DNA from: a virus
IMG/VR virus record: IMGVR_UViG_3300037156_000076
Coordinates: 1-50,643 of that record
DNA: 50,643 nucleotides
Direction: 5' to 3' (one strand)
Part shown: positions 1-50,643 of the stretch, piece after piece
Numbering within the stretch: the stretch's first letter is position 1
How the letters are laid out: each line of letters begins with the position of its first letter
Notes under the pieces: generated by a model
Seen by the model: the letters and a program-made list of their open reading frames with translations, nothing else
What the model was told of the DNA's origin: nothing
Databases searched by the model: none
Program-made: the position numbers and the translations under genes

Positions 1-142
1 CTCGGGTCTTCCATCCCGCCGCCTTGAACGGAAGAGGCTTCTTGATGCACTGAATCAACAAGGTTTTGGCTGGGTCAAGGTTCCGCAGGCTGGTTGACTT
101 CCCGCTACCTGAGTTGCCAAGGATCAATGTAGCGATACTCAT
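1..142 (-). CDS. Phage AAA-type ATPase, N-terminal part (runs off window start)
   Basis: The first 47 residues are present. They hold a clear Walker A motif, GNSGSGKST, at residues 9-17, typical of the single-domain P-loop ATPases found beside DUF669 and ssDNA-binding proteins in phage recombination operons. The start at 142 has GAGG five bases upstream. The open frame leaves the window at base 1 with one base unused. The ORF entering at base 50643 on the same strand continues it exactly in frame and supplies a Walker B-like IIVIDD, so this and 50210-50643 are very probably one gene on a circular molecule. ATP hydrolysis in phage recombination or replication is inferred from the family. Confidence 0.85.
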   Translation of the reverse strand, partial: MSIATLILGNSGSGKSTSLRNLDPAKTLLIQCIKKPLPFKAAGWKTR

Positions 143-149
143 AAACACC

Positions 150-296
150 TCAGTTCGGCTGGTTATCCCATTGCCGCTCAATCCTAGCGGCCTCGGCTTC
201 GTACTCTTTGCGCTGATCGCCATCGAACTGTTCGGGCGAAAAGGCGCCGACCTTCATCCAGTCAAGCTGGGCGGCCAGTTGCGGCGATGCGTTCAT
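150..296 (-). CDS. Small hypothetical protein (48 aa)
   Basis: A 48-residue ORF fills the space between the coiled-coil protein and the ATPase. It has a strong ribosome site (TGAGGA, four bases before ATG), and its start lies just after the upstream stop, so it is probably translated with its neighbours. The product is acidic and polar with a C-terminal helix rich in Glu, Ala and Arg. No family is recognised. It belongs to the leftward early operon. Confidence 0.65.
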   Translation of the reverse strand: MNASPQLAAQLDWMKVGAFSPEQFDGDQRKEYEAEAARIERQWDNQPN

Positions 297-303
297 GGAT
301 TCC

Positions 304-1515
304 TCAATAAGCGATGGTGACGCCAGGGATGACGCGGGTGGCGATCAGGATTACGGCTTGCTTTGCCGCGCCCTCGGTCATTCCGCCAGCAACAAATGCG
401 TCCAGAGCTGCGCGATTGATCTTTGCCTTATGGGCCTTGTCGGCCTCGCGGGCATCCTGCTGGCGAATGATTTCGTCAGCGGCGGCGTTGTGTTTGGCGA
501 TCTGATCAAGGCGCGCCTGCTCGACCGCTGCGGCTTGGCGCTGAATGGCTACCAGTCGATCCTGCTCGGCACGCTGGGCGGCTTCTGCATGGCGGCGCTC
601 ATCGTCAGCTTTCTGCTGGGCTGCACGCTGCTCAGCGGCCAACTGATCAGCCTTGGCCTGTATCGCCTGGCGTTCAGCCTGTTCAGCCTGCAGCTTCAAT
701 TGCAGGGCCTGATTAGCGGCGGCAGATTCGGCCTCGCGAGCCTTCTGATCAGCATCACGTTGAGCTTGCGCTGCCTGATCGATCAGCGCCTGTTCGCGCT
801 TGGCTGCCGCATCACGTTCGGCCTGCGCTGCTGCGGCGGCTTCGCGCTGGGCCTGCTCTACGGCGGCACGGGCAATGGCCGCATCGCGTTCTTGCTGCTC
901 GCGCTCGACCTTCTCTGCATTGAAGCGGGCGATCTCTGCCAGTTCTGCTTCGTGCTTCTGGCGAGAGATCAGGGTGGCGCGTAGCTTTGTTAGGGTGGAA
1001 TCCTTGGTCAGGGCCGCGTCTTCTGCGAACTCTTCCCACTGACTACCCATCTGGATGGCTTCGACCGATGCTATGGATTCCGACAGGACGGCAGCGTTAA
1101 CATCGGTCAGGTCCAGACAGAAATCATGGATGGCCTGAACCGCATCAATATGCTGATCGCGACGAGCTACTTCGGCCGACTCCCAGTCAGTCAGCGGCTT
1201 GCGGGTGGTATCGCGCAGGGTGTCCATTTTTTTGACCCAGGCTGCCAATTCAAGCTCAATCACCTTCGGCATTTCTTTCAGCTTTTTCAGGTAGTCGCGC
1301 CCGGGCTTTTCAACTGCCACTTTTGAGCTGCTGACCTTGGCTGCCAGTGACGCGATCCGGGCTCGCCCTTTCGCGGTGGAGAGATCAGGAACCTCGCCGG
1401 TCACTTCCTTCTCGACAATAGTGAAGAATTTATCCAGGCCACCGGCCACGTAAATGGCGGGCGCGTTATCAGAACTGATGTCATCGATGGTGATGACTTG
1501 CTGTGTTGCGGACAT
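304..1515 (-). CDS. Coiled-coil recombination-operon protein (DUF1351-like N-terminus)
   Basis: 403 residues. Residues 1-130 resemble the N-terminal domain of phage proteins encoded beside ssDNA annealing and ATPase genes (DUF1351-like; recognised by the pattern GRxxIxSLAxKVxxSK and RKPLTDWE). Residues about 180-355 are an almost uninterrupted Ala/Glu/Gln/Arg coiled coil. The last 40 residues form a small globular tail. GGAG stands five bases before the ATG. A role with the ATPase in recombination is inferred from position only. Automatic annotation often labels such proteins TolA-like because of the coiled coil; that label should not be trusted. Confidence 0.75.
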   Translation of the reverse strand: MSATQQVITIDDISSDNAPAIYVAGGLDKFFTIVEKEVTGEVPDLSTAKGRARIASLAAKVSSSKVAVEKPGRDYLKKLKEMPKVIELELAAWVKKMDTLRDTTRKPLTDWESAEVARRDQHIDAVQAIHDFCLDLTDVNAAVLSESIASVEAIQMGSQWEEFAEDAALTKDSTLTKLRATLISRQKHEAELAEIARFNAEKVEREQQERDAAIARAAVEQAQREAAAAAQAERDAAAKREQALIDQAAQAQRDADQKAREAESAAANQALQLKLQAEQAERQAIQAKADQLAAEQRAAQQKADDERRHAEAAQRAEQDRLVAIQRQAAAVEQARLDQIAKHNAAADEIIRQQDAREADKAHKAKINRAALDAFVAGGMTEGAAKQAVILIATRVIPGVTIAY

Positions 1516-1573
1516 AAGGGCTCCATGCCGCGATGAACGCAGCCTTGAAATATTCAGTTATTGGGCGATCAGA

Positions 1574-1690
1574 TCAGCGAGCGCGCTGAGTCTCGATATG
1601 GATGCGGTTTGGCAGATCGGCGACCCGAACAAATCCAAGAAACTGGAGCAGCTCAACGACTTCCCTATAGCTCTTTCCGGTCATGCTCAT
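1574..1690 (-). CDS. Small hypothetical protein (38 aa)
   Basis: A short ORF whose ATG overlaps the stop of the upstream gene (ATGA) and has a strong GGAGG five bases before the start. This coupling argues it is translated despite its length. The product is a single predicted helix followed by a basic tail. No family recognised. The 58 bases between it and the next gene hold nothing I can name. Confidence 0.55.
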   Translation of the reverse strand: MSMTGKSYREVVELLQFLGFVRVADLPNRIHIETQRAR

Positions 1691-1914
1691 CCGTACCTCC
1701 GCATTTTTTCCAGCAAGGCCATCGTATTGCGGGACTGGATAAACATCAGGCACTGGCCGTAGCGCTTATGCTCCAGGCAGTCGATGGCGCCGAGGGCGTA
1801 GGCCATCTCTACCGCCATGGACGTTTCTGAGTGCAAGCTGATGTCATCGCCGCTCGCAATCAACTTGTCGATCCGTGAGTCGATCATGCCCACTGCTGTT
1901 TCGTGCCGACTCAT
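1687..1914 (-). CDS. Hypothetical early protein (75 aa)
   Basis: 75 residues beginning MSRHETAVGMIDSRID, mainly helical. The ATG overlaps the TGA of the upstream gene by four bases and AGGAGC lies upstream, so I prefer this start over longer in-frame extensions that would overlap the neighbour in another frame. The gene is part of a run of ATGA-coupled small genes read from pL. Function unknown. Confidence 0.7.
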   Translation of the reverse strand: MSRHETAVGMIDSRIDKLIASGDDISLHSETSMAVEMAYALGAIDCLEHKRYGQCLMFIQSRNTMALLEKMRRYG

Positions 1915-2123
1915 GGTTGAGCTCCTATTGGCGGGCAGATCGTTTCCATCTGCGCTATCGCTGATTTGATTCGGGCAGATCGGCCTGCCAGCGCCTGCTC
2001 TGCATTTCGTTTGCACACGGCAGCCCACTCGGCATCGCCGCTCTCGCACATATCGTTGCCGCCGGAGCGAGGCGAGTACTGCCACCAATCGGTCCAGCCT
2101 GTATGCGCGCCGGACTGGCTCAT
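1911..2123 (-). CDS. Hypothetical early protein (70 aa)
   Basis: 70 residues, Trp- and Cys-containing N-terminus and an alanine-rich helical second half. It overlaps its neighbours by four bases on both sides (ATGA at 2123 and at 1914), with GAGGA about nine bases before the start. It resembles no family I know. Accessory early function presumed from context. Confidence 0.7.
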   Translation of the reverse strand: MSQSGAHTGWTDWWQYSPRSGGNDMCESGDAEWAAVCKRNAEQALAGRSARIKSAIAQMETICPPIGAQP

Positions 2124-2320
2124 GACCGATTTCCTCTGCGCGAAGCCTGTTTTATCTCGGCTCCGCGCTCGGTATCGCTCATGCGAATCCAGCGGTCATG
2201 CCGAAAGTTGTGATCGTCCAGCGCCGCTTGATTGCCTGACCGGCATTCTTCGCAGCATCCTTCGTGAAGCGTTTCAGTTAGTTCGCCGCACTGAGGGCAG
2301 CTTTTATCCTTGTCGGGCAT
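2120..2320 (-). CDS. Small zinc-finger-like protein
   Basis: 66 residues beginning MPDKDKSCPQCGE. Four cysteines in the order CPQC then CCEEC suggest a small zinc ribbon. I chose the ATG at 2320 because GGAGG sits five bases upstream; the ATG 12 bases further up would include that site in the coding region. It is coupled by ATGA to the next gene. The C-terminal half is basic and polar. Its partner, nucleic acid or protein, is unknown. Confidence 0.7.
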   Translation of the reverse strand: MPDKDKSCPQCGELTETLHEGCCEECRSGNQAALDDHNFRHDRWIRMSDTERGAEIKQASRRGNRS

Positions 2321-2338
2321 GACTGCCTCCATAGGCGG

Positions 2339-2506
2339 TTATTCGGTGGGTGGTGCGTTGCGTTCGGCGAGCATGGCGTCTGCCATTTGGTAAGCGCAGG
2401 TCGCAACATCAGCATTGATGCTGTCTTCACCTGAATCGAAATAGCCATCCTCTGCAGCTTTCCAAGCAAGCGGCATAGCCTTAGCCGCAAAATAGGCAAT
2501 GCTCAT
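2339..2506 (-). CDS. Hypothetical early protein (55 aa)
   Basis: 55 residues beginning MSIAYFAAKAMPLAWK, compact, acidic and helical. Its start lies 26 bases inside the end of the upstream zinc-ribbon gene and the ribosome site is weak (AGAAGA), so translation may depend on coupling. A different frame over the same stretch is longer but has a low-quality, shadow-like composition. No family recognised. Confidence 0.55.
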   Translation of the reverse strand: MSIAYFAAKAMPLAWKAAEDGYFDSGEDSINADVATCAYQMADAMLAERNAPPTE

Positions 2507-2702
2507 CGTCGGCATCTTCTATATCTGCGCGCCCAAGGATGCACTGCTCGGCCAGCTTCATTTGGTCGTGCTCGGCTTCGCAGATAGGGCAGATGTAGAC
2601 CTCGGTAACGGATGGCATGCAGCATTCGCGCGCCCCATCCTCGTCATCATGCTGTTCGTTGCATTCGCCGCACTCGTACTTGATCACGACTCCTTTGCTC
2701 AT
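2481..2702 (-). CDS. Zinc-ribbon-like early protein, first gene after pL leader
   Basis: 73 residues starting MSKGVVIKYECGEC. Cysteine pairs (CGEC, CC, CPIC, then C and CLFC) imply two metal-binding knuckles. I use the ATG at 2702, which has GGGAG seven bases upstream, rather than the in-frame ATG at 2780 that lacks one. It is the first well-supported gene downstream of pL, a position that in lambda holds N, but it is not arginine-rich and I do not call it an antiterminator. Confidence 0.7.
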   Translation of the reverse strand: MSKGVVIKYECGECNEQHDDEDGARECCMPSVTEVYICPICEAEHDQMKLAEQCILGRADIEDADDEHCLFCG

Positions 2703-2734
2703 GGTCTTGCTCCCGGTTAATTTCCAATGCCGCC

Positions 2735-2941
2735 TCATCGAAGCGGCATCAGTAAATCTGTGGGTATTGCTCTCGTGCACAGGCCGACGTTCGATTTCAC
2801 GTCAACTCCCATCAGGCCTTGGGCCGTCAAGTTATTACGCAGCTCACCGCTACGCCCTCCGAATGAGGTCTCCTGTGCCCAGCGCCGACATGAGGTCGAA
2901 TCGCTGCCTACCGTTACGCGGTAGGTCTGCTGGCTATGCAT
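2735..2941 (-). CDS. Leader ORF resembling short conserved Pseudomonas prophage ORFs
   Basis: A 68-residue frame beginning MHSQQTYRVTVGSDST lies in the pL leader. The phrase MGVDVKSNVGLCTRA looks to me like a translation that recurs in Pseudomonas prophage leaders and like the ash/Icd-type ORFs of enteric prophages; this is from memory and unverified. There is no convincing ribosome site. What is conserved may be an RNA rather than a protein. Low to moderate confidence as a coding gene. Confidence 0.4.
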   Translation of the reverse strand: MHSQQTYRVTVGSDSTSCRRWAQETSFGGRSGELRNNLTAQGLMGVDVKSNVGLCTRAIPTDLLMPLR

Positions 2942-2977
2942 CGGCCAGCTCGGCGTCCATCAGGTTGTTAAAGAGCG
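2907..2977 (-). promoter_or_regulatory. nutL-like site: consensus boxA and boxB-like hairpin
   Basis: On the minus strand 2977-2966 reads CGCTCTTTAACA, the consensus boxA. About 40 bases further along the transcript, 2925-2907 forms a 7-bp stem (CCTACCG/CGGTAGG) with a five-base loop CGTAA, shaped like boxB. The site is about 50 bases downstream of the predicted pL start. The boxA-boxB gap is longer than in lambda. Antitermination of the leftward operon is inferred. Confidence 0.6.
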
Positions 2978-3032
2978 AAGACCTTAATGAGGCCCTATCG
3001 CAGATCCGGTGGTTTGTCGCTGCGATGGGTGA

Positions 3033-3061
3033 ACAATACCGCCGGTATTGTATAAGGTCAA
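3033..3061 (-). promoter_or_regulatory. pL-like early leftward promoter
   Basis: The minus strand reads TTGACC (3061-3056), a 17-bp spacer, then TATTGT (3038-3033). Operator oL1 covers the -10 and spacer and oL2 overlaps the -35, so repressor binding should block it. It would start transcription near 3026, into the boxA leader and the leftward operon. Confidence 0.75.
3034..3050. promoter_or_regulatory. Repressor operator oL1
   Basis: CAATACCGCCGGTATTG is a perfect odd-length palindrome with 8-bp arms around a central C. It matches the operators beside the repressor gene at 5641-5706 and overlaps the pL -10. Confidence 0.8.
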
Positions 3062-3075
3062 TACCTCCGGTCATG
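3059..3075. promoter_or_regulatory. Repressor operator oL2
   Basis: CAATACCTCCGGTCATG shares the left arm and core of oL1. Its centre is 25 bp away, the same spacing as between the sites at pR. It overlaps the pL -35 and the base just upstream. Confidence 0.7.
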
Positions 3076-3092
3076 TTATTTTCACACACCCA

Positions 3093-3119
3093 CAAAAAAG
3101 CCCGCTCAGTCGGCGGGCT
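3093..3119 (-). terminator. Intrinsic terminator, second of tandem pair below the immunity operon
   Basis: On the minus strand AGCCCGC and GCGGGCT form a 7-bp stem with a seven-base loop, followed by six T. It lies between the end of the repressor operon and pL, and should stop repressor-operon transcription from entering pL. Confidence 0.8.
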
Positions 3120-3159
3120 CATCTATCAGGTCAGGCGGGGAGGGCGAATCGCAGGCAAT

Positions 3160-3184
3160 AAAAAGCCCGGTGGTTGGCCGGGCT
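3160..3184 (-). terminator. Intrinsic terminator at end of the immunity operon
   Basis: The minus strand has a stem AGCCCGG/CCGGGCT with a seven-base loop and a run of five T. It starts at the stop codon of the membrane-protein gene. With the copy at 3093-3119 it makes a tandem stop. Confidence 0.85.
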
Positions 3185-3716
3185 ATTTGTCTTTTGGGGA
3201 TTGCAGAGCTGTTAGTTTTTTTCCGAGCTGCTTGCTCCTCTGAGCCCGCTCATAAACCTTGTTCTTGAAGTCGGCTAGTTCCCGGCTCTCGCCCAAAATC
3301 AGGAATAGGCTCGCCATGCTTACGCCCAGGCTGGAGCCCGTGAAAATGGTGATTAGATGGTAGACCTTCCAATTTCCAGTTGAAAATAGAAGACCAAAGC
3401 CAATGATCAGCGCCGATGCCGCATAGAACAATATCGCGAACTGGATTTGACGGAGTTTTGCTCTGACCGTCTCGGTTATCCTTCGTCGCTCGCTGCCCGT
3501 AATTCCTTTGATTTCCCTCAATCCATTGAAGTTAACCCATAGCTGAGTGGCGAATGTAAGCGGAATCAAAAATACAGAAATCAGCCCCCACTGAACGGAT
3601 GGCGGGGACGCCTGATCAAGTGACGAAATGATGTAATGGGCGAGAATCCCGCCCATAGCGGCGCAAAGCAGCACTGCAAGCGTGCCGCCACCCGTCCATC
3701 CGCTTTGGTTTCTCAT
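3183..3716 (-). CDS. Four-helix inner-membrane protein in the rexB position
   Basis: 177 residues with four hydrophobic segments (about 11-30, 43-62, 92-111 and 119-141). A basic cytoplasmic-type loop around 66-90 contains GSERRRI, and the C-terminal tail is short and charged. Lambda RexB, as I recall it, has the same pattern: two helices, an Arg-rich loop, two helices, short tail. The start lies one base after the stop of the 354-residue gene (TGA-T-ATG), so the two are translationally coupled. Transcription should come from pRM through the repressor. A pore or exclusion role is inferred from topology and position; I see no sequence motif that proves it. Confidence 0.75.
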   Translation of the reverse strand: MRNQSGWTGGGTLAVLLCAAMGGILAHYIISSLDQASPPSVQWGLISVFLIPLTFATQLWVNFNGLREIKGITGSERRRITETVRAKLRQIQFAILFYAASALIIGFGLLFSTGNWKVYHLITIFTGSSLGVSMASLFLILGESRELADFKNKVYERAQRSKQLGKKLTALQSPKDK

Positions 3717-3717
3717 A

Positions 3718-4782
3718 TCACAGATCGTCCGCAGTTATTGCTGGATCAGCATCTCCCTGTCTGAGCTTGCCAACCAACCAGCCGTGCATTTTATGGTACA
3801 GAATCCCTTCGTCCAATAGTCCATTTATCAATTTTGTAACTGAAATTGGACCGGAAAGACGTAAGTCAGCCCCTTTGATCTCGCCCCCGCCAGCCAGTTC
3901 AATCCGTACGTCCGCTTCCTCTGCGTGCCGAAGCGAGGTCGCAATATTGTCAATTACGATCTGTCCAACCCTGGTTGTTTGTCGCAGGTAAGTAATTTCA
4001 AGACTGACCTTGAGGTTAGCATCATCCAGGTCCTCTTCAAGGTCTAGCCTATTAAACCAATCAGCCCCCATAGCAGCTTTAATTACATCACCCGCAAAGC
4101 CGGTGGGAAAAAAACGAACCCGACGAGCATTCACTTCCACCTCATCATCTGTACGCGTCTGAGGCTCAGGCTGCCGCTCTCCTTCTGGAATCTCTTGCGC
4201 AGTGGTGATCGGTGCGCCAATTTGTATCTTTTTCACCGGGGCTCTAGCTATCCGCTCGTAGGTCTCCTGTGAAGGCTGATCCTGCAGAATGATCGCAGTC
4301 CCGATAGTTACGCCGCCAAAGCTGCCGATTAGCCAGCCAAGATGAGCCTCAAGCTCCCTGGATCTAAGCTGGCTTGATTGAAGCACCACGAGGTGATTTT
4401 CGAACACGCCGAAATACAGAAACGAGTCTACGAACTCCCGCCTATGACGCTCTCTGTCAGCAGGGCCTTCTATATTGTTAAGCGCTTCATTGGTAAATGC
4501 GTCCAGCGCGTACGAGTCGGCGTCCTCATTGAGCGTGATGTAAGCCTGGCTGCGACCTGGCTCAAAATAGAGCATCTGGCAAAACAGCATACCGCTGTAC
4601 TCGCGCTTATGATTTACGACCCGGAAGCTGTCGGCGTCAGCATTTACAATCTCTTTACGGTGACCGACTTTATGCGCAGGGCTTTCATCCGCAAACACTC
4701 TTGATAGTATTTCCTGAAGATTCCCACCTCCGCTTATCACTGCTCGTTTGTAGTGAATAGTTTTTGTTACAGACTCAGCCAT
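3718..4782 (-). CDS. Cytoplasmic protein in the rexA position
   Basis: 354 residues, no signal or membrane segment apart from a weakly hydrophobic stretch at 149-166. The central region (195-220) is a Pro/Glu/Gln-rich linker, so two domains are likely. A segment at 229-241 reads FAGDVIKAAMGAD and recalls a GDILK..GA segment of lambda RexA; this is a by-eye comparison only. The gene starts 50 bases after the repressor gene and is coupled to the membrane protein downstream. The stretch looks AT-richer than the structural genes, as expected of a cargo gene. Expression in the lysogen is inferred. It could instead be an unrelated lysogenic-conversion gene. Confidence 0.7.
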   Translation of the reverse strand: MAESVTKTIHYKRAVISGGGNLQEILSRVFADESPAHKVGHRKEIVNADADSFRVVNHKREYSGMLFCQMLYFEPGRSQAYITLNEDADSYALDAFTNEALNNIEGPADRERHRREFVDSFLYFGVFENHLVVLQSSQLRSRELEAHLGWLIGSFGGVTIGTAIILQDQPSQETYERIARAPVKKIQIGAPITTAQEIPEGERQPEPQTRTDDEVEVNARRVRFFPTGFAGDVIKAAMGADWFNRLDLEEDLDDANLKVSLEITYLRQTTRVGQIVIDNIATSLRHAEEADVRIELAGGGEIKGADLRLSGPISVTKLINGLLDEGILYHKMHGWLVGKLRQGDADPAITADDL

Positions 4783-4832
4783 GCCTCTCTCCCTGGTAAA
4801 GTAATCAGTGTGGCTTTTCGTTTTATCCCGCC

Positions 4833-5630
4833 CTACAAATCCCCGCCACGCCAGATCACCTGGCCAGTGATGCGGTGCTCGTATATCTCGCCGTCAGGCA
4901 ATACCTGATCGGGGTACTTAGACTCATCCGGGTTGTCGCTCTGGATAATCCAGGAGCTGCCATGTTTGATGAGGCGCTTTACCAGCGTGCCTTTTTCTTG
5001 ACTCTCCAGAACAAATATCCCGCCATCCTTTGGCTCGATACGCGACCCGTCTACTAGCAGTACGTCGTGGTCGCTGATCGTTGGCCACATGCTTTCGCCA
5101 TGGGCATAGATCACCTTGAGGTTCTTCGGATTAACCCCCTTGATTCGTAGCCAGTCGCGCTTGAACGCCAAGGTGTTGCGGAGGACTACGTGCGTGTTGT
5201 CGTACCCATTGCCGGCAGCAGCCTTGGCCGTGTACTGATCAACAAAGGCGAAGTCGTCCCAGTTGGTAGTGACAGGCTCACCTACCTTAAGCGGTACAAC
5301 ATTTTCTGCGCCCGCGGTCTCGGCTCGATCCACCACAACCGAAAGGGACGAGGCCATGCCTTCAAGCTGGTCGGCTAGGGTAGGGCTGAATTCCGAGACA
5401 GGCACATGGAGTGCTCTTGCGAAAACTGTCGCAGCACGAAGGCTTAATGCGGTTCGCCCATTCATGAAATGACTGACCGCGCCCTGGGTAACCCCTTCGC
5501 CCAGTTCGGCGGCGATCTTTTCCTGGGTCAGCTTAAGCTCTGCGCGCTTCTTCATGAAAATCGCTTTCAGCCGGGCGCTGTCTAGCAGCTGCCAGTCTGA
5601 GAGAGGGAGTCTTCTGGAGTCTTTAGTCAT
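4833..5630 (-). CDS. cI: CI-like prophage repressor with S24 peptidase domain
   Basis: 265 residues. Residues 31-80 form an XRE-type helix-turn-helix (LTQEKIAAEL, then QGAVSHFMNGR). The C-terminal half is a LexA/UmuD-type self-cleaving domain with the catalytic Ser in GESMWPT (Ser180), Lys in LVKRL (Lys218), and a probable Ala139-Gly140 cleavage point in AAAGNG. It should bind the five 17-bp operators at 5641-5706 and 3034-3075 and be inactivated in the SOS response. There is no Shine-Dalgarno sequence; the predicted pRM start is only a few bases before the ATG, so the mRNA may be leaderless. It heads an operon with the two rex-position genes. Confidence 0.92.
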   Translation of the reverse strand: MTKDSRRLPLSDWQLLDSARLKAIFMKKRAELKLTQEKIAAELGEGVTQGAVSHFMNGRTALSLRAATVFARALHVPVSEFSPTLADQLEGMASSLSVVVDRAETAGAENVVPLKVGEPVTTNWDDFAFVDQYTAKAAAGNGYDNTHVVLRNTLAFKRDWLRIKGVNPKNLKVIYAHGESMWPTISDHDVLLVDGSRIEPKDGGIFVLESQEKGTLVKRLIKHGSSWIIQSDNPDESKYPDQVLPDGEIYEHRITGQVIWRGGDL

Positions 5631-5639
5631 CGCTGAATG

Positions 5640-5667
5640 ATATTACCTGCGGTATTCGCGCAACCAA
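5640..5667 (-). promoter_or_regulatory. pRM-like repressor maintenance promoter
   Basis: Minus strand: TTGGTT (5667-5662), 16-bp spacer, TAATAT (5645-5640). The start would be near 5633, about three bases before the repressor ATG at 5630, as with the leaderless lambda cI message. Operator oR3 covers the -10 and spacer; oR2 abuts the -35, where bound repressor could activate. Confidence 0.6.
5641..5657. promoter_or_regulatory. Operator oR3 (over pRM)
   Basis: TATTACCTGCGGTATTC matches the palindrome consensus at 12 of 17 positions. It is the most divergent of the three sites here and overlaps pRM, like lambda OR3. Preferential binding by Cro is inferred. Confidence 0.65.
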
Positions 5668-5681
5668 TATCGCCGGTATTG
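5665..5681. promoter_or_regulatory. Operator oR2
   Basis: CATTG-type arms: CAATATCGCCGGTATTG differs by one base from perfect oL1. It lies between the -35 elements of pRM and pR, with its centre 24 bp from oR3 and 25 bp from oR1. Confidence 0.75.
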
Positions 5682-5708
5682 ACTAGTAGCAATACCGGCG
5701 GTCATACT
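5679..5708 (+). promoter_or_regulatory. pR-like early rightward promoter
   Basis: TTGACT (5679-5684), 18-bp spacer, CATACT (5703-5708). oR1 fills the spacer and -10. It would start near 5715, some 25 bases before the cro start. Confidence 0.65.
5690..5706. promoter_or_regulatory. Operator oR1 (over pR)
   Basis: CAATACCGGCGGTCATA has the consensus left arm and core and sits inside the pR spacer and -10, so repressor bound here should shut pR. Confidence 0.7.
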
Positions 5709-5739
5709 TGGGGCACGTAATTAGTTTGAGGACGCCGCT

Positions 5740-5934
5740 ATGCGCCGTATCCCGCTTTCAGAATTTGCCGCAGAACACGGCCATACCAAGGCCGCAAAGC
5801 TGCTCGACTGCACCCAGGGAGCCCTAAGCAAGGCAATCCGTGTTGGTCGAGAAATCATCGTCATATGCGGCGATGACGGAAGCCTTTCGGCCCAAGAGCA
5901 GCGCCCGTTCCCCTCTCAAAAATCAGCCGCTTAA
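5740..5934 (+). CDS. cro: Cro-like repressor
   Basis: 64 residues. Helix-turn-helix around residues 8-33 (AEHGHTKAAKLLDCTQGALSKA) split over the usual Cro spacing, then a short beta-rich tail. It is the first gene from pR, divergent from the CI-like repressor and separated from it by the three operators. It is expected to repress pRM and early promoters during lytic growth. The size and position match phage Cro proteins of Pseudomonas. Confidence 0.85.
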   Translation: MRRIPLSEFAAEHGHTKAAKLLDCTQGALSKAIRVGREIIVICGDDGSLSAQEQRPFPSQKSAA

Positions 5935-5966
5935 ACCAATTTCACCCCAAGCAAGGAGCTACAACC

Positions 5967-6161
5967 ATGCCCGAAGAACCGCGTCCTAACCGCAAGCACA
6001 TCAACCAAATCAAGGTTCGTCTCGATGATGAGTTCGAGGACCTACTTACCTGCGCTGCAAAAATCCACGGCACCAGCAAATCAGCCCTTGCCCGCGAAGT
6101 TCTCAAGTCTTGGCTTGGCGATGTTGTTGCTGATTCTAAGGCGGATAGCCGTGTGGCCTAA
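5967..6161 (+). CDS. Ribbon-helix-helix DNA-binding protein
   Basis: 64 residues with the Arc/CopG pattern: a basic N-terminus, a beta strand HINQIKVRLDD (about 11-21), then helices ending in SKSALAREVLKSWL. GGAG stands eight bases before ATG. It is second after cro, a slot that holds cII in lambda, but the fold is different. Target sites and role are unknown. Confidence 0.75.
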   Translation: MPEEPRPNRKHINQIKVRLDDEFEDLLTCAAKIHGTSKSALAREVLKSWLGDVVADSKADSRVA

Positions 6162-6231
6162 AGCACTTCAGTAGGGCCCGCGCAGGTACCACAGAGGTAC
6201 TCAATAGGGACCAGTAGTTAGAGGAGGGCCT

Positions 6232-6435
6232 ATGCCTGAGATAGAGGAAGACATGGACCTTGGAGAGCTGATCGACGATGAGGATTTGAAGGTTCTGGAG
6301 GAGGAGGCGAAGCGAAGGGGTAAGACCCTGGCCGAGACAGCCAAGTTCGGAATGCAGAAAAAACTCACAGAGCGAACCAGGCCGAAGTCCATGAGCGGAA
6401 CGATTCAAGCGTTCCGCCGACGAGTTGAAAAGTGA
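6232..6435 (+). CDS. Small charged protein, possible ribbon-helix-helix remnant
   Basis: 67 residues with a very acidic first 25 residues and a basic C-terminus (LTERTRPKSMSG). The segment RGKTLAETAKFGMQKKL resembles the helix pair of ribbon-helix-helix or antitoxin proteins, without a clear preceding strand. A strong GAGGAGGG precedes the ATG. Function unknown. The 70 bases upstream hold no other gene. Confidence 0.65.
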   Translation: MPEIEEDMDLGELIDDEDLKVLEEEAKRRGKTLAETAKFGMQKKLTERTRPKSMSGTIQAFRRRVEK

Positions 6436-6458
6436 TCCACCAAACAGCAGGCGAAAAA

Positions 6459-6480
6459 AAACCACCTGCCCCGGTGGTTT
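6459..6480. terminator. tR1-like terminator after the immediate-early genes
   Basis: An 8-bp stem (AAACCACC/GGTGGTTT) with a six-base loop. Rightward the T tract is short and broken; leftward there is a run of eight T-equivalents, so it is stronger on the minus strand. It may attenuate rightward transcription into rha. Confidence 0.6.
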
Positions 6481-6519
6481 CTTCAACTGCAAAAAACGTA
6501 AAACTCTGTGAGGCGAATC

Positions 6520-7335
6520 ATGCGCACTGAACACATCAATGTCAATCCCGCTCCATTTATTCCCGCGACACGTTTTGTGATTAGCGAAAACGTGTCGCGG
6601 GCCACGATGTCTTCCCGCGAGATCGCTAATGTCACGGGCAAGCGTCACGACAACGTGAAACGCGACATCATCGCGATGCTTAAAGAGCTGAAAGTCGATG
6701 CCCTCAACTTTGAGGACATCTATTTGGACGGCCGTAGTCGTGAGCAGGTCCAGTATCTGCTTGACCGGGAGCATACCGACTGCCTGCTGACTGGCTATAG
6801 CTCCGGTCTTCGTATGAAGGTAATTCGTCGCTGGCACGAACTGGAAGGTCAGGGCGCGGCGCGGCAAGCGGTAATCGCCAATGGCACCAAAGTCATTGGC
6901 GAGCTCGCCATCCTCGAATGCTTTACGCGCCTCCTGAAGCCCGCACCATCCAGCCAAGTGATGATGCTGAATCAGATCGCCGTCAATAACGGTCTCGACC
7001 CTAAGTTCCTCCCAGGCTACGCCATCGACTCCGCTCCTGATGCCACTGGCGGAAGTTCCATGCCTACCAAGGCCGTCACCGCCCTCATCAAAGAAAACGG
7101 TATAGCCAGTACGGCAGCCGTATTCAACCGCTCGCTCGCCACCCACGGCTTCATCAAGACGCTCCAGCGCAAGAACTCCAGGCAGGAGATGGTCGACTTT
7201 TGGTCGATCACCGAGAAAGGCCTGCGCTTCGGCAAGAACCTCACCAGCCCGCAATGCCCCCGCGAGACGCAGCCTCATTGGTATGTGGATCGTTTCCTCG
7301 AACTGGCCGACCTGATCGGCAAAGGACGCCAATGA
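6520..7335 (+). CDS. rha: Rha-family phage regulatory protein
   Basis: 271 residues from the ATG at 6520, which has GAGG six bases upstream; a GTG 12 bases earlier is possible but lacks a site. The Rha domain spans about 20-100: SSREIANVTGKRHDNVKRDI, then FEDIYLDGRSREQVQYLLDREH and a helical end. The C-terminal part (about 110-270) looks like a second DNA-binding domain, with KAVTALIKENGIASTAAVFN read as helix-turn-helix. Rha proteins modulate lysis-lysogeny and can be toxic in some hosts. Codons 15-28 are also an inverted repeat. The stop overlaps the next start. Confidence 0.85.
   Translation: MRTEHINVNPAPFIPATRFVISENVSRATMSSREIANVTGKRHDNVKRDIIAMLKELKVDALNFEDIYLDGRSREQVQYLLDREHTDCLLTGYSSGLRMKVIRRWHELEGQGAARQAVIANGTKVIGELAILECFTRLLKPAPSSQVMMLNQIAVNNGLDPKFLPGYAIDSAPDATGGSSMPTKAVTALIKENGIASTAAVFNRSLATHGFIKTLQRKNSRQEMVDFWSITEKGLRFGKNLTSPQCPRETQPHWYVDRFLELADLIGKGRQ
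6562..6601. repeat. 15-bp inverted repeat inside rha, shared with 16311-16348
   Basis: CCCGCGACACGTTTT and its exact reverse complement flank a 10-base spacer. The arms contain CGCGACACGTTT, which also forms the arms of the repeat at 16311-16348. Perfect 15-bp arms inside coding sequence are unlikely by chance and suggest a protein site or an RNA hairpin that affects rha translation. Confidence 0.85.
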
Positions 7336-8171
7336 TGCATTACTTCAAACGCAACATTGGCGACTACCACAAGAAGGCTGGCCGACTCTCAATGCTTGAG
7401 CACGGTTCGTACACGCTAATCATGGATTCGTGCTACGACCGTGAACGCTTCCCTACGCTCGAAGAAGCTATCGACTGGTGCTGGGCAAGATCAGACGAAG
7501 AGATTTCTGCTGTTAAATTCGTCCTGAGCAAGTTCTTCACCTTGATTGGCGGGGTCTACACGCAAGAACGCATCGCGGATGAGATCACTGCCTATCAAGA
7601 AAGGGCGGAGAAGAATAAGCAGATTGCCATTGACCGTGAGAATAAGCGAAAGGGTGTACGTGCACCAGACGTGTACGATTCGTGTACGGATCGCCACCTA
7701 ACCACTAACCAAGAACCACTAACCACTAACCAAGAACCAGAAGATCAACACAACTCTCACAACGCGGGTGAAGCTGATTTGGTTTCCGGTCCAGATCCTG
7801 AGCAAGAGCAGATCGACCCGCCTGCACCGGCCGAAGAGCCACCGCTACCTGTCAACCCGCTTTTTCCTTCCGAGATGACGCTGGAGTGGATTCCTGACCA
7901 AGGGATTCTGACCGCCTTCGCCAAGGTTGCCCCGGTCCCTCTTGACGCTTTCACGCCGGACGCTGTCGGGTCATTCGTTTGCCACTACGCAGCATCAGGT
8001 CGCTTCGAGACGCACGCTAAGTGGGTCCAGCTGATGGTCGCTTGGGTTAAGCGTGATCTGGTCGCTGATGTAGCCCGAAGCAATGTGCGTCAGTTCCCGG
8101 CGAAGAAACAGGCCAACGGCCCTGATTACTACGGGCAGGGATGGCGCTCCGATACGAGTGATGACGTATGA
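7332..8171 (+). CDS. Replication protein, DUF1376 / O-like
   Basis: 279 residues. The N-terminal 95 residues are a DUF1376 (YdaU-type) domain with its typical opening MHYFKRNIGDYHKKAGRLSM and the DEEISAV..VLSKFF segment. A low-complexity linker (about 115-180) includes two copies of LTTNQEP. A C-terminal domain follows. It starts at 7332, overlapping the rha stop. It precedes the P-like loader, so it should act as the origin-binding initiator. The linker DNA holds tandem heptamers, as the O gene of lambda holds its origin. Confidence 0.85.
   Translation: MMHYFKRNIGDYHKKAGRLSMLEHGSYTLIMDSCYDRERFPTLEEAIDWCWARSDEEISAVKFVLSKFFTLIGGVYTQERIADEITAYQERAEKNKQIAIDRENKRKGVRAPDVYDSCTDRHLTTNQEPLTTNQEPEDQHNSHNAGEADLVSGPDPEQEQIDPPAPAEEPPLPVNPLFPSEMTLEWIPDQGILTAFAKVAPVPLDAFTPDAVGSFVCHYAASGRFETHAKWVQLMVAWVKRDLVADVARSNVRQFPAKKQANGPDYYGQGWRSDTSDDV
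7654..7739. repeat. Candidate replication origin: iterons inside the O-like gene
   Basis: Three GTGTACG elements (7654-7660, 7671-7677, 7682-7688) are followed by two perfect tandem 21-bp units (7698-7718, 7719-7739). Each unit consists of heptamers CTAACCA, CTAACCA and AGAACCA, giving six heptamers in a row. Position in the initiator gene linker matches lambda ori. Origin function is inferred. Confidence 0.6.
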
Positions 8172-8887
8172 GGGCCGCTAACTCACTGACCGCCAAAGCA
8201 GCCTGGGCAATCCGTACCAGGAACCTGCCAATGCTGCCTGCACCACTGGGCACCGTTGACGACGCCACGGCCGAAGTCGTCGAGAAGTTGTTTCGCCAAC
8301 TTCAAGCGATCTTCCCGGCCCACAAGCAGGCTTGGCCTGACGACAAGGCGCTCGACGTTGCCCGCCGTAGCTGGACCAAGGGTTTCATGGCTTCCGGTAT
8401 TTGCACCATCGAGCACATCCGGTTCGGTATCGAGCAATGTCGCCTAAGCGGCTCACCGTTCGCTCCAAGCATCGGTCAGTTCATAGGCTGGTGCACGCCT
8501 GGATATGAGGCTTACGGCATGCCAGCGGCTCCTGATGCATGGATGGAGGCCCTAATGGGCGCTGCCAGCCACGAAGCGGTGCGAATCGCTGCGAATGCGA
8601 CCGGGAAGTTCGATCTGGCGAAGGCCAAGCAGGATGACAAGGCGATGCGCGCTCGTTTTGAACGCAACTACGAAATCGTCCTGCGCCGCGCTCAATCCGG
8701 CCAGCCACTCGACGGCAAGATCCTGACCGGCATCGGCCACGACAGCCAGAAGACCGAACTGGAACTGGCTAACGAACTGGCCGACCGCCAGACCCAAGAA
8801 CGAATTGCCAAGCAAGGGATCCCGGCCGACGGAAAGTCTGCCCGCGAACTGCTGTTGGCGAAGTTTGGCAAGAGGAATGCGTCATGA
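8168..8887 (+). CDS. Replication protein P-like (DnaB helicase loader)
   Basis: 239 residues of the phage lambda P family, recognised by VVEKLFRQLQAIFPAH at about 38-53, the WxxGF motif (RRSWTKGF), and SPFAPSIGQFIGWC near residue 105. P proteins deliver the host DnaB helicase to the initiator at the origin. The ATG overlaps the stop of the O-like gene by four bases, fixing the O-P pair. The C-terminal third is a charged helical region. Confidence 0.88.
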   Translation: MRAANSLTAKAAWAIRTRNLPMLPAPLGTVDDATAEVVEKLFRQLQAIFPAHKQAWPDDKALDVARRSWTKGFMASGICTIEHIRFGIEQCRLSGSPFAPSIGQFIGWCTPGYEAYGMPAAPDAWMEALMGAASHEAVRIAANATGKFDLAKAKQDDKAMRARFERNYEIVLRRAQSGQPLDGKILTGIGHDSQKTELELANELADRQTQERIAKQGIPADGKSARELLLAKFGKRNAS

Positions 8888-9321
8888 GCAAAGAATTGCA
8901 ACTCAAACTCACGAATGGCGTGCAGATCATTGCGACCGATATCGCCTTCTACGACTACAGCGAAGAGATCAGGAAGCAGCGCAAGCAGTCGCAGCACGTC
9001 GGCGACTTGCTCATGGTCAATAACCCTCGCGTAGCGCGCAACAAGGATACCGGCGAGGTTCTGCATGCGGCTGACATCGTGAGCGGCGAACTGCTGAACA
9101 ACCTGCCAGGCGAATCGCGCAATCGGATCGGCCTCGGAGGATCGCTCAAGGTCGGGACGTTCCGTCTCGCTACGCCCGATGACCCTGGCTACATGGCGAC
9201 CCGCGAGCAGTGGGCTGACTTCAAGGACTCCCAGATTTTCAAGCTTCGCTGCGAGTCGTTTGTCTTCGGGGTGACCGCCATCCTTACTCTTGGAGCCCTG
9301 GCGCTTGTGGTGATGCCATGA
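8884..9321 (+). CDS. Hypothetical protein with one C-terminal membrane helix
   Basis: 145 residues, coupled by ATGA to P. The first 115 residues are soluble and mixed alpha/beta. The last 25 (VFGVTAILTLGALALVVM) are a clear transmembrane helix, so it may be a tail-anchored inner-membrane protein. No family recognised. It begins the long run of small accessory genes (8.9-13.8 kb). Confidence 0.7.
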   Translation: MSKELQLKLTNGVQIIATDIAFYDYSEEIRKQRKQSQHVGDLLMVNNPRVARNKDTGEVLHAADIVSGELLNNLPGESRNRIGLGGSLKVGTFRLATPDDPGYMATREQWADFKDSQIFKLRCESFVFGVTAILTLGALALVVMP

Positions 9322-9476
9322 CCCCCGCCCAAAAATCCAAAGTCTCCGAACTCCAGCTCCAAGGCTTCTCAATCACTGCCAAGCACAAGGACTTCATCGC
9401 CATGCAAAAGGGTGCAGATAACCGACTTGTGCGGACGGATGGGAGTCAGAAGCGGGAGAGTGGGGTGAAGTCATGA
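9318..9476 (+). CDS. Small hypothetical protein (52 aa)
   Basis: 52 basic residues beginning MTPAQKSKVSELQLQ. It overlaps both neighbours by four bases (ATGA), the rule throughout this operon, which is the main reason to accept it. No family recognised. Confidence 0.6.
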   Translation: MTPAQKSKVSELQLQGFSITAKHKDFIAMQKGADNRLVRTDGSQKRESGVKS

Positions 9477-9712
9477 AAACCAAGATCGTGCATTTCGTAT
9501 CGCGCTGCTGCGGCCCACAAGAATGCGACTGCCGCCCAAGATGTTTCCAGCGGGAAGGGGATGAGATTCAAGTGACCACCACCGCTAAAAACGTGACCTG
9601 CAAGAACTGCTTGAAAGGTTTGGCGGCTGACAAGAAACGCAAGTCGGCACGCGAATCCGCACAGATGAGATCGCATGAAGCGTGGGCGAATGAAGTTGGG
9701 GGTGGGGTATGA
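9473..9712 (+). CDS. Cysteine-rich small protein
   Basis: 79 residues. Seven cysteines in the first 50 (CCGPQECDC, C, then CKNC) suggest a metal-binding knuckle. The C-terminal half is strongly basic. ATGA overlap on both sides. Unknown function; a DNA- or RNA-binding accessory role is possible. Confidence 0.65.
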   Translation: MKTKIVHFVSRCCGPQECDCRPRCFQREGDEIQVTTTAKNVTCKNCLKGLAADKKRKSARESAQMRSHEAWANEVGGGV

Positions 9713-10014
9713 GCGAATCCAAAATGCGCGAAGAGTTTGAGGCGTGGTCAGCAAATCATGAGTATCTCGGCGGCGTCGAAATCGACAGGGCGATCAGTGG
9801 GAATTACTCGGACGTTGACCTACATCATGCATGGGAGGCATGGCATGCATCCCGCGAGGCGCTGGTGATTGATCTGCCATCAGTAGGTCCATCGCCAGAA
9901 GCCCCGGAAGAAGCAATCGACGACAGCTACATGGATGGGCACTACGGCGCCATCCGTATGCGTAATGCCTGCTTCAAGGCAATCACTGCCCTGGGCCTGA
10001 AGGTGAAGTCATGA
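9709..10014 (+). CDS. Hypothetical protein, paralogue of 10184-10468
   Basis: 101 residues with the pattern FEAW...AWEAWHASRE, a proline-rich linker, then Y..G...MR..C..AI.ALGLKVKS. The gene at 10184 has the same order of motifs, so the two are diverged duplicates separated by a lipoprotein gene. Families of this type are common in Pseudomonas phages; none has a function I can name. Confidence 0.7.
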   Translation: MSESKMREEFEAWSANHEYLGGVEIDRAISGNYSDVDLHHAWEAWHASREALVIDLPSVGPSPEAPEEAIDDSYMDGHYGAIRMRNACFKAITALGLKVKS

Positions 10015-10187
10015 AATCAATTATCGCAGTCATGGCAATTCTCGCTCTGTGCGGATGTGAGAAAGCCCGTAACGACGTTAAAAGCCAGGCCGAGGACTAT
10101 GCCATCTGCACGAAAGCAGGGATGAGGAGCTACCAGAATTCCTACGGTGAAGTTTTGTGCGCGCCACCGGCAGGAGTGAAGTCATGA
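10011..10187 (+). CDS. Small predicted lipoprotein
   Basis: 58 residues. A signal sequence (MKSIIAVMAILALCGC) ends in the lipobox LCGC with the acylated Cys at 16. The mature part is 42 residues with two further cysteines, which could form a disulfide in the periplasm. ATGA overlaps at both ends. It may alter the envelope during infection; this is inference. Confidence 0.65.
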   Translation: MKSIIAVMAILALCGCEKARNDVKSQAEDYAICTKAGMRSYQNSYGEVLCAPPAGVKS

Positions 10188-10468
10188 GCGAATCAATCGA
10201 AGCTTTCGAAGTTTGGCGGAAACAGCAAATCGCCTCACTGGTACGCACTGGGCACCTTGACGCGGCTCGCGCCTTCGAGCAGCTCGGATCTATTCAGGGG
10301 AGCGTCTGGGATTCGGCATGGCAGGCATCCCGCGAGACGCCGGTGATTAAGCGCCCCGAAAAATGCGAGTTCGCCGAGCCTGATGGTTCGTATCACAAAG
10401 GATATCGCCAAGGGATGCGCAGCATGGTCGACGCCATCGAGGCCGCCGGCCTGAAGGTGTCGCAATGA
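10184..10468 (+). CDS. Hypothetical protein, paralogue of 9709-10014
   Basis: 94 residues beginning MSESIEAFEVWRKQQ, with SAWQASRE in the middle and GYRQGMR..VDAIEAAGLKVSQ at the end, matching the neighbour at 9709. I use the ATG at 10184 (overlap with the upstream stop) in place of a longer frame that would cover the lipoprotein end. Function unknown. Confidence 0.7.
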   Translation: MSESIEAFEVWRKQQIASLVRTGHLDAARAFEQLGSIQGSVWDSAWQASRETPVIKRPEKCEFAEPDGSYHKGYRQGMRSMVDAIEAAGLKVSQ

Positions 10469-11397
10469 GCGAATTTTCGGGCGTCGAGCACAACGTAATT
10501 AGCGTCAGTGGTGGCAAGGACTCGACAGCGCTACTACTTCTTGCCATCGAGTTAGGCGTGGGGAATATGCAGGCTGTATTCGCTGATACAGGTAACGAGC
10601 ATCCGCAGACTTACGAGTATCTCGATTACTTGGAGCAGAAGCTGGACTTGAGCATACGGCGTGTTAAGGCAGATTTTTCTCGCCAGATCGCCGGTAAGCG
10701 AGCGTTTGTAGAGGTGAAGTGGAGAGAGATGGGCGTCTCTGAAAGCATAGTTGCCGATGCTTTGGCCGTACTTCAGCCAACTGGAAGCCCGTTTCTTGAT
10801 CTTTGCGTTTGGAAAGGCCGCTTCCCCAGCTCTCAAGCTGCGTTCTGTTCTGAAGAGTTGAAGCGCCTGCCGATCACTACTCAGGTTCAAGACCCTCTGC
10901 TGTCAGTCGGCGATGACGTAGTGAGCTGGCAGGGCGTTCGAGCTGACGAATCTTCACGCCGGGCGCTGCTGACAATGCGCGAGCACAAGAGTACTCACGC
11001 TGGCGGCGGGGAGCTGTGGAACTACCGCCCGATCCTGCAATGGGATGTAGAACAGGTTTTCGCCATGCACAGCAAGCACGGCATCAAGCCGAACCCCTTG
11101 TATGCCCAAGGCATGGGTCGTGTGGGCTGCATGCCCTGCATCAACTGCCGCAAAGACGAACTCCTGGAAATCTCCCAGCGCTTCCCCGATCAGGTGGAAA
11201 AGATTCGCCAATGGGAAGTGATTGTGAGCAAAGCCAGCAAGCGCGGATCAGGAACATTCTTCACCAGCGACGCTCGCGGCCACGGCATCGACGAGCTTGT
11301 CGGTTGGAGCCAAACAGCCCGAGGTGGGCAGCAGTTCGACTTCCTTCGGCAGTGGGATTCCCCCGCCTGTACCTCAATTTACGGGCTATGCGAATGA
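10465..11397 (+). CDS. PAPS-reductase-family (adenine nucleotide alpha-hydrolase) protein
   Basis: 310 residues. The PP-loop SGGKDST lies at 15-21 and FADTGNEHPQTYEYLDYL at 39-56 is the typical second element. Cys128 (AFCSEELKR) and Cys222/225/228 (GCMPCINC) could hold an iron-sulfur cluster as in PAPS reductases and DndC. The family activates a substrate by adenylation and moves sulfur or reduces sulfate; the phage members have no settled role, and both DNA or RNA modification and sulfur metabolism are possible. ATGA coupling to its neighbours places it in the early-middle operon. Confidence 0.85.
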   Translation: MSEFSGVEHNVISVSGGKDSTALLLLAIELGVGNMQAVFADTGNEHPQTYEYLDYLEQKLDLSIRRVKADFSRQIAGKRAFVEVKWREMGVSESIVADALAVLQPTGSPFLDLCVWKGRFPSSQAAFCSEELKRLPITTQVQDPLLSVGDDVVSWQGVRADESSRRALLTMREHKSTHAGGGELWNYRPILQWDVEQVFAMHSKHGIKPNPLYAQGMGRVGCMPCINCRKDELLEISQRFPDQVEKIRQWEVIVSKASKRGSGTFFTSDARGHGIDELVGWSQTARGGQQFDFLRQWDSPACTSIYGLCE

Positions 11398-11462
11398 TTA
11401 CTCAAGGAATTGCATCTGTCCTCGGCGATACCGTAAGCGTGCCAAAGGAGCTGCTGTCATGA
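11394..11462 (+). CDS. Micro-ORF (22 aa) linking two genes
   Basis: A 22-residue frame (MITQGIASVLGDTVSVPKEL...) overlaps the upstream stop and the downstream start by four bases each. It may be a real leader that keeps ribosomes moving between genes, or the remnant of a deleted gene. AAAGGAG near its end is the ribosome site of the next gene. Confidence 0.35.
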   Translation: MITQGIASVLGDTVSVPKELLS

Positions 11463-11674
11463 GCGACGAAATCGACTTCGCCCAAACCCGCATCGAAACC
11501 GAGCTGGCATCAAAGCTCGCTGCTCGGGTGATTTATACCGGCCAGAGCGCCAGAGAGTGTGACTGCGGCGATACGATCCCAGAGGCACGGCGCGTGGCTG
11601 TACCGGGGGTTCAGACTTGCGTGGCGTGCGCTGAGCGGGCTGCGCTGGCAAAGCAGGGAGTGCGGAGAGCATGA
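11459..11674 (+). CDS. TraR/DksA-type zinc-finger protein
   Basis: 71 residues. The C-terminal half carries the TraR/DksA finger: CDCGDTIPEARR, then PGVQTCVACAE. The first knuckle is CxC instead of CxxC, with Glu at the usual first position and Cys beside it. Short TraR-like proteins bind the RNA polymerase secondary channel and mimic DksA with ppGpp. The ATG at 11459 has AAAGGAG upstream. A role in shifting host transcription is inferred from the family. Confidence 0.8.
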   Translation: MSDEIDFAQTRIETELASKLAARVIYTGQSARECDCGDTIPEARRVAVPGVQTCVACAERAALAKQGVRRA

Positions 11675-12453
11675 ACGAATACGCGAAGTTGAAGGAATTA
11701 GCCGAGGCCCTGGAAGGCGCAACCAGCCGATACATGGACGACGAGACGAACAACAAACTCGGGGATGAATGGAGTCTCGCTAACGACCGCTACGTTGACG
11801 CTTCCAGCCCAGCAGTAGCGCTGGGGCTGATCGCCGAGAACGAGCGACTTACAGTTGCTGCCAAATACTGCGAGCAGATCGAAGCCACTCCAGAAAATCA
11901 ACGCGAGACGATGCTTTACGATCTTGCTGTCGAGCGCGACGAACTCAAGGCTGAAATCGACGAAGACAAGCTGCACTTCTCGGCGATGGGTCGGGCGCTT
12001 GAGGGTGTGGTGGCTGAGCGGGATCGGCTCGAGGCTCAGCTATTCGAAGAATCCATGATGTCCGAGTGCATGCGCCAGTTCCGGGCCGACATGATCGAGC
12101 TGGGTGTGGTTGGCGAGTCCTGCCCGCCGACGATGATGACCGAGGGTGTGTGCGGGTATATCGGGAAGCTCAAGGCTGAGTGCGAAGGGCTGCGGACTAA
12201 TGCTGGGCGAATGGTTGCTCATGGTCGAAATCAGGCGCTGGACGAGGCGTCAACCCTCTGCTCTCGAATGGCGTACGACGCATATCACCCAAACGCAGAC
12301 CAGTACAAGTTCCGCACTACGAAATTACAACGAGCTCTCGGAGGCATCCTGATCGCGGCATGCAATCGAATCGCCGAGCTTCCTGATGGGCCGTATCAGC
12401 GTCATCTGGAGCGTCAGGCGAAGAAGGCCGCAAGCAAGGGAGAGCAGTCGTGA
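11671..12453 (+). CDS. Coiled-coil protein, ead/Ea22-like
   Basis: 260 residues. Long helical segments (residues 60-130 and 145-200) alternate acidic and basic residues, and the layout resembles the poorly defined Ea22/ead group of accessory phage proteins. The last 30 residues are basic. ATGA coupling to both neighbours (GTGA at the end). No catalytic motif seen. Confidence 0.6.
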   Translation: MNEYAKLKELAEALEGATSRYMDDETNNKLGDEWSLANDRYVDASSPAVALGLIAENERLTVAAKYCEQIEATPENQRETMLYDLAVERDELKAEIDEDKLHFSAMGRALEGVVAERDRLEAQLFEESMMSECMRQFRADMIELGVVGESCPPTMMTEGVCGYIGKLKAECEGLRTNAGRMVAHGRNQALDEASTLCSRMAYDAYHPNADQYKFRTTKLQRALGGILIAACNRIAELPDGPYQRHLERQAKKAASKGEQS

Positions 12454-12920
12454 CAGACAAAATCTCCGTCAACTGCCAAGCCAAACTCACCGAGGCGATC
12501 ACCAGCCTGACCGCCATGTTCTTCGATAAGAAGTTCGTGGTCGTCTCGCTGCGCCCCGGCAAGGACCGCACGCTCGACCAAAACGCGCTGTGGTTCGCAT
12601 TTTACAAACGCATCTCCCAGATGACGCAGATCGGTGACGCTAGCGAAGCCCGTAAGTACTGCAAGCTTCACCATGGCGTTCAGATCCTGATCAACGAAGA
12701 CGAGGACTACCGGGCGGCATGGCACCGGACCACCAAGCACCTCACCTACGAAGAAAAATTAGACCTGATGGGTGATTGCAAGCTGCTTGGGCCGGATGGC
12801 TTTCCAGTCACCAGTCTGTTCAACCGCGCCCAGGGCATCGCTTACACGGATCGCATCGTTGCCGACTTCGTGACGAAGGGCGTGTTTTTCGGTGATTTGC
12901 TTGGGGAGCAGGCGGCATGA
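12450..12920 (+). CDS. ninB: NinB-like recombination protein
   Basis: 156 residues with the signature GKDRTLDQNALWFAFYKRIS at about 40-59. NinB (Orf) of lambda binds ssDNA and helps RecA loading in place of RecFOR. It starts with GTG overlapping the upstream stop. With NinG downstream it defines a lambda nin-like block. Confidence 0.85.
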   Translation: MTDKISVNCQAKLTEAITSLTAMFFDKKFVVVSLRPGKDRTLDQNALWFAFYKRISQMTQIGDASEARKYCKLHHGVQILINEDEDYRAAWHRTTKHLTYEEKLDLMGDCKLLGPDGFPVTSLFNRAQGIAYTDRIVADFVTKGVFFGDLLGEQAA

Positions 12921-13201
12921 ATCATCAATTCAAGAAGGGCGATCTGGCGCTGATCATCAACCACACATTCCCGCCTGCAATTGGCTGCTGTGTAGAGCTG
13001 GTTTCCCGACATATCGTCGGCCCGGTAGATCGCCGCAATCCAATGGATCCCGGCGTATACGAGCAGGAAGAGGGTGAGGCGGCGTGGGTTGTCGCCGAGC
13101 TTGACGGGCAGTCTGACTGCATTGTTTGGGAGAAATGGATTATGCCCTTGCTCGGCGACACCGCCCCAGCCATCCAGAAATCACAGGCGGTGCCAGTATG
13201 A
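12917..13201 (+). CDS. Hypothetical protein (94 aa)
   Basis: 94 residues, mostly beta by pattern: FKKGDLALIINHTFPPAIGCCVEL opens like a small SH3-like barrel. ATGA overlaps. No named family. Confidence 0.65.
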   Translation: MNHQFKKGDLALIINHTFPPAIGCCVELVSRHIVGPVDRRNPMDPGVYEQEEGEAAWVVAELDGQSDCIVWEKWIMPLLGDTAPAIQKSQAVPV

Positions 13202-13308
13202 TCATTCAGGCCCTATTTAGCGTCCTAGTCCGCATCATAATCCTCGCTGAGTGCGCTTATCAGATGCCAGTTACTCCGGCTGAGTTTCAGATAGGGGCGG
13301 GATTGTGA
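13198..13308 (+). CDS. Small hydrophobic protein (36 aa)
   Basis: 36 residues whose first 20 (MIIQALFSVLVRIIILAECA) form one membrane-type helix. It overlaps the upstream stop (ATGA) and ends in GTGA, the start of the next gene. Likely a small inner-membrane peptide. Confidence 0.55.
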   Translation: MIIQALFSVLVRIIILAECAYQMPVTPAEFQIGAGL

Positions 13309-13649
13309 ATTTCTATCTGCGCTGGGCCGGCTCAACAATGCTCGGAACCCACTACCTAAAAAAGTTCTGCCCGCTATGGGATGCGGCGCTGAACAGGCTG
13401 ATCGACAAGCACTGGCGAGACGTAAAAGTTGATGGGCACTTCGCGACACTGGGTGATACCACGGTATGGGTGTCGAACGCTTTCTATGCATACGGATACT
13501 GCTGGAACAGGTACGGCGGGCATAACGAATTCCGACCATCCCTTCAGACGATGCGTCGTCTCGACTCACTTGTTCGGCATATTCAGGGTAAGCGGGAAGC
13601 TGATGAGCGCGCCAAGTATCTGCAATCGGTAAAGGGGTTGGGGCTATGA
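13305..13649 (+). CDS. Hypothetical protein (114 aa)
   Basis: 114 residues, aromatic-rich N-terminus and a basic helical C-terminus (SLQTMRRLDSLVRHIQGKR). GTG start overlapping the upstream TGA. No family recognised. Sits in the nin-like block. Confidence 0.65.
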   Translation: MNFYLRWAGSTMLGTHYLKKFCPLWDAALNRLIDKHWRDVKVDGHFATLGDTTVWVSNAFYAYGYCWNRYGGHNEFRPSLQTMRRLDSLVRHIQGKREADERAKYLQSVKGLGL

Positions 13650-13846
13650 GCGGCTACATCATCCGAAACACAGCCGGCGCCACAAATCGATTCCACGTCT
13701 ACCGCCCGGGCGAATCGGCTCCAGCGTTCATGCTGCCGACAGTTACCGAGGCGCTGGACATCGTAGCGCTGGATCGCGCCCAGCCAGTGCCACTGAATCG
13801 CTGCGTGGGATGCGTAGAAGGGGAATGCCCATGCTTGCCTCGGTGA
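13646..13846 (+). CDS. Small hypothetical protein with C-terminal cysteines
   Basis: 66 residues. The C-terminus (CVGCVEGECPC) has four cysteines that could bind metal. The first 50 residues look like a small alpha/beta unit. ATGA overlap upstream; its end overlaps the NinG start region. Confidence 0.6.
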   Translation: MSGYIIRNTAGATNRFHVYRPGESAPAFMLPTVTEALDIVALDRAQPVPLNRCVGCVEGECPCLPR

Positions 13847-14415
13847 GGGTGCGGAAGGCCAAGAAGTGCCGCGTAGCTTCGTGCGGGGCCTTATTCGTCC
13901 CGCAACGTCTGGGCCAAGTAGTTTGCAGTCCGACGTGCGCGATTAAGGATGCGCCTGCCAATCAGGACAAGGCGCGCAAGGCCCTGGCTGATGTCGGGCG
14001 CCGGGACATTAAGGTTCGCAAGGAGAAGCTGAAGAGCAGGGCGGATCACCTCAAAGACACGCAGAAAGCGTTCAACGCCTGGATCCGTGAGCGGGATGCG
14101 GGCCAGCCATGCATCAGTTGCGGGACAACGGCGGACGTTCAGTACTGCGCGGGTCACTACAGGACAACTGCAGCATGCCCAGAGCTTCGCTTTGACCCTC
14201 TCAATGTCCATTTGCAGTGCAATCGCAACTGCAACATGGGTAAGTCGGGGAACCTGCTGGGGTATCGCCCGCGGTTGCTGCAAAAGATCGGTGCGGAAAA
14301 GCTCGCTTGGGTCGAAGGCCCGCATGAGCCGAAGAGGTACACCGTTGACGGGCTGAAGGCGATGACGGCGGCGTACCGGGAGAAGACCAGAGAACTCAAG
14401 AGGGCGGCAGCATGA
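13831..14415 (+). CDS. ninG: NinG (Rap) recombination nuclease-like protein
   Basis: 194 residues from ATG 13831, which has AAGGGG seven bases upstream; ATGs at 13810 and 13825 are in frame but badly spaced. Hallmarks: CRVASCGALFVPQR with a zinc knuckle at the start, LKDTQKAFNAWIRERDAGQPCISCG in the middle, then AGHYRTTAACPELRFDPLNVHLQC and NCNMGKSGN. In lambda this protein (Rap) promotes phage recombination and cuts branched DNA. The stop overlaps the next gene. Confidence 0.92.
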   Translation: MLASVRVRKAKKCRVASCGALFVPQRLGQVVCSPTCAIKDAPANQDKARKALADVGRRDIKVRKEKLKSRADHLKDTQKAFNAWIRERDAGQPCISCGTTADVQYCAGHYRTTAACPELRFDPLNVHLQCNRNCNMGKSGNLLGYRPRLLQKIGAEKLAWVEGPHEPKRYTVDGLKAMTAAYREKTRELKRAAA

Positions 14416-14957
14416 CTTATCGCAACGTAGTGTCAGCAGTTGTCCGGGCCCTGGCGGCCGAAACGATAAATAGCGCTGGCGGGTGCGACTTCGAACCGAA
14501 GGTGCAATGCGCAAAGCAGAAGGGTGAGATCGTCGGTAAGGAAGCTGCATTCTTGACGGACTGCTGGGTATTCGGTCGGCTGCACAAGGGGTTGAGCCCG
14601 GCGCACTGGCGGGCATTGGTGGCGAAGTTCTCGACGCACATGGACCGTAAGCACGCCGCAATCACTGAACTGACCAAGGCTATCCGGTCGCCAGCACCTG
14701 AGCGGTTCCGTCATTGCGCCGTCGTTACCTGGGCTCTGCCGAAGTTGCCAGGCGCTGACGGTAAGCGGTCGACCAATGTACTGCCGGCTGGGTGGTACGA
14801 GATGGATAACTGGTCAGATGAGCCGGTGCCGGTCCGCACGCAAAGCCGGTGGCGCCGAGACATCAGCAAGACAATTGAGCAGGAAGTCGATAGGGCGCTT
14901 GAGTCCGCACAGATGCTTTTCGATGCGGAGGGGCTTATCTGGGCAGATGCAGCTTGA
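14412..14957 (+). CDS. Protein in the Q (late antiterminator) position
   Basis: 181 residues. No decisive motif is visible: there is no CxxC finger, and the C-terminal half has a basic patch (TQSRWRRDISKTIEQEV) with an acidic helix. The position is what matters: directly after NinG, last early gene, and its stop codon overlaps the -35 of a strong promoter followed by a leader RNA and terminator. That is exactly where lambdoid Q genes stand. I call it a candidate late antiterminator; homology is not demonstrated. Confidence 0.55.
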   Translation: MTYRNVVSAVVRALAAETINSAGGCDFEPKVQCAKQKGEIVGKEAAFLTDCWVFGRLHKGLSPAHWRALVAKFSTHMDRKHAAITELTKAIRSPAPERFRHCAVVTWALPKLPGADGKRSTNVLPAGWYEMDNWSDEPVPVRTQSRWRRDISKTIEQEVDRALESAQMLFDAEGLIWADAA

Positions 14958-14982
14958 CTACACTGGCCGACTGGCTTAGATT
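14954..14982 (+). promoter_or_regulatory. Candidate late promoter (pR'-like)
   Basis: TTGACT (14954-14959), 17-bp spacer, TAGATT (14977-14982): nine of twelve consensus positions with ideal spacing. The -35 overlaps the stop of the Q-position gene. Transcription should begin near 14989. No other equally good promoter is visible before the late genes. Confidence 0.7.
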
Positions 14983-14988
14983 ATCCCC

Positions 14989-15183
14989 ATCCTGTCGATC
15001 TTGCGCATGAAGGTTGGCAGGGTAAGTGTGTGAGGGGAACTCGCTTACGGCGATACGGTATACCCACCGAGAGATGAGCTGCTTGGCCAACGATGGTGAT
15101 AGGGTTTGAGACCCTTAGCTCTGCCGGTTCAAGTCCGGTCACACTGATAAATTACAGAAAGGTCGCTTAGGCGGCCTTTTTTA
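14989..15183 (+). ncRNA. Late leader RNA (6S-like) with a tRNA-like T arm
   Basis: About 195 bases run from the predicted pR' start to the terminator at 15160-15183, close to the length of the lambda 6S leader. Bases 15123-15139 form a canonical T arm (GCCGG/CCGGT around TTCAAGT). 15140-15146 can pair six of seven with 15024-15030 like an acceptor stem, and 15104-15118 contains an anticodon-like hairpin (AGGG/CCCT with loop TTTGAGA). The span of 124 bases is too long for a normal tRNA and there is no clear D arm, so I do not call a tRNA gene. The rest of the gap to 15310 holds a second weaker hairpin plus T-run at 15258-15281. Confidence 0.45.
15160..15183 (+). terminator. tR'-like terminator after the late leader
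   Basis: Stem AGGTCGC/GCGGCCT (7 bp, one G-U) with loop TTAG and seven T. A related copy, weaker in stem, lies at 15258-15281. Late genes downstream would need antitermination. Confidence 0.8.
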
Positions 15184-15310
15184 TTGCCCGAATTTCCCCC
15201 AAAGACCTCCAAGTCTCTTGCCTCGGCAATGCGTAGATGGGAGGCACCCTTTCCCTTGGTCGCCAGCAGTCGGCCTTTTTTATTCCAACTCCCAGAAGGG
15301 AGGAAGCCGG

Positions 15311-15634
15311 ATGAAGATCATGCCCGAGAAAGACCCCTCGTTCTGGGCACTGGTCATCACCGCATTGCGGGACAACGGCCTGGCCATGGCCTTGACGTTC
15401 GCCCTGATCTTTCTGCGCGTCCAGTACGAAGGCAAAGAGACGAGCACTGTCCGCAAGCTGATCGAGGCAACTCTCGGCGCGCTGATGGTTATGGTCGTCG
15501 GCCTGACGGTTCAAAACTTCGGACTCAGCAGCGGCTGGGCATTCTTCGCGTCTGGCTTCGTCGGGATTCTCGGCGTTGACCAGGTGCGCCAACTCGGCAA
15601 GCGCTGGTCTGAGCGCAAGGCGGGCGAGCTATGA
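15311..15634 (+). CDS. Holin, lambda-holin-family type
   Basis: 107 residues. The opening KDPSFWALVITALRDNGLAMAL is typical of the family. Three hydrophobic segments lie at about 14-34, 46-66 and 72-92, and the tail is basic. GGAGG stands seven bases upstream of the ATG at 15311. It should form the inner-membrane lesions that release the endolysin. It is the first late gene, while the endolysin and spanins are 27 kb away at 42.2-43.3 kb. Confidence 0.85.
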   Translation: MKIMPEKDPSFWALVITALRDNGLAMALTFALIFLRVQYEGKETSTVRKLIEATLGALMVMVVGLTVQNFGLSSGWAFFASGFVGILGVDQVRQLGKRWSERKAGEL

Positions 15635-15828
15635 AGTGGCATCAACTCTGGTCCATTCGCTTGGCCTTAGCCGGCTCGGCCCTGAACGCGGGCGCCATCG
15701 GCTGGACTGTGTTCCAAGGCACCGTAAACCCCCTGATCTATGCCGCCATCAATATGGGGCTTGGCATCGGTGTTGCCGTGGTGCGCGTGCTGAGCCAGGC
15801 GCCTAAAGATGGCGAGGCAGACAAATGA
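15631..15828 (+). CDS. Second holin-like small membrane protein (DUF7940-like)
   Basis: 65 residues with two membrane helices (about 8-28 and 33-52) and a charged C-terminus. It overlaps the holin stop by four bases. Two-helix proteins beside a holin are often antiholins or class II holins. Which role it plays cannot be decided from sequence. Confidence 0.7.
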   Translation: MKWHQLWSIRLALAGSALNAGAIGWTVFQGTVNPLIYAAINMGLGIGVAVVRVLSQAPKDGEADK

Positions 15829-15989
15829 TGACGTGCACGATCAGCGCTCATTACAGGTGGTGGGTAATGCCGTACCTGAAAGCGCTCAAGGCCTTCGCAG
15901 AGATAACCGGCATGACGCCAGATGTCGAAAAGGCTACCGCGCTCATATCGAGGCGAGGCGTGTACATTCAGTTTCGGCTGGCCAAATGA
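15825..15989 (+). CDS. Small hypothetical protein (54 aa)
   Basis: 54 residues, MMTCTISAHYRWWVMPYL at the start then a helix and a beta strand ending in VYIQFRLAK. It overlaps both neighbours by four bases. Small proteins of this kind follow holins in many Pseudomonas phages; function unknown. Confidence 0.65.
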   Translation: MMTCTISAHYRWWVMPYLKALKAFAEITGMTPDVEKATALISRRGVYIQFRLAK

Positions 15990-16306
15990 ACCCATTCACG
16001 AAGTTCCTCGCATGGATTGCGAAACCAAAACCTACCGAGGAAATGAAAATGCCTGAAGATACCGTTGTTGGAGATGTGCAATTCATCTCTGCAGAGCTTA
16101 CCGCCAATGACTTAGCTGCATCGCTGACTGCTGCGCCTACTGATCCAGTGGCAGCCGCCCCGATCACCCAGGCCGCGCCTACCCTGATGACTGGCTTCGT
16201 CAACGAATCCATCTTCGACAAGCTCAAGACGATCCTCGGCGCGCTCGGTCATGAGTTGCCGGTGTTCTTTGATGAGGCTGTAGCTTTGGCGAAGAAAGCG
16301 CTGTGA
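15986..16306 (+). CDS. Hypothetical protein (106 aa)
   Basis: 106 residues, Ala/Thr/Pro-rich middle and a helical end. The start at 15986 overlaps the previous stop; an internal ATG at 16043 (AAATGAAAATGCC) is an alternative. No family recognised. It could be a small structural or lysis-associated protein. Confidence 0.6.
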   Translation: MNPFTKFLAWIAKPKPTEEMKMPEDTVVGDVQFISAELTANDLAASLTAAPTDPVAAAPITQAAPTLMTGFVNESIFDKLKTILGALGHELPVFFDEAVALAKKAL

Positions 16307-16310
16307 TAGT

Positions 16311-16348
16311 TCGCGACACGTTTTGCTGGTTCATGAAACGTGTCGCGA
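16311..16348. repeat. 13-bp inverted repeat, intergenic, shared with the repeat in rha
   Basis: TCGCGACACGTTT and its exact complement flank a 12-base spacer, directly after the stop of the preceding gene. There is no T tract, so it is not an intrinsic terminator. The arms are the same as at 6562-6601. Confidence 0.85.
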
Positions 16349-16362
16349 CATTGGAGAATTGA

Positions 16363-16602
16363 ATGAAGCTGATCCTGAAACGTGTTGGGCCGGATAGGCG
16401 TCAATTCCATACGGTAGGTGAGCCGGTGAGCACCTCTCGCAATCTCGCTCCGGACATGAGGCCTTGCGGCCTGCACACCGAAGATGGTGAGCCACTGCCG
16501 CGCCAAATGTCTGCAGTACTCAGTAGCGACCATAGCGGCCCAACACTGACAGTCGTGTTCATTGTCGATGGTGACAGCATCGCGGTAGAGGGTGACGCTT
16601 GA
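16363..16602 (+). CDS. Hypothetical protein (79 aa)
   Basis: 79 residues; GGAGA stands before the ATG. Beta-rich by pattern at both ends (MKLILKRVGPDRR, then LTVVFIVDGDSIAVEGD). Unknown function. Ends in TTGA, which may start the next gene. Confidence 0.6.
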   Translation: MKLILKRVGPDRRQFHTVGEPVSTSRNLAPDMRPCGLHTEDGEPLPRQMSAVLSSDHSGPTLTVVFIVDGDSIAVEGDA

Positions 16603-16733
16603 CCAAGAAAAACTGGTCAATCACCACTCCAGGCTACAAACCATTCCCGATGATTCTGCTTGAAGAAGCGCTCGATCATGTGGGTGCGCTGGCATTTGCT
16701 CGGTGTATCTGGCCGGAATGCACAATCGAATAG
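16599..16733 (+). CDS. Small protein with TTG start (44 aa)
   Basis: 44 residues beginning (TTG) MTKKNWSITTPGYKPFPM and ending in FARCIWPECTIE. The TTG overlaps the upstream stop by four bases, like the ATGA junctions elsewhere. The PGYKPFPM / IWPxC layout looks like small proteins I associate with Pseudomonas phages, but I cannot name a family. Confidence 0.5.
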   Translation: MTKKNWSITTPGYKPFPMILLEEALDHVGALAFARCIWPECTIE

Positions 16734-16746
16734 TTGAGGATCTGTA

Positions 16747-16980
16747 ATGGCGAACCCTAACAACACGAAGAAACTAACCGACGGGATTGAATTGTTGGCT
16801 GGTGAGGCAATCTGCTTTCAGCTAACCGCCGAACAGCGAGCACTATCAGAACTGCTTCTGCTTCGGTGTGGTGATACTCGACTGATCGGCAGTCAGATGA
16901 CTGACCAGGCTAGGCTCTGCGGTCAGGCAGTCAAGGCTGCATTTGAAGAGTTGAGCAAGGAAGCCGACTCGAAGGAGTGA
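16747..16980 (+). CDS. Hypothetical helical protein (77 aa)
   Basis: 77 residues, almost wholly helical, with GAGGA before the ATG. Ends four bases before the next start. No family recognised. Confidence 0.6.
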   Translation: MANPNNTKKLTDGIELLAGEAICFQLTAEQRALSELLLLRCGDTRLIGSQMTDQARLCGQAVKAAFEELSKEADSKE

Positions 16981-16984
16981 TGCC

Positions 16985-17650
16985 ATGGCCAGTCCGATCG
17001 ACATCTCTGTTCGCGCCAATGTCAAAGATCTGAGCAAAAAGCTCTCGGCGCTGGCCAATAAGCAGATTGCATTCGCTACGGCGCTGGCACTGACCGAGAT
17101 CGCCAAGGAAGTCCAAGCGGAAGAGATCGCGAACATCAAGGCGACTTTCAAAAAGCCCAGGCTGTTCACCCAACGCTCAGTCGGCATGCGGGGCGCAACC
17201 AAAAGGACATTGACCGCTACCGTCTTCGTTAAGCCCATCGCCGCGAAGTACTTGCAGCCGTATGAGGATGGCGGCGTGCATGTGCTGCCGGGCCAGAAGC
17301 TGCTGAACCCCAAGGACATCAAGCTCGACAGCTTCGGGCAATTGCCACGCCACGTCCTAGAGAAACTACGGGCACGCAAGGACATCTTCATTGGCCCGGT
17401 CAAATCGAAGTCCGGAACGATCAATGGCGTGTGGCAGCGGATACCACCGAAGGATGGGCAGAAGGCAAGGCGCGGCAAAGCAGCAACAGCCGCGCAGCCA
17501 GGTCGCCTCAAGTTGCTGATCAGGTTCGGCGAGGCGCTCGCAGTCAACAAGCGACTCAATTATCGCAGTCGGGCGCAGGCCATCGTTAATAGCAAATTCA
17601 AGTCCGCGTTCGAGACGGCGATGAGCAGGGCGCTGGCCACTGCCAAATAG
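16985..17650 (+). CDS. Structural-type protein, minor tail Z / gp10-like by pattern
   Basis: 221 residues, very basic. The opening follows the plan of head-tail or tail-completion proteins: strand, then ALANKQIAFATALALTEIAKEVQ, helical ANIKATFKK, and RSVGMRGATKRTLTATVFV. This is a weak, by-eye similarity to prophage minor tail protein Z. Its position before the terminase is unusual for that role. A basic nucleic-acid-binding protein is the alternative. Confidence 0.5.
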   Translation: MASPIDISVRANVKDLSKKLSALANKQIAFATALALTEIAKEVQAEEIANIKATFKKPRLFTQRSVGMRGATKRTLTATVFVKPIAAKYLQPYEDGGVHVLPGQKLLNPKDIKLDSFGQLPRHVLEKLRARKDIFIGPVKSKSGTINGVWQRIPPKDGQKARRGKAATAAQPGRLKLLIRFGEALAVNKRLNYRSRAQAIVNSKFKSAFETAMSRALATAK

Positions 17651-17662
17651 TGGGATGCAGCG

Positions 17663-18124
17663 ATGATCATCTTCCTCGACATCGATGGTGTGATCTGCAC
17701 CCGCAAGGGCGCCGGATGGACCATCGATGGTCGTCCGCTTTTCCGTAGTCTGATACGTCGTCCAGTACGGGCGATTGATCCAGTTGCAATGCGACACCTC
17801 AACGATCTGTGTGCATGCACGGGCGCTGACGTTGTGGTTTCAAGCATGTGGCGAATTAATCGTGATGTACGAGCGATCTTTACCCGGCGTGGATTCACTG
17901 GGCAATTCCATCAGGACTGGCGCACGGATGCAGATGGTCCGATGCGGTCCGATGAGATTCGCCGCTGGCTTGCTGAGCATGACAATCCGAATCACGTCGT
18001 CATCGATGACCAGATTCAGCAGTTGCTTGAGGTTGCGCACCTGGTGGTGCTGACGAACAACTACTGCGGGCTGACAGGCGCTGACGTGGCGCGTGCCGTG
18101 CAGGTGCTGGTCGGGCAGGGCTGA
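17663..18124 (+). CDS. HAD-superfamily phosphatase (RNA-repair-type HAD domain)
   Basis: 153 residues. HAD motif I is MIIFLDIDGVI (nucleophile Asp6, Asp8), and VVVSSMWRIN near residue 60 is motif II. NHVVIDDQIQ carries the motif IV acids and ends with VVLTNNYCGLT. This arrangement matches the HAD domain found in Swiss-army-knife RNA-repair proteins. It would be a 3'- or 5'-end phosphatase, possibly acting on cleaved host tRNA; that function is inferred. Confidence 0.75.
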   Translation: MIIFLDIDGVICTRKGAGWTIDGRPLFRSLIRRPVRAIDPVAMRHLNDLCACTGADVVVSSMWRINRDVRAIFTRRGFTGQFHQDWRTDADGPMRSDEIRRWLAEHDNPNHVVIDDQIQQLLEVAHLVVLTNNYCGLTGADVARAVQVLVGQG

Positions 18125-18294
18125 GGCCTGCGTCTGCCCCAGCGTGGCGCGGGCGAGGGCAGGGCGACCGTCCGTCAGGGTGGACACCCCCCCCCTCAGC
18201 GGGTCCCTCCCCGCCCTTCTGGCATCGAGGGCATTGCACAGTTTGCTGCGTCACTAGCTAAAAACTTTTGAAATTTGGGTAACGAGGGTAACGC
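18125..18294. other. Terminase-proximal gap, candidate cos region
   Basis: 170 bases without a gene, very GC-rich, with a run of nine C at 18187-18195 and several direct GGGCG/GGGCGA elements. A lambda-type terminase (Nu1-like plus GpA) normally cuts just upstream of its small-subunit gene. I cannot point to the nicks or overhang. Confidence 0.35.
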
Positions 18295-18837
18295 ATGACG
18301 ATCGTTTCCCAAGCGGAGTACGCACGCCTTCGTGGCGTCAGCAAAAAAACCGTAACCCAATGGAAACAAGAGGGAAAACTTGTTTTGGGTGATGGCGGCG
18401 TCGACGTCGAGGCGTCCAACGCGTACCTCCAAAAATATCGCTCGGCTGGCTTGAAGGGTAACTCCAAGGGTAACGCTGAGGCTGTCGCGTTACCCCACGT
18501 ACTCGATGGGGAAACTACCGAGCAAGCGGCGACAAGAATCTTGACGGCGGTCGGTGCCGGCATGTCGCTCGAAGAGGCGAAGCGGGTAAAGGAAAACTAC
18601 CTGGCATTGCTTAGCCAGCTTGAGTACGACCAAAAGTCCGGCGCCGTTGTGCTCGTCTCCGACGTGGCCACTGCCGTAGGCAAAGAATATTCCAGGGTGC
18701 GCACGCGCCTATTGGCAATCCCGGCCGAACAAGCCCCGCGCATCCACCGGCTGAAAACCGTGACCGAAGTGCAAGACGCGCTGCAGGGGCTAATCACGGA
18801 TGCCCTTGAGGAATTAATCAGCGATGGAGGCGACTAG
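18295..18837 (+). CDS. Terminase small subunit (Nu1-like)
   Basis: 180 residues. An N-terminal winged-helix-like motif, VSQAEYARLRGVSKKTVTQW at 4-23 with LGDGGVDVEASNAYL following, is the Nu1/gp1 style of DNA recognition. A central coiled coil (about 85-120) and a C-terminal helix would contact the large subunit. It precedes and overlaps the large-subunit gene by 14 bases. GAGG stands eight bases upstream. Confidence 0.8.
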   Translation: MTIVSQAEYARLRGVSKKTVTQWKQEGKLVLGDGGVDVEASNAYLQKYRSAGLKGNSKGNAEAVALPHVLDGETTEQAATRILTAVGAGMSLEEAKRVKENYLALLSQLEYDQKSGAVVLVSDVATAVGKEYSRVRTRLLAIPAEQAPRIHRLKTVTEVQDALQGLITDALEELISDGGD

Positions 18838-20776
18838 CAGATATGCCAGTGGCCTGGAGTCTCTCGCACGCGAATTACGCATCGCCCGACTGAAAAACAT
18901 TCAGCCTCCGCCAAAACTGACGTTGAGCGAGTGGGCAGAGCGTTATGCGGTTTTGTCGAAAGAAACGAGCGCCCAGACCGGGCGGTTCCGAGCTTTTCCT
19001 TACCAGATCGGCATCATGGATGCGATCTCCGACCCTTCAGTCTCCACTGTAACGGTGAAGAAATCGGCGCGCGTTGGGTACACCAAGATCCTTGACCACG
19101 TTGTGGGCTATTACATCCATCAGGATCCGTCGCCGATTCTGATGGTCCAGCCCCGGGTCGAGGATGCTGAGGATTACAGTAAGACCGAAATTGCCCCGAT
19201 GCTGCGCGACACCCCTGTTCTGTGTGAACTGACAGGCGATGGCAAGGCGAAGGACAGCAACCAGACCATCCTTAAAAAGACGTTTCTGAACGGTGCCAGT
19301 CTGTCGCTGGTGGGTGCGAACTCACCTGGCGGTTTTCGACGTATCACTTCGCGGATCATCTTGTTCGATGAGGTCAATGGTTATCCCGTCGGCGGTGCCG
19401 GCTCAGAGGGTGACCAGATCGCCCTGGGCACCAAGCGTGGCGAGACGTTCTGGAACCGAAAGGTTGTTATCGGAAGCACCCCGACCGTCAAAGGCTCAAG
19501 CCGCATTGATCGCAGCTGGAGCGAAAGCGACCAACGCCAGTTTCATGTGCCGTGTCCCCACTGTGGTGGAAAACAGGTTCTGGAATGGGGCGGTCCAGAT
19601 ACCCCGTACGGATTCAAATGGGATTCGGACGAGGCAGGTGTCGGGCAGCCGGACACGGTGTTCTACGTGTGCCGGGTCAATGGCTGTGTCATTCGTGATA
19701 TCGACAAGCCTGAAATGGTCGCAGCAGGCGAATGGATCGCTGGTAAGCCATTTTTAGGTCATGCCGGGTTTCATATCTGGGCGGCCTATAGCCTGTTCCC
19801 CAATGCGTCCTGGGTGAATCTGGTCACCGAGTGGCTTCGGGTTAAGGACGATCCACTTGCTCGCCAGACATTCATCAACCTGGTGCTGGGCGAAGATTAC
19901 GAGGACCGCGGTGAAAACGCGCTTGCGGAATCTCGACTGGCTGCTCGTTGCGAAAACTGGGCTGTAGAAGTACCGGATGGCGTTGCAGTGATCACCGCGG
20001 GCGTCGACACCCAGGGCGATCGCTTCGAATGTGAAGTCGTCGGCTGGGGCACGAACGAGGAAAGCTGGTCTATCGATTTTGAAATCATCTCGGGCGATAT
20101 GGAAACGCCCGATATCTGGAATCGGCTTGACGCTTTTTTGAAGCGGATCTGGTACCGGGCAGACGGGCGCGGCTTTGAAGCTATGGCGGTGTGTCATGAC
20201 TCCGGTGGCAACCACGCTCAGAAGGTTTATGACTTTGCTAAGGCTCGCATCGGACGGCGTATTTGGGCTATCAAAGGTGAATCGGCAGTGGGTGGTAAGC
20301 GCTCCCCGGTTTGGCCGACGAAAACCCCTAGCAAGCGGAATAAATCGTCTTTTCGCCCCGTAATTATTGGTGTGAACGCTGCGAAGGACTCGGTTCGATC
20401 ACGTCTGCACCTGACCGAAAAAGGACCGGGCTATATGCACTTCCCGGTTGACCGCGATATCAACTACTTCGCGCAACTGACGTCGGAACGCTCTGTACGC
20501 AAGACGTCAGGCGGTCAGCATTATCGGGTGTGGGAATTACCACCCGGACGCGCTAACGAGGCGCTCGATTGCCGCGTTTATGCCTATGCCGCGCTTTGCG
20601 GACTGCTGCACCTCGGACTGAAGTTGAATAAACGAGCAGACGAAGTGAATGCCCTCATCGGCACCCCCCTTCAAGTGTTACCGAACGAGTCGCATGAAAT
20701 CACAACTGTGGCTGTGCAGCACGCCGCACCTGAAAAACCATCGTCCCGCAAGTCGTCGATTTCACGAATGGCGTAG
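18824..20776 (+). CDS. Terminase large subunit (GpA family)
   Basis: 650 residues, close to lambda gpA (641). Early segments LTLSEWAERYAVL and GRFRAFPYQIGIMDAI, then SARVGYTK in the Walker A position (a deviant Walker A, as in GpA), IILFDEVNGYP as Walker B, and the zinc-like VPCPHCGGKQVLEW at about 238-251. The C-terminal nuclease domain includes GVDTQGDRFECEVVGW at about 390 and the acidic HDSGGN. The motor cuts and packages DNA at the portal. This type usually generates cohesive ends. Confidence 0.95.
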   Translation: MEATSRYASGLESLARELRIARLKNIQPPPKLTLSEWAERYAVLSKETSAQTGRFRAFPYQIGIMDAISDPSVSTVTVKKSARVGYTKILDHVVGYYIHQDPSPILMVQPRVEDAEDYSKTEIAPMLRDTPVLCELTGDGKAKDSNQTILKKTFLNGASLSLVGANSPGGFRRITSRIILFDEVNGYPVGGAGSEGDQIALGTKRGETFWNRKVVIGSTPTVKGSSRIDRSWSESDQRQFHVPCPHCGGKQVLEWGGPDTPYGFKWDSDEAGVGQPDTVFYVCRVNGCVIRDIDKPEMVAAGEWIAGKPFLGHAGFHIWAAYSLFPNASWVNLVTEWLRVKDDPLARQTFINLVLGEDYEDRGENALAESRLAARCENWAVEVPDGVAVITAGVDTQGDRFECEVVGWGTNEESWSIDFEIISGDMETPDIWNRLDAFLKRIWYRADGRGFEAMAVCHDSGGNHAQKVYDFAKARIGRRIWAIKGESAVGGKRSPVWPTKTPSKRNKSSFRPVIIGVNAAKDSVRSRLHLTEKGPGYMHFPVDRDINYFAQLTSERSVRKTSGGQHYRVWELPPGRANEALDCRVYAYAALCGLLHLGLKLNKRADEVNALIGTPLQVLPNESHEITTVAVQHAAPEKPSSRKSSISRMA

Positions 20777-20785
20777 GAGAAGCTC

Positions 20786-21040
20786 ATGTTCACACCGCGC
20801 CTCAACAATCTCAGCGGCGTTCCACCTGCCACTTTGCAGCAATGGCTTGCTGAAGCGCAGACGGCCCTGCATGAACTCAGTACCGGCGCCAAAGGTGAGT
20901 CGTTCAGCTATACGCAGGGCGACGGTTCCAAGTCTGTGACCTATACCCGTGCCGACCTCGGTGCGCTGCAGTCTCACATTCTCGCGCTGCAATATGCCCT
21001 GGGCATGCGTCGGCGCCGTGCGATACGGCCGGTGTTCTGA
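20786..21040 (+). CDS. Head-tail joining protein gpW-like
   Basis: 84 residues with the gpW layout: two helices flanking a beta hairpin, LQQWLAEAQTALHELSTG, then SFSYTQGDGSKSVTYTRAD. Lambda gpW (68 aa) seals the portal after packaging. GGAG precedes the ATG. Position between large terminase and portal matches lambda. Confidence 0.85.
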   Translation: MFTPRLNNLSGVPPATLQQWLAEAQTALHELSTGAKGESFSYTQGDGSKSVTYTRADLGALQSHILALQYALGMRRRRAIRPVF

Positions 21041-22698
21041 TGACAATGGAAACGGTGATTGTTGACTCTCGCGGGCAACCGCTGACTCCTATGCCGCCCA
21101 AGGCAAAGGGTAATGCCACAACTTTGACCGAGGGTATGGCTGGTCAGTCGGTTTTCCCTTATGAGGCAGCCAGTTGGGCTACTCAGGAGATGGGCAACTG
21201 GCTCCCATGGATCAGATCGCCTGACGCTGAAATCAACCAGTTCCGTGACCGGATGGTGGCTCGCCACCGTGACCTGGTACGAAACGATGGCTTGGCAGCC
21301 GGCGGCATCACCCGAATTCTCGACAACACCGTTGGCGCGTCCCTGCGCTTATCAGCGAACCCTGACTATCGTGCGCTTGCCGCGCTGACCGGTAATAAAA
21401 AGTTTGATTCGGTGTGGGCAGAGGAATATCGCCGCGCCGCTGAGGCGCTTTGGCGCGGATACGCAGACGATATCGGTCGTTATGGCGATGTATCGCGACA
21501 GCTGACGATTTCCCAGCAACTCCGGCTAGCTCTCCGGCACAAGCTCATCGATGGCGATTCGCTGATTGTTTCGTACTGGATGCCGGAGCGAGTTGGTTAC
21601 GGGAAAGCTTCCTACGCAACCGCGTTCATGGTGGTGGACCCGGACAGGCTGTCGAACCCGTTTCAAATGGTTGACAGCAAATACATGCGCGGAGGCGTCG
21701 AAATTGACGAATACGGCGTGCCCACTGCCTACCACATCAGGAAAGCCCACCAAAACGACTGGTACAACTCGGTCGAAAGCATGGATTGGGAGCGAGTGGT
21801 CCGCGAGGACGACGATGGTTGGCATCGAGTAATTCACGATTTTGAGCGTGATCGAGCCGGACAGAATCGAGGTGTTGGCGTTTTCACCCCGGTGCTGGCG
21901 CGCTTCAAGATGCTGGCGCGTTACTACGGCGTTGAACTGCAAGCGGCGACGATTGCTGCAACCTTCGGCACTTATGTAACGAGCCCGTACGATCCAGCGC
22001 AAGTTGCGGAAGCGTTGGATAACACCGATGAACTCTCGGCCTATCAGGGAATGCGCGCGGACTGGCATGAAGAACGCCCGGCGATGCTGTCCGGCGCTCG
22101 AATTCCAACGCTCGCACCAGGTGAGTCGATCACTTCCGTAGGCGCTGCGCATCCACATAACGGCTTCGGAGAATTTGCGGCAGAAATGTCGCGCACGTTC
22201 GCCGCGGCGGCGGGTATTTCCGCCGAGCAGATAACGCAGGATTGGTCAAAAACAAACTACTCAAGTGCGCGTGCCGCCCTGCTCGAAAGCTGGAAGACCC
22301 TTACACGGCGTAATACCGAATTCAAAATCGGTTCCGCCACACCGGTCTATGCGTGTTGGTTGCGCGAGGCGATGGAGCGCAATGATCTACCGCTACCCAA
22401 CGGCGCCCCTGACTTCATGGAAGCCCGTACCGCGTATTCGCGTTGCGATTGGCTGGGTGTCGCACGTGGCTGGGTCGATCCGGTGAAAGAGAAACAAGGT
22501 GCGATCCTTGGCATGGACGCAGGACTGTCCACGCTTAAGCGTGAATGCGCCGAACAAGGCCTCGACTACGAGGAAGTCATCCAGCAACGGGCTGCCGAGG
22601 CTGCTGCGTTCAAAGAGGCGGGTCTGCCGCCACCGAACTGGTTCGGTACAAACGCAACGAACGCTTCGACCCCCGAAGAAACGCAGAGCGCTCAATGA
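21040..22698 (+). CDS. Portal protein (lambda gpB family)
   Basis: 552 residues (lambda gpB is 533). The N-terminal RDRMVARHRDLVRNDGLAAG and GITRILDNTVG are typical, and ADWHEERPAMLSGARIPTLAPGE lies in the core near residue 350. AAAGISAEQITQDWSKTNYSSARAALLE (near 390) is a family landmark. The dodecameric portal is the DNA channel and packaging platform. The start overlaps gpW's stop. Confidence 0.95.
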   Translation: MTMETVIVDSRGQPLTPMPPKAKGNATTLTEGMAGQSVFPYEAASWATQEMGNWLPWIRSPDAEINQFRDRMVARHRDLVRNDGLAAGGITRILDNTVGASLRLSANPDYRALAALTGNKKFDSVWAEEYRRAAEALWRGYADDIGRYGDVSRQLTISQQLRLALRHKLIDGDSLIVSYWMPERVGYGKASYATAFMVVDPDRLSNPFQMVDSKYMRGGVEIDEYGVPTAYHIRKAHQNDWYNSVESMDWERVVREDDDGWHRVIHDFERDRAGQNRGVGVFTPVLARFKMLARYYGVELQAATIAATFGTYVTSPYDPAQVAEALDNTDELSAYQGMRADWHEERPAMLSGARIPTLAPGESITSVGAAHPHNGFGEFAAEMSRTFAAAAGISAEQITQDWSKTNYSSARAALLESWKTLTRRNTEFKIGSATPVYACWLREAMERNDLPLPNGAPDFMEARTAYSRCDWLGVARGWVDPVKEKQGAILGMDAGLSTLKRECAEQGLDYEEVIQQRAAEAAAFKEAGLPPPNWFGTNATNASTPEETQSAQ

Positions 22699-23558
22699 CA
22701 AATTATCCGCACCTCGCACAAAAGCTGTTCAACGTGCCGCTCGCGATCACTCCGCAAAAAGCTGAAATCGTCATGGCAGCCTTGGCTGACCGCTTCGGTT
22801 TAGCGCGACTCTTTCATGCCGATGGACGATCAGTCGCACTAGATGGATGGGATGGCGATATCGGCGAGCCCGCGCAGGTCAGGGCTTACGAAGTCGTCGC
22901 CGGTATTGCAGTTATTCCGGTGACAGGGACCTTGGTGCAAAAACTTGGCACGCTCCGGCCATACAGTGGCATGACTGGATATGACGGTTTGCGGGCGTGC
23001 CTGAGCATGGCCATGGCCGACGAGGATGTCCGAGGCATTGCGCTTGATATCGACAGCCCTGGCGGTGAAGTCGCGGGATGTTTCGATTTGGCCGATGACA
23101 TCTATCGCGCTCGAGGCTCGAAACCTATCTGGGCCATTCTCACCGAGTCGGCCTATTCAGCGGCTTACGCGTTGGCCAGTGCGTGTGATCGAATCCTGGT
23201 CCCGCGCACGGGTGGCACGGGCAGTGTCGGCGTGATCTGCATGCACGTCGACATGTCCAAGGCACTGGGCGCCGCCGGGGTCAACGTGACATTGATTCAT
23301 TACGGCGATCGCAAGGCGGATGGCTCCGACTCTCAGCCGTTATCCAAAGAAGCGATGTCCCGGTACCAGTCCGACGTTGACGCCATGGGCGAGCTGTTCG
23401 TCAAGACGGTTGCGCGTAACCGCGGTTTGTCAGTCAAGGCTGTGCGGGATACACAGGCCACCACTTTCCTTGGCGCCGACGGCGTCGAGATTGGCTTTGC
23501 TGACGCCGTAATGTCGCCAGACGAAGCGTTTCGTTCCCTGCTCGCCGAGCTGGGTTGA
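22695..23558 (+). CDS. Head maturation protease, S49 (SppA/gpC) family
   Basis: 287 residues from the ATG at 22695, overlapping the portal stop. Catalytic landmarks: DIDSPGGEVAG at about 114-124, ESAYSAAYALASACDRI with the nucleophilic Ser at about 155, and GGTGSVGVICMHVD. A general-base Lys lies in the following segment. It cleaves scaffold and head proteins during maturation. In lambda the scaffold is nested in this gene; here a separate acidic ORF follows. Confidence 0.92.
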   Translation: MTNYPHLAQKLFNVPLAITPQKAEIVMAALADRFGLARLFHADGRSVALDGWDGDIGEPAQVRAYEVVAGIAVIPVTGTLVQKLGTLRPYSGMTGYDGLRACLSMAMADEDVRGIALDIDSPGGEVAGCFDLADDIYRARGSKPIWAILTESAYSAAYALASACDRILVPRTGGTGSVGVICMHVDMSKALGAAGVNVTLIHYGDRKADGSDSQPLSKEAMSRYQSDVDAMGELFVKTVARNRGLSVKAVRDTQATTFLGADGVEIGFADAVMSPDEAFRSLLAELG

Positions 23559-23592
23559 AGTACTCCACTTCACTTAAAAATTGAGGTTTTCA

Positions 23593-24234
23593 ATGTCCAC
23601 ACTTTCCCGCGTGGCGAGCGCGCTTTCGTTCGCGCATTTGGCCGGTATCGGATCAATGAAAGGCAAAAAAGCCGCCGTCGATGATGATGGTGACGATGAC
23701 AAAAAAGCCGCCCGTGCGGGTGGCGATCAGGACGATGACAAAACCAAGGACGATGACCAGGACAAAGACGATAAGTCAGCCAAAGGCACAAAAGCTGAGG
23801 GCGGTGACGATCTCGATAAGGACGATGACAAGGACGACGATGCCGACAAGGACAAAGGCAAAAAGTCGGGTCGAGCCAAGGGCGCTTCGGCAGATGACGA
23901 TGATCCGGACGCTGAGGATGATGAAGATGAGATGCACGGCAAAAGTGCTTCCGCCTCAGCTCGCCGTCGTGAGCGCGCCCGCTGCGCCGCAATCTTCGGC
24001 TCCCGCCATGCCGCACATAACCCGGTTCTGGCAGCAAACCTCGCATTCAACACCTCGATGACTCGCCAGCAGGCGATGGACGTGTTGCGCGATACGCCCG
24101 CCGGTGGCAATGCGAACGCAGGTCGATCTGCTAACAATCCACGGCTTGGTGCTGGTGGTGATGAAGCTCCGTCGCGTGACGTGGCCATCGCTGGTCGCTG
24201 GGACCGCGCCATGTCCAAGGCTCGCGGAAAATAA
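23593..24234 (+). CDS. Acidic scaffold-like protein (C-terminal part of gpC/Nu3 system)
   Basis: 213 residues. Residues about 25-120 are Asp/Lys repeats (DDDGDDDKK, DKDDDKDDDADKDKGK), strongly acidic and disordered. The C-terminal third is folded: RRRERARCAAIF, NPVLAANLAFNTSMTRQQAMDVL, which resembles the C-terminus of gpC-type proteases. I use the ATG at 23593 (GAGG seven bases before); a TTG 12 bases upstream is less likely. Scaffold function is inferred from position between protease and gpD. Confidence 0.75.
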   Translation: MSTLSRVASALSFAHLAGIGSMKGKKAAVDDDGDDDKKAARAGGDQDDDKTKDDDQDKDDKSAKGTKAEGGDDLDKDDDKDDDADKDKGKKSGRAKGASADDDDPDAEDDEDEMHGKSASASARRRERARCAAIFGSRHAAHNPVLAANLAFNTSMTRQQAMDVLRDTPAGGNANAGRSANNPRLGAGGDEAPSRDVAIAGRWDRAMSKARGK

Positions 24235-24252
24235 TCACAGAGGAAACCTTTC

Positions 24253-24900
24253 ATGACTTATGTTCCGCAAACCCCGCTGGTCGAGCAGTACCACAACGCC
24301 GGCTTTCTCATTTCCTTGGCTAACGGTCACCAGTCTATCGACCAAGTGCAGTTCGCCGCCGGTCTCGGGCGCTTATTGCCAGGGTTGATCATCGCTGACG
24401 TTCCGCTGACGTACACCGCCGTGGCTGTAGCAGGTGGTACCAACGTCGGTAACGGCCCCGTTGGCTCTATCACCGCCCAACCACCTGCTTTTGCTGGCGC
24501 GTACGCGCTGCACTTCACTGACGCTACCAACTTCGCCGTTAGCAATCCTGCTGGCGTCGCAGTGGGTGTTGGCCAGGTCGGTATTGCCTTCGGTGGTGGC
24601 GGCCTTGAGTTCGCCATCACCGCTGGCGCAACTCCTTTTGCCGCAAACGATACGTTCGTCGTGACGATTGCGTTTACAGGCGGCGGTTGGATGCCTTTGA
24701 CGGCCACCACCCCAACACCGATCGCATACGCCATTTTACGAGATATGGCTGATGCGACTATCCGGCCTGCTACTTCAGCGGCCGTTGTTCGGTCTGCCGA
24801 GGTGAATCATGGAGAGTTGGTATGGGACTCCAGTCTGAACATCCATCAACAAGATACGGCTCTGGCCGCCCTCAAGCTCGTCGGCATTCTCGCCCGATAA
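24253..24900 (+). CDS. Head decoration protein gpD-like, enlarged
   Basis: 215 residues, nearly twice lambda gpD (110). Ends match the family: a start of the LVEQYHNAGFLISLANGHQS type and a final AILRDMADATI...VNHGELVW...ALKLVGIL. Residues about 55-165 are a Gly/Ala/Thr-rich insertion. It would trim and stabilise the expanded capsid, perhaps with a surface domain. GAGGAAA precedes the ATG. Confidence 0.85.
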   Translation: MTYVPQTPLVEQYHNAGFLISLANGHQSIDQVQFAAGLGRLLPGLIIADVPLTYTAVAVAGGTNVGNGPVGSITAQPPAFAGAYALHFTDATNFAVSNPAGVAVGVGQVGIAFGGGGLEFAITAGATPFAANDTFVVTIAFTGGGWMPLTATTPTPIAYAILRDMADATIRPATSAAVVRSAEVNHGELVWDSSLNIHQQDTALAALKLVGILAR

Positions 24901-24918
24901 GTCCCGCTTGAAAAAACG

Positions 24919-24940
24919 ACCCGCCTCGGCGGGTTTTTTA
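24919..24940 (+). terminator. Hairpin with T tract between gpD and major capsid genes
   Basis: Stem ACCCGCC/GGCGGGT with a two-base loop, then six T, 19 bases before the capsid ATG and next to its AGGAG. It may limit read-through or protect the capsid mRNA 5' end. A matching arrangement recurs before other late genes. Confidence 0.7.
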
Positions 24941-24958
24941 TTTTTAGGAGTCGTATAC

Positions 24959-26002
24959 ATGGCCTCGTTAGACGTTTTCCATCAGGACATCTTTTCCTCA
25001 ATTGCCCTGACCACCGCCATCGACAAATTTCCGTTCCAGCCTACCGGCGTCGGCGATCTTAATTTGTTCGAGCCTGATCCAATTCGCACCACTGCGCTGG
25101 CGATCGAGGAGCGTCAAGGCAAGCTGGTGTTGATCCCGTTCTCTGACCGAGGCGAAGAAGGCACCCAGCGCGTCACCGAAAAACGTAAAGCGCGTTATTT
25201 CGATGTGCCGCGGCTGATGCACTCCGACACCATCACTGCTCAGGAAATCCAGAACATTCGTGCGTTCGGCACTGAGTCTGAGCTGATGCAGGTCGAAACC
25301 GAAGTCGCTCGCCGGGTCATGGGCCCTACCGGCCTGACCAGCAACATCGAATACACCTGGGAATTTCAGCGCCTCGCTGCCATTCAGGGTCAGTGCCTCG
25401 ACGCTGATGGTGAAATCAAGTTCGATTGGTTCCAGGAGTTCGGCATCACCAAGCCAGCCGACATTGTCTTTGATTTGACCCTGAACGCTGACGGCTCGGC
25501 TACCAAACCAAACTCGATACGTCCTCTGTGCAACAACATCGTCCGTACCATGGCGCGCAAATCGCAAGGCGCGTTCCTGCCGAGCACTGAAGTGTTTGCG
25601 TTGGCTGGCGATGCGTTCTGGGATGAGCTCACCAACCACCCGGACGTGACGCGCACCTATTACAACTGGGCTGCTGCTGCCGAGTTGCGCCAAGGCAATG
25701 CGTTCCAAGCCATGCGTTTTGGTGGCATCAACTGGTTCAACTATCGCGGCTCAGATGATGCCAGCACCATCAGCGTAGGGACGAACGAGGCGAAGTTCTT
25801 CCCGAAAGGTGCTCCTGGCATCTTCAAGGTAGCTTACGCGCCAGGCGAAACCTTCGAATGGGTCAACACCCCAGGCAAGCCGATCTACATCCTGCCGATT
25901 TTCGATACTCAGCGGAAAATGTGGTGGAAGGTCGAGGCGTACAGCTACCCGCTGCACATCTGCACTCGCCCTGAAGTTCTGATGTCCGCAGTGCTGAAAT
26001 AA
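24959..26002 (+). CDS. Major capsid protein (lambda gpE family)
   Basis: 347 residues (gpE is 341). Family landmarks: MASLDVFHQDIFSSIALTTAI at the start, RQGKLVLIPFSDRGEEG near 62, RARYFDVPRL near 84, and FDTQRKMWWKVEAYSYPLHICTRPEVL at the end. TAGGAG stands before the ATG at 24959. It forms the HK97-fold shell decorated by gpD. Confidence 0.95.
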   Translation: MASLDVFHQDIFSSIALTTAIDKFPFQPTGVGDLNLFEPDPIRTTALAIEERQGKLVLIPFSDRGEEGTQRVTEKRKARYFDVPRLMHSDTITAQEIQNIRAFGTESELMQVETEVARRVMGPTGLTSNIEYTWEFQRLAAIQGQCLDADGEIKFDWFQEFGITKPADIVFDLTLNADGSATKPNSIRPLCNNIVRTMARKSQGAFLPSTEVFALAGDAFWDELTNHPDVTRTYYNWAAAAELRQGNAFQAMRFGGINWFNYRGSDDASTISVGTNEAKFFPKGAPGIFKVAYAPGETFEWVNTPGKPIYILPIFDTQRKMWWKVEAYSYPLHICTRPEVLMSAVLK

Positions 26003-26004
26003 GC

Positions 26005-26343
26005 GTGGCTATCGACTGGGATAAGGCGGTCCTCGGGCCACTTGCTGCTGTCTTCGGCGAAGGGGTGCAGGCCGACGGACCAATCATGTTTTATCCCGAC
26101 GGCGGCCTGCCATACGCAATCGATGGTGTCTTTGATGCTGCTTATCGAGACATTCATCTGGCTGACACCATGGTTGACGCGAACACCGTCCAGCCCGTGC
26201 TGGGTGTTCGCATTTCCATCTTCCCGGTTGCGCCAATTCCCGATGATCAGGTGTTTATCCCAAGTACGGGGAATATGTACCTCATCAAAGAGGTGCGCTC
26301 CGACAGTCATGGCTGGGCAAAGCTGATGTTGGGGAAAATGTAA
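26005..26343 (+). CDS. Head-tail joining protein, FII-like
   Basis: 112 residues with a GTG start three bases after the capsid stop. Strand-rich with GVRISIFPVAPIPDDQVFI in the middle and YLIKEVRSDSHGWAKLMLGK at the end, typical of the FII-type connector that binds the tail. It overlaps the next start by one base. Confidence 0.75.
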   Translation: MAIDWDKAVLGPLAAVFGEGVQADGPIMFYPDGGLPYAIDGVFDAAYRDIHLADTMVDANTVQPVLGVRISIFPVAPIPDDQVFIPSTGNMYLIKEVRSDSHGWAKLMLGKM

Positions 26344-27026
26344 TGACAACTACCTCAGATTTACGGCTGCTCTCTGCGGAGGGGCTCAAGGGTAAAACCA
26401 TCGCCGGAAACAATGTGTTTTTGGCGAGAACTTGGGCCACTTGGGATGGTAGCTACCCGATTCTGTACCTGCATTCGCCGAGCGAGGATATGCAGTCGCT
26501 TGGCGATGCGGGCGCTCCACAGTTCACCGTCACAGCAACCATTCGGGTCAGCGCTCGCGTTGAGGTGAGGAATTTGCTAAAGAACGGCGGGGCGGCTGCC
26601 GCGCTGGTCGAGCTTGAGGTCATGCAGCAGCAGATAAAAATGGCGCTCATCAACTTCCCTCCGCTGATGAAAAGGCTGCAGCAGTATCCGTTCGTTCGAT
26701 CTGAAATCCGCGAGAGCGGCGAAGGCGATTCCGAGCTGGCCGAACTGGTCATGGATATCGGCATGGAGTTTTATCAGGGCCCCGAAGATTTCTATCCGCT
26801 CGAGGAAGAGATTCCCGGCCCGACGCTTGATCCGGTAGCAGAAACGGCTGCGATACAGCCAATTGCTCCGCTTGAGAGCGTTCATATCTCCAACGACCTC
26901 ACCAACGTCGTCGATGTATCGGGCACCTACGACAACCCGCCATTTCCACTAGCTGTCAATCCAGCACCACGCTCAGCCGGCCCAGATGGCCGCACTGAAG
27001 GTGGGCTTGATATCGACCTCATGTAA
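26343..27026 (+). CDS. Probable tail terminator / completion protein
   Basis: 227 residues. The first 150 have a tail-terminator outline: FTVTATIRVSARVE (strand), helix VELEVMQQQIKMALI, then LAELVMDIGMEFYQG. The last 75 are an acidic, proline-rich tail. In Mu-type tails this position holds the gp37-like terminator. The call rests on order and pattern, not on a signature motif. Confidence 0.55.
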   Translation: MTTTSDLRLLSAEGLKGKTIAGNNVFLARTWATWDGSYPILYLHSPSEDMQSLGDAGAPQFTVTATIRVSARVEVRNLLKNGGAAAALVELEVMQQQIKMALINFPPLMKRLQQYPFVRSEIRESGEGDSELAELVMDIGMEFYQGPEDFYPLEEEIPGPTLDPVAETAAIQPIAPLESVHISNDLTNVVDVSGTYDNPPFPLAVNPAPRSAGPDGRTEGGLDIDLM

Positions 27027-27037
27027 TAGGAGCACTC

Positions 27038-27262
27038 ATGTACGTCTATCCCTCTCCGGGGTTGCAGGTTCGCGACCCCGTGAAGCAAGACTTCTTGCCC
27101 GCCGAAGGCCGCGAGGTTCCCGACAGCGCTTTTTACTGGATTCGGCGCCTGGGTTGCGGCGATGCAACGCTGACCCCTCCCACAACCCCTGCATCCGTCG
27201 CGATTGCGCTCGATTCGCGCGTCACGAAAACCACCTCAACTGATGGGAGCGACAGCCAGTGA
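27038..27262 (+). CDS. DUF2635 protein (Mu gp38-like)
   Basis: 74 residues with the family's opening YVYPSPGLQVRDPVKQDFLPAEGREVPDSAFYWIRRL. Always just upstream of the Mu-type sheath gene. GGAG precedes the ATG and the stop overlaps the sheath GTG. Function unknown. Confidence 0.85.
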   Translation: MYVYPSPGLQVRDPVKQDFLPAEGREVPDSAFYWIRRLGCGDATLTPPTTPASVAIALDSRVTKTTSTDGSDSQ

Positions 27263-28737
27263 CCGTTCCATTCAATAACATCCCGACGAATATCCGGGTT
27301 CCGCTCTTCTATGCGGAGGTCGACAACTCTCAGGCCAACAGCGGGGCGCAGACTCAGAAAACGTTGATCATCGGCCAGATTACGGCAGCCGGTAACGGCG
27401 CGGTCAATGTGCCTGTGCTCGGGCAGGGTGTCACCGATGCTCAAGCCAAAGGCGGTCAGGGCTCCATGCTTGCGCTGGAGGTTGCGGCCTATGTTGCTAA
27501 TGACAGTTTCGGCGAGGTCTGGTTTCTGCCCCTGGCAGATGCTTCGGGCGGAGTTGCGGCTACTGGCACATTACTTATCGGCGGGCTGCCCACTGCTACC
27601 GGCGTTATTTCGCTGTACATCGCAGGCCAGCTTGTCAGCTTGGTCGTGACAGCCGCTGAGGCTCCCGCTGCTATCGCGACTGCCTTGGCCGCGCTCGTCA
27701 ATGCCACGCCAGACTTGCCGGTCACCGCAGCCGCGACAACGGCGACAGTGACGCTCACCGCCAAGAACAAAGGCATGACCGGCAACGACATCGATATCCG
27801 GTTGAACTACCTTGGCACGGTGAATGGCCAGGTGATCCCGGCCGGTTTGACACTGACGATTACTGCGATGACCGCCGGCGCAACTAACCCGGTGCTGGAC
27901 ACTGCGCTCAGCAACTTGGCTGACCAGGTGTTCGACTTCATTGTCAGTCCGTACACCGATACCGCCTCGCTGGATTCGCTGAAAGCGTTGCTCAACGACA
28001 AGACTGGCCGGTGGGGTTATATCTCCCAGATCTACGGTCACGTGTTCTCGTCGCTGCGCGGCACTCTGTCGACTTTGGCGACGGCGGGCAATCTGCGGAA
28101 TAACCAGCACGAAACCATTTTGGGAGTTTACGACTCTCCGTCTCCACCATGGGCCTGGGCTGCCGCTTCTGCTGGAACCGCAGCCGTGGCATTGCGTGCC
28201 GACCCTGGCCGACCATTGCAAACCTTGGTTTTGAGCGGCGTGCTCGCTCCACCGCTTATTTCACAGTTTGACGTAGGCGAGCGCAACACCTTGCTCTGGG
28301 ATGGAATTTCGACCTTCACGGTGGCCAACGACGGCACCGTGGCGATTGAAAACATGATTACGACCTACCAGAAAAACAGTTTCGGCTCCCCTGATGACAG
28401 TTATCTGCAGGTCGAAACGCTGTTTCTGTTGATGTTCGTGTTGCGCGCGCAAAAATCCCTGGTGACCTCAAAATACGCACGGGTCAAGCTGGCAGCCAAC
28501 GGCACTCGCTTCGCTCCGGGCAGCGCAATCGTCACGCCGAATATTATCCGTGCCGACCTGATTGCTCAGTACATCACGTTTGAATTCAATGGATACGTCC
28601 AGGATTCGGCAGCCTTCGCCAAAGCCTTGATTGTCGAAAAGAACAGCCTCAATCCGAACCGGGTCGATGTTCTCTCGCCGGCCACGCTGATTAACCAATT
28701 GCGCATTTTTGCGCTGCTCGAACAATTCCGCCTGTAA
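27259..28737 (+). CDS. Contractile tail sheath protein (Mu gpL-like)
   Basis: 492 residues (Mu gpL 495). It begins FNNIPTNIRVPLFYAEVDN, a family hallmark, contains many short TxT strands in the middle, and ends in the conserved C-terminal domain around IRADLIAQYITFEFNGYVQD and RVDVLSPATLINQLRIFALL. GTG start overlapping DUF2635. The sheath establishes that the virion is a myovirus. Confidence 0.95.
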   Translation: MTVPFNNIPTNIRVPLFYAEVDNSQANSGAQTQKTLIIGQITAAGNGAVNVPVLGQGVTDAQAKGGQGSMLALEVAAYVANDSFGEVWFLPLADASGGVAATGTLLIGGLPTATGVISLYIAGQLVSLVVTAAEAPAAIATALAALVNATPDLPVTAAATTATVTLTAKNKGMTGNDIDIRLNYLGTVNGQVIPAGLTLTITAMTAGATNPVLDTALSNLADQVFDFIVSPYTDTASLDSLKALLNDKTGRWGYISQIYGHVFSSLRGTLSTLATAGNLRNNQHETILGVYDSPSPPWAWAAASAGTAAVALRADPGRPLQTLVLSGVLAPPLISQFDVGERNTLLWDGISTFTVANDGTVAIENMITTYQKNSFGSPDDSYLQVETLFLLMFVLRAQKSLVTSKYARVKLAANGTRFAPGSAIVTPNIIRADLIAQYITFEFNGYVQDSAAFAKALIVEKNSLNPNRVDVLSPATLINQLRIFALLEQFRL

Positions 28738-28757
28738 TCCAGGCTCATCGTCAACGG

Positions 28758-28779
28758 CCGCCATTGAGCGGTTTTTTTT
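28758..28779 (+). terminator. Hairpin plus T8 just before the tail tube gene
   Basis: CCGC/GCGG stem around CATTGA followed by eight T, then CGCCTGGAGAAAA and the ATG. Near-copy of the leader before the lysozyme gene at 42172-42210. The stem is short, so it may be a processing or attenuation element rather than a strong terminator. Confidence 0.55.
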
Positions 28780-28794
28780 CGCCTGGAGAAAAAC

Positions 28795-29163
28795 ATGGCT
28801 GATACGACTAACCGTCTTGCTGGCACCGCTTATATGTCCGTCGATGGCGTTACCTACATGCTGGTAGGTGATTTTTCCTACAAGGTTTCCGGTGTGTCTC
28901 GGGAAACGTTGAAGGGCATGGATGGCGTACATGGTTACAGCGAAAAACCCGAGCAGGGCTTCATATCAGCAACACTTCGCGACTCGTCGAACCTGAGCCT
29001 GTCCGACCTTAACGCCATGAGCAACGTCACTGTCGTTGCCGAACTGGCCAACGGTAAAACCGTCATTGGTAGCGCCATGTGGACTACCGAACAACCCGAA
29101 TCCAAAGCCGCCGACGCCACTATCGAAATGAAGTGGGAAAGCGCATCCGTCACGGAGAGTTAA
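28795..29163 (+). CDS. Tail tube protein (Mu gpM-like)
   Basis: 122 residues. Landmarks are NRLAGTAYMSVDG at 5-17, then GVSRETLKGMDGVHGYSEKPEQG near 40. The family polymerises into the inner tube inside the sheath. Ribosome site CTGGAG. Directly followed by the chaperone gene. Confidence 0.92.
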   Translation: MADTTNRLAGTAYMSVDGVTYMLVGDFSYKVSGVSRETLKGMDGVHGYSEKPEQGFISATLRDSSNLSLSDLNAMSNVTVVAELANGKTVIGSAMWTTEQPESKAADATIEMKWESASVTES

Positions 29164-29166
29164 TTT

Positions 29167-29460
29167 ATGTTTGAAGACGAAATCACCATCACCCTGAGCA
29201 AGCCGGTAATCATCGGCACCGGCGACACAGCCATCACTTACGCGGAGCTCAAACTGCGTGAGCCCACTGCGGGCGAGATCGAAAAAGCCAGTCGCGCCGA
29301 TACTAACGTCGGCACAGCAATCACCTTGATCAGCCTGATCACCAAAATCCCTCGGGGCGCCATCGAAAAAATCAGCCGGCGAGATCTGATGGCGGCAGAT
29401 AAATTTCTTCAGTCTTTTACCGACGCTGGCCCGTCGACGGCGGCGGATGGCCAGAGCTGA
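29167..29460 (+). CDS. Tail assembly chaperone (Mu gp41-like), short form
   Basis: 97 residues: SKPVIIGTGDTAITYAELKLREPTAGEIEKA at about 10-40 is the phage tail assembly chaperone motif. The protein binds the tape measure during tail building. It precedes the tape measure, as in Mu. A -1 frame extension follows. Confidence 0.88.
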   Translation: MFEDEITITLSKPVIIGTGDTAITYAELKLREPTAGEIEKASRADTNVGTAITLISLITKIPRGAIEKISRRDLMAADKFLQSFTDAGPSTAADGQS

Positions 29461-29567
29461 TTGCCGAACTGACCAAGTATTACGGTTGGGGTCCGCGCGA
29501 AGCGTGGTCCATAGGGTTGAGTGAGTTGAGTTGGTGGAATGACCAGGCCAAACGCATGAAGGGGTGA
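29167..29567 (+). CDS. Tail chaperone long form by -1 frameshift (gp41-gp41.5 type)
   Basis: A second frame, one base behind, runs to the TGA at 29565-29567 and encodes WPELIAELTKYYGWGPREAW, then SIGLSELSWWNDQAKRM. It has no ATG, GTG or TTG start near its beginning. An upstream stop in that frame (29400-29402) limits the slip to 29403-29433, and TTT at 29416-29418 preceded by T allows a -1 slip onto TTT. Frameshifted chaperones before tape measure genes are known for Mu and lambda tails. The slip site is inferred. Confidence 0.7.
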
Positions 29568-29572
29568 CAGTA

Positions 29573-31600
29573 GTGGCTGATTTAAAGATCACGATTAGTG
29601 CGGTTGATAAAGCCACTGCGACCGTGCGCAAGGTAAATGACTCCATCAGCCGTCTGACTCGGCCTTTCGAGGAGATCGGTAAGTCTTTCAAGGGTCTCGG
29701 AAGCGAACTTGGTTTTGAAAAGATCGGCAAGAACCTTGGAAATATTGGGCGTGAGGCCGGTAGTGCGGCGCGGAGCATCGGCAATATCGTTGCTCCAATG
29801 GCTGCCATTACGGGTATCGGCTCGGTAGCCGGTATTGCTGCTCTGGCCAGTAACTGGGCCAGTCTCGGGCGCTCTATCGACAACAGCTCGCGGGGTATAG
29901 GTGTCTCTGCCGGGCAACTGCAAGGCTTCCAGGGCGCCGCGAAAATGGTCGGCATCGACGCCTCGACCACAACCGCCAGTCTCGATGGTTTGGCTACCAC
30001 CATGCAGGATGCTCAGTGGGGCCGTAACCAAGGCGCGCTGATGATGCTGAACAAGCTCGGAATCGGCCTGAAAAAAACCAAGGATGGCGCGAACGATGTT
30101 GTTGGCGAGTACAAGGCGGTGGCCAACGCTATTGCCAAGGAAACCAATCCGCAGGTTCAAAAGCTGATTGCCAATAGTCTTGGGATGGGGGCGATGCTGC
30201 CATTCCTGCGGGACGGTGCTGCGGGGATTGAGCGATACGAAGGGATGGTCAGGCGCCTGGGTTACGTGATGGGCGATGACGCCGTGAAGCGCGGCAAAGA
30301 GTTTTCACAGAGTCTTGCCGGCTTAGGTATTGCAGTTGATGGTGTGAAAAACTCCATTGGCGACAAGCTTATTCCTGTCATGCAGCCGTTAATCGACCAG
30401 TTCAGCGTGTGGCTGGCGACCAACAGGGAGTTGATAGCAACCGACATTGGCGAGTGGGCCAAAGGCTTTGCCAAGTGGATCAATAGTATTGACTGGAAGG
30501 GCGTAGGCGATGGAATTGTCAAATTTGGCGAAGGTATCGGCAAGGTTGTTGAGTGGCTCGGCGGATGGGAGAACGCAGCAATCCTAGTAGTAGCAGCGAT
30601 GAACATCGGCCTGATTGGCAGCGTTCTTTCATTAGGACTCAACCTTACTCGCGCCGGGATTGGGATTGTCGCTTTCACTGGCCTGCTGAGTGGCTGGAAG
30701 GTTGCTGCCGCAGAAGCGGGCGCTGCGACCGAAGCTGCCGCAGGCGCTGCAGCGAGTCGAGGTTTGCTCGGCTGGATTGGCGCCGGTACGGCCGCAGTCG
30801 GGACGGGTATAGGCGCGATGCTTTATTCCCCTACGCTGAACGACGGCGAGGACAAAGAAGTTGCGCGCATCCGGCAGTCTCAAGGGTTGCCGCCGGCAGT
30901 GCCGCAAACGCCTGATCAGGCATCTCACGAAAACGCTGTCTCTGGCGCCTGGAAGAAATTGCAAGGCGTCGATAAGGATGCGTCGACCTTCGCCATGGAT
31001 TATTTCAAGGCGCAAGGGTGGACCAAGCAGCAGGCGGCCGGCATTGTCGGAAACGGTATTGCCGAAAGTAACCTTGACCCCAAAGCCCTTGGCGATTTTG
31101 GTCGGGCCAGAGGTATCTTTCAGCTGCATGCTGATCGACAAAAGGATTTTGAAAACTGGGCTGGCTTCAAGATCACTGACGATCGCGCTGATCGGATGAA
31201 GCAATACGAGTTTGCCAACTATGAACTGACTCAGGGCAAGGAGTCGCCTGCAGGCAAGTTATTGAGAGGAACTACAGACGCAGAGTCTTCGGGCGAAGTA
31301 GCTTCGCGCAAATGGTTGAGGCCAGGGCTCGAGGAAGAGGTTAAGACCCGCGAGGCGATCTTCCGCGGCTCGCTCGCAAATCAACTCGATCTTCCACCGC
31401 TTTCGGCCGCTCCCCTCGGGCCGTATGCCAAGCCTGCGTCCCCCGACGGCACTACTGGCGCTGGCGGCGCGGGCGGAACAGTGAAGGTTGAAATCGAACA
31501 TAAAAACATGCCAGAAGGCACGAAAGTCAACGTGAAAACCGAGGGCAACGTCCAGGCATCCAGCCGTATCGCTTATTCGGGCGTGGGATCAATCGCATGA
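29573..31600 (+). CDS. Tape measure protein with C-terminal lysozyme-like domain
   Basis: 675 residues. I use the GTG at 29573 (AAGGGG eight bases upstream); a GTG at 29564 is in frame. N-terminal helices (MADLKITISAVDKATATVRKV), then GRSIDNSSRGIGVSAGQLQGFQGAAKMVGID, two hydrophobic segments near 325-365 and 395-410. About 465-600 contains a phage lysozyme-type fold: WTKQQAAGIVGNGIAESNLD, DFGRARGIFQLHADRQKDF. The protein sets tail length and its C-terminal domain probably opens peptidoglycan. The stop overlaps the next start. Confidence 0.9.
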   Translation: MADLKITISAVDKATATVRKVNDSISRLTRPFEEIGKSFKGLGSELGFEKIGKNLGNIGREAGSAARSIGNIVAPMAAITGIGSVAGIAALASNWASLGRSIDNSSRGIGVSAGQLQGFQGAAKMVGIDASTTTASLDGLATTMQDAQWGRNQGALMMLNKLGIGLKKTKDGANDVVGEYKAVANAIAKETNPQVQKLIANSLGMGAMLPFLRDGAAGIERYEGMVRRLGYVMGDDAVKRGKEFSQSLAGLGIAVDGVKNSIGDKLIPVMQPLIDQFSVWLATNRELIATDIGEWAKGFAKWINSIDWKGVGDGIVKFGEGIGKVVEWLGGWENAAILVVAAMNIGLIGSVLSLGLNLTRAGIGIVAFTGLLSGWKVAAAEAGAATEAAAGAAASRGLLGWIGAGTAAVGTGIGAMLYSPTLNDGEDKEVARIRQSQGLPPAVPQTPDQASHENAVSGAWKKLQGVDKDASTFAMDYFKAQGWTKQQAAGIVGNGIAESNLDPKALGDFGRARGIFQLHADRQKDFENWAGFKITDDRADRMKQYEFANYELTQGKESPAGKLLRGTTDAESSGEVASRKWLRPGLEEEVKTREAIFRGSLANQLDLPPLSAAPLGPYAKPASPDGTTGAGGAGGTVKVEIEHKNMPEGTKVNVKTEGNVQASSRIAYSGVGSIA

Positions 31601-33027
31601 GTATTTTGTCTGATATCGTCCAGATCGCGCTGGACTCAAACAAGACCTGGACCGAAAGCCTGCATAAGGCCTCCTTTCGAGGCGTACCGTTTGCGGTCTA
31701 TGGCGGAGAGGCTCGTTTCGGTCGCCGTGGGGCGTTGCACGAATACCCTGGCCGCGATAAACCCTACGTTGAAGACATGGGGCGATCGACACGCCGCATC
31801 CGGATGACGGGCTTTCTAGTAACAGACAGCATTATCTATGGTGGCGGCAACGTCCTGGCTCAGCGTGATGCGCTGGTCGGGGCAGCTGAGCGGCCCGGTC
31901 CTGGTGCGCTGATGCACCCGACACTTGGGGCTTTAAAGGTCAGCGTCCCAGACCAAGGCTTGAGTGTGACCGAACGCTGGGACATGGGCCGTTACTTTGA
32001 GATCAGCTTTACGTTTATCGAGTCTGGCGACCGGTATTTTCCTACTATCACCACGTCTACGGGCAGCCTGCTGGATAAGCTGGCCGCCGCGCTGGGTCTA
32101 TCGTCGGTGCTGGACTTCGCTCGCAAAGTGATTGGTGGCGTCACAGCCGTGATCAACGCGGTTGAGGGCGTGATCAAATTTGGCAAAGCCATCGTAGGGA
32201 TGGTGATGGGCGTGATCGCCGACTTCAAGGTATTGGTCGGACGTATAACCCACGACGTGCGCAGCATCACCAGTCTGGGTAGCTTGTTGACTGGCGATTT
32301 CGGGCGCTATGCCAATGGCAACGTCAGCAGCGCTTTGATTGCCAGCAAAAAGGCCAAGAACAGCAGCGCAACCATGGCTGATCTGATCACTAAGAACACT
32401 GCAAATCGGGCAGCCGTGGATGTTGCGATGGATGCTCTGGTCAACGCCGCTGAAAATCTTGATGCAAGCAGCAGTCAGACCTTTACCGACGCGGTGCAGG
32501 GTGTGATGGGTGCACTGGTCGCGGGCATTGCTGATCCTGGCAATGCCATTGCACTACTCGGGCCGCTGGCCAGTTACGCCCCGACTGCTTTCAACGGCAG
32601 CGGCACCATTGGTGTTGCCAGAGCCACGGCACAAGATGCTACCGCCGCATTGCTTCGTCGGGCCGCCCTAGCATCGATTGGCCAGGTTGTCGCGACGTAC
32701 GTTCCTCAGTCCTACGATGAGGCCATAGCCACCATGAATACGGTGACCGGATTCCTTGATGCCGAGATCTTATTGGCGGGCGACGGTGGGGATGACGAAA
32801 GCTACAACGCCTTGATCGCGCTGCGCCAGGCGGTTGTTACTGCGCTGACTACCACCGGCGCTACGCTTCCCAGCCTGGAAACATTCTCTTTCAAGGCTGC
32901 GTTACCGGCGCTGGTCCTGGCCAACAGGCTGTACCAGGATCCGTCGCGATCAGATGAGCTGATTCAGCAGGCCAGTCCGATTCATCCGGCGTTTATGCCG
33001 ATTACATTTAGGGCTTTGGCCACGTAA
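31597..33027 (+). CDS. Baseplate/DNA circulation protein (Mu gpN-like)
   Basis: 476 residues. The first 130 carry the DNA_circ_N domain: WTESLHKASFRGVPFAVYGG, HEYPGRDKPYVEDMGR, TRRIRMTGFLV and SFTFIESGDRYFPT. Helical and hydrophobic middle. Mu gpN is a tail-tip (baseplate hub) protein; the circulation label is historical. ATGA overlap with the tape measure. Confidence 0.88.
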   Translation: MSILSDIVQIALDSNKTWTESLHKASFRGVPFAVYGGEARFGRRGALHEYPGRDKPYVEDMGRSTRRIRMTGFLVTDSIIYGGGNVLAQRDALVGAAERPGPGALMHPTLGALKVSVPDQGLSVTERWDMGRYFEISFTFIESGDRYFPTITTSTGSLLDKLAAALGLSSVLDFARKVIGGVTAVINAVEGVIKFGKAIVGMVMGVIADFKVLVGRITHDVRSITSLGSLLTGDFGRYANGNVSSALIASKKAKNSSATMADLITKNTANRAAVDVAMDALVNAAENLDASSSQTFTDAVQGVMGALVAGIADPGNAIALLGPLASYAPTAFNGSGTIGVARATAQDATAALLRRAALASIGQVVATYVPQSYDEAIATMNTVTGFLDAEILLAGDGGDDESYNALIALRQAVVTALTTTGATLPSLETFSFKAALPALVLANRLYQDPSRSDELIQQASPIHPAFMPITFRALAT

Positions 33028-33036
33028 GGAAGCCCT

Positions 33037-34125
33037 GTGAACAACGATGAACTTTACCTGACCTCCGGGGACCAGGTCGTGACCGGCTGGACGGACATTC
33101 GTGTAACGCGCGGCATTGAGCGTCTACCCAGTGATTTCAGCGTTGGCATGACCGAGTTGTACCCGAAAGAACTGGATCGGCTCGTGATCGAGCCAGGGGC
33201 GGCGTGCCAGATTCGATTGGGTGCTGACCCGGTGATCACCGGCTATGTCGACCACTTCGTCCCCAGCATCGGCCCGAGCGAGCATTCGATCCGTATCACC
33301 GGACGCTCCAAGTGCTCTGACCTGGTGGACTGCGCGGCAGAGTGGCCGGGCGGACAGATTAGCAACGCAACTGTACTTGGCGTAGCGCAGAGGCTCGCAT
33401 CTGTTTACGGCCCGCTGATCAATGGCAAACCCGAAGGGATCGCAGTTTCCACCGACCTTACTGTCTTGCCGATTATTCCGCAGACCAACTTAATGCTCGG
33501 CGAGTCAGCCTTCGAAATCATTGACCGCATGGCACGGTTTTCGTCGGTGGTGGCCTACGACCTTCCGGATGGCAGCCTGTTCCTGACAACTGCGGGAGTA
33601 AAACCAGCTGCCAGCGGCTTCGCCGAGGGCGCGAATGTGCAGCGGGCTTACATCGACTATTCCGCGAACCAGATTTATTCGGACTACAACGTTTATATCC
33701 AGTCAACCCAGCTTTATATGGACGCCGGGGTCGGAGGAAACAAGTTGACCTCTACCCATGATCTGAATTGCAGTCGGCATCGGGCGATGGTCATTATTTC
33801 AGAGGGTGGCGGCCTAGGTAACGAAATCGCGGTCCAGCGTGGATTATGGGAGTCAGCCCGCAGGTTTGGCCGTTCAAGAATCGTGAAGCTGACTACCGAC
33901 AGCTGGCGCGATGCTTCCGGCACGCTATGGGAGCCGAACACGCTTGTCCCGGTGTCGCTGCCAAGATTGAAATTTGACTCCGCAAGCATGCTGATCAGCG
34001 AGGTCACATTTCTGCGCAACGCCTCGGGAACTTCGGCTGAAATTACCCTGATGGCACCAGCGGCATTCCTCCCTCAGCCAATCAACCTGACGCCACTATG
34101 GGGCGACGTTATCCAGGGGCACTAA
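33037..34125 (+). CDS. Baseplate hub protein (Mu gpP-like)
   Basis: 362 residues, GTG start. Four-domain hub pattern: VTRGIERLPSDFSVGMTE at about 23-40, GYVDHFVPSIGPSEHSIRITGRS at about 69, and LVDCAAEWPGGQ after it. Late part holds TLWEPNTLVPVSLPRL. It resembles gp44/gpP of Mu and gpD of P2. The stop overlaps the next start. Confidence 0.9.
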   Translation: MNNDELYLTSGDQVVTGWTDIRVTRGIERLPSDFSVGMTELYPKELDRLVIEPGAACQIRLGADPVITGYVDHFVPSIGPSEHSIRITGRSKCSDLVDCAAEWPGGQISNATVLGVAQRLASVYGPLINGKPEGIAVSTDLTVLPIIPQTNLMLGESAFEIIDRMARFSSVVAYDLPDGSLFLTTAGVKPAASGFAEGANVQRAYIDYSANQIYSDYNVYIQSTQLYMDAGVGGNKLTSTHDLNCSRHRAMVIISEGGGLGNEIAVQRGLWESARRFGRSRIVKLTTDSWRDASGTLWEPNTLVPVSLPRLKFDSASMLISEVTFLRNASGTSAEITLMAPAAFLPQPINLTPLWGDVIQGH

Positions 34126-34697
34126 TGACAGACGCAGAAGGCATCATGCAGCGTTTGTGGCGCCGCGTTCAGTTGATGTCGAGCTGGGGTCGAGTGACTT
34201 TCAGCGATGACAGCAAGTCGGCGCAATTGCTACAGATCAAACTTAATGACTCGGAAACACGCGACGCCACGCCACGCATCGCTGAGTTCGGATTTTCCTC
34301 AATGCCCCCGAACGGCTCCGACGTCTTGGTGGTATTTCTCGCGGGTGATCGCTCGAAAGGCGTTGTGGTTGCCACAGGGCACCAAGCCAGCCGCCCTTTG
34401 GGCTTGGCTGCTGGCGAAAGCATGGTCTACGACCTGTGGGGGAAAAGCATTTATCTCACCGCATCTGGCGGCATCGTGGTCGAGGCTCAAGGGACCCCGG
34501 TCACGGTCAATAACGCCACGGTGGTGACGATAAACGCCTCGGAAAAGGTCCAGCTCAATACGCCGTTGTTGCAGGTTACCGGCCTCAATGGCATCGGTGG
34601 GGTGGTCAAGGTCGGTACCGGCTGGACCGGTTCATATTCCACCCCGACCGGACAAGTCGTCACGGTACAAGACGGAATTACCACCAATTGTGTTTGA
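34125..34697 (+). CDS. Baseplate spike protein (Mu gp45-like)
   Basis: 190 residues from ATG 34125. The OB-type N-terminus (VTFSDDSKSAQLLQIKL, then RIAEFGFSSMPPNGSDVLVVFLAGDR) leads to a repetitive beta C-terminus (VTVNNATVVTINASEKVQLNTP), a trimeric beta helix that pierces the membrane. Typical for the central spike. Confidence 0.9.
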   Translation: MTDAEGIMQRLWRRVQLMSSWGRVTFSDDSKSAQLLQIKLNDSETRDATPRIAEFGFSSMPPNGSDVLVVFLAGDRSKGVVVATGHQASRPLGLAAGESMVYDLWGKSIYLTASGGIVVEAQGTPVTVNNATVVTINASEKVQLNTPLLQVTGLNGIGGVVKVGTGWTGSYSTPTGQVVTVQDGITTNCV

Positions 34698-34704
34698 GGT
34701 GCTT

Positions 34705-35103
34705 ATGAATCCCCAGGGATCACAACCAGTTAATACTTCCTACTTCCAATCGCTGACTGACCAAGTCAACGGCGCCGCCAGTTGCGCAGATCTGCAGGCG
34801 CTGACTAACGATGCGTATGCCTCGATCAATACGATGATCGCGAGCATTGAGGCCCAGTTGGCGCTGTTAGCCCCGCTGCTTGATCTGCTGAGCGGACCCT
34901 CGGCCAACCTTGGCGCGATCGTCACTTGGATCAACTCATTTATTGCGAGCTTCCTGACCCCGATGGTCAAGCCGTACGCCACCTATACCGCGCAGCTGAC
35001 GGGACTAGTGGCGCAAATGTCCGCGCTGGCGAGCGCCATCGCTGCCAAGGCATCGAGCTTTGAGCAGTGCGTGGTGGCAGTTCCGCCGGTAGTGATCGCG
35101 TAA
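34705..35103 (+). CDS. Hypothetical baseplate-region protein (132 aa)
   Basis: 132 residues, almost all helical, Ala/Leu/Ser-rich, starting MNPQGSQPVNTSYFQSLTDQ. Located between the gp45-like spike and gp46-like protein and overlapping the latter's start. No family recognised. A small structural or assembly role is inferred. Confidence 0.65.
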   Translation: MNPQGSQPVNTSYFQSLTDQVNGAASCADLQALTNDAYASINTMIASIEAQLALLAPLLDLLSGPSANLGAIVTWINSFIASFLTPMVKPYATYTAQLTGLVAQMSALASAIAAKASSFEQCVVAVPPVVIA

Positions 35104-35546
35104 TGACTGATATCAGCACAACCTGGATCGTAGAGACCGGGACCGGTGACTGGTCTATCAGTGGCGGGGCTTTGGCCAGCGGTGACGACTTGGCCACTGC
35201 CGTCCTGATCAGCTTATTTACTGATCGCCTGGCCGATGCCGACGATGTTCCGCCCGACGGCAGCAACGACCGCCGGGGCTGGTGGGGCGATGACGGCGAG
35301 GACGTACCGATTGGCTCGCGCCTGTGGTTGCTTGATCGCTCGCGCCTGGATGTGAATGTCGCCAACAATGCCCAGATCTACATGGGCGAGGCGCTGCAAT
35401 GGCTGATCGATGATGTCGTCGCAGCTGCCGTCAAGGTAACCACGGTTATTGCCGGTCAAAGCCAGCTGAATGCTTTAGTCAATATTTCCCGAAGCGACGG
35501 CACCGCGATCCCGCTCCAATTCAACTGGGTATGGCGTCAGAATTAG
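35103..35546 (+). CDS. Baseplate wedge protein (Mu gp46-like)
   Basis: 147 residues from ATG 35103. GP46-family landmarks: DDLATAVLISLFTDRLAD, then DRRGWWGDD and GSRLWLLDRSRLDVNV. It is normally followed at once by gp47; here a 2.2-kb cassette is between them. Confidence 0.88.
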   Translation: MTDISTTWIVETGTGDWSISGGALASGDDLATAVLISLFTDRLADADDVPPDGSNDRRGWWGDDGEDVPIGSRLWLLDRSRLDVNVANNAQIYMGEALQWLIDDVVAAAVKVTTVIAGQSQLNALVNISRSDGTAIPLQFNWVWRQN

Positions 35547-35549
35547 TAT

Positions 35550-36131
35550 TCAATATTTGAATTTGAAATTTTCATTGGAGTCTTGAGCTTTCATCTCCTG
35601 CTCGATACAACTATTTAAAACTATATAGGAACCTTGGCTGGCCGTGCCTGCCAATGACTTGCAAGTGTCCTGCATCGTTTTAGGTATTTTCATCCACAAG
35701 GCTTTTACGTTGTTATAAGATATTTGTTCTTGCTGGTAACAGCTCTTACGAACAATTTCAGACGACGAGCTTAGCTGCTGGCAGGTAGCGGCTACATCAA
35801 ACCTTGGTACCGGCCTCAGTTCTGGCGCCTCGCCCGGAACACTCACGCAAAGCTGCCATTGCTTGTCGGATTCTGACTGAACCAGGCTTCTGTCGCCCCA
35901 GCACCAGCCCGAATCCTCTATAGATCGATCCAATATGTCTCTTTTTTTGCAAAATACTTCAGTTGCGGGCTCGTCGCCTCTTCCGTCCCTACATTTGTCG
36001 TTCAGCTCTTCTGCTTGAATAACAATTGGCTCTATTTGCGCCCGGGTAGCAATCGTGCTTGGAGCCGCAGTCGCCTGCAAAGAAATTAATAATAGGGCAG
36101 ACAGAAATGATGATGCTTTCATGTTGGGCAT
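35550..36131 (-). CDS. Exported cysteine-rich protein, sieA-position cargo gene
   Basis: 193 residues. Signal peptide MPNMKASSFLSALLLISLQATAA (cleavage after ~23), with no lipobox. The mature part has eight cysteines spaced as CRDG, FCKK, WCWG, LCVS, TCQQ, SCYQ, TCKS and SCIE, suggesting disulfides in the periplasm. The C-terminal half (SCYQQEQISYNNVKALW, then SYIVLNSCIEQE) looks like a small periplasmic domain. Start at 36131 has AAGGA. It is co-directional with and abuts the Mnt-like gene and is AT-richer than the tail genes. Superinfection exclusion is possible by analogy with P22 sieA; not shown. Confidence 0.75.
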   Translation of the reverse strand: MPNMKASSFLSALLLISLQATAAPSTIATRAQIEPIVIQAEELNDKCRDGRGDEPATEVFCKKRDILDRSIEDSGWCWGDRSLVQSESDKQWQLCVSVPGEAPELRPVPRFDVAATCQQLSSSSEIVRKSCYQQEQISYNNVKALWMKIPKTMQDTCKSLAGTASQGSYIVLNSCIEQEMKAQDSNENFKFKY

Positions 36132-36527
36132 TTAATCCTTTATTTTTGAGCTGGACGCCTTCCGTCCAGAGTCAGCTTCGGAGACCTGTACCGCTCTAGC
36201 TGTCGCGTGACGGAGGTGTTTCGCCGTCATTTGCTCATGCTGCAGCTCCAGTTGCTCCATCGGGCTTAGCCTCGACTGGCCTAGCAGGTCTCTGATCTTA
36301 TCAACGGTTTCTAGGTACATCCTAGACAAGACCTGCACGGCTGCATCCGTCTCACTAACTGGGATTTTATTGTTCTCGTCTGCAAAGCTTTCTTCTAGGC
36401 GAGCGTGAATCTCCGCGTTGATTGAGCGACGGTTCTTCTCAGCAGCAGCTTCAATTTTCGCCTTAAGCTCGGGCTGCATGCGAAGGCCGAAGGGGTTGAT
36501 GTTGCGCATTGGTTCTTCATTTTTCAT
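36132..36527 (-). CDS. Mnt/Arc-type repressor of the immI-like cassette
   Basis: 131 residues. The ribbon-helix-helix is at about 8-50: MRNINPFGLRMQPELKAKI, EKNRRSINAEIHARLEES. It shares NPFGLRxQPxLK with the divergent small Arc-like gene. The long C-terminal part (50-131) is helical and may mediate oligomerisation. Start at 36527 is about eight bases after the predicted transcript start and lacks a clear ribosome site; an internal ATG at 36509 is possible. It should repress the divergent antirepressor operon in the prophage. Confidence 0.85.
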   Translation of the reverse strand: MKNEEPMRNINPFGLRMQPELKAKIEAAAEKNRRSINAEIHARLEESFADENNKIPVSETDAAVQVLSRMYLETVDKIRDLLGQSRLSPMEQLELQHEQMTAKHLRHATARAVQVSEADSGRKASSSKIKD

Positions 36528-36541
36528 AGCTACACACTGTA

Positions 36542-36592
36542 ACTATAAAATCAGTTGACGCGTAGACACACCGTGTTATCGTTACACCGTGA
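36542..36592. promoter_or_regulatory. Divergent control region of the immI-like cassette
   Basis: Rightward: TTGACG (36555-36560), 16-bp spacer, TATCGT (36577-36582). Leftward: TATAGT (36547-36542), no good -35. Two direct ACACCGTG copies (36568-36575, 36585-36592) and a GTTACA..GTG element lie on the Arc-like side; TACACACTGTAAC just beyond 36528 on the Mnt-like side is a reversed copy. These are the likely operators of the two ribbon-helix-helix proteins. Confidence 0.6.
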
Positions 36593-36611
36593 AATCATCA
36601 AGGAGGAATGT

Positions 36612-36782
36612 ATGAAAACGAGAGGAATCAACCCGTTTGGCCTGCGGTTGCAGCCAGACCTTAAAGACGCCGCGAAAGCGGAGGCCAAGAAGCACCATCA
36701 CAGCCTGAATGTCGAGCTGAGTCTTTTGATAGAGGATGGATTCAAGTGGCGAGATCAGCAAATCAAGCAGGCGAGAGCCTGA
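36612..36782 (+). CDS. Arc-like ribbon-helix-helix repressor
   Basis: 56 residues (P22 Arc is 53). Strand segment RGINPFGLRLQPDLKDAAKAEAKKHHHSLNVEL gives the ribbon and helices. AAGGAGG lies before the ATG. It is the first gene of the antirepressor operon, as arc is in P22, and should switch off ant after infection. Note NPFGLR also occurs in the divergent repressor. Confidence 0.88.
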   Translation: MKTRGINPFGLRLQPDLKDAAKAEAKKHHHSLNVELSLLIEDGFKWRDQQIKQARA

Positions 36783-36788
36783 AACGAA

Positions 36789-36816
36789 GAAACCCCGGCT
36801 TGCAGGCCAGGGTTTC
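36789..36816 (+). promoter_or_regulatory. Hairpin between arc-like and ant-like genes
   Basis: GAAACCC/GGGTTTC stem with an inner GGC/GCC and a six-base loop; no T tract. It could slow translation or stabilise the ant message. Function inferred only. Confidence 0.5.
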
Positions 36817-36850
36817 AGGTAACGAAGTATCTTCTGAGGAAAACAACGTC

Positions 36851-37687
36851 ATGCCGAATAATAGCACAGCAGTTTCGAATGTCATCCCGTTCGATTTTCG
36901 GGGCCATAACATTCGCGCCGTGACGATCGATGGGGAGCCGTGGTTTGTCGCGGCGGATGCGTGCAAAGTCCTCGGGCAGAGCAACACCACGAAAGCCCTG
37001 TATTCATTGGACGATGATGAACGGTCTAACTTTAAGTTAGGGCGTCAGGGTGTGGTAAACATCATCAACGAGTCAGGTCTGTATACCCTGATTCTGCGCT
37101 GCGATGACGCAATCAAAAATGGCAGCCAGGCGCACGCCTTTCGCAAGTGGGTCACTGCCGAAGTCCTCCCGACGATCCGCAAGCATGGCCGCTACGAGGA
37201 TCACTCCAACAAGATGTCGACCCTGGTCGATGACGTCATCGGCGTCAGCGGTACCAATCTCATCAACGGCGTTATCGCCCAAAAGGTGATAATTCTTCCT
37301 GTCGGGATTCAACGCCAGGCCAAGCACAAGCTTCACGCGATTCTGCATACCCGCTTCAATGTTCCACGCACCGAGCTGATTCCGGCTGACAAGTTGGATG
37401 CGGCATGCGCTTATCTGGCCGCATACGTACTGGAGGGGGAGTGGATCGGCAAAGAAGAAGACGTCGAAACTTTTTCCAACCCAAAACCTTTTCAGCGGTG
37501 GCTCGTGAGCTTTGACTACAAGGGTGAGAGGCAGGTCAAGGAGGTCCCTGTAGATGCATGCGTGATGTCTATCTCAGAGTTTCTAAAGCAGATTATTGCG
37601 CCTAATGGTCTGGCTTTGAATCAAGCCGAAGTGTTCGATTTTGCAATTGCAGCAATGCAGCGCCTAAAGGCCCGATCTGCTGCTTAG
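36851..37687 (+). CDS. Antirepressor with BRO-N domain (Ant-like)
   Basis: 278 residues. BRO-N at about 15-115: FDFRGHNIRAVTIDGEPWFVAADACKVLGQSNTTKALYSLDDDER, GLYTLILR and AFRKWVTAEVLPTIRKHGRY. The C-terminal part (about 140-278) differs from KilAC and is of unknown type. GAGGA is upstream. In P22 Ant inactivates the prophage repressor; here the CI-like S24 repressor is the presumed target. Followed by a terminator. Confidence 0.88.
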   Translation: MPNNSTAVSNVIPFDFRGHNIRAVTIDGEPWFVAADACKVLGQSNTTKALYSLDDDERSNFKLGRQGVVNIINESGLYTLILRCDDAIKNGSQAHAFRKWVTAEVLPTIRKHGRYEDHSNKMSTLVDDVIGVSGTNLINGVIAQKVIILPVGIQRQAKHKLHAILHTRFNVPRTELIPADKLDAACAYLAAYVLEGEWIGKEEDVETFSNPKPFQRWLVSFDYKGERQVKEVPVDACVMSISEFLKQIIAPNGLALNQAEVFDFAIAAMQRLKARSAA

Positions 37688-37708
37688 GTCGGCCTAACGA
37701 TCAACAAG

Positions 37709-37730
37709 ACCCGCCAAGTGCGGGTTTTTT
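37709..37730 (+). terminator. Terminator at the end of the immI-like cassette
   Basis: Stem ACCCGC/GCGGGT with a five-base loop and six T, then ATTGCCTGGAG and the gp47 ATG. It ends ant transcription; late transcription must pass it. Confidence 0.8.
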
Positions 37731-37751
37731 ATTGCCTGGAGTTTATCCGTC

Positions 37752-38879
37752 ATGCCATTTACGAGGCCTACGCTCTCGGACCTGCGATCGCGGGTCGCTG
37801 CTGATATTACGTCCGGTCTGCCTACCGCTGACGGCCTGCTTCGATTTTCCAACCTGACGATTTTGGGGAAGGCGCTGGCCGGCTTGGACCACCTGAATTA
37901 TGGATATCTGGATTGGATAGCAAAGCAGGGCACGCCATTCACGTCCTCCGGCGAGTTCTTGCAAGGCTGGGCTGCGCTCAAAAAAGTCTACCCGAAGGCT
38001 GCGAGTCAGGCTGGCGGTGCTGTCACGTTCCCTGCAACCGCTGGGGCGATAATCAATGCTGGCACTGAGGTAGTTCGGGCGGATTCGGCCACGTTCACCG
38101 TGCAGGCGACGGTCACCACTGGAGCGGGCGGAACCGTTGCGGTGACCGTGACGGCAGACATCGCGGGGGATGCGGGCAATACGCCGGTTGGCAGTCTGAT
38201 GACCTTAGGGTCATCGATTGCGGGGATTCAATCGAGCGGGGCGGTGACCTCGGTCATCACCGGTGGCGCGGACCAGGAGCAGGACGATTCCCTGTTTGCG
38301 CGAATGCTCTCGGCTTACCAGAGCACGCCCAATGGTGGCTCCCAAAACGACTACGAGACCTGGGCCTTGGCCGTGCCCGGCGTCACTAGAGCCTGGTGTT
38401 CGCCGAATAGTTTCGGCGCGGGCACGGTCGTCATGTATGTGATGTTCGACGAGGCCAATGCTGCATACCAGGGCTTCCCGCAAGGAACGAACGGCATATC
38501 TGCCAGCGACAACCGCGTCACCTCCGCGAACTTGGCGGTCGGCGATCAACTCACCGTCGCCAATAGCATCTTCGTCGAGCAGCCCGTGACGGCGATGGCC
38601 TATGTCTGCGCACCGATAGCGACCCCGGCCAATTTCACGATCACCGGTCTCACCGGCGCCTCGACTACGACGCGCGCCGCCATTGCCGCTGCAATTACGG
38701 ACGTATTACTGACGCAGGGCGCACCGCTCTCTGACGGATCGTTTGTCTCGCTGTCGGACATCGATTCGGCAATCTCCGCGATCGCTTCAACGAAAGGGTT
38801 CGTGATCACGTCCCCGGTGGCGAACATCACCAACACCTTGGGCCATTTGCCGACTCTGGGCGTCATCACGTATGGGTGA
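37752..38879 (+). CDS. Baseplate wedge protein (Mu gp47, baseplate J family)
   Basis: 375 residues. Baseplate J landmarks: RPTLSDLRSRVAADI at the start, TSSGEFLQGWAALKKVYPKAASQAGG, GTEVVRADSATFTVQATVT, and DSLFARMLSAYQSTPNGGSQNDYETWALAVPGVTRAW. Overlaps the next gene's upstream ATG. Confidence 0.93.
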   Translation: MPFTRPTLSDLRSRVAADITSGLPTADGLLRFSNLTILGKALAGLDHLNYGYLDWIAKQGTPFTSSGEFLQGWAALKKVYPKAASQAGGAVTFPATAGAIINAGTEVVRADSATFTVQATVTTGAGGTVAVTVTADIAGDAGNTPVGSLMTLGSSIAGIQSSGAVTSVITGGADQEQDDSLFARMLSAYQSTPNGGSQNDYETWALAVPGVTRAWCSPNSFGAGTVVMYVMFDEANAAYQGFPQGTNGISASDNRVTSANLAVGDQLTVANSIFVEQPVTAMAYVCAPIATPANFTITGLTGASTTTRAAIAAAITDVLLTQGAPLSDGSFVSLSDIDSAISAIASTKGFVITSPVANITNTLGHLPTLGVITYG

Positions 38880-38886
38880 GGTCTCC

Positions 38887-39483
38887 ATGTCCAAGTATTC
38901 GTTTTCCAGTGCCGATTTCACGTCTGCACTGCTTGGCTTGCTTCCCCGTGGTCGCGTTTGGCCCAAAGAAATGTCGAGTGTCCAGGCTCAGGCAGTTTCC
39001 TGTTTTGCCCCGACGTTCCAGCGATTGAGCGATGCAGGTTTAGGCCTGCTGACGGACATGTTCCCGTCGACCACGATCAATTTTTTGACCGAGTGGGAAG
39101 CAACTCTGGGGCTGCCAGATCCCTGCGCCGGCATGTCTCCCACATTCCAGGGGCGGCGCAACCAGGTTGTGGCGCGCTTTACCAACACCGGCGGACAGTC
39201 GATTCAGTTCTTTATCGCGTACGCGCTGGGCCTTGGCTATGCCGTGACCATTACGCAATACGCACCATTCCGCTGCGGGCAAAGCGCCTGCGGTCAGCAA
39301 CTCGGTGGCGCCGACTGGTTCTTCACCTGGTCCATCAACACCCAGCTCAACACCGTCAACTATTTCCGGGCAGGACAATCAGTTGCCGGCGAGCCACTGT
39401 CGTCTTGGGGCAACAAAGTTATCGAGTGCGAGTTATCCGAAGCCAAACCGGCACACACCATCTTGCAGTTCCATTATTCGTGA
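38887..39483 (+). CDS. Baseplate protein (Mu gp48 / YmfQ-like, DUF2313)
   Basis: 198 residues from ATG 38887, which has GAGG five bases upstream; a start at 38872 (five codons longer) is less well placed. Landmarks: ALLGLLPRGRVWP, then FLTEWEATLGLPDPC, and GRRNQVVARFTNTGGQS. Terminates the baseplate block before the fibre. Confidence 0.9.
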   Translation: MSKYSFSSADFTSALLGLLPRGRVWPKEMSSVQAQAVSCFAPTFQRLSDAGLGLLTDMFPSTTINFLTEWEATLGLPDPCAGMSPTFQGRRNQVVARFTNTGGQSIQFFIAYALGLGYAVTITQYAPFRCGQSACGQQLGGADWFFTWSINTQLNTVNYFRAGQSVAGEPLSSWGNKVIECELSEAKPAHTILQFHYS

Positions 39484-39491
39484 GGCCCTAG

Positions 39492-41465
39492 ATGTATCAA
39501 ATTGATAACTCGTCCGTAGCGCCGCTACTCCCGGCCAGCACCTCGCTGGGTACTGTGGGGTTCTTCACAGACGGCAACCCTGCCACGGGTACGGCACCGA
39601 CCATTGTTCCCGCTGAATTCTTGAATATGCTCATGCTCGAGGTGCTGGGCGTGCTCAGTGCTGCAGGCGTGACACCGTCTAAAACGGACTTCACGCAGCT
39701 CGCAACCGCCATTCGCGGTGTCAATCGACAGGCCGTCATTCTCACAGATACCGGCACCGCCGGTGCCTATGCAGCAGTTAACTCTCCTGCACTTACCGCG
39801 CTACCTACCACCGGTTACGCTCAGTGGGTCAATATCTCGCATCCAAACCCGGGGGCGGCTACTTACTCGCCGGATGGTCTGGCCGCAAAACCGATCTACG
39901 GCCTGGGCCTGCAAGCACTGCAAGGTGGTGAATTGCCCGTCGGCATCGCCGTGCTGCGCTATCTAGTCCAAGCGGGGGTAAACGGCGGTAACGGTGCCTG
40001 GATCATTACCGAGTCACTGGGCGGGGCCGTCCAGGTCGCACCCGGCACAGCTCCAAGCCATGCCGCCACTATTGCCCAGCTGCAATCCGGCAGCCCGAGT
40101 TTTGCCGTCGATACGGGAGTTGCCAATGCGTACGTGTGTGCATTCACGCCAGCGCTCACGGCTCGCAGTGAATCGGTCCTGCTCCGCGTAAAGGTAAAAA
40201 CAACCAATACAACGGCATGCACCATCAACGATGGTCTCGGCGTAGTTCCTCTTGTCGGCGGGGCGCACGCTGGCTTGCAGGGTGGCGAGATGTTCGCCAC
40301 TGGTGATGCGTTTATCTGCTGGAACGCAAGCGTGGGTACTGGCTCGTACGTCCTGCTGTTTTGCACTGGCGCACCCGAACAAGTAGCCCCGGCAACTCAG
40401 GGCCAACAAGCCGTCAACGCCGGCCAAATCCAGACCCAAAGCCTGACCGCATTTACATCAACCGGGACCGCCCCGGCATTCATCCTGACTCCGGTACCGG
40501 CGATCACTGCATACGCTGCTGCCCAATGCTTCCAAGTGACGTTCAGCGCGGCTGGAGGTGCTACTCCGACGCTCAATGTGTCCGGGGCTGGGGCGAAAAA
40601 CCTCAAGCAGTACGACTCGGGCGGCAACAAGGTTTCGGCAGTTATTACTTCCGGGAAAGTATCTGATGTCGTTTATGACGGAACTGATTTTGTTGTGCTT
40701 GATCAGCTTCCATCCAGTAACGTTATTGGTATCCAGGGTAGTACGAAAAACTTAGCAGTTAGCACGACTGCGGCTAGCTCGGTTGTGAACTGTGTTGCGG
40801 ACGAAATTATTGTAGAAAGTTCTTCTAATACATATCAAGTTTTGCGCGCAGTTAGTTTGTCTCCGAATTTAACTACAGCAGGGGCTAACGGTCTTGATAC
40901 TGGTTCGCTTGCGGCTTCTACTTGGTATAGCGTATGGGTTATTTGGAACGGAACGACCGTGGCTGGGCTTTTCTCGCTAAGCCAGACCGCACCAACGATG
41001 CCATCTGGATACACGCACAAAGCCAGAGTAGGATGGGTTCGAACTGACGGTACGGCAAACAAATATCCGCTGGTCATCAACCAGCGTGGGCGTAGCGTCC
41101 GCTATATCGTGGCTGCAGGGTCTAATGTGGCGACACTGCTCTCCATGGCAGCTGGCACAGCTGGAAATCCAGCGACGCCGACATACGCTGCGGTGTCCGC
41201 TGGCTTGGCTGTGCCGCCCACTGCAACTCGCATAATCGGAACAATCACAAACCCTGGCAACAACTACGTGGCTGTGGCGCCCAATGGATCATACGGTGTT
41301 CCGGGAAGTGCAACAAACCCGCCACCTGTCACGATTTATACAGTGTCTGGCAATGGGTCGTTTACTTCTCAGTTTGATTTATTGCTTGAGTCGACGAATA
41401 TTTACTGGGTATCTAATTCTTCCAGCGGGTTGCTGCTGTGCATGGGGTGGGAGGATAACGTATGA
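39492..41465 (+). CDS. Tail fibre protein
   Basis: 657 residues. The N-terminal MYQIDNSSVAPLLPASTSLGTVGFFTDG plus PTIVPAEFLNMLMLEVLGVLSAAG is the typical baseplate-attachment start of Pseudomonas phage fibres. The shaft is Gly/Thr/Ala-rich. From about residue 380 (base 40630) the DNA becomes clearly AT-richer and the protein Asn/Ser-rich, which suggests an exchanged receptor-binding half. Followed by an overlapping chaperone-like gene. Confidence 0.85.
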   Translation: MYQIDNSSVAPLLPASTSLGTVGFFTDGNPATGTAPTIVPAEFLNMLMLEVLGVLSAAGVTPSKTDFTQLATAIRGVNRQAVILTDTGTAGAYAAVNSPALTALPTTGYAQWVNISHPNPGAATYSPDGLAAKPIYGLGLQALQGGELPVGIAVLRYLVQAGVNGGNGAWIITESLGGAVQVAPGTAPSHAATIAQLQSGSPSFAVDTGVANAYVCAFTPALTARSESVLLRVKVKTTNTTACTINDGLGVVPLVGGAHAGLQGGEMFATGDAFICWNASVGTGSYVLLFCTGAPEQVAPATQGQQAVNAGQIQTQSLTAFTSTGTAPAFILTPVPAITAYAAAQCFQVTFSAAGGATPTLNVSGAGAKNLKQYDSGGNKVSAVITSGKVSDVVYDGTDFVVLDQLPSSNVIGIQGSTKNLAVSTTAASSVVNCVADEIIVESSSNTYQVLRAVSLSPNLTTAGANGLDTGSLAASTWYSVWVIWNGTTVAGLFSLSQTAPTMPSGYTHKARVGWVRTDGTANKYPLVINQRGRSVRYIVAAGSNVATLLSMAAGTAGNPATPTYAAVSAGLAVPPTATRIIGTITNPGNNYVAVAPNGSYGVPGSATNPPPVTIYTVSGNGSFTSQFDLLLESTNIYWVSNSSSGLLLCMGWEDNV

Positions 41466-41899
41466 GTGGTTATGCAGTTAGAAAAGATCTGTCTGGATGG
41501 CGCTGTATAGACGGCCCCGATGGCGTGATCGAGGGGGAGTACTACATGGATGTTTCAGACGGATTTCCGCCCGCTCCCGTTCCTGTTCAGCCGACGCCGA
41601 CTGAGCTTATTGCAGCGCTGAAAGTGTCGGTCCAGCAATGGCTCGATACAACGGCGCAGGCCAGCGGTTATGACTCGCTTGCTTCATGCGCTTCGTACAT
41701 CAGCAGCAGCGTGACGGCATGGGCGAGTGACGCCAAGGCGGCCATTGCTTGGCGTGACGCAGTGTGGCAGGCGTGCTTCACGCAAATGAGTGCGGCGCAG
41801 GGGGCGACAAGCCCTGCCATTCCGACTGCTACGGCATTGATTGCAGCGCTGCCTCAGCCAGCGACCTTTGGCTGGTCTGCGCATGCGGCGGGGGCTTGA
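41462..41899 (+). CDS. Tail fibre assembly/chaperone-like protein
   Basis: 145 residues; ATGA overlap with the fibre. It opens MSGYAVRKDLSGWRCIDGPD, an aromatic, Gly-rich start common in fibre-associated proteins, then proline linker and helices (WLDTTAQASGYDSL, AIAWRDAVWQAC). The pattern WRDAVWQ and a C-terminal LPQPATFGW fits tail-fibre assembly proteins. Confidence 0.75.
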   Translation: MSGYAVRKDLSGWRCIDGPDGVIEGEYYMDVSDGFPPAPVPVQPTPTELIAALKVSVQQWLDTTAQASGYDSLASCASYISSSVTAWASDAKAAIAWRDAVWQACFTQMSAAQGATSPAIPTATALIAALPQPATFGWSAHAAGA

Positions 41900-41901
41900 T
41901 C

Positions 41902-42150
41902 ATGGGTAAAATCAAACGATTCGCACTGAACCTGCTGGTCTGGCTGGACGAGGGCGGCAACACGCTACTTATGGGCGATCCGGGCGAGACGATCAGCTCG
42001 CGCTCGGCAAAGGCTCAGGCCGCTGGTCGGCGCTGGGGCTGTGTGATGTGCCGATTTCTCGGTTGGTTTCAGAAAGACCACTGCCAGAAAGCACTGGAGC
42101 CCTATGCCGGTGCTGATGCCGTGATTCCTGACAATCAAGCCGCGAAGTAG
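41902..42150 (+). CDS. Small conserved lysis-region protein
   Basis: 82 residues: helix KIKRFALNLLVWLDEGGNTLLMGDPGETISSR, basic segment, then FLGWFQKDHCQKALEP. A GDPxETISSR-type protein next to endolysins is widespread in phages of Gram-negatives. Function unknown. Confidence 0.7.
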   Translation: MGKIKRFALNLLVWLDEGGNTLLMGDPGETISSRSAKAQAAGRRWGCVMCRFLGWFQKDHCQKALEPYAGADAVIPDNQAAK

Positions 42151-42160
42151 CAATACCCTG

Positions 42161-42191
42161 ACCGCCACCAGCCGCCTTGAGCGGTTTTTTT
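42161..42191 (+). terminator. Hairpin plus T7 before the endolysin gene
   Basis: CCGC/GCGG (42172-42184) or ACCGC/GCGGT (42161-42185) can pair ahead of seven T, then CGCCCGGAGAAAA and ATG. Near-copy of the tube-gene leader at 28758. Weak as a terminator. Confidence 0.5.
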
Positions 42192-42207
42192 ACGCCCGGA
42201 GAAAAGT

Positions 42208-42723
42208 ATGCGCACATCACAAAACGGCATCGCGGTGCTGAAGCATTTCGAAAGTTGCTCGCTGACGGCGTATCCAGATCCCGGCAGCGGCGGCGCGCCA
42301 TGGACAATTGGCTGGGGGCATACCGGGCCAGAAGTCGTGCCAGGGCTGAGCTGGACGCAGGATCAGGCCGCCGAGCAGCTAGTTACTGATCTTGCAGTAC
42401 GCGAAAAAACCATTTCCAGCTCGGTCACTGCACAAATCACACAGGGCCAGTTCGATGCGCTGGTATCGTTTCTGTACAACGTAGGGCCGGGAAAGGCGGG
42501 CGCAAAGGATGGCTTGCTGATGCTAAAGAATGGCAACCCTTCTAGCCTATTGCGCCTGACTAATGCCGGTGATGTCGCCGGCGCCGATGAGCAGTTCCAG
42601 TTTTGGAACAAGGCAAGCGGAGTCCCTATGCGCGGCCTGACGCGGCGTCGTGCTGCCGAGGCTGCGCTATTCACTGGCAGCAATGGTGCTGATGCGATTG
42701 CGACGGGAGTGGCAGCAGCATGA
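42208..42723 (+). CDS. Endolysin, T4-type lysozyme (GH24)
   Basis: 171 residues. Catalytic layout: Glu15 (KHFESCSLTAYPD), Asp24 and Thr33 (PWTIGWGHTG), then QGQFDALVSFLYNVG and RRRAAEAALFTG. No membrane-anchor start, so export needs the holin. It cuts peptidoglycan at the N-acetylmuramic acid bond. Confidence 0.93.
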   Translation: MRTSQNGIAVLKHFESCSLTAYPDPGSGGAPWTIGWGHTGPEVVPGLSWTQDQAAEQLVTDLAVREKTISSSVTAQITQGQFDALVSFLYNVGPGKAGAKDGLLMLKNGNPSSLLRLTNAGDVAGADEQFQFWNKASGVPMRGLTRRRAAEAALFTGSNGADAIATGVAAA

Positions 42724-43283
42724 GTTCACTCTATCTAAAGGCTGGCGGCTTCCTGCTGGCCGTCCTGCTGATCTTCGGCGCGCTGTACGGCGCCTATCAC
42801 CACGGCGAGACCGTCAAGGATGCCGAGTGGCAAGCGACTTGGAACGCAGAAGTGGCGAGACAGGCCGAAGCCAAAACCAAGGCCGAGACTGCCGCTGCCG
42901 CCGAAGAACTCCGACGAATCAACTCCAATCAACAGGCCCAAGCCCATGCGATCCAATCTACCGTTGTCGCTCAAACTGATGCTGCTGCCGTTACTGTTTC
43001 TTCTGGCAGCGTGCAGCTCGCAGCCGCAAAACTGGCAGCCGGACCAAGTGCCTGCGCCGGCCATTCCGCCACTGCCGCTGGAAGCCCGCCAACCAATCAT
43101 GCCGCAATGGTGCTATCCGACTTGCTCACGCGCGCTGACAAACGAGCAGCAGACTTGGCTGCCCTTGCTGACAAATCCAGAATAGCGGGGCTGGCTTGCG
43201 AGGCGTCTTATGATGGCTTGGCGCCAAATCAGGGCTCGCCTCAAAAAGCACAAAATCTAGGTGAAAATGCGCTTAACGAATAA
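42720..43283 (+). CDS. Inner-membrane spanin Rz-like
   Basis: 187 residues. One N-terminal membrane helix (about 6-25) followed by a long coiled coil (28-85) and an Ala-rich tail, as in i-spanins (DUF2514-like). It overlaps the endolysin stop and carries Rz1 nested in the +1 frame. With Rz1 it fuses inner and outer membranes at lysis. Confidence 0.88.
   Translation: MSSLYLKAGGFLLAVLLIFGALYGAYHHGETVKDAEWQATWNAEVARQAEAKTKAETAAAAEELRRINSNQQAQAHAIQSTVVAQTDAAAVTVSSGSVQLAAAKLAAGPSACAGHSATAAGSPPTNHAAMVLSDLLTRADKRAADLAALADKSRIAGLACEASYDGLAPNQGSPQKAQNLGENALNE
42946..43185 (+). CDS. Outer-membrane lipoprotein spanin Rz1-like (nested in Rz)
   Basis: 79 residues in another frame inside Rz. Signal MRSNLPLSLKLMLLPLLFLLAAC with lipobox LAAC and acylated Cys23, then a Pro-rich mature part (PDQVPAPAIPPLPLEARQP), typical of Rz1. 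Nesting, lipobox and proline content together make the call. Confidence 0.85.
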   Translation: MRSNLPLSLKLMLLPLLFLLAACSSQPQNWQPDQVPAPAIPPLPLEARQPIMPQWCYPTCSRALTNEQQTWLPLLTNPE

Positions 43284-43367
43284 TCACGGTTTCAGCGCCT
43301 ACATTCGTGGTCGAAAAAATTAGCATGCCCTCATTTTATGTAGAAAAAACAGAATAGGCACGCTGCT

Positions 43368-43483
43368 GGTTGACAAATCTGACAGAAATTGAAATTTGGT
43401 TGACATAGCCTTTGTCAACCAATCTTGCTGATTCGTAGGTTTTGTCAACCAGACATCATTGCTGATTCGCCTATCTGTCAACC
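43368..43483. repeat. Integrase arm-type repeats; candidate attP region
   Basis: Five copies of an 8-bp element: GGTTGACA at 43368-43375 and 43398-43405, and its complement TGTCAACC at 43413-43420, 43443-43450 and 43476-43483, mostly 30 bp apart. The second and third form a perfect dyad with a 7-base spacer. TTGCTGATTCG also repeats (43425, 43460). The gap 43284-43568 holds no gene and lies downstream of the integrase. No tRNA-like core is visible. Confidence 0.6.
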
Positions 43484-43568
43484 TGCGCAGAATCGCAGGC
43501 TGGGGGATTGGCGCATAAAAAGGAGGGGATTGTGTTCGGTCGGCAGGACGCCGGGGGAGGTCGGGCCG

Positions 43569-44375
43569 CTAGGCCCCTTCTTGGTCTTTCGTAACCAGAT
43601 CTGCCCAGTCTTGCATCATCGCTCTTCGATGATCCAGGTAGTTCGCGTGGTTATAGATGTCGCGGATGGTGCTTTTGTCGCCGTGGGCAAGTTGGCGCTC
43701 AACCCAGTCCCGATTATATTCACGCCCGTTCATCTCGGTTGAGAACATATGTCGGAAGCCGTGCGGGGATTGCTTGCCGGTTAGACCGCAAAGTTCCAGA
43801 ACGCCAACGGCATAATTAATGCCGATCGGGCGAGCGGTGTCATTCCGGTTAGGGAAGACATACCGATTCCCTCCAGATATTGGCAGCATGGTTTTCAGCA
43901 ATTCAACTGCCTGCGTTGGCAGCGGGATCATATGCTCGCGGCGCATCTTCATCTTGGCTGCGGGAATCGTCCATGTTGCTGATTCTAGATCGATCTCCGA
44001 CCACTCGGCCTTTCTTACCTCTGCCGGGCGCGCGACGGAATAGATCACCATCATGGTCGCGACCTTGTGCGGATGGCCCGACTCGCAATCCCAGATCATT
44101 TTAATGATGCTCGGCATTTGTTCGAAGCTCAGAAACGGTCGATGCTTGTGCGGCTCCATCTTTGTCGTAACGGTATTCATGTGCACTGTGGGGTCGTTTT
44201 CAACTATCCCGCTGGCGATGGCGTACCGGAAAACCTGACTAATCCACTGCCTACCCTTTACTGCCTGGGTAATCGCACCGCGGCGCTCAATCTTGCGTAT
44301 CAGGCTGATGATGTCGGCACGCTTGATGGCGTCGATCTGTCGAGCACCGAGGGCCGGAAGAGCATCAAGATCCAT
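43569..44375 (-). pseudogene. int: Tyrosine integrase (P4-type), N-terminally truncated
   Basis: About 269 residues match a P4-type integrase from ALPALGARQIDAI onward: RRGAITQAVKGRQWISQVFRYA, first catalytic Arg in YSVARPAEVRKAEW, box II HGFRHMFSTEMN, and the Tyr in HANYLDHRRAMM. The usual first ~120 residues (arm-binding domain and start of the core-binding domain) are absent. The frame runs on to 44471 over the end of the 169-residue gene, without homology. No ribosome site precedes ATG 44375. Catalytic residues are intact, so loss seems recent. Confidence 0.8.
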
Positions 44376-44874
44376 CGCATTGCTGATTATCTTGAATGTC
44401 GCCAGCGTCAAAGCTGCCGCCCTCGAAGGCTGCATCAACCATCTCGCAAGCAAAAGCACGAAGCTCCGCATTCCGCTGCTCGGCGATGGTCAGGCGCTGA
44501 TGGAGGTCTTTAGCGTGGGCCGACCAATAACCGCCACAGTCATTCCAGCCATTACAGTATTGCGTTGCGCTTGCTCCAGGGTTCCCAGAGAAGTCATAAG
44601 GAAGGATTTGTTTTACTGGGCGCTTCCAAGCGTCCAAAGCGCCAGGGATGAACCCTTGATGATCCAGGCTATGGCTGAGATTCCAAGCCTGATCTATTTT
44701 CTCGTTCGCCTTCGTCAGCTCCTCCAGCGCCTTCGCCTCCCCAGCCAGCGCATTATTCAACTGCAACTGAAGGTCAGCCACTTGCTCGGCGGTCATATTT
44801 CCGCAAGTCCTAAGGTAGTCCTGATGATCTCGGGCGTAGCGTTGTTGTAGGGTTTCGTCTTGATTGGTGGGCAT
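44365..44874 (-). CDS. Hypothetical phage protein, probably C-terminally truncated
   Basis: 169 residues, coiled-coil start (about 28-62), then YCNGWNDCGGYWSAHAKDLHQRL and a last recognisable AEQRNAELRAFACEMVDAAFEGGSFDAGDIQ. This last element normally continues in similar Pseudomonas phage proteins as I recall them, but here the frame ends within eight residues, at the integrase junction. AAGGA precedes the ATG at 44874. Confidence 0.65.
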   Translation of the reverse strand: MPTNQDETLQQRYARDHQDYLRTCGNMTAEQVADLQLQLNNALAGEAKALEELTKANEKIDQAWNLSHSLDHQGFIPGALDAWKRPVKQILPYDFSGNPGASATQYCNGWNDCGGYWSAHAKDLHQRLTIAEQRNAELRAFACEMVDAAFEGGSFDAGDIQDNQQCDGS

Positions 44875-44917
44875 GGGGTGTCCTTGGGCTGGGGAGCGGC
44901 CTGGAAATAGATTGGGT

Positions 44918-46549
44918 TCAGAGCTGTTTTAGAATTCGTAGGCCGAGCCAGAGAACTACGGTTACGGCCTTGCTGTTGCCGATCGCCTTATAGCGCGGAC
45001 CGTCAGGACATTCACTTGCGGACTTGTTGCGCCAAGGGATTCGCGTGTAATCGTCGGGAAAGCCTTGGAGGCGCTCGCATTCTGTGGGTGTTAATCGGCG
45101 GACGCTGCTGGTAGATACAAGCGCTTCGCTTCCGCCGCCAGCATCTCCAGAAGACGCCCTCAAGCTGGGCAGGCCCTCTCCGTAATCGCTTATCCCTCTT
45201 AGAGCGGCGACAATTGGTTGGCCGCGACCGGTACCGTCCTCACTCCCATCAAAGCCTTCAGCTTTCAGCGTATGCGTAATGTCGCCGGTTATGCATACGG
45301 CGACCTGTCCACCTGCATTTGCATGACTGCCAGCGTGATTCATTGCCCGAAGCGTCGGCGATATCGCCCCGGCGTCTGCGCCATGGTCCTTGCACGAGAA
45401 AGCCAGGACTGCATTTTCCTGCCCGCTATTCCTGCCTAGGGCAAATGCGAGCGAATCACTAACGCCAGGATCTTGCGTACCGTGCACGACGAGCAGTCCG
45501 GCTTCAGCGTCTTGATTGGTTGCGCTACCGGCCGCCTTGCCGTTGGCGTTAAGCGTTCCAGCGATCAAATGTCCAGCCTGAGCCTGATTGTCGTCAGCTC
45601 CGCAAGTCCCTACACCGCAAGCAGTCAGCGCTGATACCGGCTGCACAAAAAAAGTCTCGCTATCGAAGTCGAGTCGCGCATCTTTGGCGGTCAGCGTTCC
45701 GGATCGCTCGATTGAACCGCCGTTACCTGAGCCAAATGCCGGTATTCCACCAAACATGCTGACTGCCGGACCTTCATCGCCCTCGCAATTCATGCAGCCG
45801 TAAGCGCCAAGTTCTTCTCCGAACACTTCCCCGCATCCGCACTGGAGCGCAGGGCCGAAAGGAGCTGTTCCGGTAACGTCCGACCCCTCACCGCGGCGCG
45901 GCGCAGAATCCCGGCGCACGCCTTCTCGCTCAAAAAGTACCTCGACGGGATCGAACCCTCTTCGAGCACTTGCGACAACGAACACACGGCGGCGTCGTTG
46001 GGCCAGGCCGAAATATTGGGCGTCCAAGATCCGCCATGCGATTGTTCTTTTGGGTCCATACACACAACCAGCGTCTGACCACCTTTTCCCTGAAGGCTGC
46101 AGTTCGCAGTCTTCCCCAGCAAGCGCACCAAGAAAGCATCCGAAGGCGTTGCCTTTATCGGAGAGGACGCCGGGGACGTTTTCCCAAACAACAATGGTTT
46201 CATCATCACCGCGGGCGATTCGAACATGGTCAACTGCATCTGCAAGCTCCACATATTTGATGGTTAGGGCGCCGCGAGGATCAAGCATCCCTTGGCGCAT
46301 ACCGGCGACACTGAATGCCTGGCATGGTGTTCCGCCGACTAGCACGTCTGGAGCAGGGATCTTTCCAGTCAGCACCATGGCGGCGAGCTTCGTCATGTCG
46401 CCAAGGTTTGGAATCTTCGGGTAGTGATGGGCAAGTACTGCGCTCGGGAACGGTTCGATTTCGGCAAACCACATCGGCTTCATATCCAGCGGATGCCAAG
46501 CGGTAGTCGCACTTTCTATTCCGGAGCAAATGCTTCCATAGGTCAGCAT
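44918..46549 (-). CDS. DNA (cytosine-5) methyltransferase, Dcm-type
   Basis: 543 residues. Motif I YGSICSGIESATTAW, PCQ (75-77, Cys76) in GGTPCQAFS, ENV at 123-125, QRRRR at 184-188, and late motifs RLTPTECERLQGFP and GNS (524-526). Between motifs VIII and IX is a long region (195-480) with a Cys4 ribbon (237-255) and six repeats of a TLxA-type element. GGAGG is before the ATG. It would protect phage DNA or modify host DNA; specificity unknown. Confidence 0.92.
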   Translation of the reverse strand: MLTYGSICSGIESATTAWHPLDMKPMWFAEIEPFPSAVLAHHYPKIPNLGDMTKLAAMVLTGKIPAPDVLVGGTPCQAFSVAGMRQGMLDPRGALTIKYVELADAVDHVRIARGDDETIVVWENVPGVLSDKGNAFGCFLGALAGEDCELQPSGKRWSDAGCVYGPKRTIAWRILDAQYFGLAQRRRRVFVVASARRGFDPVEVLFEREGVRRDSAPRRGEGSDVTGTAPFGPALQCGCGEVFGEELGAYGCMNCEGDEGPAVSMFGGIPAFGSGNGGSIERSGTLTAKDARLDFDSETFFVQPVSALTACGVGTCGADDNQAQAGHLIAGTLNANGKAAGSATNQDAEAGLLVVHGTQDPGVSDSLAFALGRNSGQENAVLAFSCKDHGADAGAISPTLRAMNHAGSHANAGGQVAVCITGDITHTLKAEGFDGSEDGTGRGQPIVAALRGISDYGEGLPSLRASSGDAGGGSEALVSTSSVRRLTPTECERLQGFPDDYTRIPWRNKSASECPDGPRYKAIGNSKAVTVVLWLGLRILKQL

Positions 46550-47070
46550 GAGCCCTCCATGTATGCGAGCACTCGCCGCATCTCTTCAATATTTGCGTCT
46601 GATTTCAGGCGGTTTGCCCGAAACGATATGACGCGTATGTTCGTCTTTACGTATCCGAGAGCAGGAATGAAGCGGTCCAGCGACGGAGTGTTATTGCGCG
46701 CACCGCCCTGCGCCATGGGGATTCCGAGAACTGGACATACGTCAGGAACAAATATGTCGTCTGGCTCAATCTCGAATGGCAGAGAAAGTGCGATCGCGCG
46801 CTTCCTAGCGTCATAAAACATCGTGTATTGAGTCGTTTTTGATTTTCCGTGCGTCCGGTAAAGCCCTCCCGCTCGATCACGCCGCAGGCACCCACAGCTT
46901 CTGGTAGAGCCGCCCTTTAGGCGCGCCGCAGGAAGTGTGACCACGGACCCACATTCGCACCTACAGACCCAGCTAGGCTTTCCACCTCCTTGAGGTCGCG
47001 AGGCTCCACGATGAAGCGCGGTAAGCCTGCCGAAAACCATTTCACTTATATCCTCAGCTGGCCTTCCCAT
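46543..47070 (-). CDS. HNH-type endonuclease with N-terminal zinc knuckle
   Basis: 175 residues. Cys36/38/40 and Cys59/61 form a zinc knuckle of the kind seen in phage HNH/AP2 endonucleases. The C-terminal half has CPVLGIPM (112-119), SLDRFIPALGY (130-140) and N..VISFRANRLKSDA, the usual HNH/endonuclease VII-like core. TTGGAGG precedes the ATG. It ends seven bases inside the methyltransferase start. It may be a mobile homing-type nuclease. Confidence 0.8.
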   Translation of the reverse strand: MGRPAEDISEMVFGRLTALHRGASRPQGGGKPSWVCRCECGSVVTLPAARLKGGSTRSCGCLRRDRAGGLYRTHGKSKTTQYTMFYDARKRAIALSLPFEIEPDDIFVPDVCPVLGIPMAQGGARNNTPSLDRFIPALGYVKTNIRVISFRANRLKSDANIEEMRRVLAYMEGSC

Positions 47071-47089
47071 TCGGCGCCTCCAATGACGA

Positions 47090-47119
47090 GCCGCTGCATA
47101 TTGAGCCGTAGGTGGTCAT
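47090..47119 (-). pseudogene. Orphan start of a second methyltransferase
   Basis: A frame from ATG 47119 reads MTTYGSICSG for ten codons, then SSLEAPNGKAS and stop. Nine of these ten residues equal the opening of the intact methyltransferase (MLTYGSICSG), but with different codons (18 of 30 bases identical). GGAAA lies before the ATG. It appears to be the beheaded first exon-like stub of a related gene, cut off by the HNH gene. Confidence 0.7.
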
Positions 47120-47177
47120 ATTGATTTCCAGTCAGGCGCCGCCCTCCAATGACTGGATGCGACAAAAATAGGGGGTG

Positions 47178-47693
47178 TTATTCGTTGCAGATGCGAAGAG
47201 TCTTGCGCCGGAAGTCGGCATCAAGCCGTCTGGCCATGTGCTCAGGCATCACATATGGGGTGTGTGGTGGCATTGCCAGAAAGGGTAGGGCGCGGTCCTT
47301 TCCAGCATCATGTAGCGCATGAATGACCAGTCGCATAGCTGCGCTTTGGTCCTGCGCGCCAGTCCACTCAACCAGAGCTGACAGCGCCTCGCACGTTCCA
47401 GATCTAGCCCAAAAGCGGATCATCTCGCTACCCATGATTGGCGACACGTTTTCGCCATATTCCAAACTGTGCCGCGAACCAATAAGCCGAATAACCCCGC
47501 CCCGGCCAAGACCCTGAACGTGATGAATCATCCAGGTGAGCGCCTCGCCCTGCTCTTTGATTCCGGTCCACCTCATCAGGTCGGACAGCATCTTCTTGGT
47601 CGTAGCGCTGACCGTGTGGCGCAATTCCAGCTCACCGCACTCTTGGCGCTTGAGTGCAGTCTTAGCTGACCGAGCCTTTCCTTCTACTGCCAT
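47178..47693 (-). CDS. Protein with internally duplicated helical module
   Basis: 171 residues. LSDLMRWTGIKEQGEALTWMIHHVQGLG (about 37-64) and LSALVEWTGAQDQSAAMRLVIHALHDAG (about 103-130) align without gaps, so the protein is a tandem duplication of a ribbon-helix-helix-like or helical unit. AGGAGG is five bases before the ATG. A DNA-binding regulator is plausible. Confidence 0.65.
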   Translation of the reverse strand: MAVEGKARSAKTALKRQECGELELRHTVSATTKKMLSDLMRWTGIKEQGEALTWMIHHVQGLGRGGVIRLIGSRHSLEYGENVSPIMGSEMIRFWARSGTCEALSALVEWTGAQDQSAAMRLVIHALHDAGKDRALPFLAMPPHTPYVMPEHMARRLDADFRRKTLRICNE

Positions 47694-47702
47694 TTCAACC
47701 TC

Positions 47703-47903
47703 CTACCCATTCCAACGAGTGCGATACAGCACGATGTCGCGGGCTGTTGATATGCCGCAGCTGAATATTCTCGCCAGCCGGGCGTAGCTGAATTTCTCGG
47801 CTTCATACCTCTTGCGCATTTCCTTGACCTGCTCACTGGTCAGCGTGGCCATATGGTGAGAGATTCCGCATCGGTGGCCGGTATGATTTCTAGTTTCTGC
47901 CAT
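47703..47903 (-). CDS. Small helix-turn-helix protein
   Basis: 66 residues: LTSEQVKEMRKRYEAEKFSYARLARIFSCGISTARDIV is a helix-turn-helix (scanning and recognition helices at about 36-57). GAGG precedes the ATG, which overlaps the upstream stop. Common in phage HNH neighbourhoods. Confidence 0.75.
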   Translation of the reverse strand: MAETRNHTGHRCGISHHMATLTSEQVKEMRKRYEAEKFSYARLARIFSCGISTARDIVLYRTRWNG

Positions 47904-47904
47904 T

Positions 47905-48126
47905 TCACACCTCGATCAGTTTCAGGTAATTCTCGACCCATAGCCTAGGGTCGCCGCAGCGGATGATCTTCGTGAAGACTGGGCGACACTCGATCCTGAC
48001 CAGGTCGCGCGCCCGGTACGCTGCCGAGATCACTGCCGATTCCGTCTGATGCATTCGATCCGCCAATATCAGGCAGAGAATTGCGTCCGTTACCTTCATC
48101 CGGTAGGACGTAGGTTGAATTTTCAT
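47905..48126 (-). CDS. Hypothetical protein (73 aa)
   Basis: 73 residues, basic helices then CGDPRLWVENYLKL. GGAG nine bases before the ATG. The 72 bases upstream up to 48198 hold no gene. No family recognised. Confidence 0.6.
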   Translation of the reverse strand: MKIQPTSYRMKVTDAILCLILADRMHQTESAVISAAYRARDLVRIECRPVFTKIIRCGDPRLWVENYLKLIEV

Positions 48127-48198
48127 GCTGGGTTACTCCGCTGGGCGGGATGCTGAGGTGCTGCCTGCGTCTGATAGCGGTCTTCTTGCTGATCCGCC

Positions 48199-48694
48199 TC
48201 AACTGCGCGTCCTTTTGAACTCGATGCCGTACGTATCGATCAGGCGCGACATTCGGTGCGAGCCAATACCCAGCGCTTTTTCCGCCCGACCCTTCGTCAC
48301 GCCGATTTCAGCCATGGCCCGGAGTCTTTCGGCCATTGGCGCGTCAACCGCAGGATCGATGCTGAATACGCCGCTGCTGCCTGACTTCCGGCCCCGTCCT
48401 GACTTGCAGGAAATGCTGAACCGCTTACAGGTCTGATAGACCTTATCCAGCGTGACCTTCAGCGCTGCCGCGATATCTCGTTGACCCATGTCCTTGCCCA
48501 TCTCGCGGACTTTCTCGGCAAAGGCGCGCCGCTCGATCTCTTGCTCGGAAATGACTGGCTCAATGCGTACTGGCCGAGGCTCAAACTTGAATCCTTCGAT
48601 CCGATCAACCTTTCCGCCAGACAAGAAAAAAAGCAGCCTTGGCCGCTTCGAATTGTGATTGCTCGACCGGCGATGCCGGATTGGCGCTTCTCAT
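48199..48694 (-). CDS. HTH protein, interrupted by a frameshift in a T7 run
   Basis: The ATG at 48694 opens MRSANPASPVEQSQFEAAKAAFF. At seven T (48632-48626) the frame is lost; with six T it would continue as SGGKVDRIEGFKFEPRPVR into the 141-residue frame. That frame includes two helix-turn-helix stretches (MGQRDIAAALKVTLDKVYQT, GVTKGRAEKALGIGSHRMSRL). Either a sequencing indel, a real mutation or slippage. A TTG at 48624 could start a shorter product. Confidence 0.7.
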
Positions 48695-48760
48695 GTGTGT
48701 TCGCTCGAGTGGTGGGCCAGACCTTTATTGGGGCCTGGCATGTTTGATTTAGGCGCCTTC

Positions 48761-49471
48761 TCAGGTAGCTTGCGCAAAAGTTAGGCGCTTATGGATTTCA
48801 CGAACGCGCTCAACGTCACCCGCGCAGTACTTGGCAACGTCATCGATACGGCCGGATTTAACGAACTCCCAAACCTTGCTTCCGTCGATCTCATCATCAA
48901 TCTCACTACCCTTTGTTGCGATGCCGAACACCTTGCAGAGCTTGTCCAGACTTACCGTTCCGCGCGCTCCGGCCCAGGCTGTCATGGTGTCGAACACTTC
49001 CGGGCCCCACGGCTTGGCGTCGAACGGGATGCAGGCTGGAGGTCGAATGCCGAGCATGACCGCGCGCTGGAAGATGAAACGAAGGTCGAAGTTGAGGACA
49101 TTGTGACCGATGAAAACTGGCTTTCCGGTCTGGCGAGTACCGCCCGCCAGTTCCCGACCGCCTACCGCATCAACTGCATTGAAGAGGCCGAAAAGGATTT
49201 CACGTTCGCTTCCTAGCCAGTCTTTGCCGTAGAAGGTGATTGGCGCCTCATCTCCGATAGCGATGGATGCCACGACGATATGCCCAAATGCGCCGTCGAA
49301 GCTGGTTTTCAGCCACGCCTCATCGACCAGCGCAGGCTTTTCGTTCAGCTCCCAGGCAGCAATGGTTTCCGGCTTCTTGTAGTTGCCCGGTGCGCTGATT
49401 CGCTCAGCGAGAACTTCCTTGATGCCAAGCGCTTGGCCGGGGATCGTTTCAATGTCCAAATAAATGTTCAT
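48761..49471 (-). CDS. DnaQ-like 3'-5' exonuclease
   Basis: 236 residues from ATG 49471 (GGAG six bases upstream). MNIYLDIETIPG gives the DIE motif (Asp6, Glu8); GHNVLNFDLRFIFQRA is Exo II; the late DVAKYCAGDVERVREIH is Exo III. This matches the PolB-type exonuclease group in phage recombination operons. It sits with the ATPase and DUF669-like protein. Confidence 0.88.
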   Translation of the reverse strand: MNIYLDIETIPGQALGIKEVLAERISAPGNYKKPETIAAWELNEKPALVDEAWLKTSFDGAFGHIVVASIAIGDEAPITFYGKDWLGSEREILFGLFNAVDAVGGRELAGGTRQTGKPVFIGHNVLNFDLRFIFQRAVMLGIRPPACIPFDAKPWGPEVFDTMTAWAGARGTVSLDKLCKVFGIATKGSEIDDEIDGSKVWEFVKSGRIDDVAKYCAGDVERVREIHKRLTFAQAT

Positions 49472-49537
49472 GTTTTCTCCAAAGAAAAGGGCGCTCAATG
49501 GCGCCCATAAGGAAGTTGGCTAGTGCCGAAATAGGCC

Positions 49538-50185
49538 CTAGAACAGGATATCCTGAGAATGGTCATCAGGTACCGGGCCATAGTCGTTGTTGTCGCTATG
49601 ATGCGACTGGCCGCCCTTAGGGCGCTTGTCGACAATTGGTTTGCGAATGATAGCCTCCAGCATTTTTTCCAGCTTGACCGGCTCCCTGCACCGCTCTCGG
49701 TCAAGAACCTCGGAGGCCGTTTTCTCGCTTGACGCTTCGAATGGCGCGTACAAAGTTGGTCGCGGATCACCCTTTTCGCTGTTTTTCTCGATCTCCATCT
49801 GGATCAAGATGCCGATCGGCTTGTTCATCAGTTCGGGAAAGCCTGGAGCCTGAGTCTTTACTCGCTGCCCGGCGTCCTTGTCCCACTTCTCAAAGCTGAT
49901 TTGAGATGGAGCTGCAACATCATTAAGTCGTAGGCAAGCCATGATTGCGTTCAAGAGCGAATGCCCGCCATCATTTCTGGTTCCGTGCTGATAGCTGAGG
50001 TTGATATAGAACTGAGCCTCTGCTCCGTCACCGCTTTTGAAAGTCAGGCCAATCCCTGTTGACCCAGTGGACTGTTTGTCCATGTACTCAGCGCGCACGA
50101 AGGTTCCGATGTACTTCCCTTCGCGATCAATGTAAGCGGACTTGTTGTCTGCGGCGCGAGCTGCGCCCTGGTCGAGTTTGAACAT
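49538..50185 (-). CDS. DUF669-like / ssDNA-binding recombination protein
   Basis: 215 residues from ATG 50185 (GGAG upstream). The N-terminal 110 residues (MFKLDQGAARAADNKSAYIDREGKYIG, GIGLTFKSGDGAEAQFYINLSYQHG) match the DUF669 outline, a partner of the ATPase. The tail is acidic and Ser/His-rich, ending DDHSQDILF, like ssDNA-binding protein tails. ssDNA binding is inferred. Confidence 0.7.
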   Translation of the reverse strand: MFKLDQGAARAADNKSAYIDREGKYIGTFVRAEYMDKQSTGSTGIGLTFKSGDGAEAQFYINLSYQHGTRNDGGHSLLNAIMACLRLNDVAAPSQISFEKWDKDAGQRVKTQAPGFPELMNKPIGILIQMEIEKNSEKGDPRPTLYAPFEASSEKTASEVLDRERCREPVKLEKMLEAIIRKPIVDKRPKGGQSHHSDNNDYGPVPDDHSQDILF

Positions 50186-50209
50186 TTGATGCTCCGTTGA
50201 GTGCCGCAA

Positions 50210-50643
50210 TTATGCGGCTGCCGTTATTTCGTAGAAGTCGACCAAGGCCTGATCGACCTTGGCCAAATCGTTATCTATCTGGCGCGAATCAAACATTCCA
50301 ATTGGGCTCTTGCAGCAATCTTGGCCGTTGGTTTGGGTGCTGAAGGTGTAATCGCCACTAGTGGCCTCTGTTCGCAGGACAATAGTGAAGAAGCCTTCCG
50401 GGACCAGGGTCTGATCAACCATCTTGCCAACGGTTTTCATCCGAACGTTTCCGAAGTCATCGGTTTGCGTGTGAGCAAGGATGTAAACCCGGCGATGCTC
50501 CGCAAGATCCCCAGCAGCATTAAAAATGCTCCATGCGTTCTTGCCGATATCTGCGAACTTGGCAAAGCCTGTTTCGCTGCTGCGCATCATTAACTCGTTG
50601 ACCATGACCGCCTGGTAGTCATCAATAACGATGATTTCGTGGG
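50210..50643 (-). CDS. Phage AAA-type ATPase, C-terminal part (continues from base 1)
   Basis: The frame enters at 50643 as HEIIVIDDYQAVMVNELM, a Walker B-like element, and goes on through FADIGKNAWSIFNAAGDLAEHRRVYILAHTQTD (sensor-like) to EITAAA and stop. Joined with the stub at 1-142 it makes 191 residues in one frame. The Walker A to B distance, about 38 residues, is shorter than I expect for the family (60-75), so some bases may be missing at the join. Confidence 0.85.
   Translation of the reverse strand, partial: HEIIVIDDYQAVMVNELMMRSSETGFAKFADIGKNAWSIFNAAGDLAEHRRVYILAHTQTDDFGNVRMKTVGKMVDQTLVPEGFFTIVLRTEATSGDYTFSTQTNGQDCCKSPIGMFDSRQIDNDLAKVDQALVDFYEITAAA

Follow-up and report, generated by a model that had tools for sequence, protein, structure and literature searches.

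The window analysed here is the whole of virus record IMGVR_UViG_3300037156_000076, a 50,643-base temperate phage whose genes include an integrase, a terminase, an antirepressor and a P-like helicase loader; every database phage with DNA resembling that of its first 25 kb is a Pseudomonas phage. On its minus strand, a 354-codon gene is followed by a 177-codon gene, with a single base (position 3717) separating the stop of the former from the ATG of the latter (Table 1). A CI-type repressor gene lies 50 bp upstream of the 354-codon gene, and two hairpins come directly after the pair. A sequence-only reading of this DNA had described a soluble 354-residue and a membrane 177-residue protein, one base apart, downstream of a CI-like repressor and ahead of tandem terminators; the ORF calls and the flanking features bear out this description. 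Terminator-like sites number 13, against 4.5 expected. The window additionally carries a PAPS-reductase-like gene (10465-11397) and a DNA methyltransferase gene (44918-46549), with possible DNA-modification or cargo functions.

Table 1. Features of the two-gene module and the surrounding immunity region (window positions).
Feature	Position	Strand	Basis or remark
OL, two operator-like sites (3035-3049 and 3060-3074)	3035..3074		AATACCGCCGGTATT type
Predicted PL promoter inside OL	3033..3061	-	TTGACC-17-TATTGT, consensus match only
Second of the tandem intrinsic terminators, closing the CI-rexA-rexB unit	3098..3120	-	hairpin and T run
First intrinsic terminator, overlapping the end of the rexB-like stop codon	3164..3184	-	hairpin and T run
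Four-helix membrane protein in the RexB position, 177 aa	3183..3716	-	phrog_16807 and phrog_4510 matches, model, charge pattern
Soluble protein with predicted RexA fold, 354 aa	3718..4782	-	ORF call, phrog_3482 match, RexA 8TWQ as top PDB fold match
CI-type repressor, 265 aa, presumed first gene of the operon	4833..5630	-	HTH_3 and Peptidase_S24
OR, three operator-like sites (5642-5656, 5666-5680 and 5691-5705)	5642..5705		palindrome pattern
Predicted PR promoter inside OR	5679..5708	+	TTGACT-18-CATACT, consensus match only
Cro-type regulator, first gene rightward of OR	5740..5934	+	phrog_35, transcriptional repressor, E 1.3e-7

The unit is flanked on both sides by operator-like sites. A 15-bp palindrome, AATACCGCCGGTATT, occupies positions 3035-3049, and the other four OL and OR sites differ from it by at most three mismatches. 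Where chance would give 0.9 matches to this pattern, the window has 13, including four weak three-mismatch singles elsewhere; the start-to-start spacing is 25 bp in OL and 24 and 25 bp in OR. The order along the window is therefore OL, terminators, gene 2 (rexB-like), gene 1 (rexA-like), cI, OR and cro. This immunity layout is lambda-type, with the full lambda rexAB arrangement, and the pair occupies the place expected of a RexAB-type module, together with the CI repressor in a prophage immunity region. A promoter scan of the window reports no promoter-like minus-strand site between cI and gene 1. From the OL-to-cro layout, we infer that the pair is co-transcribed with cI in the lysogen, where it would be switched on from the maintenance promoter at OR.

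Beyond the OL side of the unit, a conserved non-coding element of the minus strand (2834-2990), lying in the presumed PL leader, is 86-94% identical in 17 Pseudomonas phage records. It begins with a boxA-like motif, CGCTCTTTAACAA (2965-2977), which recurs exactly in 18 IMG/VR stretches, and it folds into a three-way-junction-like structure with compensatory change in 5 of 42 predicted pairs across five sequences. The element has no Rfam match and is possibly an antitermination (nut/put-like) RNA. Other Pseudomonas phages that share it (L162, L163, L164 and L165), with a conserved stretch matching about 2834-2977 of the window at 87-94% identity, carry different small hypothetical genes between the element and the repressor, which makes the rexAB position look like a cargo slot of these phages.

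The 177-residue protein matches phrog_16807 (E 9.4e-10) and phrog_4510 (E 3.6e-7). Its structural model is confident (pLDDT 86.7) and contains four helices (residues 9-32, 50-66, 74-111 and 116-172), of which the last two extend as long charged helices. Lysine and arginine residues are concentrated in the central loop (residues 67-91, eight residues) and in the C-terminal tail (residues 147-177, nine residues); loop 1 has none and loop 3 a single one. This distribution predicts that both termini are cytoplasmic, the same N-in/C-in topology as modelled for RexBpp of Pseudomonas putida. The model and the positive-inside charges thereby agree with the four-helix membrane protein described from sequence alone. 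Among the most conserved positions of the family, E76 and R79 form an E76-x-x-R79 motif in the central cytoplasmic loop, while R157 is the third such position. The protein gives no match to PF15968 (RexB) at E values up to 10, and hhalign against lambda RexB yields a probability of 0.1 percent. A fold search returns only generic helical bundles, with Z up to 9.0 where about 13 is advised for bundles, and no specific solved or viral fold; lambda RexB is absent from the structures listed in that search. Antibody matches in a PDB sequence search were set aside as noise. A four-TM membrane gene directly downstream, a further feature of RexAB-type modules, is thus present here by the one-base gap, the model, the charges and the arrangement at 86 of 89 related loci.

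The 354-residue protein belongs to phrog_3482, matching it with an E value of 6.8e-95 over residues 3-344 (profile positions 5-341 of 344). All three PHROGs matched by the two proteins are listed as of unknown function, and Pfam, NCBIfam and PADLOC searches of both proteins return nothing usable. Lambda RexA and RexB are placed elsewhere, in PHROGs 12654 and 14878 and in Pfam PF15969 and PF15968, respectively. Specifically, the window protein gives no Pfam match to PF15969 at E values up to 10, the family that lambda RexA itself matches at 1e-97. Using alignments of up to 87 rows, hhalign against RexA alone and against three- and five-sequence RexA alignments yields probabilities of at most 0.3 percent, and against CarolAnn gp44 it gives no signal (probability below 1 percent). 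PDB sequence searches do not match RexA either. A profile-profile Smith-Waterman comparison with the RexA alignment scores below the mean of column-shuffled controls. The GDVIK..GA segment, which had been said to recall RexA, does exist at residues 231-239; given this sub-shuffle score and the null hhalign result, it is not evidence of kinship and was discarded as such. The suggestion of a family remote from lambda RexAB is supported, as HMMER, hhalign and the custom profile alignment detect no sequence relation. The claim made here is accordingly one of RexAB-like action and RexA fold, not of membership in PF15969 or PF15968.

Evidence for the RexA fold comes from structure. The AlphaFold2 model of the 354-residue protein, built from 17 sequences, is of moderate quality (pLDDT 70.8, pTM 0.67), with residues 191-226 and 248-266 poorly modelled. 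In a Foldseek search of the PDB, two chains of lambda RexA (8TWQ) rank first, with E values of 9.5e-5 and 1.9e-4 and a probability of 0.99, and the next match follows at 6.2e-2. VIA-align gives Z 11.0 with RexA 8TWQ over 159 residues at 3.6 Å; Chl4, CENP-N and Iml3 follow at Z 6-7 and RdgC at Z 6.1. Iml3/Chl4 and RdgC are also the fold relatives reported for the RexA crystal structure (PMC11077077). Whole-chain superposition on RexA is bad (TM 0.26-0.33, rmsd about 20 Å), meaning that only parts of the chain underlie the match. One possible reason is a differing relative orientation of the two domains; RexA was crystallised in a closed form and is proposed to open on DNA. On this moderate-confidence model, the first protein of the pair has a RexA fold, and with it the family phrog_3482 can provisionally be assigned to that fold. 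The sequence-only reading had proposed comparing both proteins with RexA and RexB by HHpred or structure prediction: the structural comparison puts RexA at the top for the first protein, while hhalign is null and the RexB side finds no specific fold match.

Relatives of the aligned family are encoded by at least 172 IMG/VR contigs. A membrane ORF lies directly downstream of 86 of the 89 distinct gene-1 ORFs, with gaps of -41 to +25 bp, and has four hydrophobic segments in 78 cases and three in eight. The three unpaired ORFs comprise two near contig ends and one (L117) that is an ORF-calling miss, its downstream frame being visible by eye. The gene pair is no chance pairing: at 86 distinct loci the two genes have homologues arranged in this order. 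Across 51 non-redundant pairs, the distance matrices of the two proteins correlate with a Mantel r of 0.91, which none of 2000 permutations reaches; this shows no partner exchange, with the proviso that tight linkage alone would also give a correlation. Values of dN range over 0.12-0.31 in the first gene and over 0.29-0.48 in the second; saturation of dS prevents the computation of dN/dS.

Among named phages, Escherichia phage Perceval, Shigella phage SfIV and Acinetobacter phages Ab105-2phi, Ab1656-2 and phi1_092021 carry clear homologues of both window genes in the same order, with about 33-42% identity for gene 1. A search of other prophages for the pair beside repressors, proposed along with the original reading, has a divided outcome. 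The pair lies downstream of CI in Perceval and in the Acinetobacter phages, where one small gene intervenes, and gene 1 is labelled 'DefenseFinder protein' in one of these CI-adjacent records; in SfIV (L023:2405-3827) the pair stands beside holin/endolysin genes instead. The SfIV membrane gene is shortened to 108 aa and adjoins a transposase gene, so this module is possibly damaged. Bacterial genomes with the family include Pseudomonas, Oceanospirillum, Pantoea, Marinobacter, Morganella, Chromohalobacter, Acinetobacter and Psychrobacter, and it also occurs in metagenome-assembled genomes of Methyloprofundus and Cytophagales; within one Pseudomonas genus group, 9 of 399 genomes have a match. 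Of 5,426 complete E. coli genomes, 42 carry the Perceval pair (L022:4001-5551) at 99% identity or more; LF82 is one of them, and in one case the pair is on a plasmid. Among the matches listed, both genes bear the annotation 'hypothetical'.

Two further groups extend the family. A second RexA-like family in Pseudomonas (L060, L062-L069), found on viral contigs of 51-64 kb, has a first protein of about 354 aa followed by a membrane protein of 193-195 aa, and several of its pairs lie near S24 repressors. At profile level, hhalign reveals distant homology between this group and the window family (probability 99, E 7.6e-18). More distant is a 309-aa RexA-like ORF in a Pseudomonas-type genome (L061:983-2400), which matches the family profile at E 1.8e-6 and whose end is overlapped by a 163-aa membrane ORF; this type of pair is not found in the viral contigs.

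Comparison with known systems reveals shared anatomy and divergent sequence. As in lambda rexA-rexB, the window pair lies between OL and OR behind CI, has the same gene order and a short gap, and combines a RexA fold, by model, with a four-TM partner; the resemblance in position, order, coupling and topology proposed from sequence thus holds in gene order, topology and operator flanks. The lambda pair differs in that neither protein shows sequence or profile similarity to its counterpart, in the lengths of the RexA-like protein (354 aa in the window, 279 in lambda) and the membrane protein (177 and 144 aa), and in the long charged C-terminal helix of the window membrane protein, unlike lambda RexB. 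A parallel in host and anatomy is RexABpp of Pseudomonas putida prophage P1 (PP_5643/PP_5644), shown experimentally to be a RexAB-type system in January 2026 (PMC12894663). There, both genes are required for defence, RexApp binds DNA nonspecifically and dimerises, and RexBpp associates with itself; when RexApp is in excess, growth arrests and cells become permeable to dye, effects that depend on RexBpp and come without measured depolarisation (PMC12894663). Both pairs are CI-proximal two-gene units of Pseudomonas prophages, with a RexA fold by structure and a four-TM partner lacking a sequence link to RexB; P1 differs in having two extra genes that separate the pair from CI. Of the seven residue positions published for RexBpp (W25, F35, L55, T103, S145, G153 and Y181), at most three are matched at any fetched locus. 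The second Pseudomonas family, itself related to that of the window, was considered here too, as a candidate relative of RexABpp. CarolAnn gp44/gp43 and Sbash gp30/gp31 are likewise two-gene RexAB-type defences made of RexA-like soluble and membrane proteins, and the CarolAnn pair is CI-adjacent, as in the window. These two come from actinobacterial phages, and hhalign links the window proteins to neither CarolAnn gp44 nor gp43. The olg1/olg2 exclusion genes of Fc02 (PMC9936078) were rejected as a parallel, their arrangement being different.

Together, these features suggest that the pair is a RexAB-type abortive-infection or exclusion module of a temperate Pseudomonas phage, consisting of a RexA-fold sensor and a membrane effector; we put the probability of this reading at about 0.75. 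Weighing against it are the missing sequence link to RexA and RexB, the moderate model with its poor whole-chain superposition, the unspecific fold result for the membrane protein and the SfIV pair beside lysis genes. The predicted fold, gene order, topology and OL/OR position favour the interpretation first reached from sequence; its appeal to the GDVIK segment and its view of the system as not yet described in Pseudomonas do not hold. Working precedents with the same anatomy are provided by four sensor-plus-membrane-effector systems, namely lambda, Sbash, CarolAnn and RexABpp (PMC12894663, PMC6426596). By its anatomy and fold, the window pair should act like RexABpp, and we infer every functional step from there. 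Both proteins would be made together with CI from the OR maintenance promoter; the RexA-fold protein would dimerise, clamp DNA without sequence specificity and sense an intermediate of an invading phage. It would then trigger the membrane protein, probably through the basic central cytoplasmic loop carrying E76-x-x-R79 and the basic C-terminal helix. The membrane protein would oligomerise and compromise the inner membrane, such that growth and phage production stop.

The main rival reverses the two roles: the soluble RexA-fold protein would be a toxic anti-phage effector that the membrane protein keeps inactive at the membrane until infection. Such an arrangement is documented for gp30/gp31 of mycobacteriophage Butters (discussed in PMC12894663), and fixed pairing with strict co-inheritance fits a toxin and its restrainer equally well. 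We nevertheless consider it unlikely here, as the four-TM protein has a strongly conserved basic loop and tail of its own, and the systems of lambda, Sbash, CarolAnn and P. putida all use the membrane protein as effector.

A role in the phage's own lysis-lysogeny switch, with the RexA-fold protein acting on operator or promoter DNA, the membrane protein signalling the energy state of the host, and exclusion secondary or absent, would suit the position between OL and OR and the finding that RexA of lambda is a DNA-binding protein that biases its CI/Cro switch (PMC11077077). The module is, however, found beside various repressors and, in SfIV, among lysis genes away from CI, and is therefore not tied to one switch; moreover, RexApp did not alter repressor-gene expression in P. 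putida (PMC12894663), which together render a switch function quite improbable. It is hardly probable that the pair serves an unrelated conversion or housekeeping task, in which a RexA/RdgC-like fold would be a nonspecific DNA-binding scaffold for recombination control, held by a membrane anchor. RdgC and kinetochore proteins do share the fold and a sequence link to RexA is absent, but RexA clearly outranks RdgC (Z 11.0 versus 6.1), and the window family always has a membrane partner, whereas RdgC is not known to have one.

The earlier suggestion of a RexAB family possibly not yet described in Pseudomonas phages is outdated and its novelty weakened, since RexABpp of P. putida P1 had already been published (January 2026; PMC12894663); the kind is known in Pseudomonas, and the sequence family of the window appears undescribed. 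What the analysis adds is the model-based placing of a large, hitherto unlabelled phage family in the RexA fold, the membrane protein that invariably accompanies it, and the breadth of the family's distribution. More tentatively, and with some doubt on our part, RexA-fold DNA sensors may form one wide prophage-defence superfamily that retains the sensor fold while its membrane effector has been exchanged for four-helix proteins of no common homology. On this view RexAB would be a general design, a sensor with an interchangeable effector, and the window family would form a branch of its own, distinct in the type of effector.

The P. putida study counted only five RexAB-like systems (PMC12894663). 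If the present reading is true, phrog_3482 and its partners would enlarge this set by over 80 distinct pairs, the hosts being Pseudomonas, Acinetobacter, enterobacterial and marine. The trigger of RexAB-type defence is still not exactly known 70 years after Benzer's rII work, and these pairs would offer many independent cases for mapping what the sensor detects and how it opens the membrane protein. Genes annotated as hypothetical today, such as those of the module carried by the E. coli genomes described above, would likewise gain a suggested function.

Follow-up and report, generated by a model that had tools for sequence, protein, structure and literature searches.

The segment 14954–15182 of the window (i.e. 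the whole 50,643-nt stretch analysed), together with the upstream gene for a protein of 181 aa, very probably serves as the switch by which a lambda-like Pseudomonas phage turns on its late genes through antitermination, as judged from sequence, a predicted protein fold and analogy with characterized systems. The 181-aa gene, the switch elements, the insert and the holin gene described below lie on the plus strand, as does a second terminator-like site. Pfam and PHROG matches reveal a lambda-like gene order around the switch, NinB-NinG-Q-holin-terminase, with a terminase of the gpA type; the first late gene is the holin gene (15311–15634; PF05106, E 1e-15; phrog_126). For comparison, we collected 129 loci carrying a gene related to the 181-aa gene, some of which are redundant. 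Sequence comparison of these loci gives good support for a conserved position of the switch ahead of the lysis and terminase genes.

The 181-aa gene (14412–14957) occupies the position of Q. Its product was assigned to phrog_3412 (E 6e-72), which carries the PHROG label “unknown function”. A Pfam search with the protein returned no match, and phmmer and profile searches of PDB sequences gave no hits, and hence no similarity to any solved antiterminator or Q protein. The AlphaFold model, which was built on 28 sequences and has a mean pLDDT of 78.5 with low confidence for residues 21–35, is helical. In a Foldseek search with this model, AlpA was the first and the second match, with probabilities of 0.99–1.00 and weak E-values of 0.06–0.1. 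Structural comparison of the predicted model yielded a Z score of 12.9 over 138 residues for AlpA (7xya) and 8.0 for lambda Q (7ubn), followed by an unrelated protein with 5.2. Helical folds can reach middling Z scores by chance; the two best kinds of match are exactly the antiterminators predicted from the gene position. The protein is thus predicted to fold like AlpA and lambda Q.

Antitermination systems of this kind are already known; their presence in phrog_3412 appears to be unannotated except in the record of PseuP_222, which labels its family member an anti-termination regulator. A non-exhaustive literature search found no account of the family as antiterminators, and the homologue in phage MR15 (NC_074660, gp72) carries the annotation “putative prepilin peptidase”. 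The proposal would assign a function to a widespread Pseudomonas phage family, including orf84 of phage D3 (NC_002484), which belongs to the same protein family and the same system. The D3 protein is 36.5% identical to that of the window, and its gene is likewise followed by a promoter with a period-8 repeat, a 5′ hairpin, a terminator, and the late genes.

The preliminary description had noted a promoter, TTGACT-17-TAGATT, over the stop codon of the gene in Q position, and we recovered it at 14954–14982. The −35 element TTGACT (14954–14959) overlaps the TGA with which the antiterminator gene ends (14955–14957) and is conserved in most relatives, and the −10 element TAGATT of pR′ (14977–14982) is seen in the aligned promoters. 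It is the sole promoter-like site on the plus strand within 10–20 kb. When both strands were considered, two promoter-like sites were observed versus 3.7 in shuffled sequences, so that the match alone is no proof; the proof comes from the conservation in relatives. Transcription is predicted to start at A14989. A motif ATCCTG or ATCTTG is conserved at about +1 to +6; it matches the −10-like element of a sigma-dependent pause weakly and could serve as one.

Between the −35 and −10 elements lies a candidate antiterminator binding element (14962–14975), which resembles a QBE and consists of two direct repeats of ACTGGC (14962–14967 and 14970–14975) with a period of 8. A tandem repeat of this period is present in the spacer of 88% of 93 non-redundant promoters, whereas other periods reach 0–12% and shuffles 3.5%. 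The spacers of most relatives read TGAGCCA twice or almost so. The half-site class tracks the putative recognition helix of the protein, TxxRWxxxI (residues 143–151; T143-x-x-R146-W147-R148-R149-D150-I151 in the window), and none of the 129 rows, some redundant, clearly departs from this pattern. ERWRR occurs with TGAGCC-type half-sites, YRWRS with GTGAGA, YRWK with GTGGCA, and QRWxK with ATGTCG, and the window combines SRWRRD with CTGGC (ACTGGC). The window protein and its counterpart at locus L002 share 86% identity, yet L002 combines ERWRR with TGAGCCA sites and the window SRWRR with ACTGGC. In the divergent L121 (66% identity to L002), helix core and TGAGCCA site are both those of L002. 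The association is due in part to shared descent; the repeat class of the window is a single case in its clade. A mutual-information ranking of the protein columns did not single out the recognition helix alone, because the clades differ throughout the protein. On this pattern of sequence co-change, we infer that the ACTGGC repeats are putative docking sites for the 181-aa antiterminator. The family provides a natural series of such protein–site pairs, from which the specificity of the antiterminators can be read, and the recognition code is directly testable because close relatives (the window and L002) differ in both helix and sites.

The strong intrinsic terminator tR′ is located at 15158–15182, with a 7-bp stem (AGGTCGC-TTAG-GCGGCCT) followed by T6, and a sequence scan found a second terminator-like site at 15258–15282, ahead of the lysis genes. 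The RNA from the predicted start to tR′ would be about 194 nt long, in line with the terminator that had been noted about 195 bases past the promoter. A terminator is present at most 330 nt downstream at 102 of 116 loci, with a median start of +37.5, directly behind the hairpin described below. The window terminator starts at +169 versus about +38 in relatives, in which the short RNA is usually about 60–75 nt long; in the window, an insert lengthens it to about 194 nt. The arrangement had been described as the lambda 6S plan “almost to the base”. This is true of the length in the window but not as a conserved plan, and the near-identity is a coincidence, because about 130 nt are inserted in the window and the terminator of the relatives lies at about +38.

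That a putative DNA-binding helix clearly tracks a DNA site could also be explained if the 181-aa protein were a DNA-binding activator of an ordinary lysis-gene promoter, and no antiterminator. We regard this as improbable, since most relatives have a terminator directly downstream, the site occupies the −35/−10 spacer, like those of Q and AlpA, and the fold matches two antiterminators. The late switch with pR′, tR′ and a 181-aa antiterminator, as originally suggested, is well supported by the predicted AlpA/Q fold, the period-8 repeats that track the helix, the conserved position, and the terminator in most relatives.

Three characterized systems are closest. The 21Q element of phage 21 comprises a pair of direct TGAGCA repeats whose key bases, at −21 and −13, lie eight apart (PMC6606751). 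The family of the window likewise has paired direct repeats, spaced at 8 bp, in the −35/−10 spacer and a terminator past the late promoter, and the TGAGCA subsites of 21Q compare with TGAGCCA in most relatives of the window. In sequence, the window protein does not resemble 21Q, and its predicted fold is closest to AlpA; further differences from 21Q are the conserved 5′-terminal RNA hairpin and the variation of the half-sites among members. AlpA of Pseudomonas aeruginosa resembles the window family in the predicted fold, in a binding element between −35 and −10, and in terminators close to the start, at +54 at alpB and +26 at PA0807 (PMC7969949, PMC9371919). A single AlpA molecule is reported to recognise one GGGACG element, unlike the tandem repeat of the window family, and AlpA controls host cell-death genes (PMC7969949, PMC9371919). 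The lambda Q/pR′/6S/tR′ system shares the location after the nin region, the promoter at the end of the Q gene, the terminator ahead of the lysis genes, and, in the window, the RNA length. However, this length is not conserved in the family, and the fold match to lambda Q is weaker than that to AlpA.

The RNA made from pR′ would begin with a 5′-terminal hairpin (14989–15023), predicted to fold with 14 bp and the loop GCGCATG. In 91 of 97 leaders, at least 6 bp are paired across the same loop. For 29 distinct ungapped leaders, which were selected for a 10-bp arm and an 8-nt loop, so that the selection favours structure, the covariation score was 0.385 versus 0.250 (sd 0.016) in shuffles, 83.4% of the cells pair versus 41–50% in slid controls, and both sides have changed in 20 cells versus 6.1 in shuffles. 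Our suggestion that the hairpin is a working part of the switch, which either helps to load the antiterminator or acts as a stopper keeping the ring on the threaded RNA, is tentative and rather doubtful. If true, the system would be a hybrid of the DNA-loaded Q and the RNA-loaded nut/put systems. No Q or AlpA system is known to have a conserved RNA hairpin at +1. One locus (L270) has the same 5′ leader and terminator with a different promoter spacer and no recognised family protein upstream; therefore, the leader may travel with other antiterminators.

Combining these elements, RNA polymerase would start at pR′ near 14989, make a short RNA led by the hairpin, and halt at tR′. When the 181-aa protein reaches a sufficient level, two copies would bind to the two ACTGGC half-sites in the −35/−10 spacer and load onto the early paused polymerase, making it resistant to tR′ and later terminators, so that the lysis, packaging and structural genes could be transcribed. 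Both 21Q and AlpA load onto polymerase paused close to the promoter and build a narrow ring inside the RNA exit channel (PMC6606751, PMC9371919); by analogy, we propose that two copies of the window protein would load and carry polymerase past tR′. The insert (15024–15157) would be cargo, probably what is left of a tRNA gene; other members have genes of this type intact between pR′ and holin.

The insert, which is about 130 nt long and separates the hairpin from the terminator, was not found in the relatives, and no sequences related to it were detected in 398 Pseudomonas genomes, in IMG/VR, or by BLAST against phages and plasmids, which gave chance matches only. On closer inspection, neither a match in Littlefix nor one of 34 bp in a single Pseudomonas genome is a tRNA. 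Exact-pattern scans of IMG/VR for the window-type promoter, 5′ hairpin and T arm revealed no useful relatives among the matches listed. The predicted stability of the insert does not exceed that of shuffles (z values of 0.17 and −0.5 in two tests).

The canonical T arm that had been reported in the leader, GCCGG-TTCAAGT-CCGGT, is indeed present (15123–15139) and is the only perfect one on either strand of the window. The expectation is 0.125 perfect T arms per window and about 2e-4 per 160 nt of one strand, and the T arm is unlikely to have arisen by chance. In the same interval of 113 distinct regions, three perfect T arms outside recognised tRNAs, including that of the window and one that is part of another cassette, compare with 0.08 expected. 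A hairpin resembling an anticodon arm, AGGG-TTTGAGA-CCCT, with the would-be anticodon TGA, can be drawn from the sequence at 15101–15115. The partial acceptor pairing mentioned in the preliminary description exists, with 6 of 7 pairs between AAGTGTG (15024–15030) and CACACTG (15140–15146). However, it is uninformative, because about 80% of chance T arms find a comparable partner within 60–140 nt, and part of its 5′ side is engaged in local pairing in the MFE fold. The acceptor is followed by ATAAA instead of CCA, which is weak evidence because CCA can be added after transcription. ARAGORN and a covariance search with the Rfam tRNA model, the latter even at E 10, did not identify a tRNA in the window leader. 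ARAGORN reported one solely when its threshold was lowered to 60%, at which spurious calls arise as well; its calls with introns or low thresholds were discarded as unreliable.

Several relatives contain intact tRNA genes downstream of the switch, and D3 has four in the interval between orf84 and holin. They follow tR′ in D3, whereas the window has only a tRNA-like remnant, which precedes tR′. Because the T arm is unlikely to be a chance product and D3 and other phages have tRNA genes in the same interval, the most likely reading is that the tRNA-like piece is the leftover of a tRNA gene outside the switch proper and that the insert is cargo. A decayed tRNA gene, one of the origins proposed at the outset, is thus unproved but preferred here with modest confidence. 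There is a smaller, still appreciable chance that the T arm and the partial cloverleaf are a coincidence in an unrelated insert, which would leave the switch unchanged. The shuffle-like stability, the missing Rfam match, the nearly free acceptor pairing, the lack of relatives, and the expectation of 0.125 T arms per window are compatible with coincidence. Against it, the only perfect T arm of the window falls within a 160-nt stretch expecting 2e-4, in an interval that carries tRNA genes in D3 and other relatives and is enriched in non-tRNA T arms.

A functional tRNA mimic in the leader RNA, e.g. a decoy for a defence enzyme that cuts tRNAs, or an RNA that is processed, would account for the canonical T arm, and a relative with an odd tRNA-like element shows that such elements occur in this interval. 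We nevertheless consider it very unlikely, as the insert is not conserved and has no excess stability, the acceptor is weak and followed by ATAAA, and the tRNA model does not match; a conserved mimicry is not supported. Attachment sites often lie in the 3′ ends of tRNA genes, and the T arm could in principle stem from an old site of this type. This origin is hardly credible: the reading was dropped because the integrase gene is located at 43569–44471, about 28 kb away, and the segment is not matched by any host tRNA in the 398 Pseudomonas genomes.

The tRNA-like element of the relative mentioned above (L021:3651-3761) lies after the terminator and has a 7-bp acceptor, a T arm, an enlarged D region, and a long anticodon arm that ends in a tetraloop and has no usable anticodon; it is missed by ARAGORN. 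The distant relatives L121 and L126 share another insert after the hairpin, approximately AAGGCCGCyCGGGmTGATCTCCGGGCGTTA. A T-loop-like element, CTTCGGGGGnnGAnnGGTTCGATTCC, is conserved directly after the 5′ hairpin in L288-L299 and also in L010, L095 and L100; it precedes or overlaps a small membrane-protein ORF, and L100 has a similar T-loop hairpin. The terminators of L095 and L100 lie at about +250 to +290. The short elements of L010, L095 and L100 were rejected as support for the window T arm as part of one conserved RNA, because they are ahead of or overlap the small ORF, and those of L010 and L095 recur as another cassette. Several relatives contain the orphan RNA Proteo-phage-1 (RF03044), which is absent from the window (L018:3657-3735, L026:3659-3737, L093:3709-3788, L100:3923-4001, and L095:3974-4053). 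Because it is sited just past pR′ and the terminator, Proteo-phage-1 can be assigned to the late leader.

Follow-up and report, generated by a model that had tools for sequence, protein, structure and literature searches.

A gene cassette laid out like the immI region of phage P22 lies between the gp46-like and gp47-like genes in the Mu-type tail operon of a temperate, Pseudomonas-type phage. We consider it very probable that this cassette is an immI-type "ant moron", i.e. a lysogeny-control unit that has its own transcription and occupies a cargo site in the late tail operon. The window, by which we mean the whole stretch of DNA that was analysed, has 50,643 bases and is a virus record from IMG/VR. 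Besides a CI-like repressor and an integrase, the phage carries lambda-type replication genes. The relevant features are:

4833-5630, minus strand: CI-like repressor, possible Ant target (HTH_3 1e-8, Peptidase_S24 2e-14, phrog_4 3e-41)
35103-35546, plus strand: gp46-like baseplate wedge gene, left neighbour of the cassette (PF07409 GP46 4e-33, phrog_180 2e-44)
35550-36131, minus strand: exp193, exported protein encoded at the end of the leftward mnt operon (no Pfam family; one PHROG match)
36132-36527, minus strand: Mnt-like ribbon-helix-helix (RHH) repressor (PF03869 Arc 2e-9)
36528-36611: divergent control region between mnt and arc
36555-36582, plus strand: candidate promoter Pant, TTGACG-16-TATCGT
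36568-36580 and 36584-36596: candidate operator, a 13-nt direct repeat
36612-36782, plus strand: Arc-like RHH repressor, 56 aa (weak Arc and HicB RHH matches, 1.8e-3 and 3e-4)
36785-36853, minus strand: sar-like antisense RNA over the arc-ant junction, ends approximate, terminal hairpin 36816-36789
36858-36885, minus strand: candidate promoter Psar, ATGACA-16-TATTAT with an extended -10, within the start of ant
36851-37687, plus strand: Ant-like antirepressor with BRO-N, 278 aa (PF02498 8e-21; phrog_245 "anti-repressor Ant" 3e-47)
about 37709-37733, plus strand: intergenic terminator-like hairpin before gp47, with hairpin and T run common to the relatives' sites
37752-38879, plus strand: gp47-like Baseplate_J gene, right neighbour of the cassette (PF04865 2e-58)
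38872-39483: gp48 gene, downstream of gp47 (Phage_Mu_Gp48 match)
43569-44471, minus strand: integrase

The original prediction had placed a leftward exported protein and an Mnt-like repressor, and a rightward Arc-like repressor and a BRO antirepressor, between gp46 and gp47, and the open reading frames, their strands and the Pfam and PHROGs matches agree with this. The phage was also said to possess a CI-type system already, which is borne out by the protein with HTH_3 and Peptidase_S24 domains. Since the TAA of the Mnt-like gene directly precedes the ATG of exp193 (TAAATG), both leftward genes look like one operon. When compared with PDB by sequence, the Mnt-like protein matched Arc chains (E 4e-7 for the engineered pArc, and 1e-3), while Mnt itself (1mnt) gave an E of 0.56; the Mnt C-terminal domain PF11423, present in P22 Mnt, was not detected in it by Pfam at E 0.1. 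The Arc-like protein scores 18.5 with the Arc family and thus falls just short of the gathering cut-off of 20.4; it shares 44% identity over 48 aa with the Mnt-like protein. For the window Ant, no solved structure related by sequence was found. Elsewhere in the window there are a HAD_SAK_2 domain protein (an RNA repair type family) at 17663-18124, shortly upstream of the terminase gene, and a phosphoadenosine phosphosulfate reductase-like gene at 10465-11397 in the early region.

In the divergent control region, the search for an inverted-repeat operator (36500-36640) gave only the 13-nt direct repeat. A TTGAC-like -35 element is located 280-307 nt upstream of the ant ATG in all 23 loci scanned, including P22, and is exactly TTGAC in 22 of them; the distance is 296 nt in the window and 298 nt in P22.

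The arc-ant junction contains a hairpin of 11 bp, and several observations suggest that it belongs to an antisense RNA. The best Rfam family for a 131-base stretch at the arc-ant junction was RF00262 (sar), with 22 bits and an E of 0.015, which is below the gathering threshold of 43; P22's own sar scores 97.8 bits, and RF00262 was not among the matches when a 4-kb stretch was searched. The predicted fold of the RNA has an energy of -27 kcal/mol (z -4.2). The candidate Psar agrees with the consensus at 10 of 12 positions and is the best of four matches in 35500-37800, where 2.2 were expected. For comparative analysis we aligned 22 loci, namely the window, five IMG/VR loci, 15 Pseudomonas genomes and UFJF_PfDIW6; P22 was left out, L075 was excluded from both alignments (A1 and A2) as a near copy of L053, and L127 and L190, in which sar was found by the model only, also stand outside them. 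Psar is conserved across the 22 sequences. In the hairpin columns 96.7% of 273 cells are paired, compared to 83.1% in shuffled alignments and 30-58% in slid versions of the hairpin, and 46 cells show two-sided changes compared to 13.7 in shuffles. Seven pairs have such a change, which is unremarkable, as this count was matched or exceeded in 66 of 500 shuffles. Read as minus-strand RNA, the hairpin contains 32 G-U cells versus two A.C cells, and these wobbles indicate that it is kept on the minus strand; all 22 sequences likewise have their T-richer flank on that strand.

Further support for Psar comes from codon usage at the start of ant. Threonine at codon 6 (codon 5 in L102) is encoded by the rare ACA in 20 of 21 sequences, compared to 11% of 279 threonine codons further on. 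A codon bias close to gene starts is a known general effect, so that this conservation supports Psar but is no proof of it.

A covariance model built from the 22 loci (R1), which does not include P22, finds P22 sar at 3016-3103 on the minus strand (annotated at 3022-3091) with 38.9 bits and an E of 3e-8. It also matches Kapi1 with 38.0 bits and GF-2 with 36.7 bits, in the latter at the arc-ant junction. Since the window sequence is part of R1, only P22, Kapi1, GF-2 and the later genome matches count as independent. In a class-wide scan, eight of 360 genomes matched at E 1e-4; one (G001) is a member of the model, and the other seven, at 30-33 bits, were treated as noise. The scores of P22, Kapi1 and GF-2 are thus above the level that doubtful whole-genome matches reach. 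The matches in L116 and L196 (26-29 bits) were too weak to be counted. Altogether, the window probably encodes a sar-like antisense RNA with a promoter of its own, overlapping the ant start. Our literature search, judged by listings and with subscription journals mostly outside its scope, found no report of a sar RNA in Pseudomonas phages; searches combining antirepressors with antisense RNA or with tail genes, and those on DUF3077 and "ant moron", likewise gave none.

To place the cassette in its operon, we compared the gp46/gp47 junction among relatives. The two genes were predicted to be normally adjacent, and this is indeed the case: among 48 IMG/VR loci with a gp47 relative, both genes are visible in 42, and the gap is 7-75 nt in 39 of these. 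The remaining three carry other cargo (546 nt of identical gap sequence in L020 and L021, and 625 nt in L034), while a gap of 174 nt in L042 was discounted because its gp46 match was partial. Among Pseudomonas genomes, the gap is 57-64 nt in L098, L100, L101 and L212 and contains cargo in L099 (the same place as L211) and in L213; the gap of L214 stands outside these counts. The cassette itself was found at gp46/gp47 in none of the 42 IMG/VR relatives and in none of these Pseudomonas loci. It is therefore no fixed part of the tail module, and the tight junctions of the relatives show that in the window it is an insert.

In relatives with a gp47 at least 60% identical, one other joint is loose: gp43/gp44 is either empty, with 10-40 nt, or holds 420-750 nt of cargo, and the remaining joints from gp44 to gp48 are tight. 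This tail operon thus has two cargo joints, and the cassette occupies one of them. At both, single-gene cargo is mostly a leftward gene whose product has a signal-like or membrane-type start, as judged by eye; the L020/L099 insert at gp46/gp47 contains short ORFs only and no clear gene. The gp43/gp44 joint of L098 (3.2 kb) carries a leftward HTH_3 repressor, an Arc-like gene, a BRO-N ant, a P22_AR_N antirepressor and a leftward exported protein. Looking at L098 (1111-4314) and at gp43/gp44 of L099, L016, L022, L039 and L213, we usually saw one leftward exported or membrane protein.

The cassette had been predicted to end in its own terminator. This had to be revised: a plus-strand terminator-like hairpin with a T run precedes the gp47 ribosome-binding site at 26 of 27 sites including the window, L031 being the one exception, and it occurs at empty sites as well. 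The terminator is therefore resident and no part of the cassette. The hairpin criteria were also met by 106 of 1080 mononucleotide shuffles. As the hairpin is resident in the relatives, it must be read through or tolerated by their late transcription, and in the window a transcript from Pant would be expected to stop there as well. Terminators within late operons are reported for phage L. We further noted that, within this essential tail operon, base changes in the gap hairpin of relatives preserve the stem. Matches to isrK and to the Trp leader at this terminator were far below the cut-offs and were rejected as chance.

Related cassettes were found at other tail joints when this one was sought in other phages. 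We compared 24 cassettes that carry sar, namely those of the window, of L102 and of another 22 loci (with L053 nearly a copy of L075), and 23 of them adjoin tail genes; these loci were reached via similarity to the window Ant and the tail references were mostly those of lambda and the window, so this census is biased. Eleven cassettes are located between K and either I or J of lambda-type tails and seven upstream of the tape measure gene H; for two only the downstream side is visible, with I/J, and one each is located next to a tailspike gene, at gp43/gp44 and at gp46/gp47. In the remaining locus, L192, no reference tail gene was found within 9 kb, and a neighbour matches a tail-fibre PHROG at 2e-17. 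Within a contrast set of 15 other ant loci, R1 detected a clear sar in one (L200), and L210 alone had a lambda J match within 9 kb, on the opposite strand. In L182, L184, L185, L193 and L194, HTH (XRE-type) repressors replace the RHH protein at the mnt place (Pfam was run on the L194/L098 one). In the sar-bearing cassette of L190/L127/L233, the BRO-type ant ceases to show similarity beyond approximately 27 residues, and a second ant follows about 430 nt downstream.

R1 was then applied to 398 Pseudomonas species genomes, of which 31 matched at E 1e-6; 15 of these had supplied model sequences and 16 had not. In all 17 examined loci outside the model, an Arc-type gene is located upstream of sar. 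The leftward gene is of the RHH type in ten and HTH-like in seven, the latter assigned largely by eye with two of them tested by Pfam. The gene behind sar, the output, is P22_AR-like in three loci, AntA in one, Rha or Rha-like in two, ORF6N, AlpA and a broken BRO-type gene in one each, and DUF3077 in eight (Pfam run on three of the eight). Antirepressor outputs are found in lambda-type tails in L262, L264, L266 and L267, between sheath and tape measure in L261, and beside a tailspike gene in L265. Around the eight loci with a DUF3077 output (L252-L259), no reference tail gene was seen over 8 kb (in L254 one side ends at 3.7 kb). For L255, the one tested, an antirepressor gene downstream and a nearby CII-like gene were confirmed. 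The output protein of L252-L259 has 103-104 aa, and these loci appear to lie outside tail operons, with an antirepressor-like gene after the output and CI/CII-type genes nearby.

These data suggest that in Pseudomonas different outputs can be exchanged behind the mnt/arc/sar control unit, namely BRO-N, P22_AR, AntA, Rha, ORF6N, AlpA and DUF3077. We lean towards the view that mnt (or an HTH repressor), Pant, arc and sar form a portable control chassis of Pseudomonas phages, behind whose conserved sar/ant start the output is exchanged. Such a chassis would have entered unrelated tail operons at different joints (K/I of the lambda type, upstream of the tape measure gene, and gp43/gp44 or gp46/gp47 of the Mu type). 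It would also occur in early control regions, where its output is DUF3077 and an antirepressor-type gene comes next.

The accessory gene exp193 is probably, by analogy to sieA in P22, a gene for lysogenic conversion or superinfection exclusion. Its product has a signal-like N terminus (by eye), belongs to no Pfam or PADLOC family and matches one PHROG of unknown function. Its single relative, 59% identical, lies just upstream of gp44 in L021; none was found in 50,697 phage records, in 398 Pseudomonas genomes (a scan without positive control) or by an IMG/VR pattern scan. A structure model from the two-sequence alignment is of low confidence (mean pLDDT 63.9) and had no fold match with E < 0.001 in the PDB or viral fold search.

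How the cassette may work, in each regulatory step and in the target of Ant, is modelled on P22. In a lysogen, the Mnt-like protein, made together with exp193 from a leftward promoter, would repress Pant, and no antirepressor would be produced. Upon infection of a cell lacking this Mnt, Pant would fire and Arc and Ant would be made; Ant may then inactivate a CI-type repressor, belonging either to the phage itself or to a heteroimmune prophage already in the cell, and Arc would later turn Pant off. The sar RNA, starting inside ant and ending at the hairpin after arc, would cover the ribosome-binding site of ant and lower the amount of Ant. Finally, the resident hairpin may keep Pant transcripts out of the tail genes, and late transcription would have to pass it.

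Other readings of the locus can be considered. The cassette could be mainly a device for tuning late genes, in which its transcription and the hairpin control the supply of polymerase to gp47, gp48 and the fibre gene, and the antirepressor is secondary. The P22 ant moron is said to affect the amount of late transcription reaching the tailspike gene, and the hairpin before gp47 is conserved. However, relatives have this hairpin without the cassette, 39 of 42 have no insert at all, and tuning would leave the conserved sar and the repressors unexplained, which makes this reading very unlikely. If, alternatively, the hairpin between arc and ant acted only as an attenuator on the plus strand, in an otherwise immI-like cassette, no antisense RNA would be needed, and the hairpin is indeed able to fold on either strand. 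The excess of G-U over A.C cells (32 vs 2), the T-richer minus-strand flank in 22 of 22 sequences, the conserved promoter-like minus-strand site in ant and the match to P22 sar along its length argue against this, and we give it hardly any credence.

Ribbon-helix-helix proteins also act as antitoxins. Together with the HicB profile match (3e-4), this could point to a toxin-antitoxin or defence cassette with an antitoxin-like RHH regulator and no tie to immunity. In contrast, no toxin partner was seen, PADLOC assigns exp193 and Ant to no defence family and gives for the Mnt-like protein only a weak partial PbeA match (5e-4), and the P22 layout is matched including sar; such a cassette is therefore scarcely probable. 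We thus prefer the immI-type control unit.

The secondary immunity circuit of P22 is found in textbooks and is known chiefly from phages of enteric bacteria. The authors of the epsilon34 paper raised the question whether the 16/9 joint alone tolerates such a moron. In the loci described here, the P22 layout together with a sar-like RNA recurs in a different genus, at several joints in tail operons that are unrelated to each other, and both repressors and outputs have been exchanged. Pseudomonas thus allows direct tests of why late operons harbour antirepressors and of how a single antisense RNA can serve different outputs.

Among named systems, P22 immI is the closest point of reference, and the original prediction of the P22 mnt/arc/ant arrangement stands, with the sar-like RNA adding to the fit. 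The order in the P22 record is 16, sieA(-), orf59a(-), mnt(-), arc(+), sar(-), ant(+), terminator, 9. The window shares with it the order and strands of mnt, arc, sar and ant, the divergence of mnt to the left and arc-ant to the right, the arc-ant hairpin and one or more leftward accessory genes beyond mnt. Late structural genes flank both cassettes, and the CI-type repressor of the window phage is encoded separately. The window cassette differs in the site (gp46/gp47 of a Mu-type tail instead of 16/9), in its resident terminator and in the accessory gene (exp193 at the place of sieA). Moreover, its Ant has BRO-N, whereas P22 Ant consists of P22_AR_N and P22_AR_C, and its Mnt lacks the C-terminal domain. 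The likeness to immI therefore holds for the layout and, by sequence and covariation, for sar and fails for the P22_AR-type Ant and the Mnt C terminus. The P22 immI region is named "ant moron" and described as fast-varying (PMC2629481), its deletion is reported to reduce lysogeny (PMC11016777), and Edno5 is described as having an ImmI, so named, alongside cI/cro/cII (PMC6372524).

In Edno5, GF-2, Kapi1 and UFJF_PfDIW6, gene order and directions equal those in the window. The Edwardsiella myoviruses Edno5 (L178) and GF-2 (L173) also have mnt/arc/ant among tail genes (the position in Edno5 is taken from its record), but upstream of the baseplate hub group and with a different accessory gene. The Pseudomonas locus L194/L098 is similar to the window in arc, sar, the BRO-N ant, the leftward exported protein and the type of tail operon; it differs in its gp43/gp44 site, in the HTH_3 repressor at the mnt place and in the second antirepressor (P22_AR_N) that follows. 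The locus was originally thought to be a new place for such an arrangement. As a kind of location it is not, considering P22 immI between 16 and 9 and the tail-gene sites of Edno5, GF-2 and most Pseudomonas relatives; within what was searched, only the exact address is new, gp46/gp47 of a Mu-type tail. In summary, the cassette likely works like immI and, given its different Ant and Mnt domains, is a variant rather than a strict member of the immI type.

Follow-up and report, generated by a model that had tools for sequence, protein, structure and literature searches.

How a phage genome could come to carry two beginnings of one methyltransferase gene, with a nuclease gene between them, is the question raised by this locus. 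Homing endonuclease genes are usually described in introns, in inteins or between genes. The locus bears on how a selfish nuclease may spread a methyltransferase (MTase) gene and remake its 5' end. We consider it fairly probable that a free-standing homing endonuclease gene travels here together with a replacement 5' end of its target, an orphan Dcm-type MTase. The sequence is best read as a replacement, in which the nuclease and its own MTase 5' end would have displaced the resident 5' end and left the resident's first ten codons behind. Such a mode of replacement keeps the target gene whole without splicing.

The window, meaning the whole stretch of DNA analysed, is a virus record of 50643 bases, and all three ORFs of interest are read on its minus strand. 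The first opens at ATG 47119 with the ten codons MTTYGSICSG (47119-47090), the start of a Dcm-type MTase and putatively the displaced resident allele. After this stub the frame continues with SSLEAPNGKAS and a stop, which adds 11 codons and gives an ORF of 21 codons (47054..47119) that overlaps the nuclease start at 47070. The nuclease of 175 aa (46543..47070) consists of an N-terminal domain (phrog_374) and a C-terminal core (phrog_3322). Its stop overlaps the start of the third ORF by 7 nt (ATGCTGA, 46543..46549). This third ORF is a complete Dcm-type C5 DNA methyltransferase of 543 aa (44918..46549; PF00145, E 1.7e-33) opening at 46549 with MLTYGSICSG. The stub ORF, the nuclease and the MTase thus form a chain of three overlapping ORFs, along which translation is probably coupled. 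The next best match to the start motif in the six frames of the window reaches 5/10 residues, and ten first-order Markov re-samplings gave 6/10 at best. Stub and intact start agree in 9/10, hence a chance likeness is excluded. The preliminary description had already recognized the near-identical opening, its spelling with different codons and the overlap of the nuclease end with the second MTase start, and all of these observations hold. It was also right that the stub breaks off after ten codons, although not directly into the nuclease gene, since 19 nt lie between 47090 and ATG 47070.

These 19 nt form the short leader of the nuclease, TCGTCATTGGAGGCGCCGA (47071..47089, minus strand), and the stub has a leader of its own, GTCATTGGAGGGCGGCGCCTGACTGGAAATCAAT (47120..47153, minus strand), a recurring leader module of related phages. 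The two share the 11-mer GTCATTGGAGG, found once ahead of the stub (47153-47143) and once ahead of the nuclease (47087-47077). A ribosome-type site had been thought to be repeated at both MTase starts, which is incorrect, as upstream of the intact MTase ATGGAGGGCTC is found within the nuclease ORF instead of GTCATTGGAGG. Shuffling around a fixed GGAGG puts the chance of the 11-bp repeat at about 0.0008. The repeat may have helped the left join, or may represent two copies of one leader module. Upstream of the stub lies a gene of 171 aa (phrog_5439; 47178..47693, minus strand), a relative of which directly precedes an uninterrupted MTase in another phage locus (L027). Two genes beyond the MTase lies a phage integrase gene (PF00589; 43569-44471), and on the upstream side of the cassette an SSB-like protein is encoded (phrog_743; 49538-50209), which places the cassette in the early region of a phage that is probably temperate. 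A sister contig (L157, positions 6055-6129) joins the window ends 1 and 50643 across 75 bases absent from the window, and the phage map is thus circular or circularly permuted.

Relatives of the MTase are uninterrupted at this place. A protein search of viral contigs yielded at least 596 confirmed loci, of which the best 80 were used. The start could be mapped in 78 of these, with L051 and L085 omitted for unmatched first residues. All 78 mappable starts are uninterrupted, so that the contiguous gene anticipated in the preliminary description does exist in relatives. A second copy of the start motif was sought in the 80 loci, some with short upstream DNA, and only one unrelated match (L077) was found. 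Among the same 80 loci the window nuclease matches only L087, at the N-terminal domain. The nuclease ORF therefore adjoins a conserved gene and is missing at the same place in relatives, as is the case for free-standing homing endonucleases.

Comparison with these relatives indicates that the two starts in the window differ in origin. The stub and the intact start share 62% identity in codons 3-10, with two serine codon-class switches between them. Over these codons most relatives (66/78) resemble the stub more than the window's own intact gene does. Among the 78 relatives, L066 comes nearest to the stub (96%) and L055 to the intact start (83%). Of the 3003 pairs of relatives, 32% differ from each other by as much as stub and intact start or more, hence the two behave as unrelated alleles and not as a recent duplication. 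The codon comparison supports the view that the intact start is a different allele and not a copy of the stub. How far the unusual sequence extends was assessed with 45 relatives (from 50 with at least 75% identity, dereplicated), which together with the window make 46 sequences. When each sequence is compared with its five nearest relatives, the window has the lowest identity of all 46 in codons 3-11, 12-25 and 26-50, whereas its values for codons 126-150, 151-175 and 176-205 are unremarkable (ranks 8, 8 and 12 of 46). By mean identity the window is also lowest of the 46 in codons 101-125, and the deviant part is without a clean edge. These ranks support a deviant 5' part of the intact MTase with no breakpoint located. 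We propose that codons 1-50 (46400..46549, minus strand) arrived with the nuclease.

The surroundings of the stub were compared with the same loci. In L027, a relative of the window's upstream gene (54% over 84 residues) directly precedes the MTase, and the leader and start align to the stub region with 65% over 173 columns (E 7e-14). A second locus, L048, aligns to the stub region with 76% over 71 columns, and the stub leader is thus common to two uninterrupted loci among the 80. The leader, written as GGAGGGCGGCGCCTGACTGG(AGATAATCC)ATG, was found in at least 119 viral stretches, and in the 80 that were fetched it stands ahead of many unrelated genes. The L027 leader was consequently rejected as specific proof of homology. 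The leader by itself proves little, and the argument therefore rests on the stub codons. This recurring leader looks like a linker for gene exchange. The nuclease leader word TCATTGGAGGCGCCGNATG was found in 0 stretches of other phages, and a second word, GTCATTGGAGGCGCC, in 21 stretches that appear to be chance matches. A class draw of 274 genomes contained the leader in 0/274 and weak MTase matches only (54/274 at E <=0.001, best identity 42% among the loci shown), and this draw is uninformative about the hosts of these phages.

An ordinary insertion after codon 10 would likewise leave codons 1-10 on both sides of the nuclease, if a duplication had re-established the ten codons downstream and the two copies had since drifted apart. 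We regard this course as unlikely. The two copies would have diverged to 62% identity over codons 3-10, including the two serine switches between codon classes, yet the stub is identical in two strains that are about 5% diverged upstream. The greater closeness of 66 of the 78 relatives to the stub than to the intact copy also argues against duplication, as does a nuclease joined to an MTase start without any stub in another phage (L367, see below).

The nuclease itself belongs to a family of phage endonucleases. The N-terminal domain has the pattern C.C..G/SCGC and the C-terminal core the pattern DI..P..CP..G..SLDR..GY..N..S..AN..K. Matches among PHROGs are to an endonuclease (7e-30), to an HNH endonuclease through the N-terminal domain (2e-17) and, remotely, to endonuclease VII (6e-13). 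Sequence searches found nothing in Pfam up to E 10 or in the PDB up to E 1. A family scan with an eight-member alignment retained the best 80 loci, 54 of which were aligned with the window. Across these 55 members the residues C112, L131, D132, G139, Y140, N144, S149, A152, N153 and K156 are invariant, and no His column is conserved. The family therefore lacks the catalytic His of classical HNH and DHHRN enzymes. An AlphaFold2 model of the nuclease (pLDDT 86) most resembles PacI (Z 6.5), EcoKMcrA (4.8) and a Geobacter (Gme) HNH nicking enzyme (4.7), all below the confidence level of the tool, and a PDB Foldseek search with the model gave no match at E <=0.001. A viral fold library gave 116 matches at E <=0.001, mostly to uncharacterized phage proteins and putative HNH or AP2 proteins. 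The label HNH, given to the gene in the preliminary description, is thus approximate, as the weak resemblance of the fold model to HNH enzymes speaks for it and the missing conserved His in the family core against it. Close relatives of the nuclease occur in viral contigs (24 loci) and in genome contigs (20 loci), and the majority of these loci match in the N-terminal part. The fetched DNA of the 24 viral loci contained no match to the window MTase.

Of the 71 available upstream neighbours of family members, 62 were scanned, with nine presumed near-duplicates omitted, and these include psbA in 12/62, ribonucleotide reductase (RNR) in 4 and a clamp loader in 4, plus polymerase and helicase families. 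Downstream neighbours, scanned for 61 of 66, comprise polymerase families with 2-3 cases each, RNR with 2 and an MTase with 1. Among named phages, a family gene follows the DNA polymerase (jiawei, S2B), RNR (NootNoot) or photosystem II D2 (S-SKS1), and in Roseobacter phage CRP-7 a family member sits between two RNR gene parts (L362:1115-3733). No such target gene is annotated beside the family member in ventosus, P19250A or Kabachok. Judged by gene order, the commoner surroundings of the family are those of homing endonucleases.

The joining of such a nuclease to an MTase start is not confined to the window. The best match of the family scan, L367, encodes a nuclease with 42% identity over almost its full length; a Dcm-type MTase (49% over 186 residues) follows immediately downstream, and the two ORFs share 11 nt. 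No MTase-like stub is found upstream of the L367 nuclease, which is preceded by a 93-aa ORF unmatched elsewhere in the fetched loci. In L087 (3003-4004), the same N-terminal domain phrog_374 (E 7e-16) is combined with a true HNH end, and the gene of this nuclease overlaps the beginning of a Dcm-type MTase by TGATG and has no stub. Nuclease and MTase start are thus a recurring pair, of which the window is the case retaining the resident start. Among the 80 loci, only L367 clearly repeats the placement of a member of this nuclease family on an MTase start, and the nucleases of the window and L367 are not resolved as a clade in the tree. Two Caulobacter phages carry a family member one gene upstream of an MTase. 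A joint query of nuclease and MTase start was covered to 80% by no phage or plasmid record; a match on a Pantoea plasmid was rejected as an extension into another gene. At the presumed site, L367 has the codons AGC GGC ATT GAG GCC, which are the common ones, hence sequence resistance is not general in nuclease-MTase pairs. The idea of intronless homing that brought a nuclease and a resistant second allele, put forward in the preliminary description, therefore survives in part. The second start as a different allele, the homing-type surroundings and the pairs without a stub agree with it, and recoding as resistance does not extend to such pairs in general.

The recurrent pairing could also be taken for a type II restriction-modification system, in which nuclease and C5 methyltransferase act as a pair that replaced an orphan MTase. 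The nuclease and MTase ORFs overlap in the window, in L367 and in L087, the best fold match is the restriction enzyme PacI, and the DHHRN relative Hpy99I is a restriction enzyme beside a methylase according to the part of PMC6083498 available. We nevertheless find a restriction-modification pair quite improbable. An MTase is present in only 1 of the 61 scanned downstream neighbours of the nuclease family, which shows no regular pairing, and most family members adjoin psbA, polymerase or RNR genes. Seen from the MTase side, 57 scanned upstream neighbours of related MTases included, among the 25 commonest families listed, the nuclease of L087, which has a different catalytic domain at the same place.

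The junction of stub and nuclease is seen in one record only, as no other contig with the junction was found. The contig L157 from metagenome 3300050132 differs from the window by 1 mismatch in 9608 aligned bases and stops (at its position 9683) precisely where codon 10 of the stub ends, at 47090. L181, from a different strain with 94.8% identity over 788 bases, terminates at 47090 too (at its position 10031). The stub recurs in both contigs with the same letters, and its conservation in similar genomes, on which the earlier interpretation had depended, is supported by these two sister contigs. In the two contigs the last 127 and the first 127 bases are identical, and 127 is a usual assembler k-mer length. 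The assembly graph therefore branches or merges at the k-mer ending at the junction. Such branching is compatible with strains that differ in the left flank but have the cassette in common, or with the coexistence of occupied and empty sites. A search with one other protein kept 80 loci, and these did not include the remainder of the phage from the assembly that contains L157 and L181.

The same branching leaves room for an artefact, in which a graph vertex would have linked the stub of one phage strain with a nuclease and MTase that belong to a different one. The shared end of the two contigs and the absence of the junction from every other visible contig are what such a false join would produce. 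However, the longest word shared near the junction has 11 bases, with no repeat of assembly length, runs of N are absent, and the three ORFs fit into one another. L367 independently shows a nuclease attached to an MTase start, and we think a misassembly has little likelihood. Phage nucleases are often intron-borne and the insertion point falls within a conserved motif, but a group I intron or intein-like element with the stub spliced to the downstream gene is extremely improbable, given no Rfam match up to E 1 in 46300-47400 and hence no known intron RNA, a nuclease ORF that fills 528 of the 540 nt separating the stub from the second start, and a downstream repeat of codons 1-10 that makes splicing unnecessary.

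We thus return to the replacement of the resident 5' end by a nuclease and its own MTase 5' end. The event would start with the nuclease cutting a resident, uninterrupted MTase gene near codon 10/11, at TGCAGCGGC|ATCGAGGC. The break would then be repaired from a donor carrying nuclease and MTase. The right join would form via homology in the MTase body, making the intact gene a chimera of the donor 5' end and an ordinary remainder. The left join would form at the cut itself, where the recipient's first ten codons would stay as the stub. The left-over start of the displaced allele would thereby mark the likely cut site to the base. We infer the extent of the donor tract, as well as translational coupling. 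The altered spelling around codons 3-50 of the intact MTase may prevent recutting, and leader and stub could act as the left homology arm in a next round. Taken together, such steps would describe a natural phage home-and-rescue element, consisting of a nuclease and a recoded, cut-resistant 5' end, whose homing cuts at codon 10/11 and leaves the next homology arm. We put this fuller version forward only tentatively.

Several known systems share parts of this arrangement, as far as the portions of the publications available describe them. The Seg and Mob enzymes of T4-like phages likewise are free-standing beside a conserved gene, with overlapping ORFs and no own promoter seen (PMC2988022). Their cut sites, however, are hundreds or thousands of bases away from where the nuclease gene is inserted, and the available account of T4 intronless homing describes neither a recoded second start nor a left-over stub. 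The mobE insertion in Aeh1 splits nrdA into pieces, whereas the MTase of the window is restored (PMC2988022). In actinophages (the ShiLan domain, Pacc40, Tiff81 and Sashimi; PMC11855218), nuclease genes likewise are inserted within methylase genes or stand immediately before them. Directly upstream of gp71, Tiff81 encodes a 28% relative of the window nuclease, gp70, which is very probably the Tiff81 nuclease that PMC11855218 describes under a draft number. The actinophage insertions are read through in frame or lie wholly upstream, though, and the available part of that source describes no displaced start or recoded copy. F-CphI (DHHRN, endonuclease VII motif; PMC6083498) has psbA as its neighbour, as seen for 12/62 scanned upstream neighbours in the window nuclease family. 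The window family lacks the DHHRN histidines, and the self-protection of F-CphI depends on its intron (PMC6083498). Nuclease genes have also been reported at recombination boundaries (PMC10448857). A phage case of a displaced start together with a recoded allele was not found in the portions of the open-licence literature available. Synthetic cleave-and-rescue and home-and-rescue drives also link a nuclease to a recoded rescue copy of its target, but these are engineered Cas9 systems and the window would be a natural arrangement.

The sole close parallel found is the WHO/HO lineage of yeasts. WHO elements target FBA1 in Torulaspora and Lachancea (PMC7282813, available in part). After homing, their nuclease gene has the full-length target on one side and a remnant of the recipient's displaced end on the other, just as stub, nuclease and intact MTase follow each other here. 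The full-length WHO target is chimeric with a donor end; the MTase may be comparable, with deviant codons 3-50 and ordinary codons 126-205, but its codons 101-125 deviate too and there is no clean breakpoint. The WHO nuclease carries a zinc-finger-like domain, a further likeness to the window nuclease. In WHO the 3' end is exchanged and 3' remnants of about 400 bp stay behind, whereas in the window it would be the 5' end, with a stub of 30 bp. The WHO protein is intein-like, of the LAGLIDADG kind, and the window nuclease matches phage endonuclease PHROGs and, weakly, an HNH-like fold. Allele-specific cutting has been demonstrated for WHO6 (PMC7282813), whereas the window is known from its sequence alone. 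By analogy, the window nuclease would at most work like WHO, without common family descent. With the yeast lineage as the only close parallel, the same solution may have arisen twice. If the home-and-rescue version is true, the phage element would be a bacteriophage 5'-end mirror of yeast WHO, independently invented with an unrelated nuclease.
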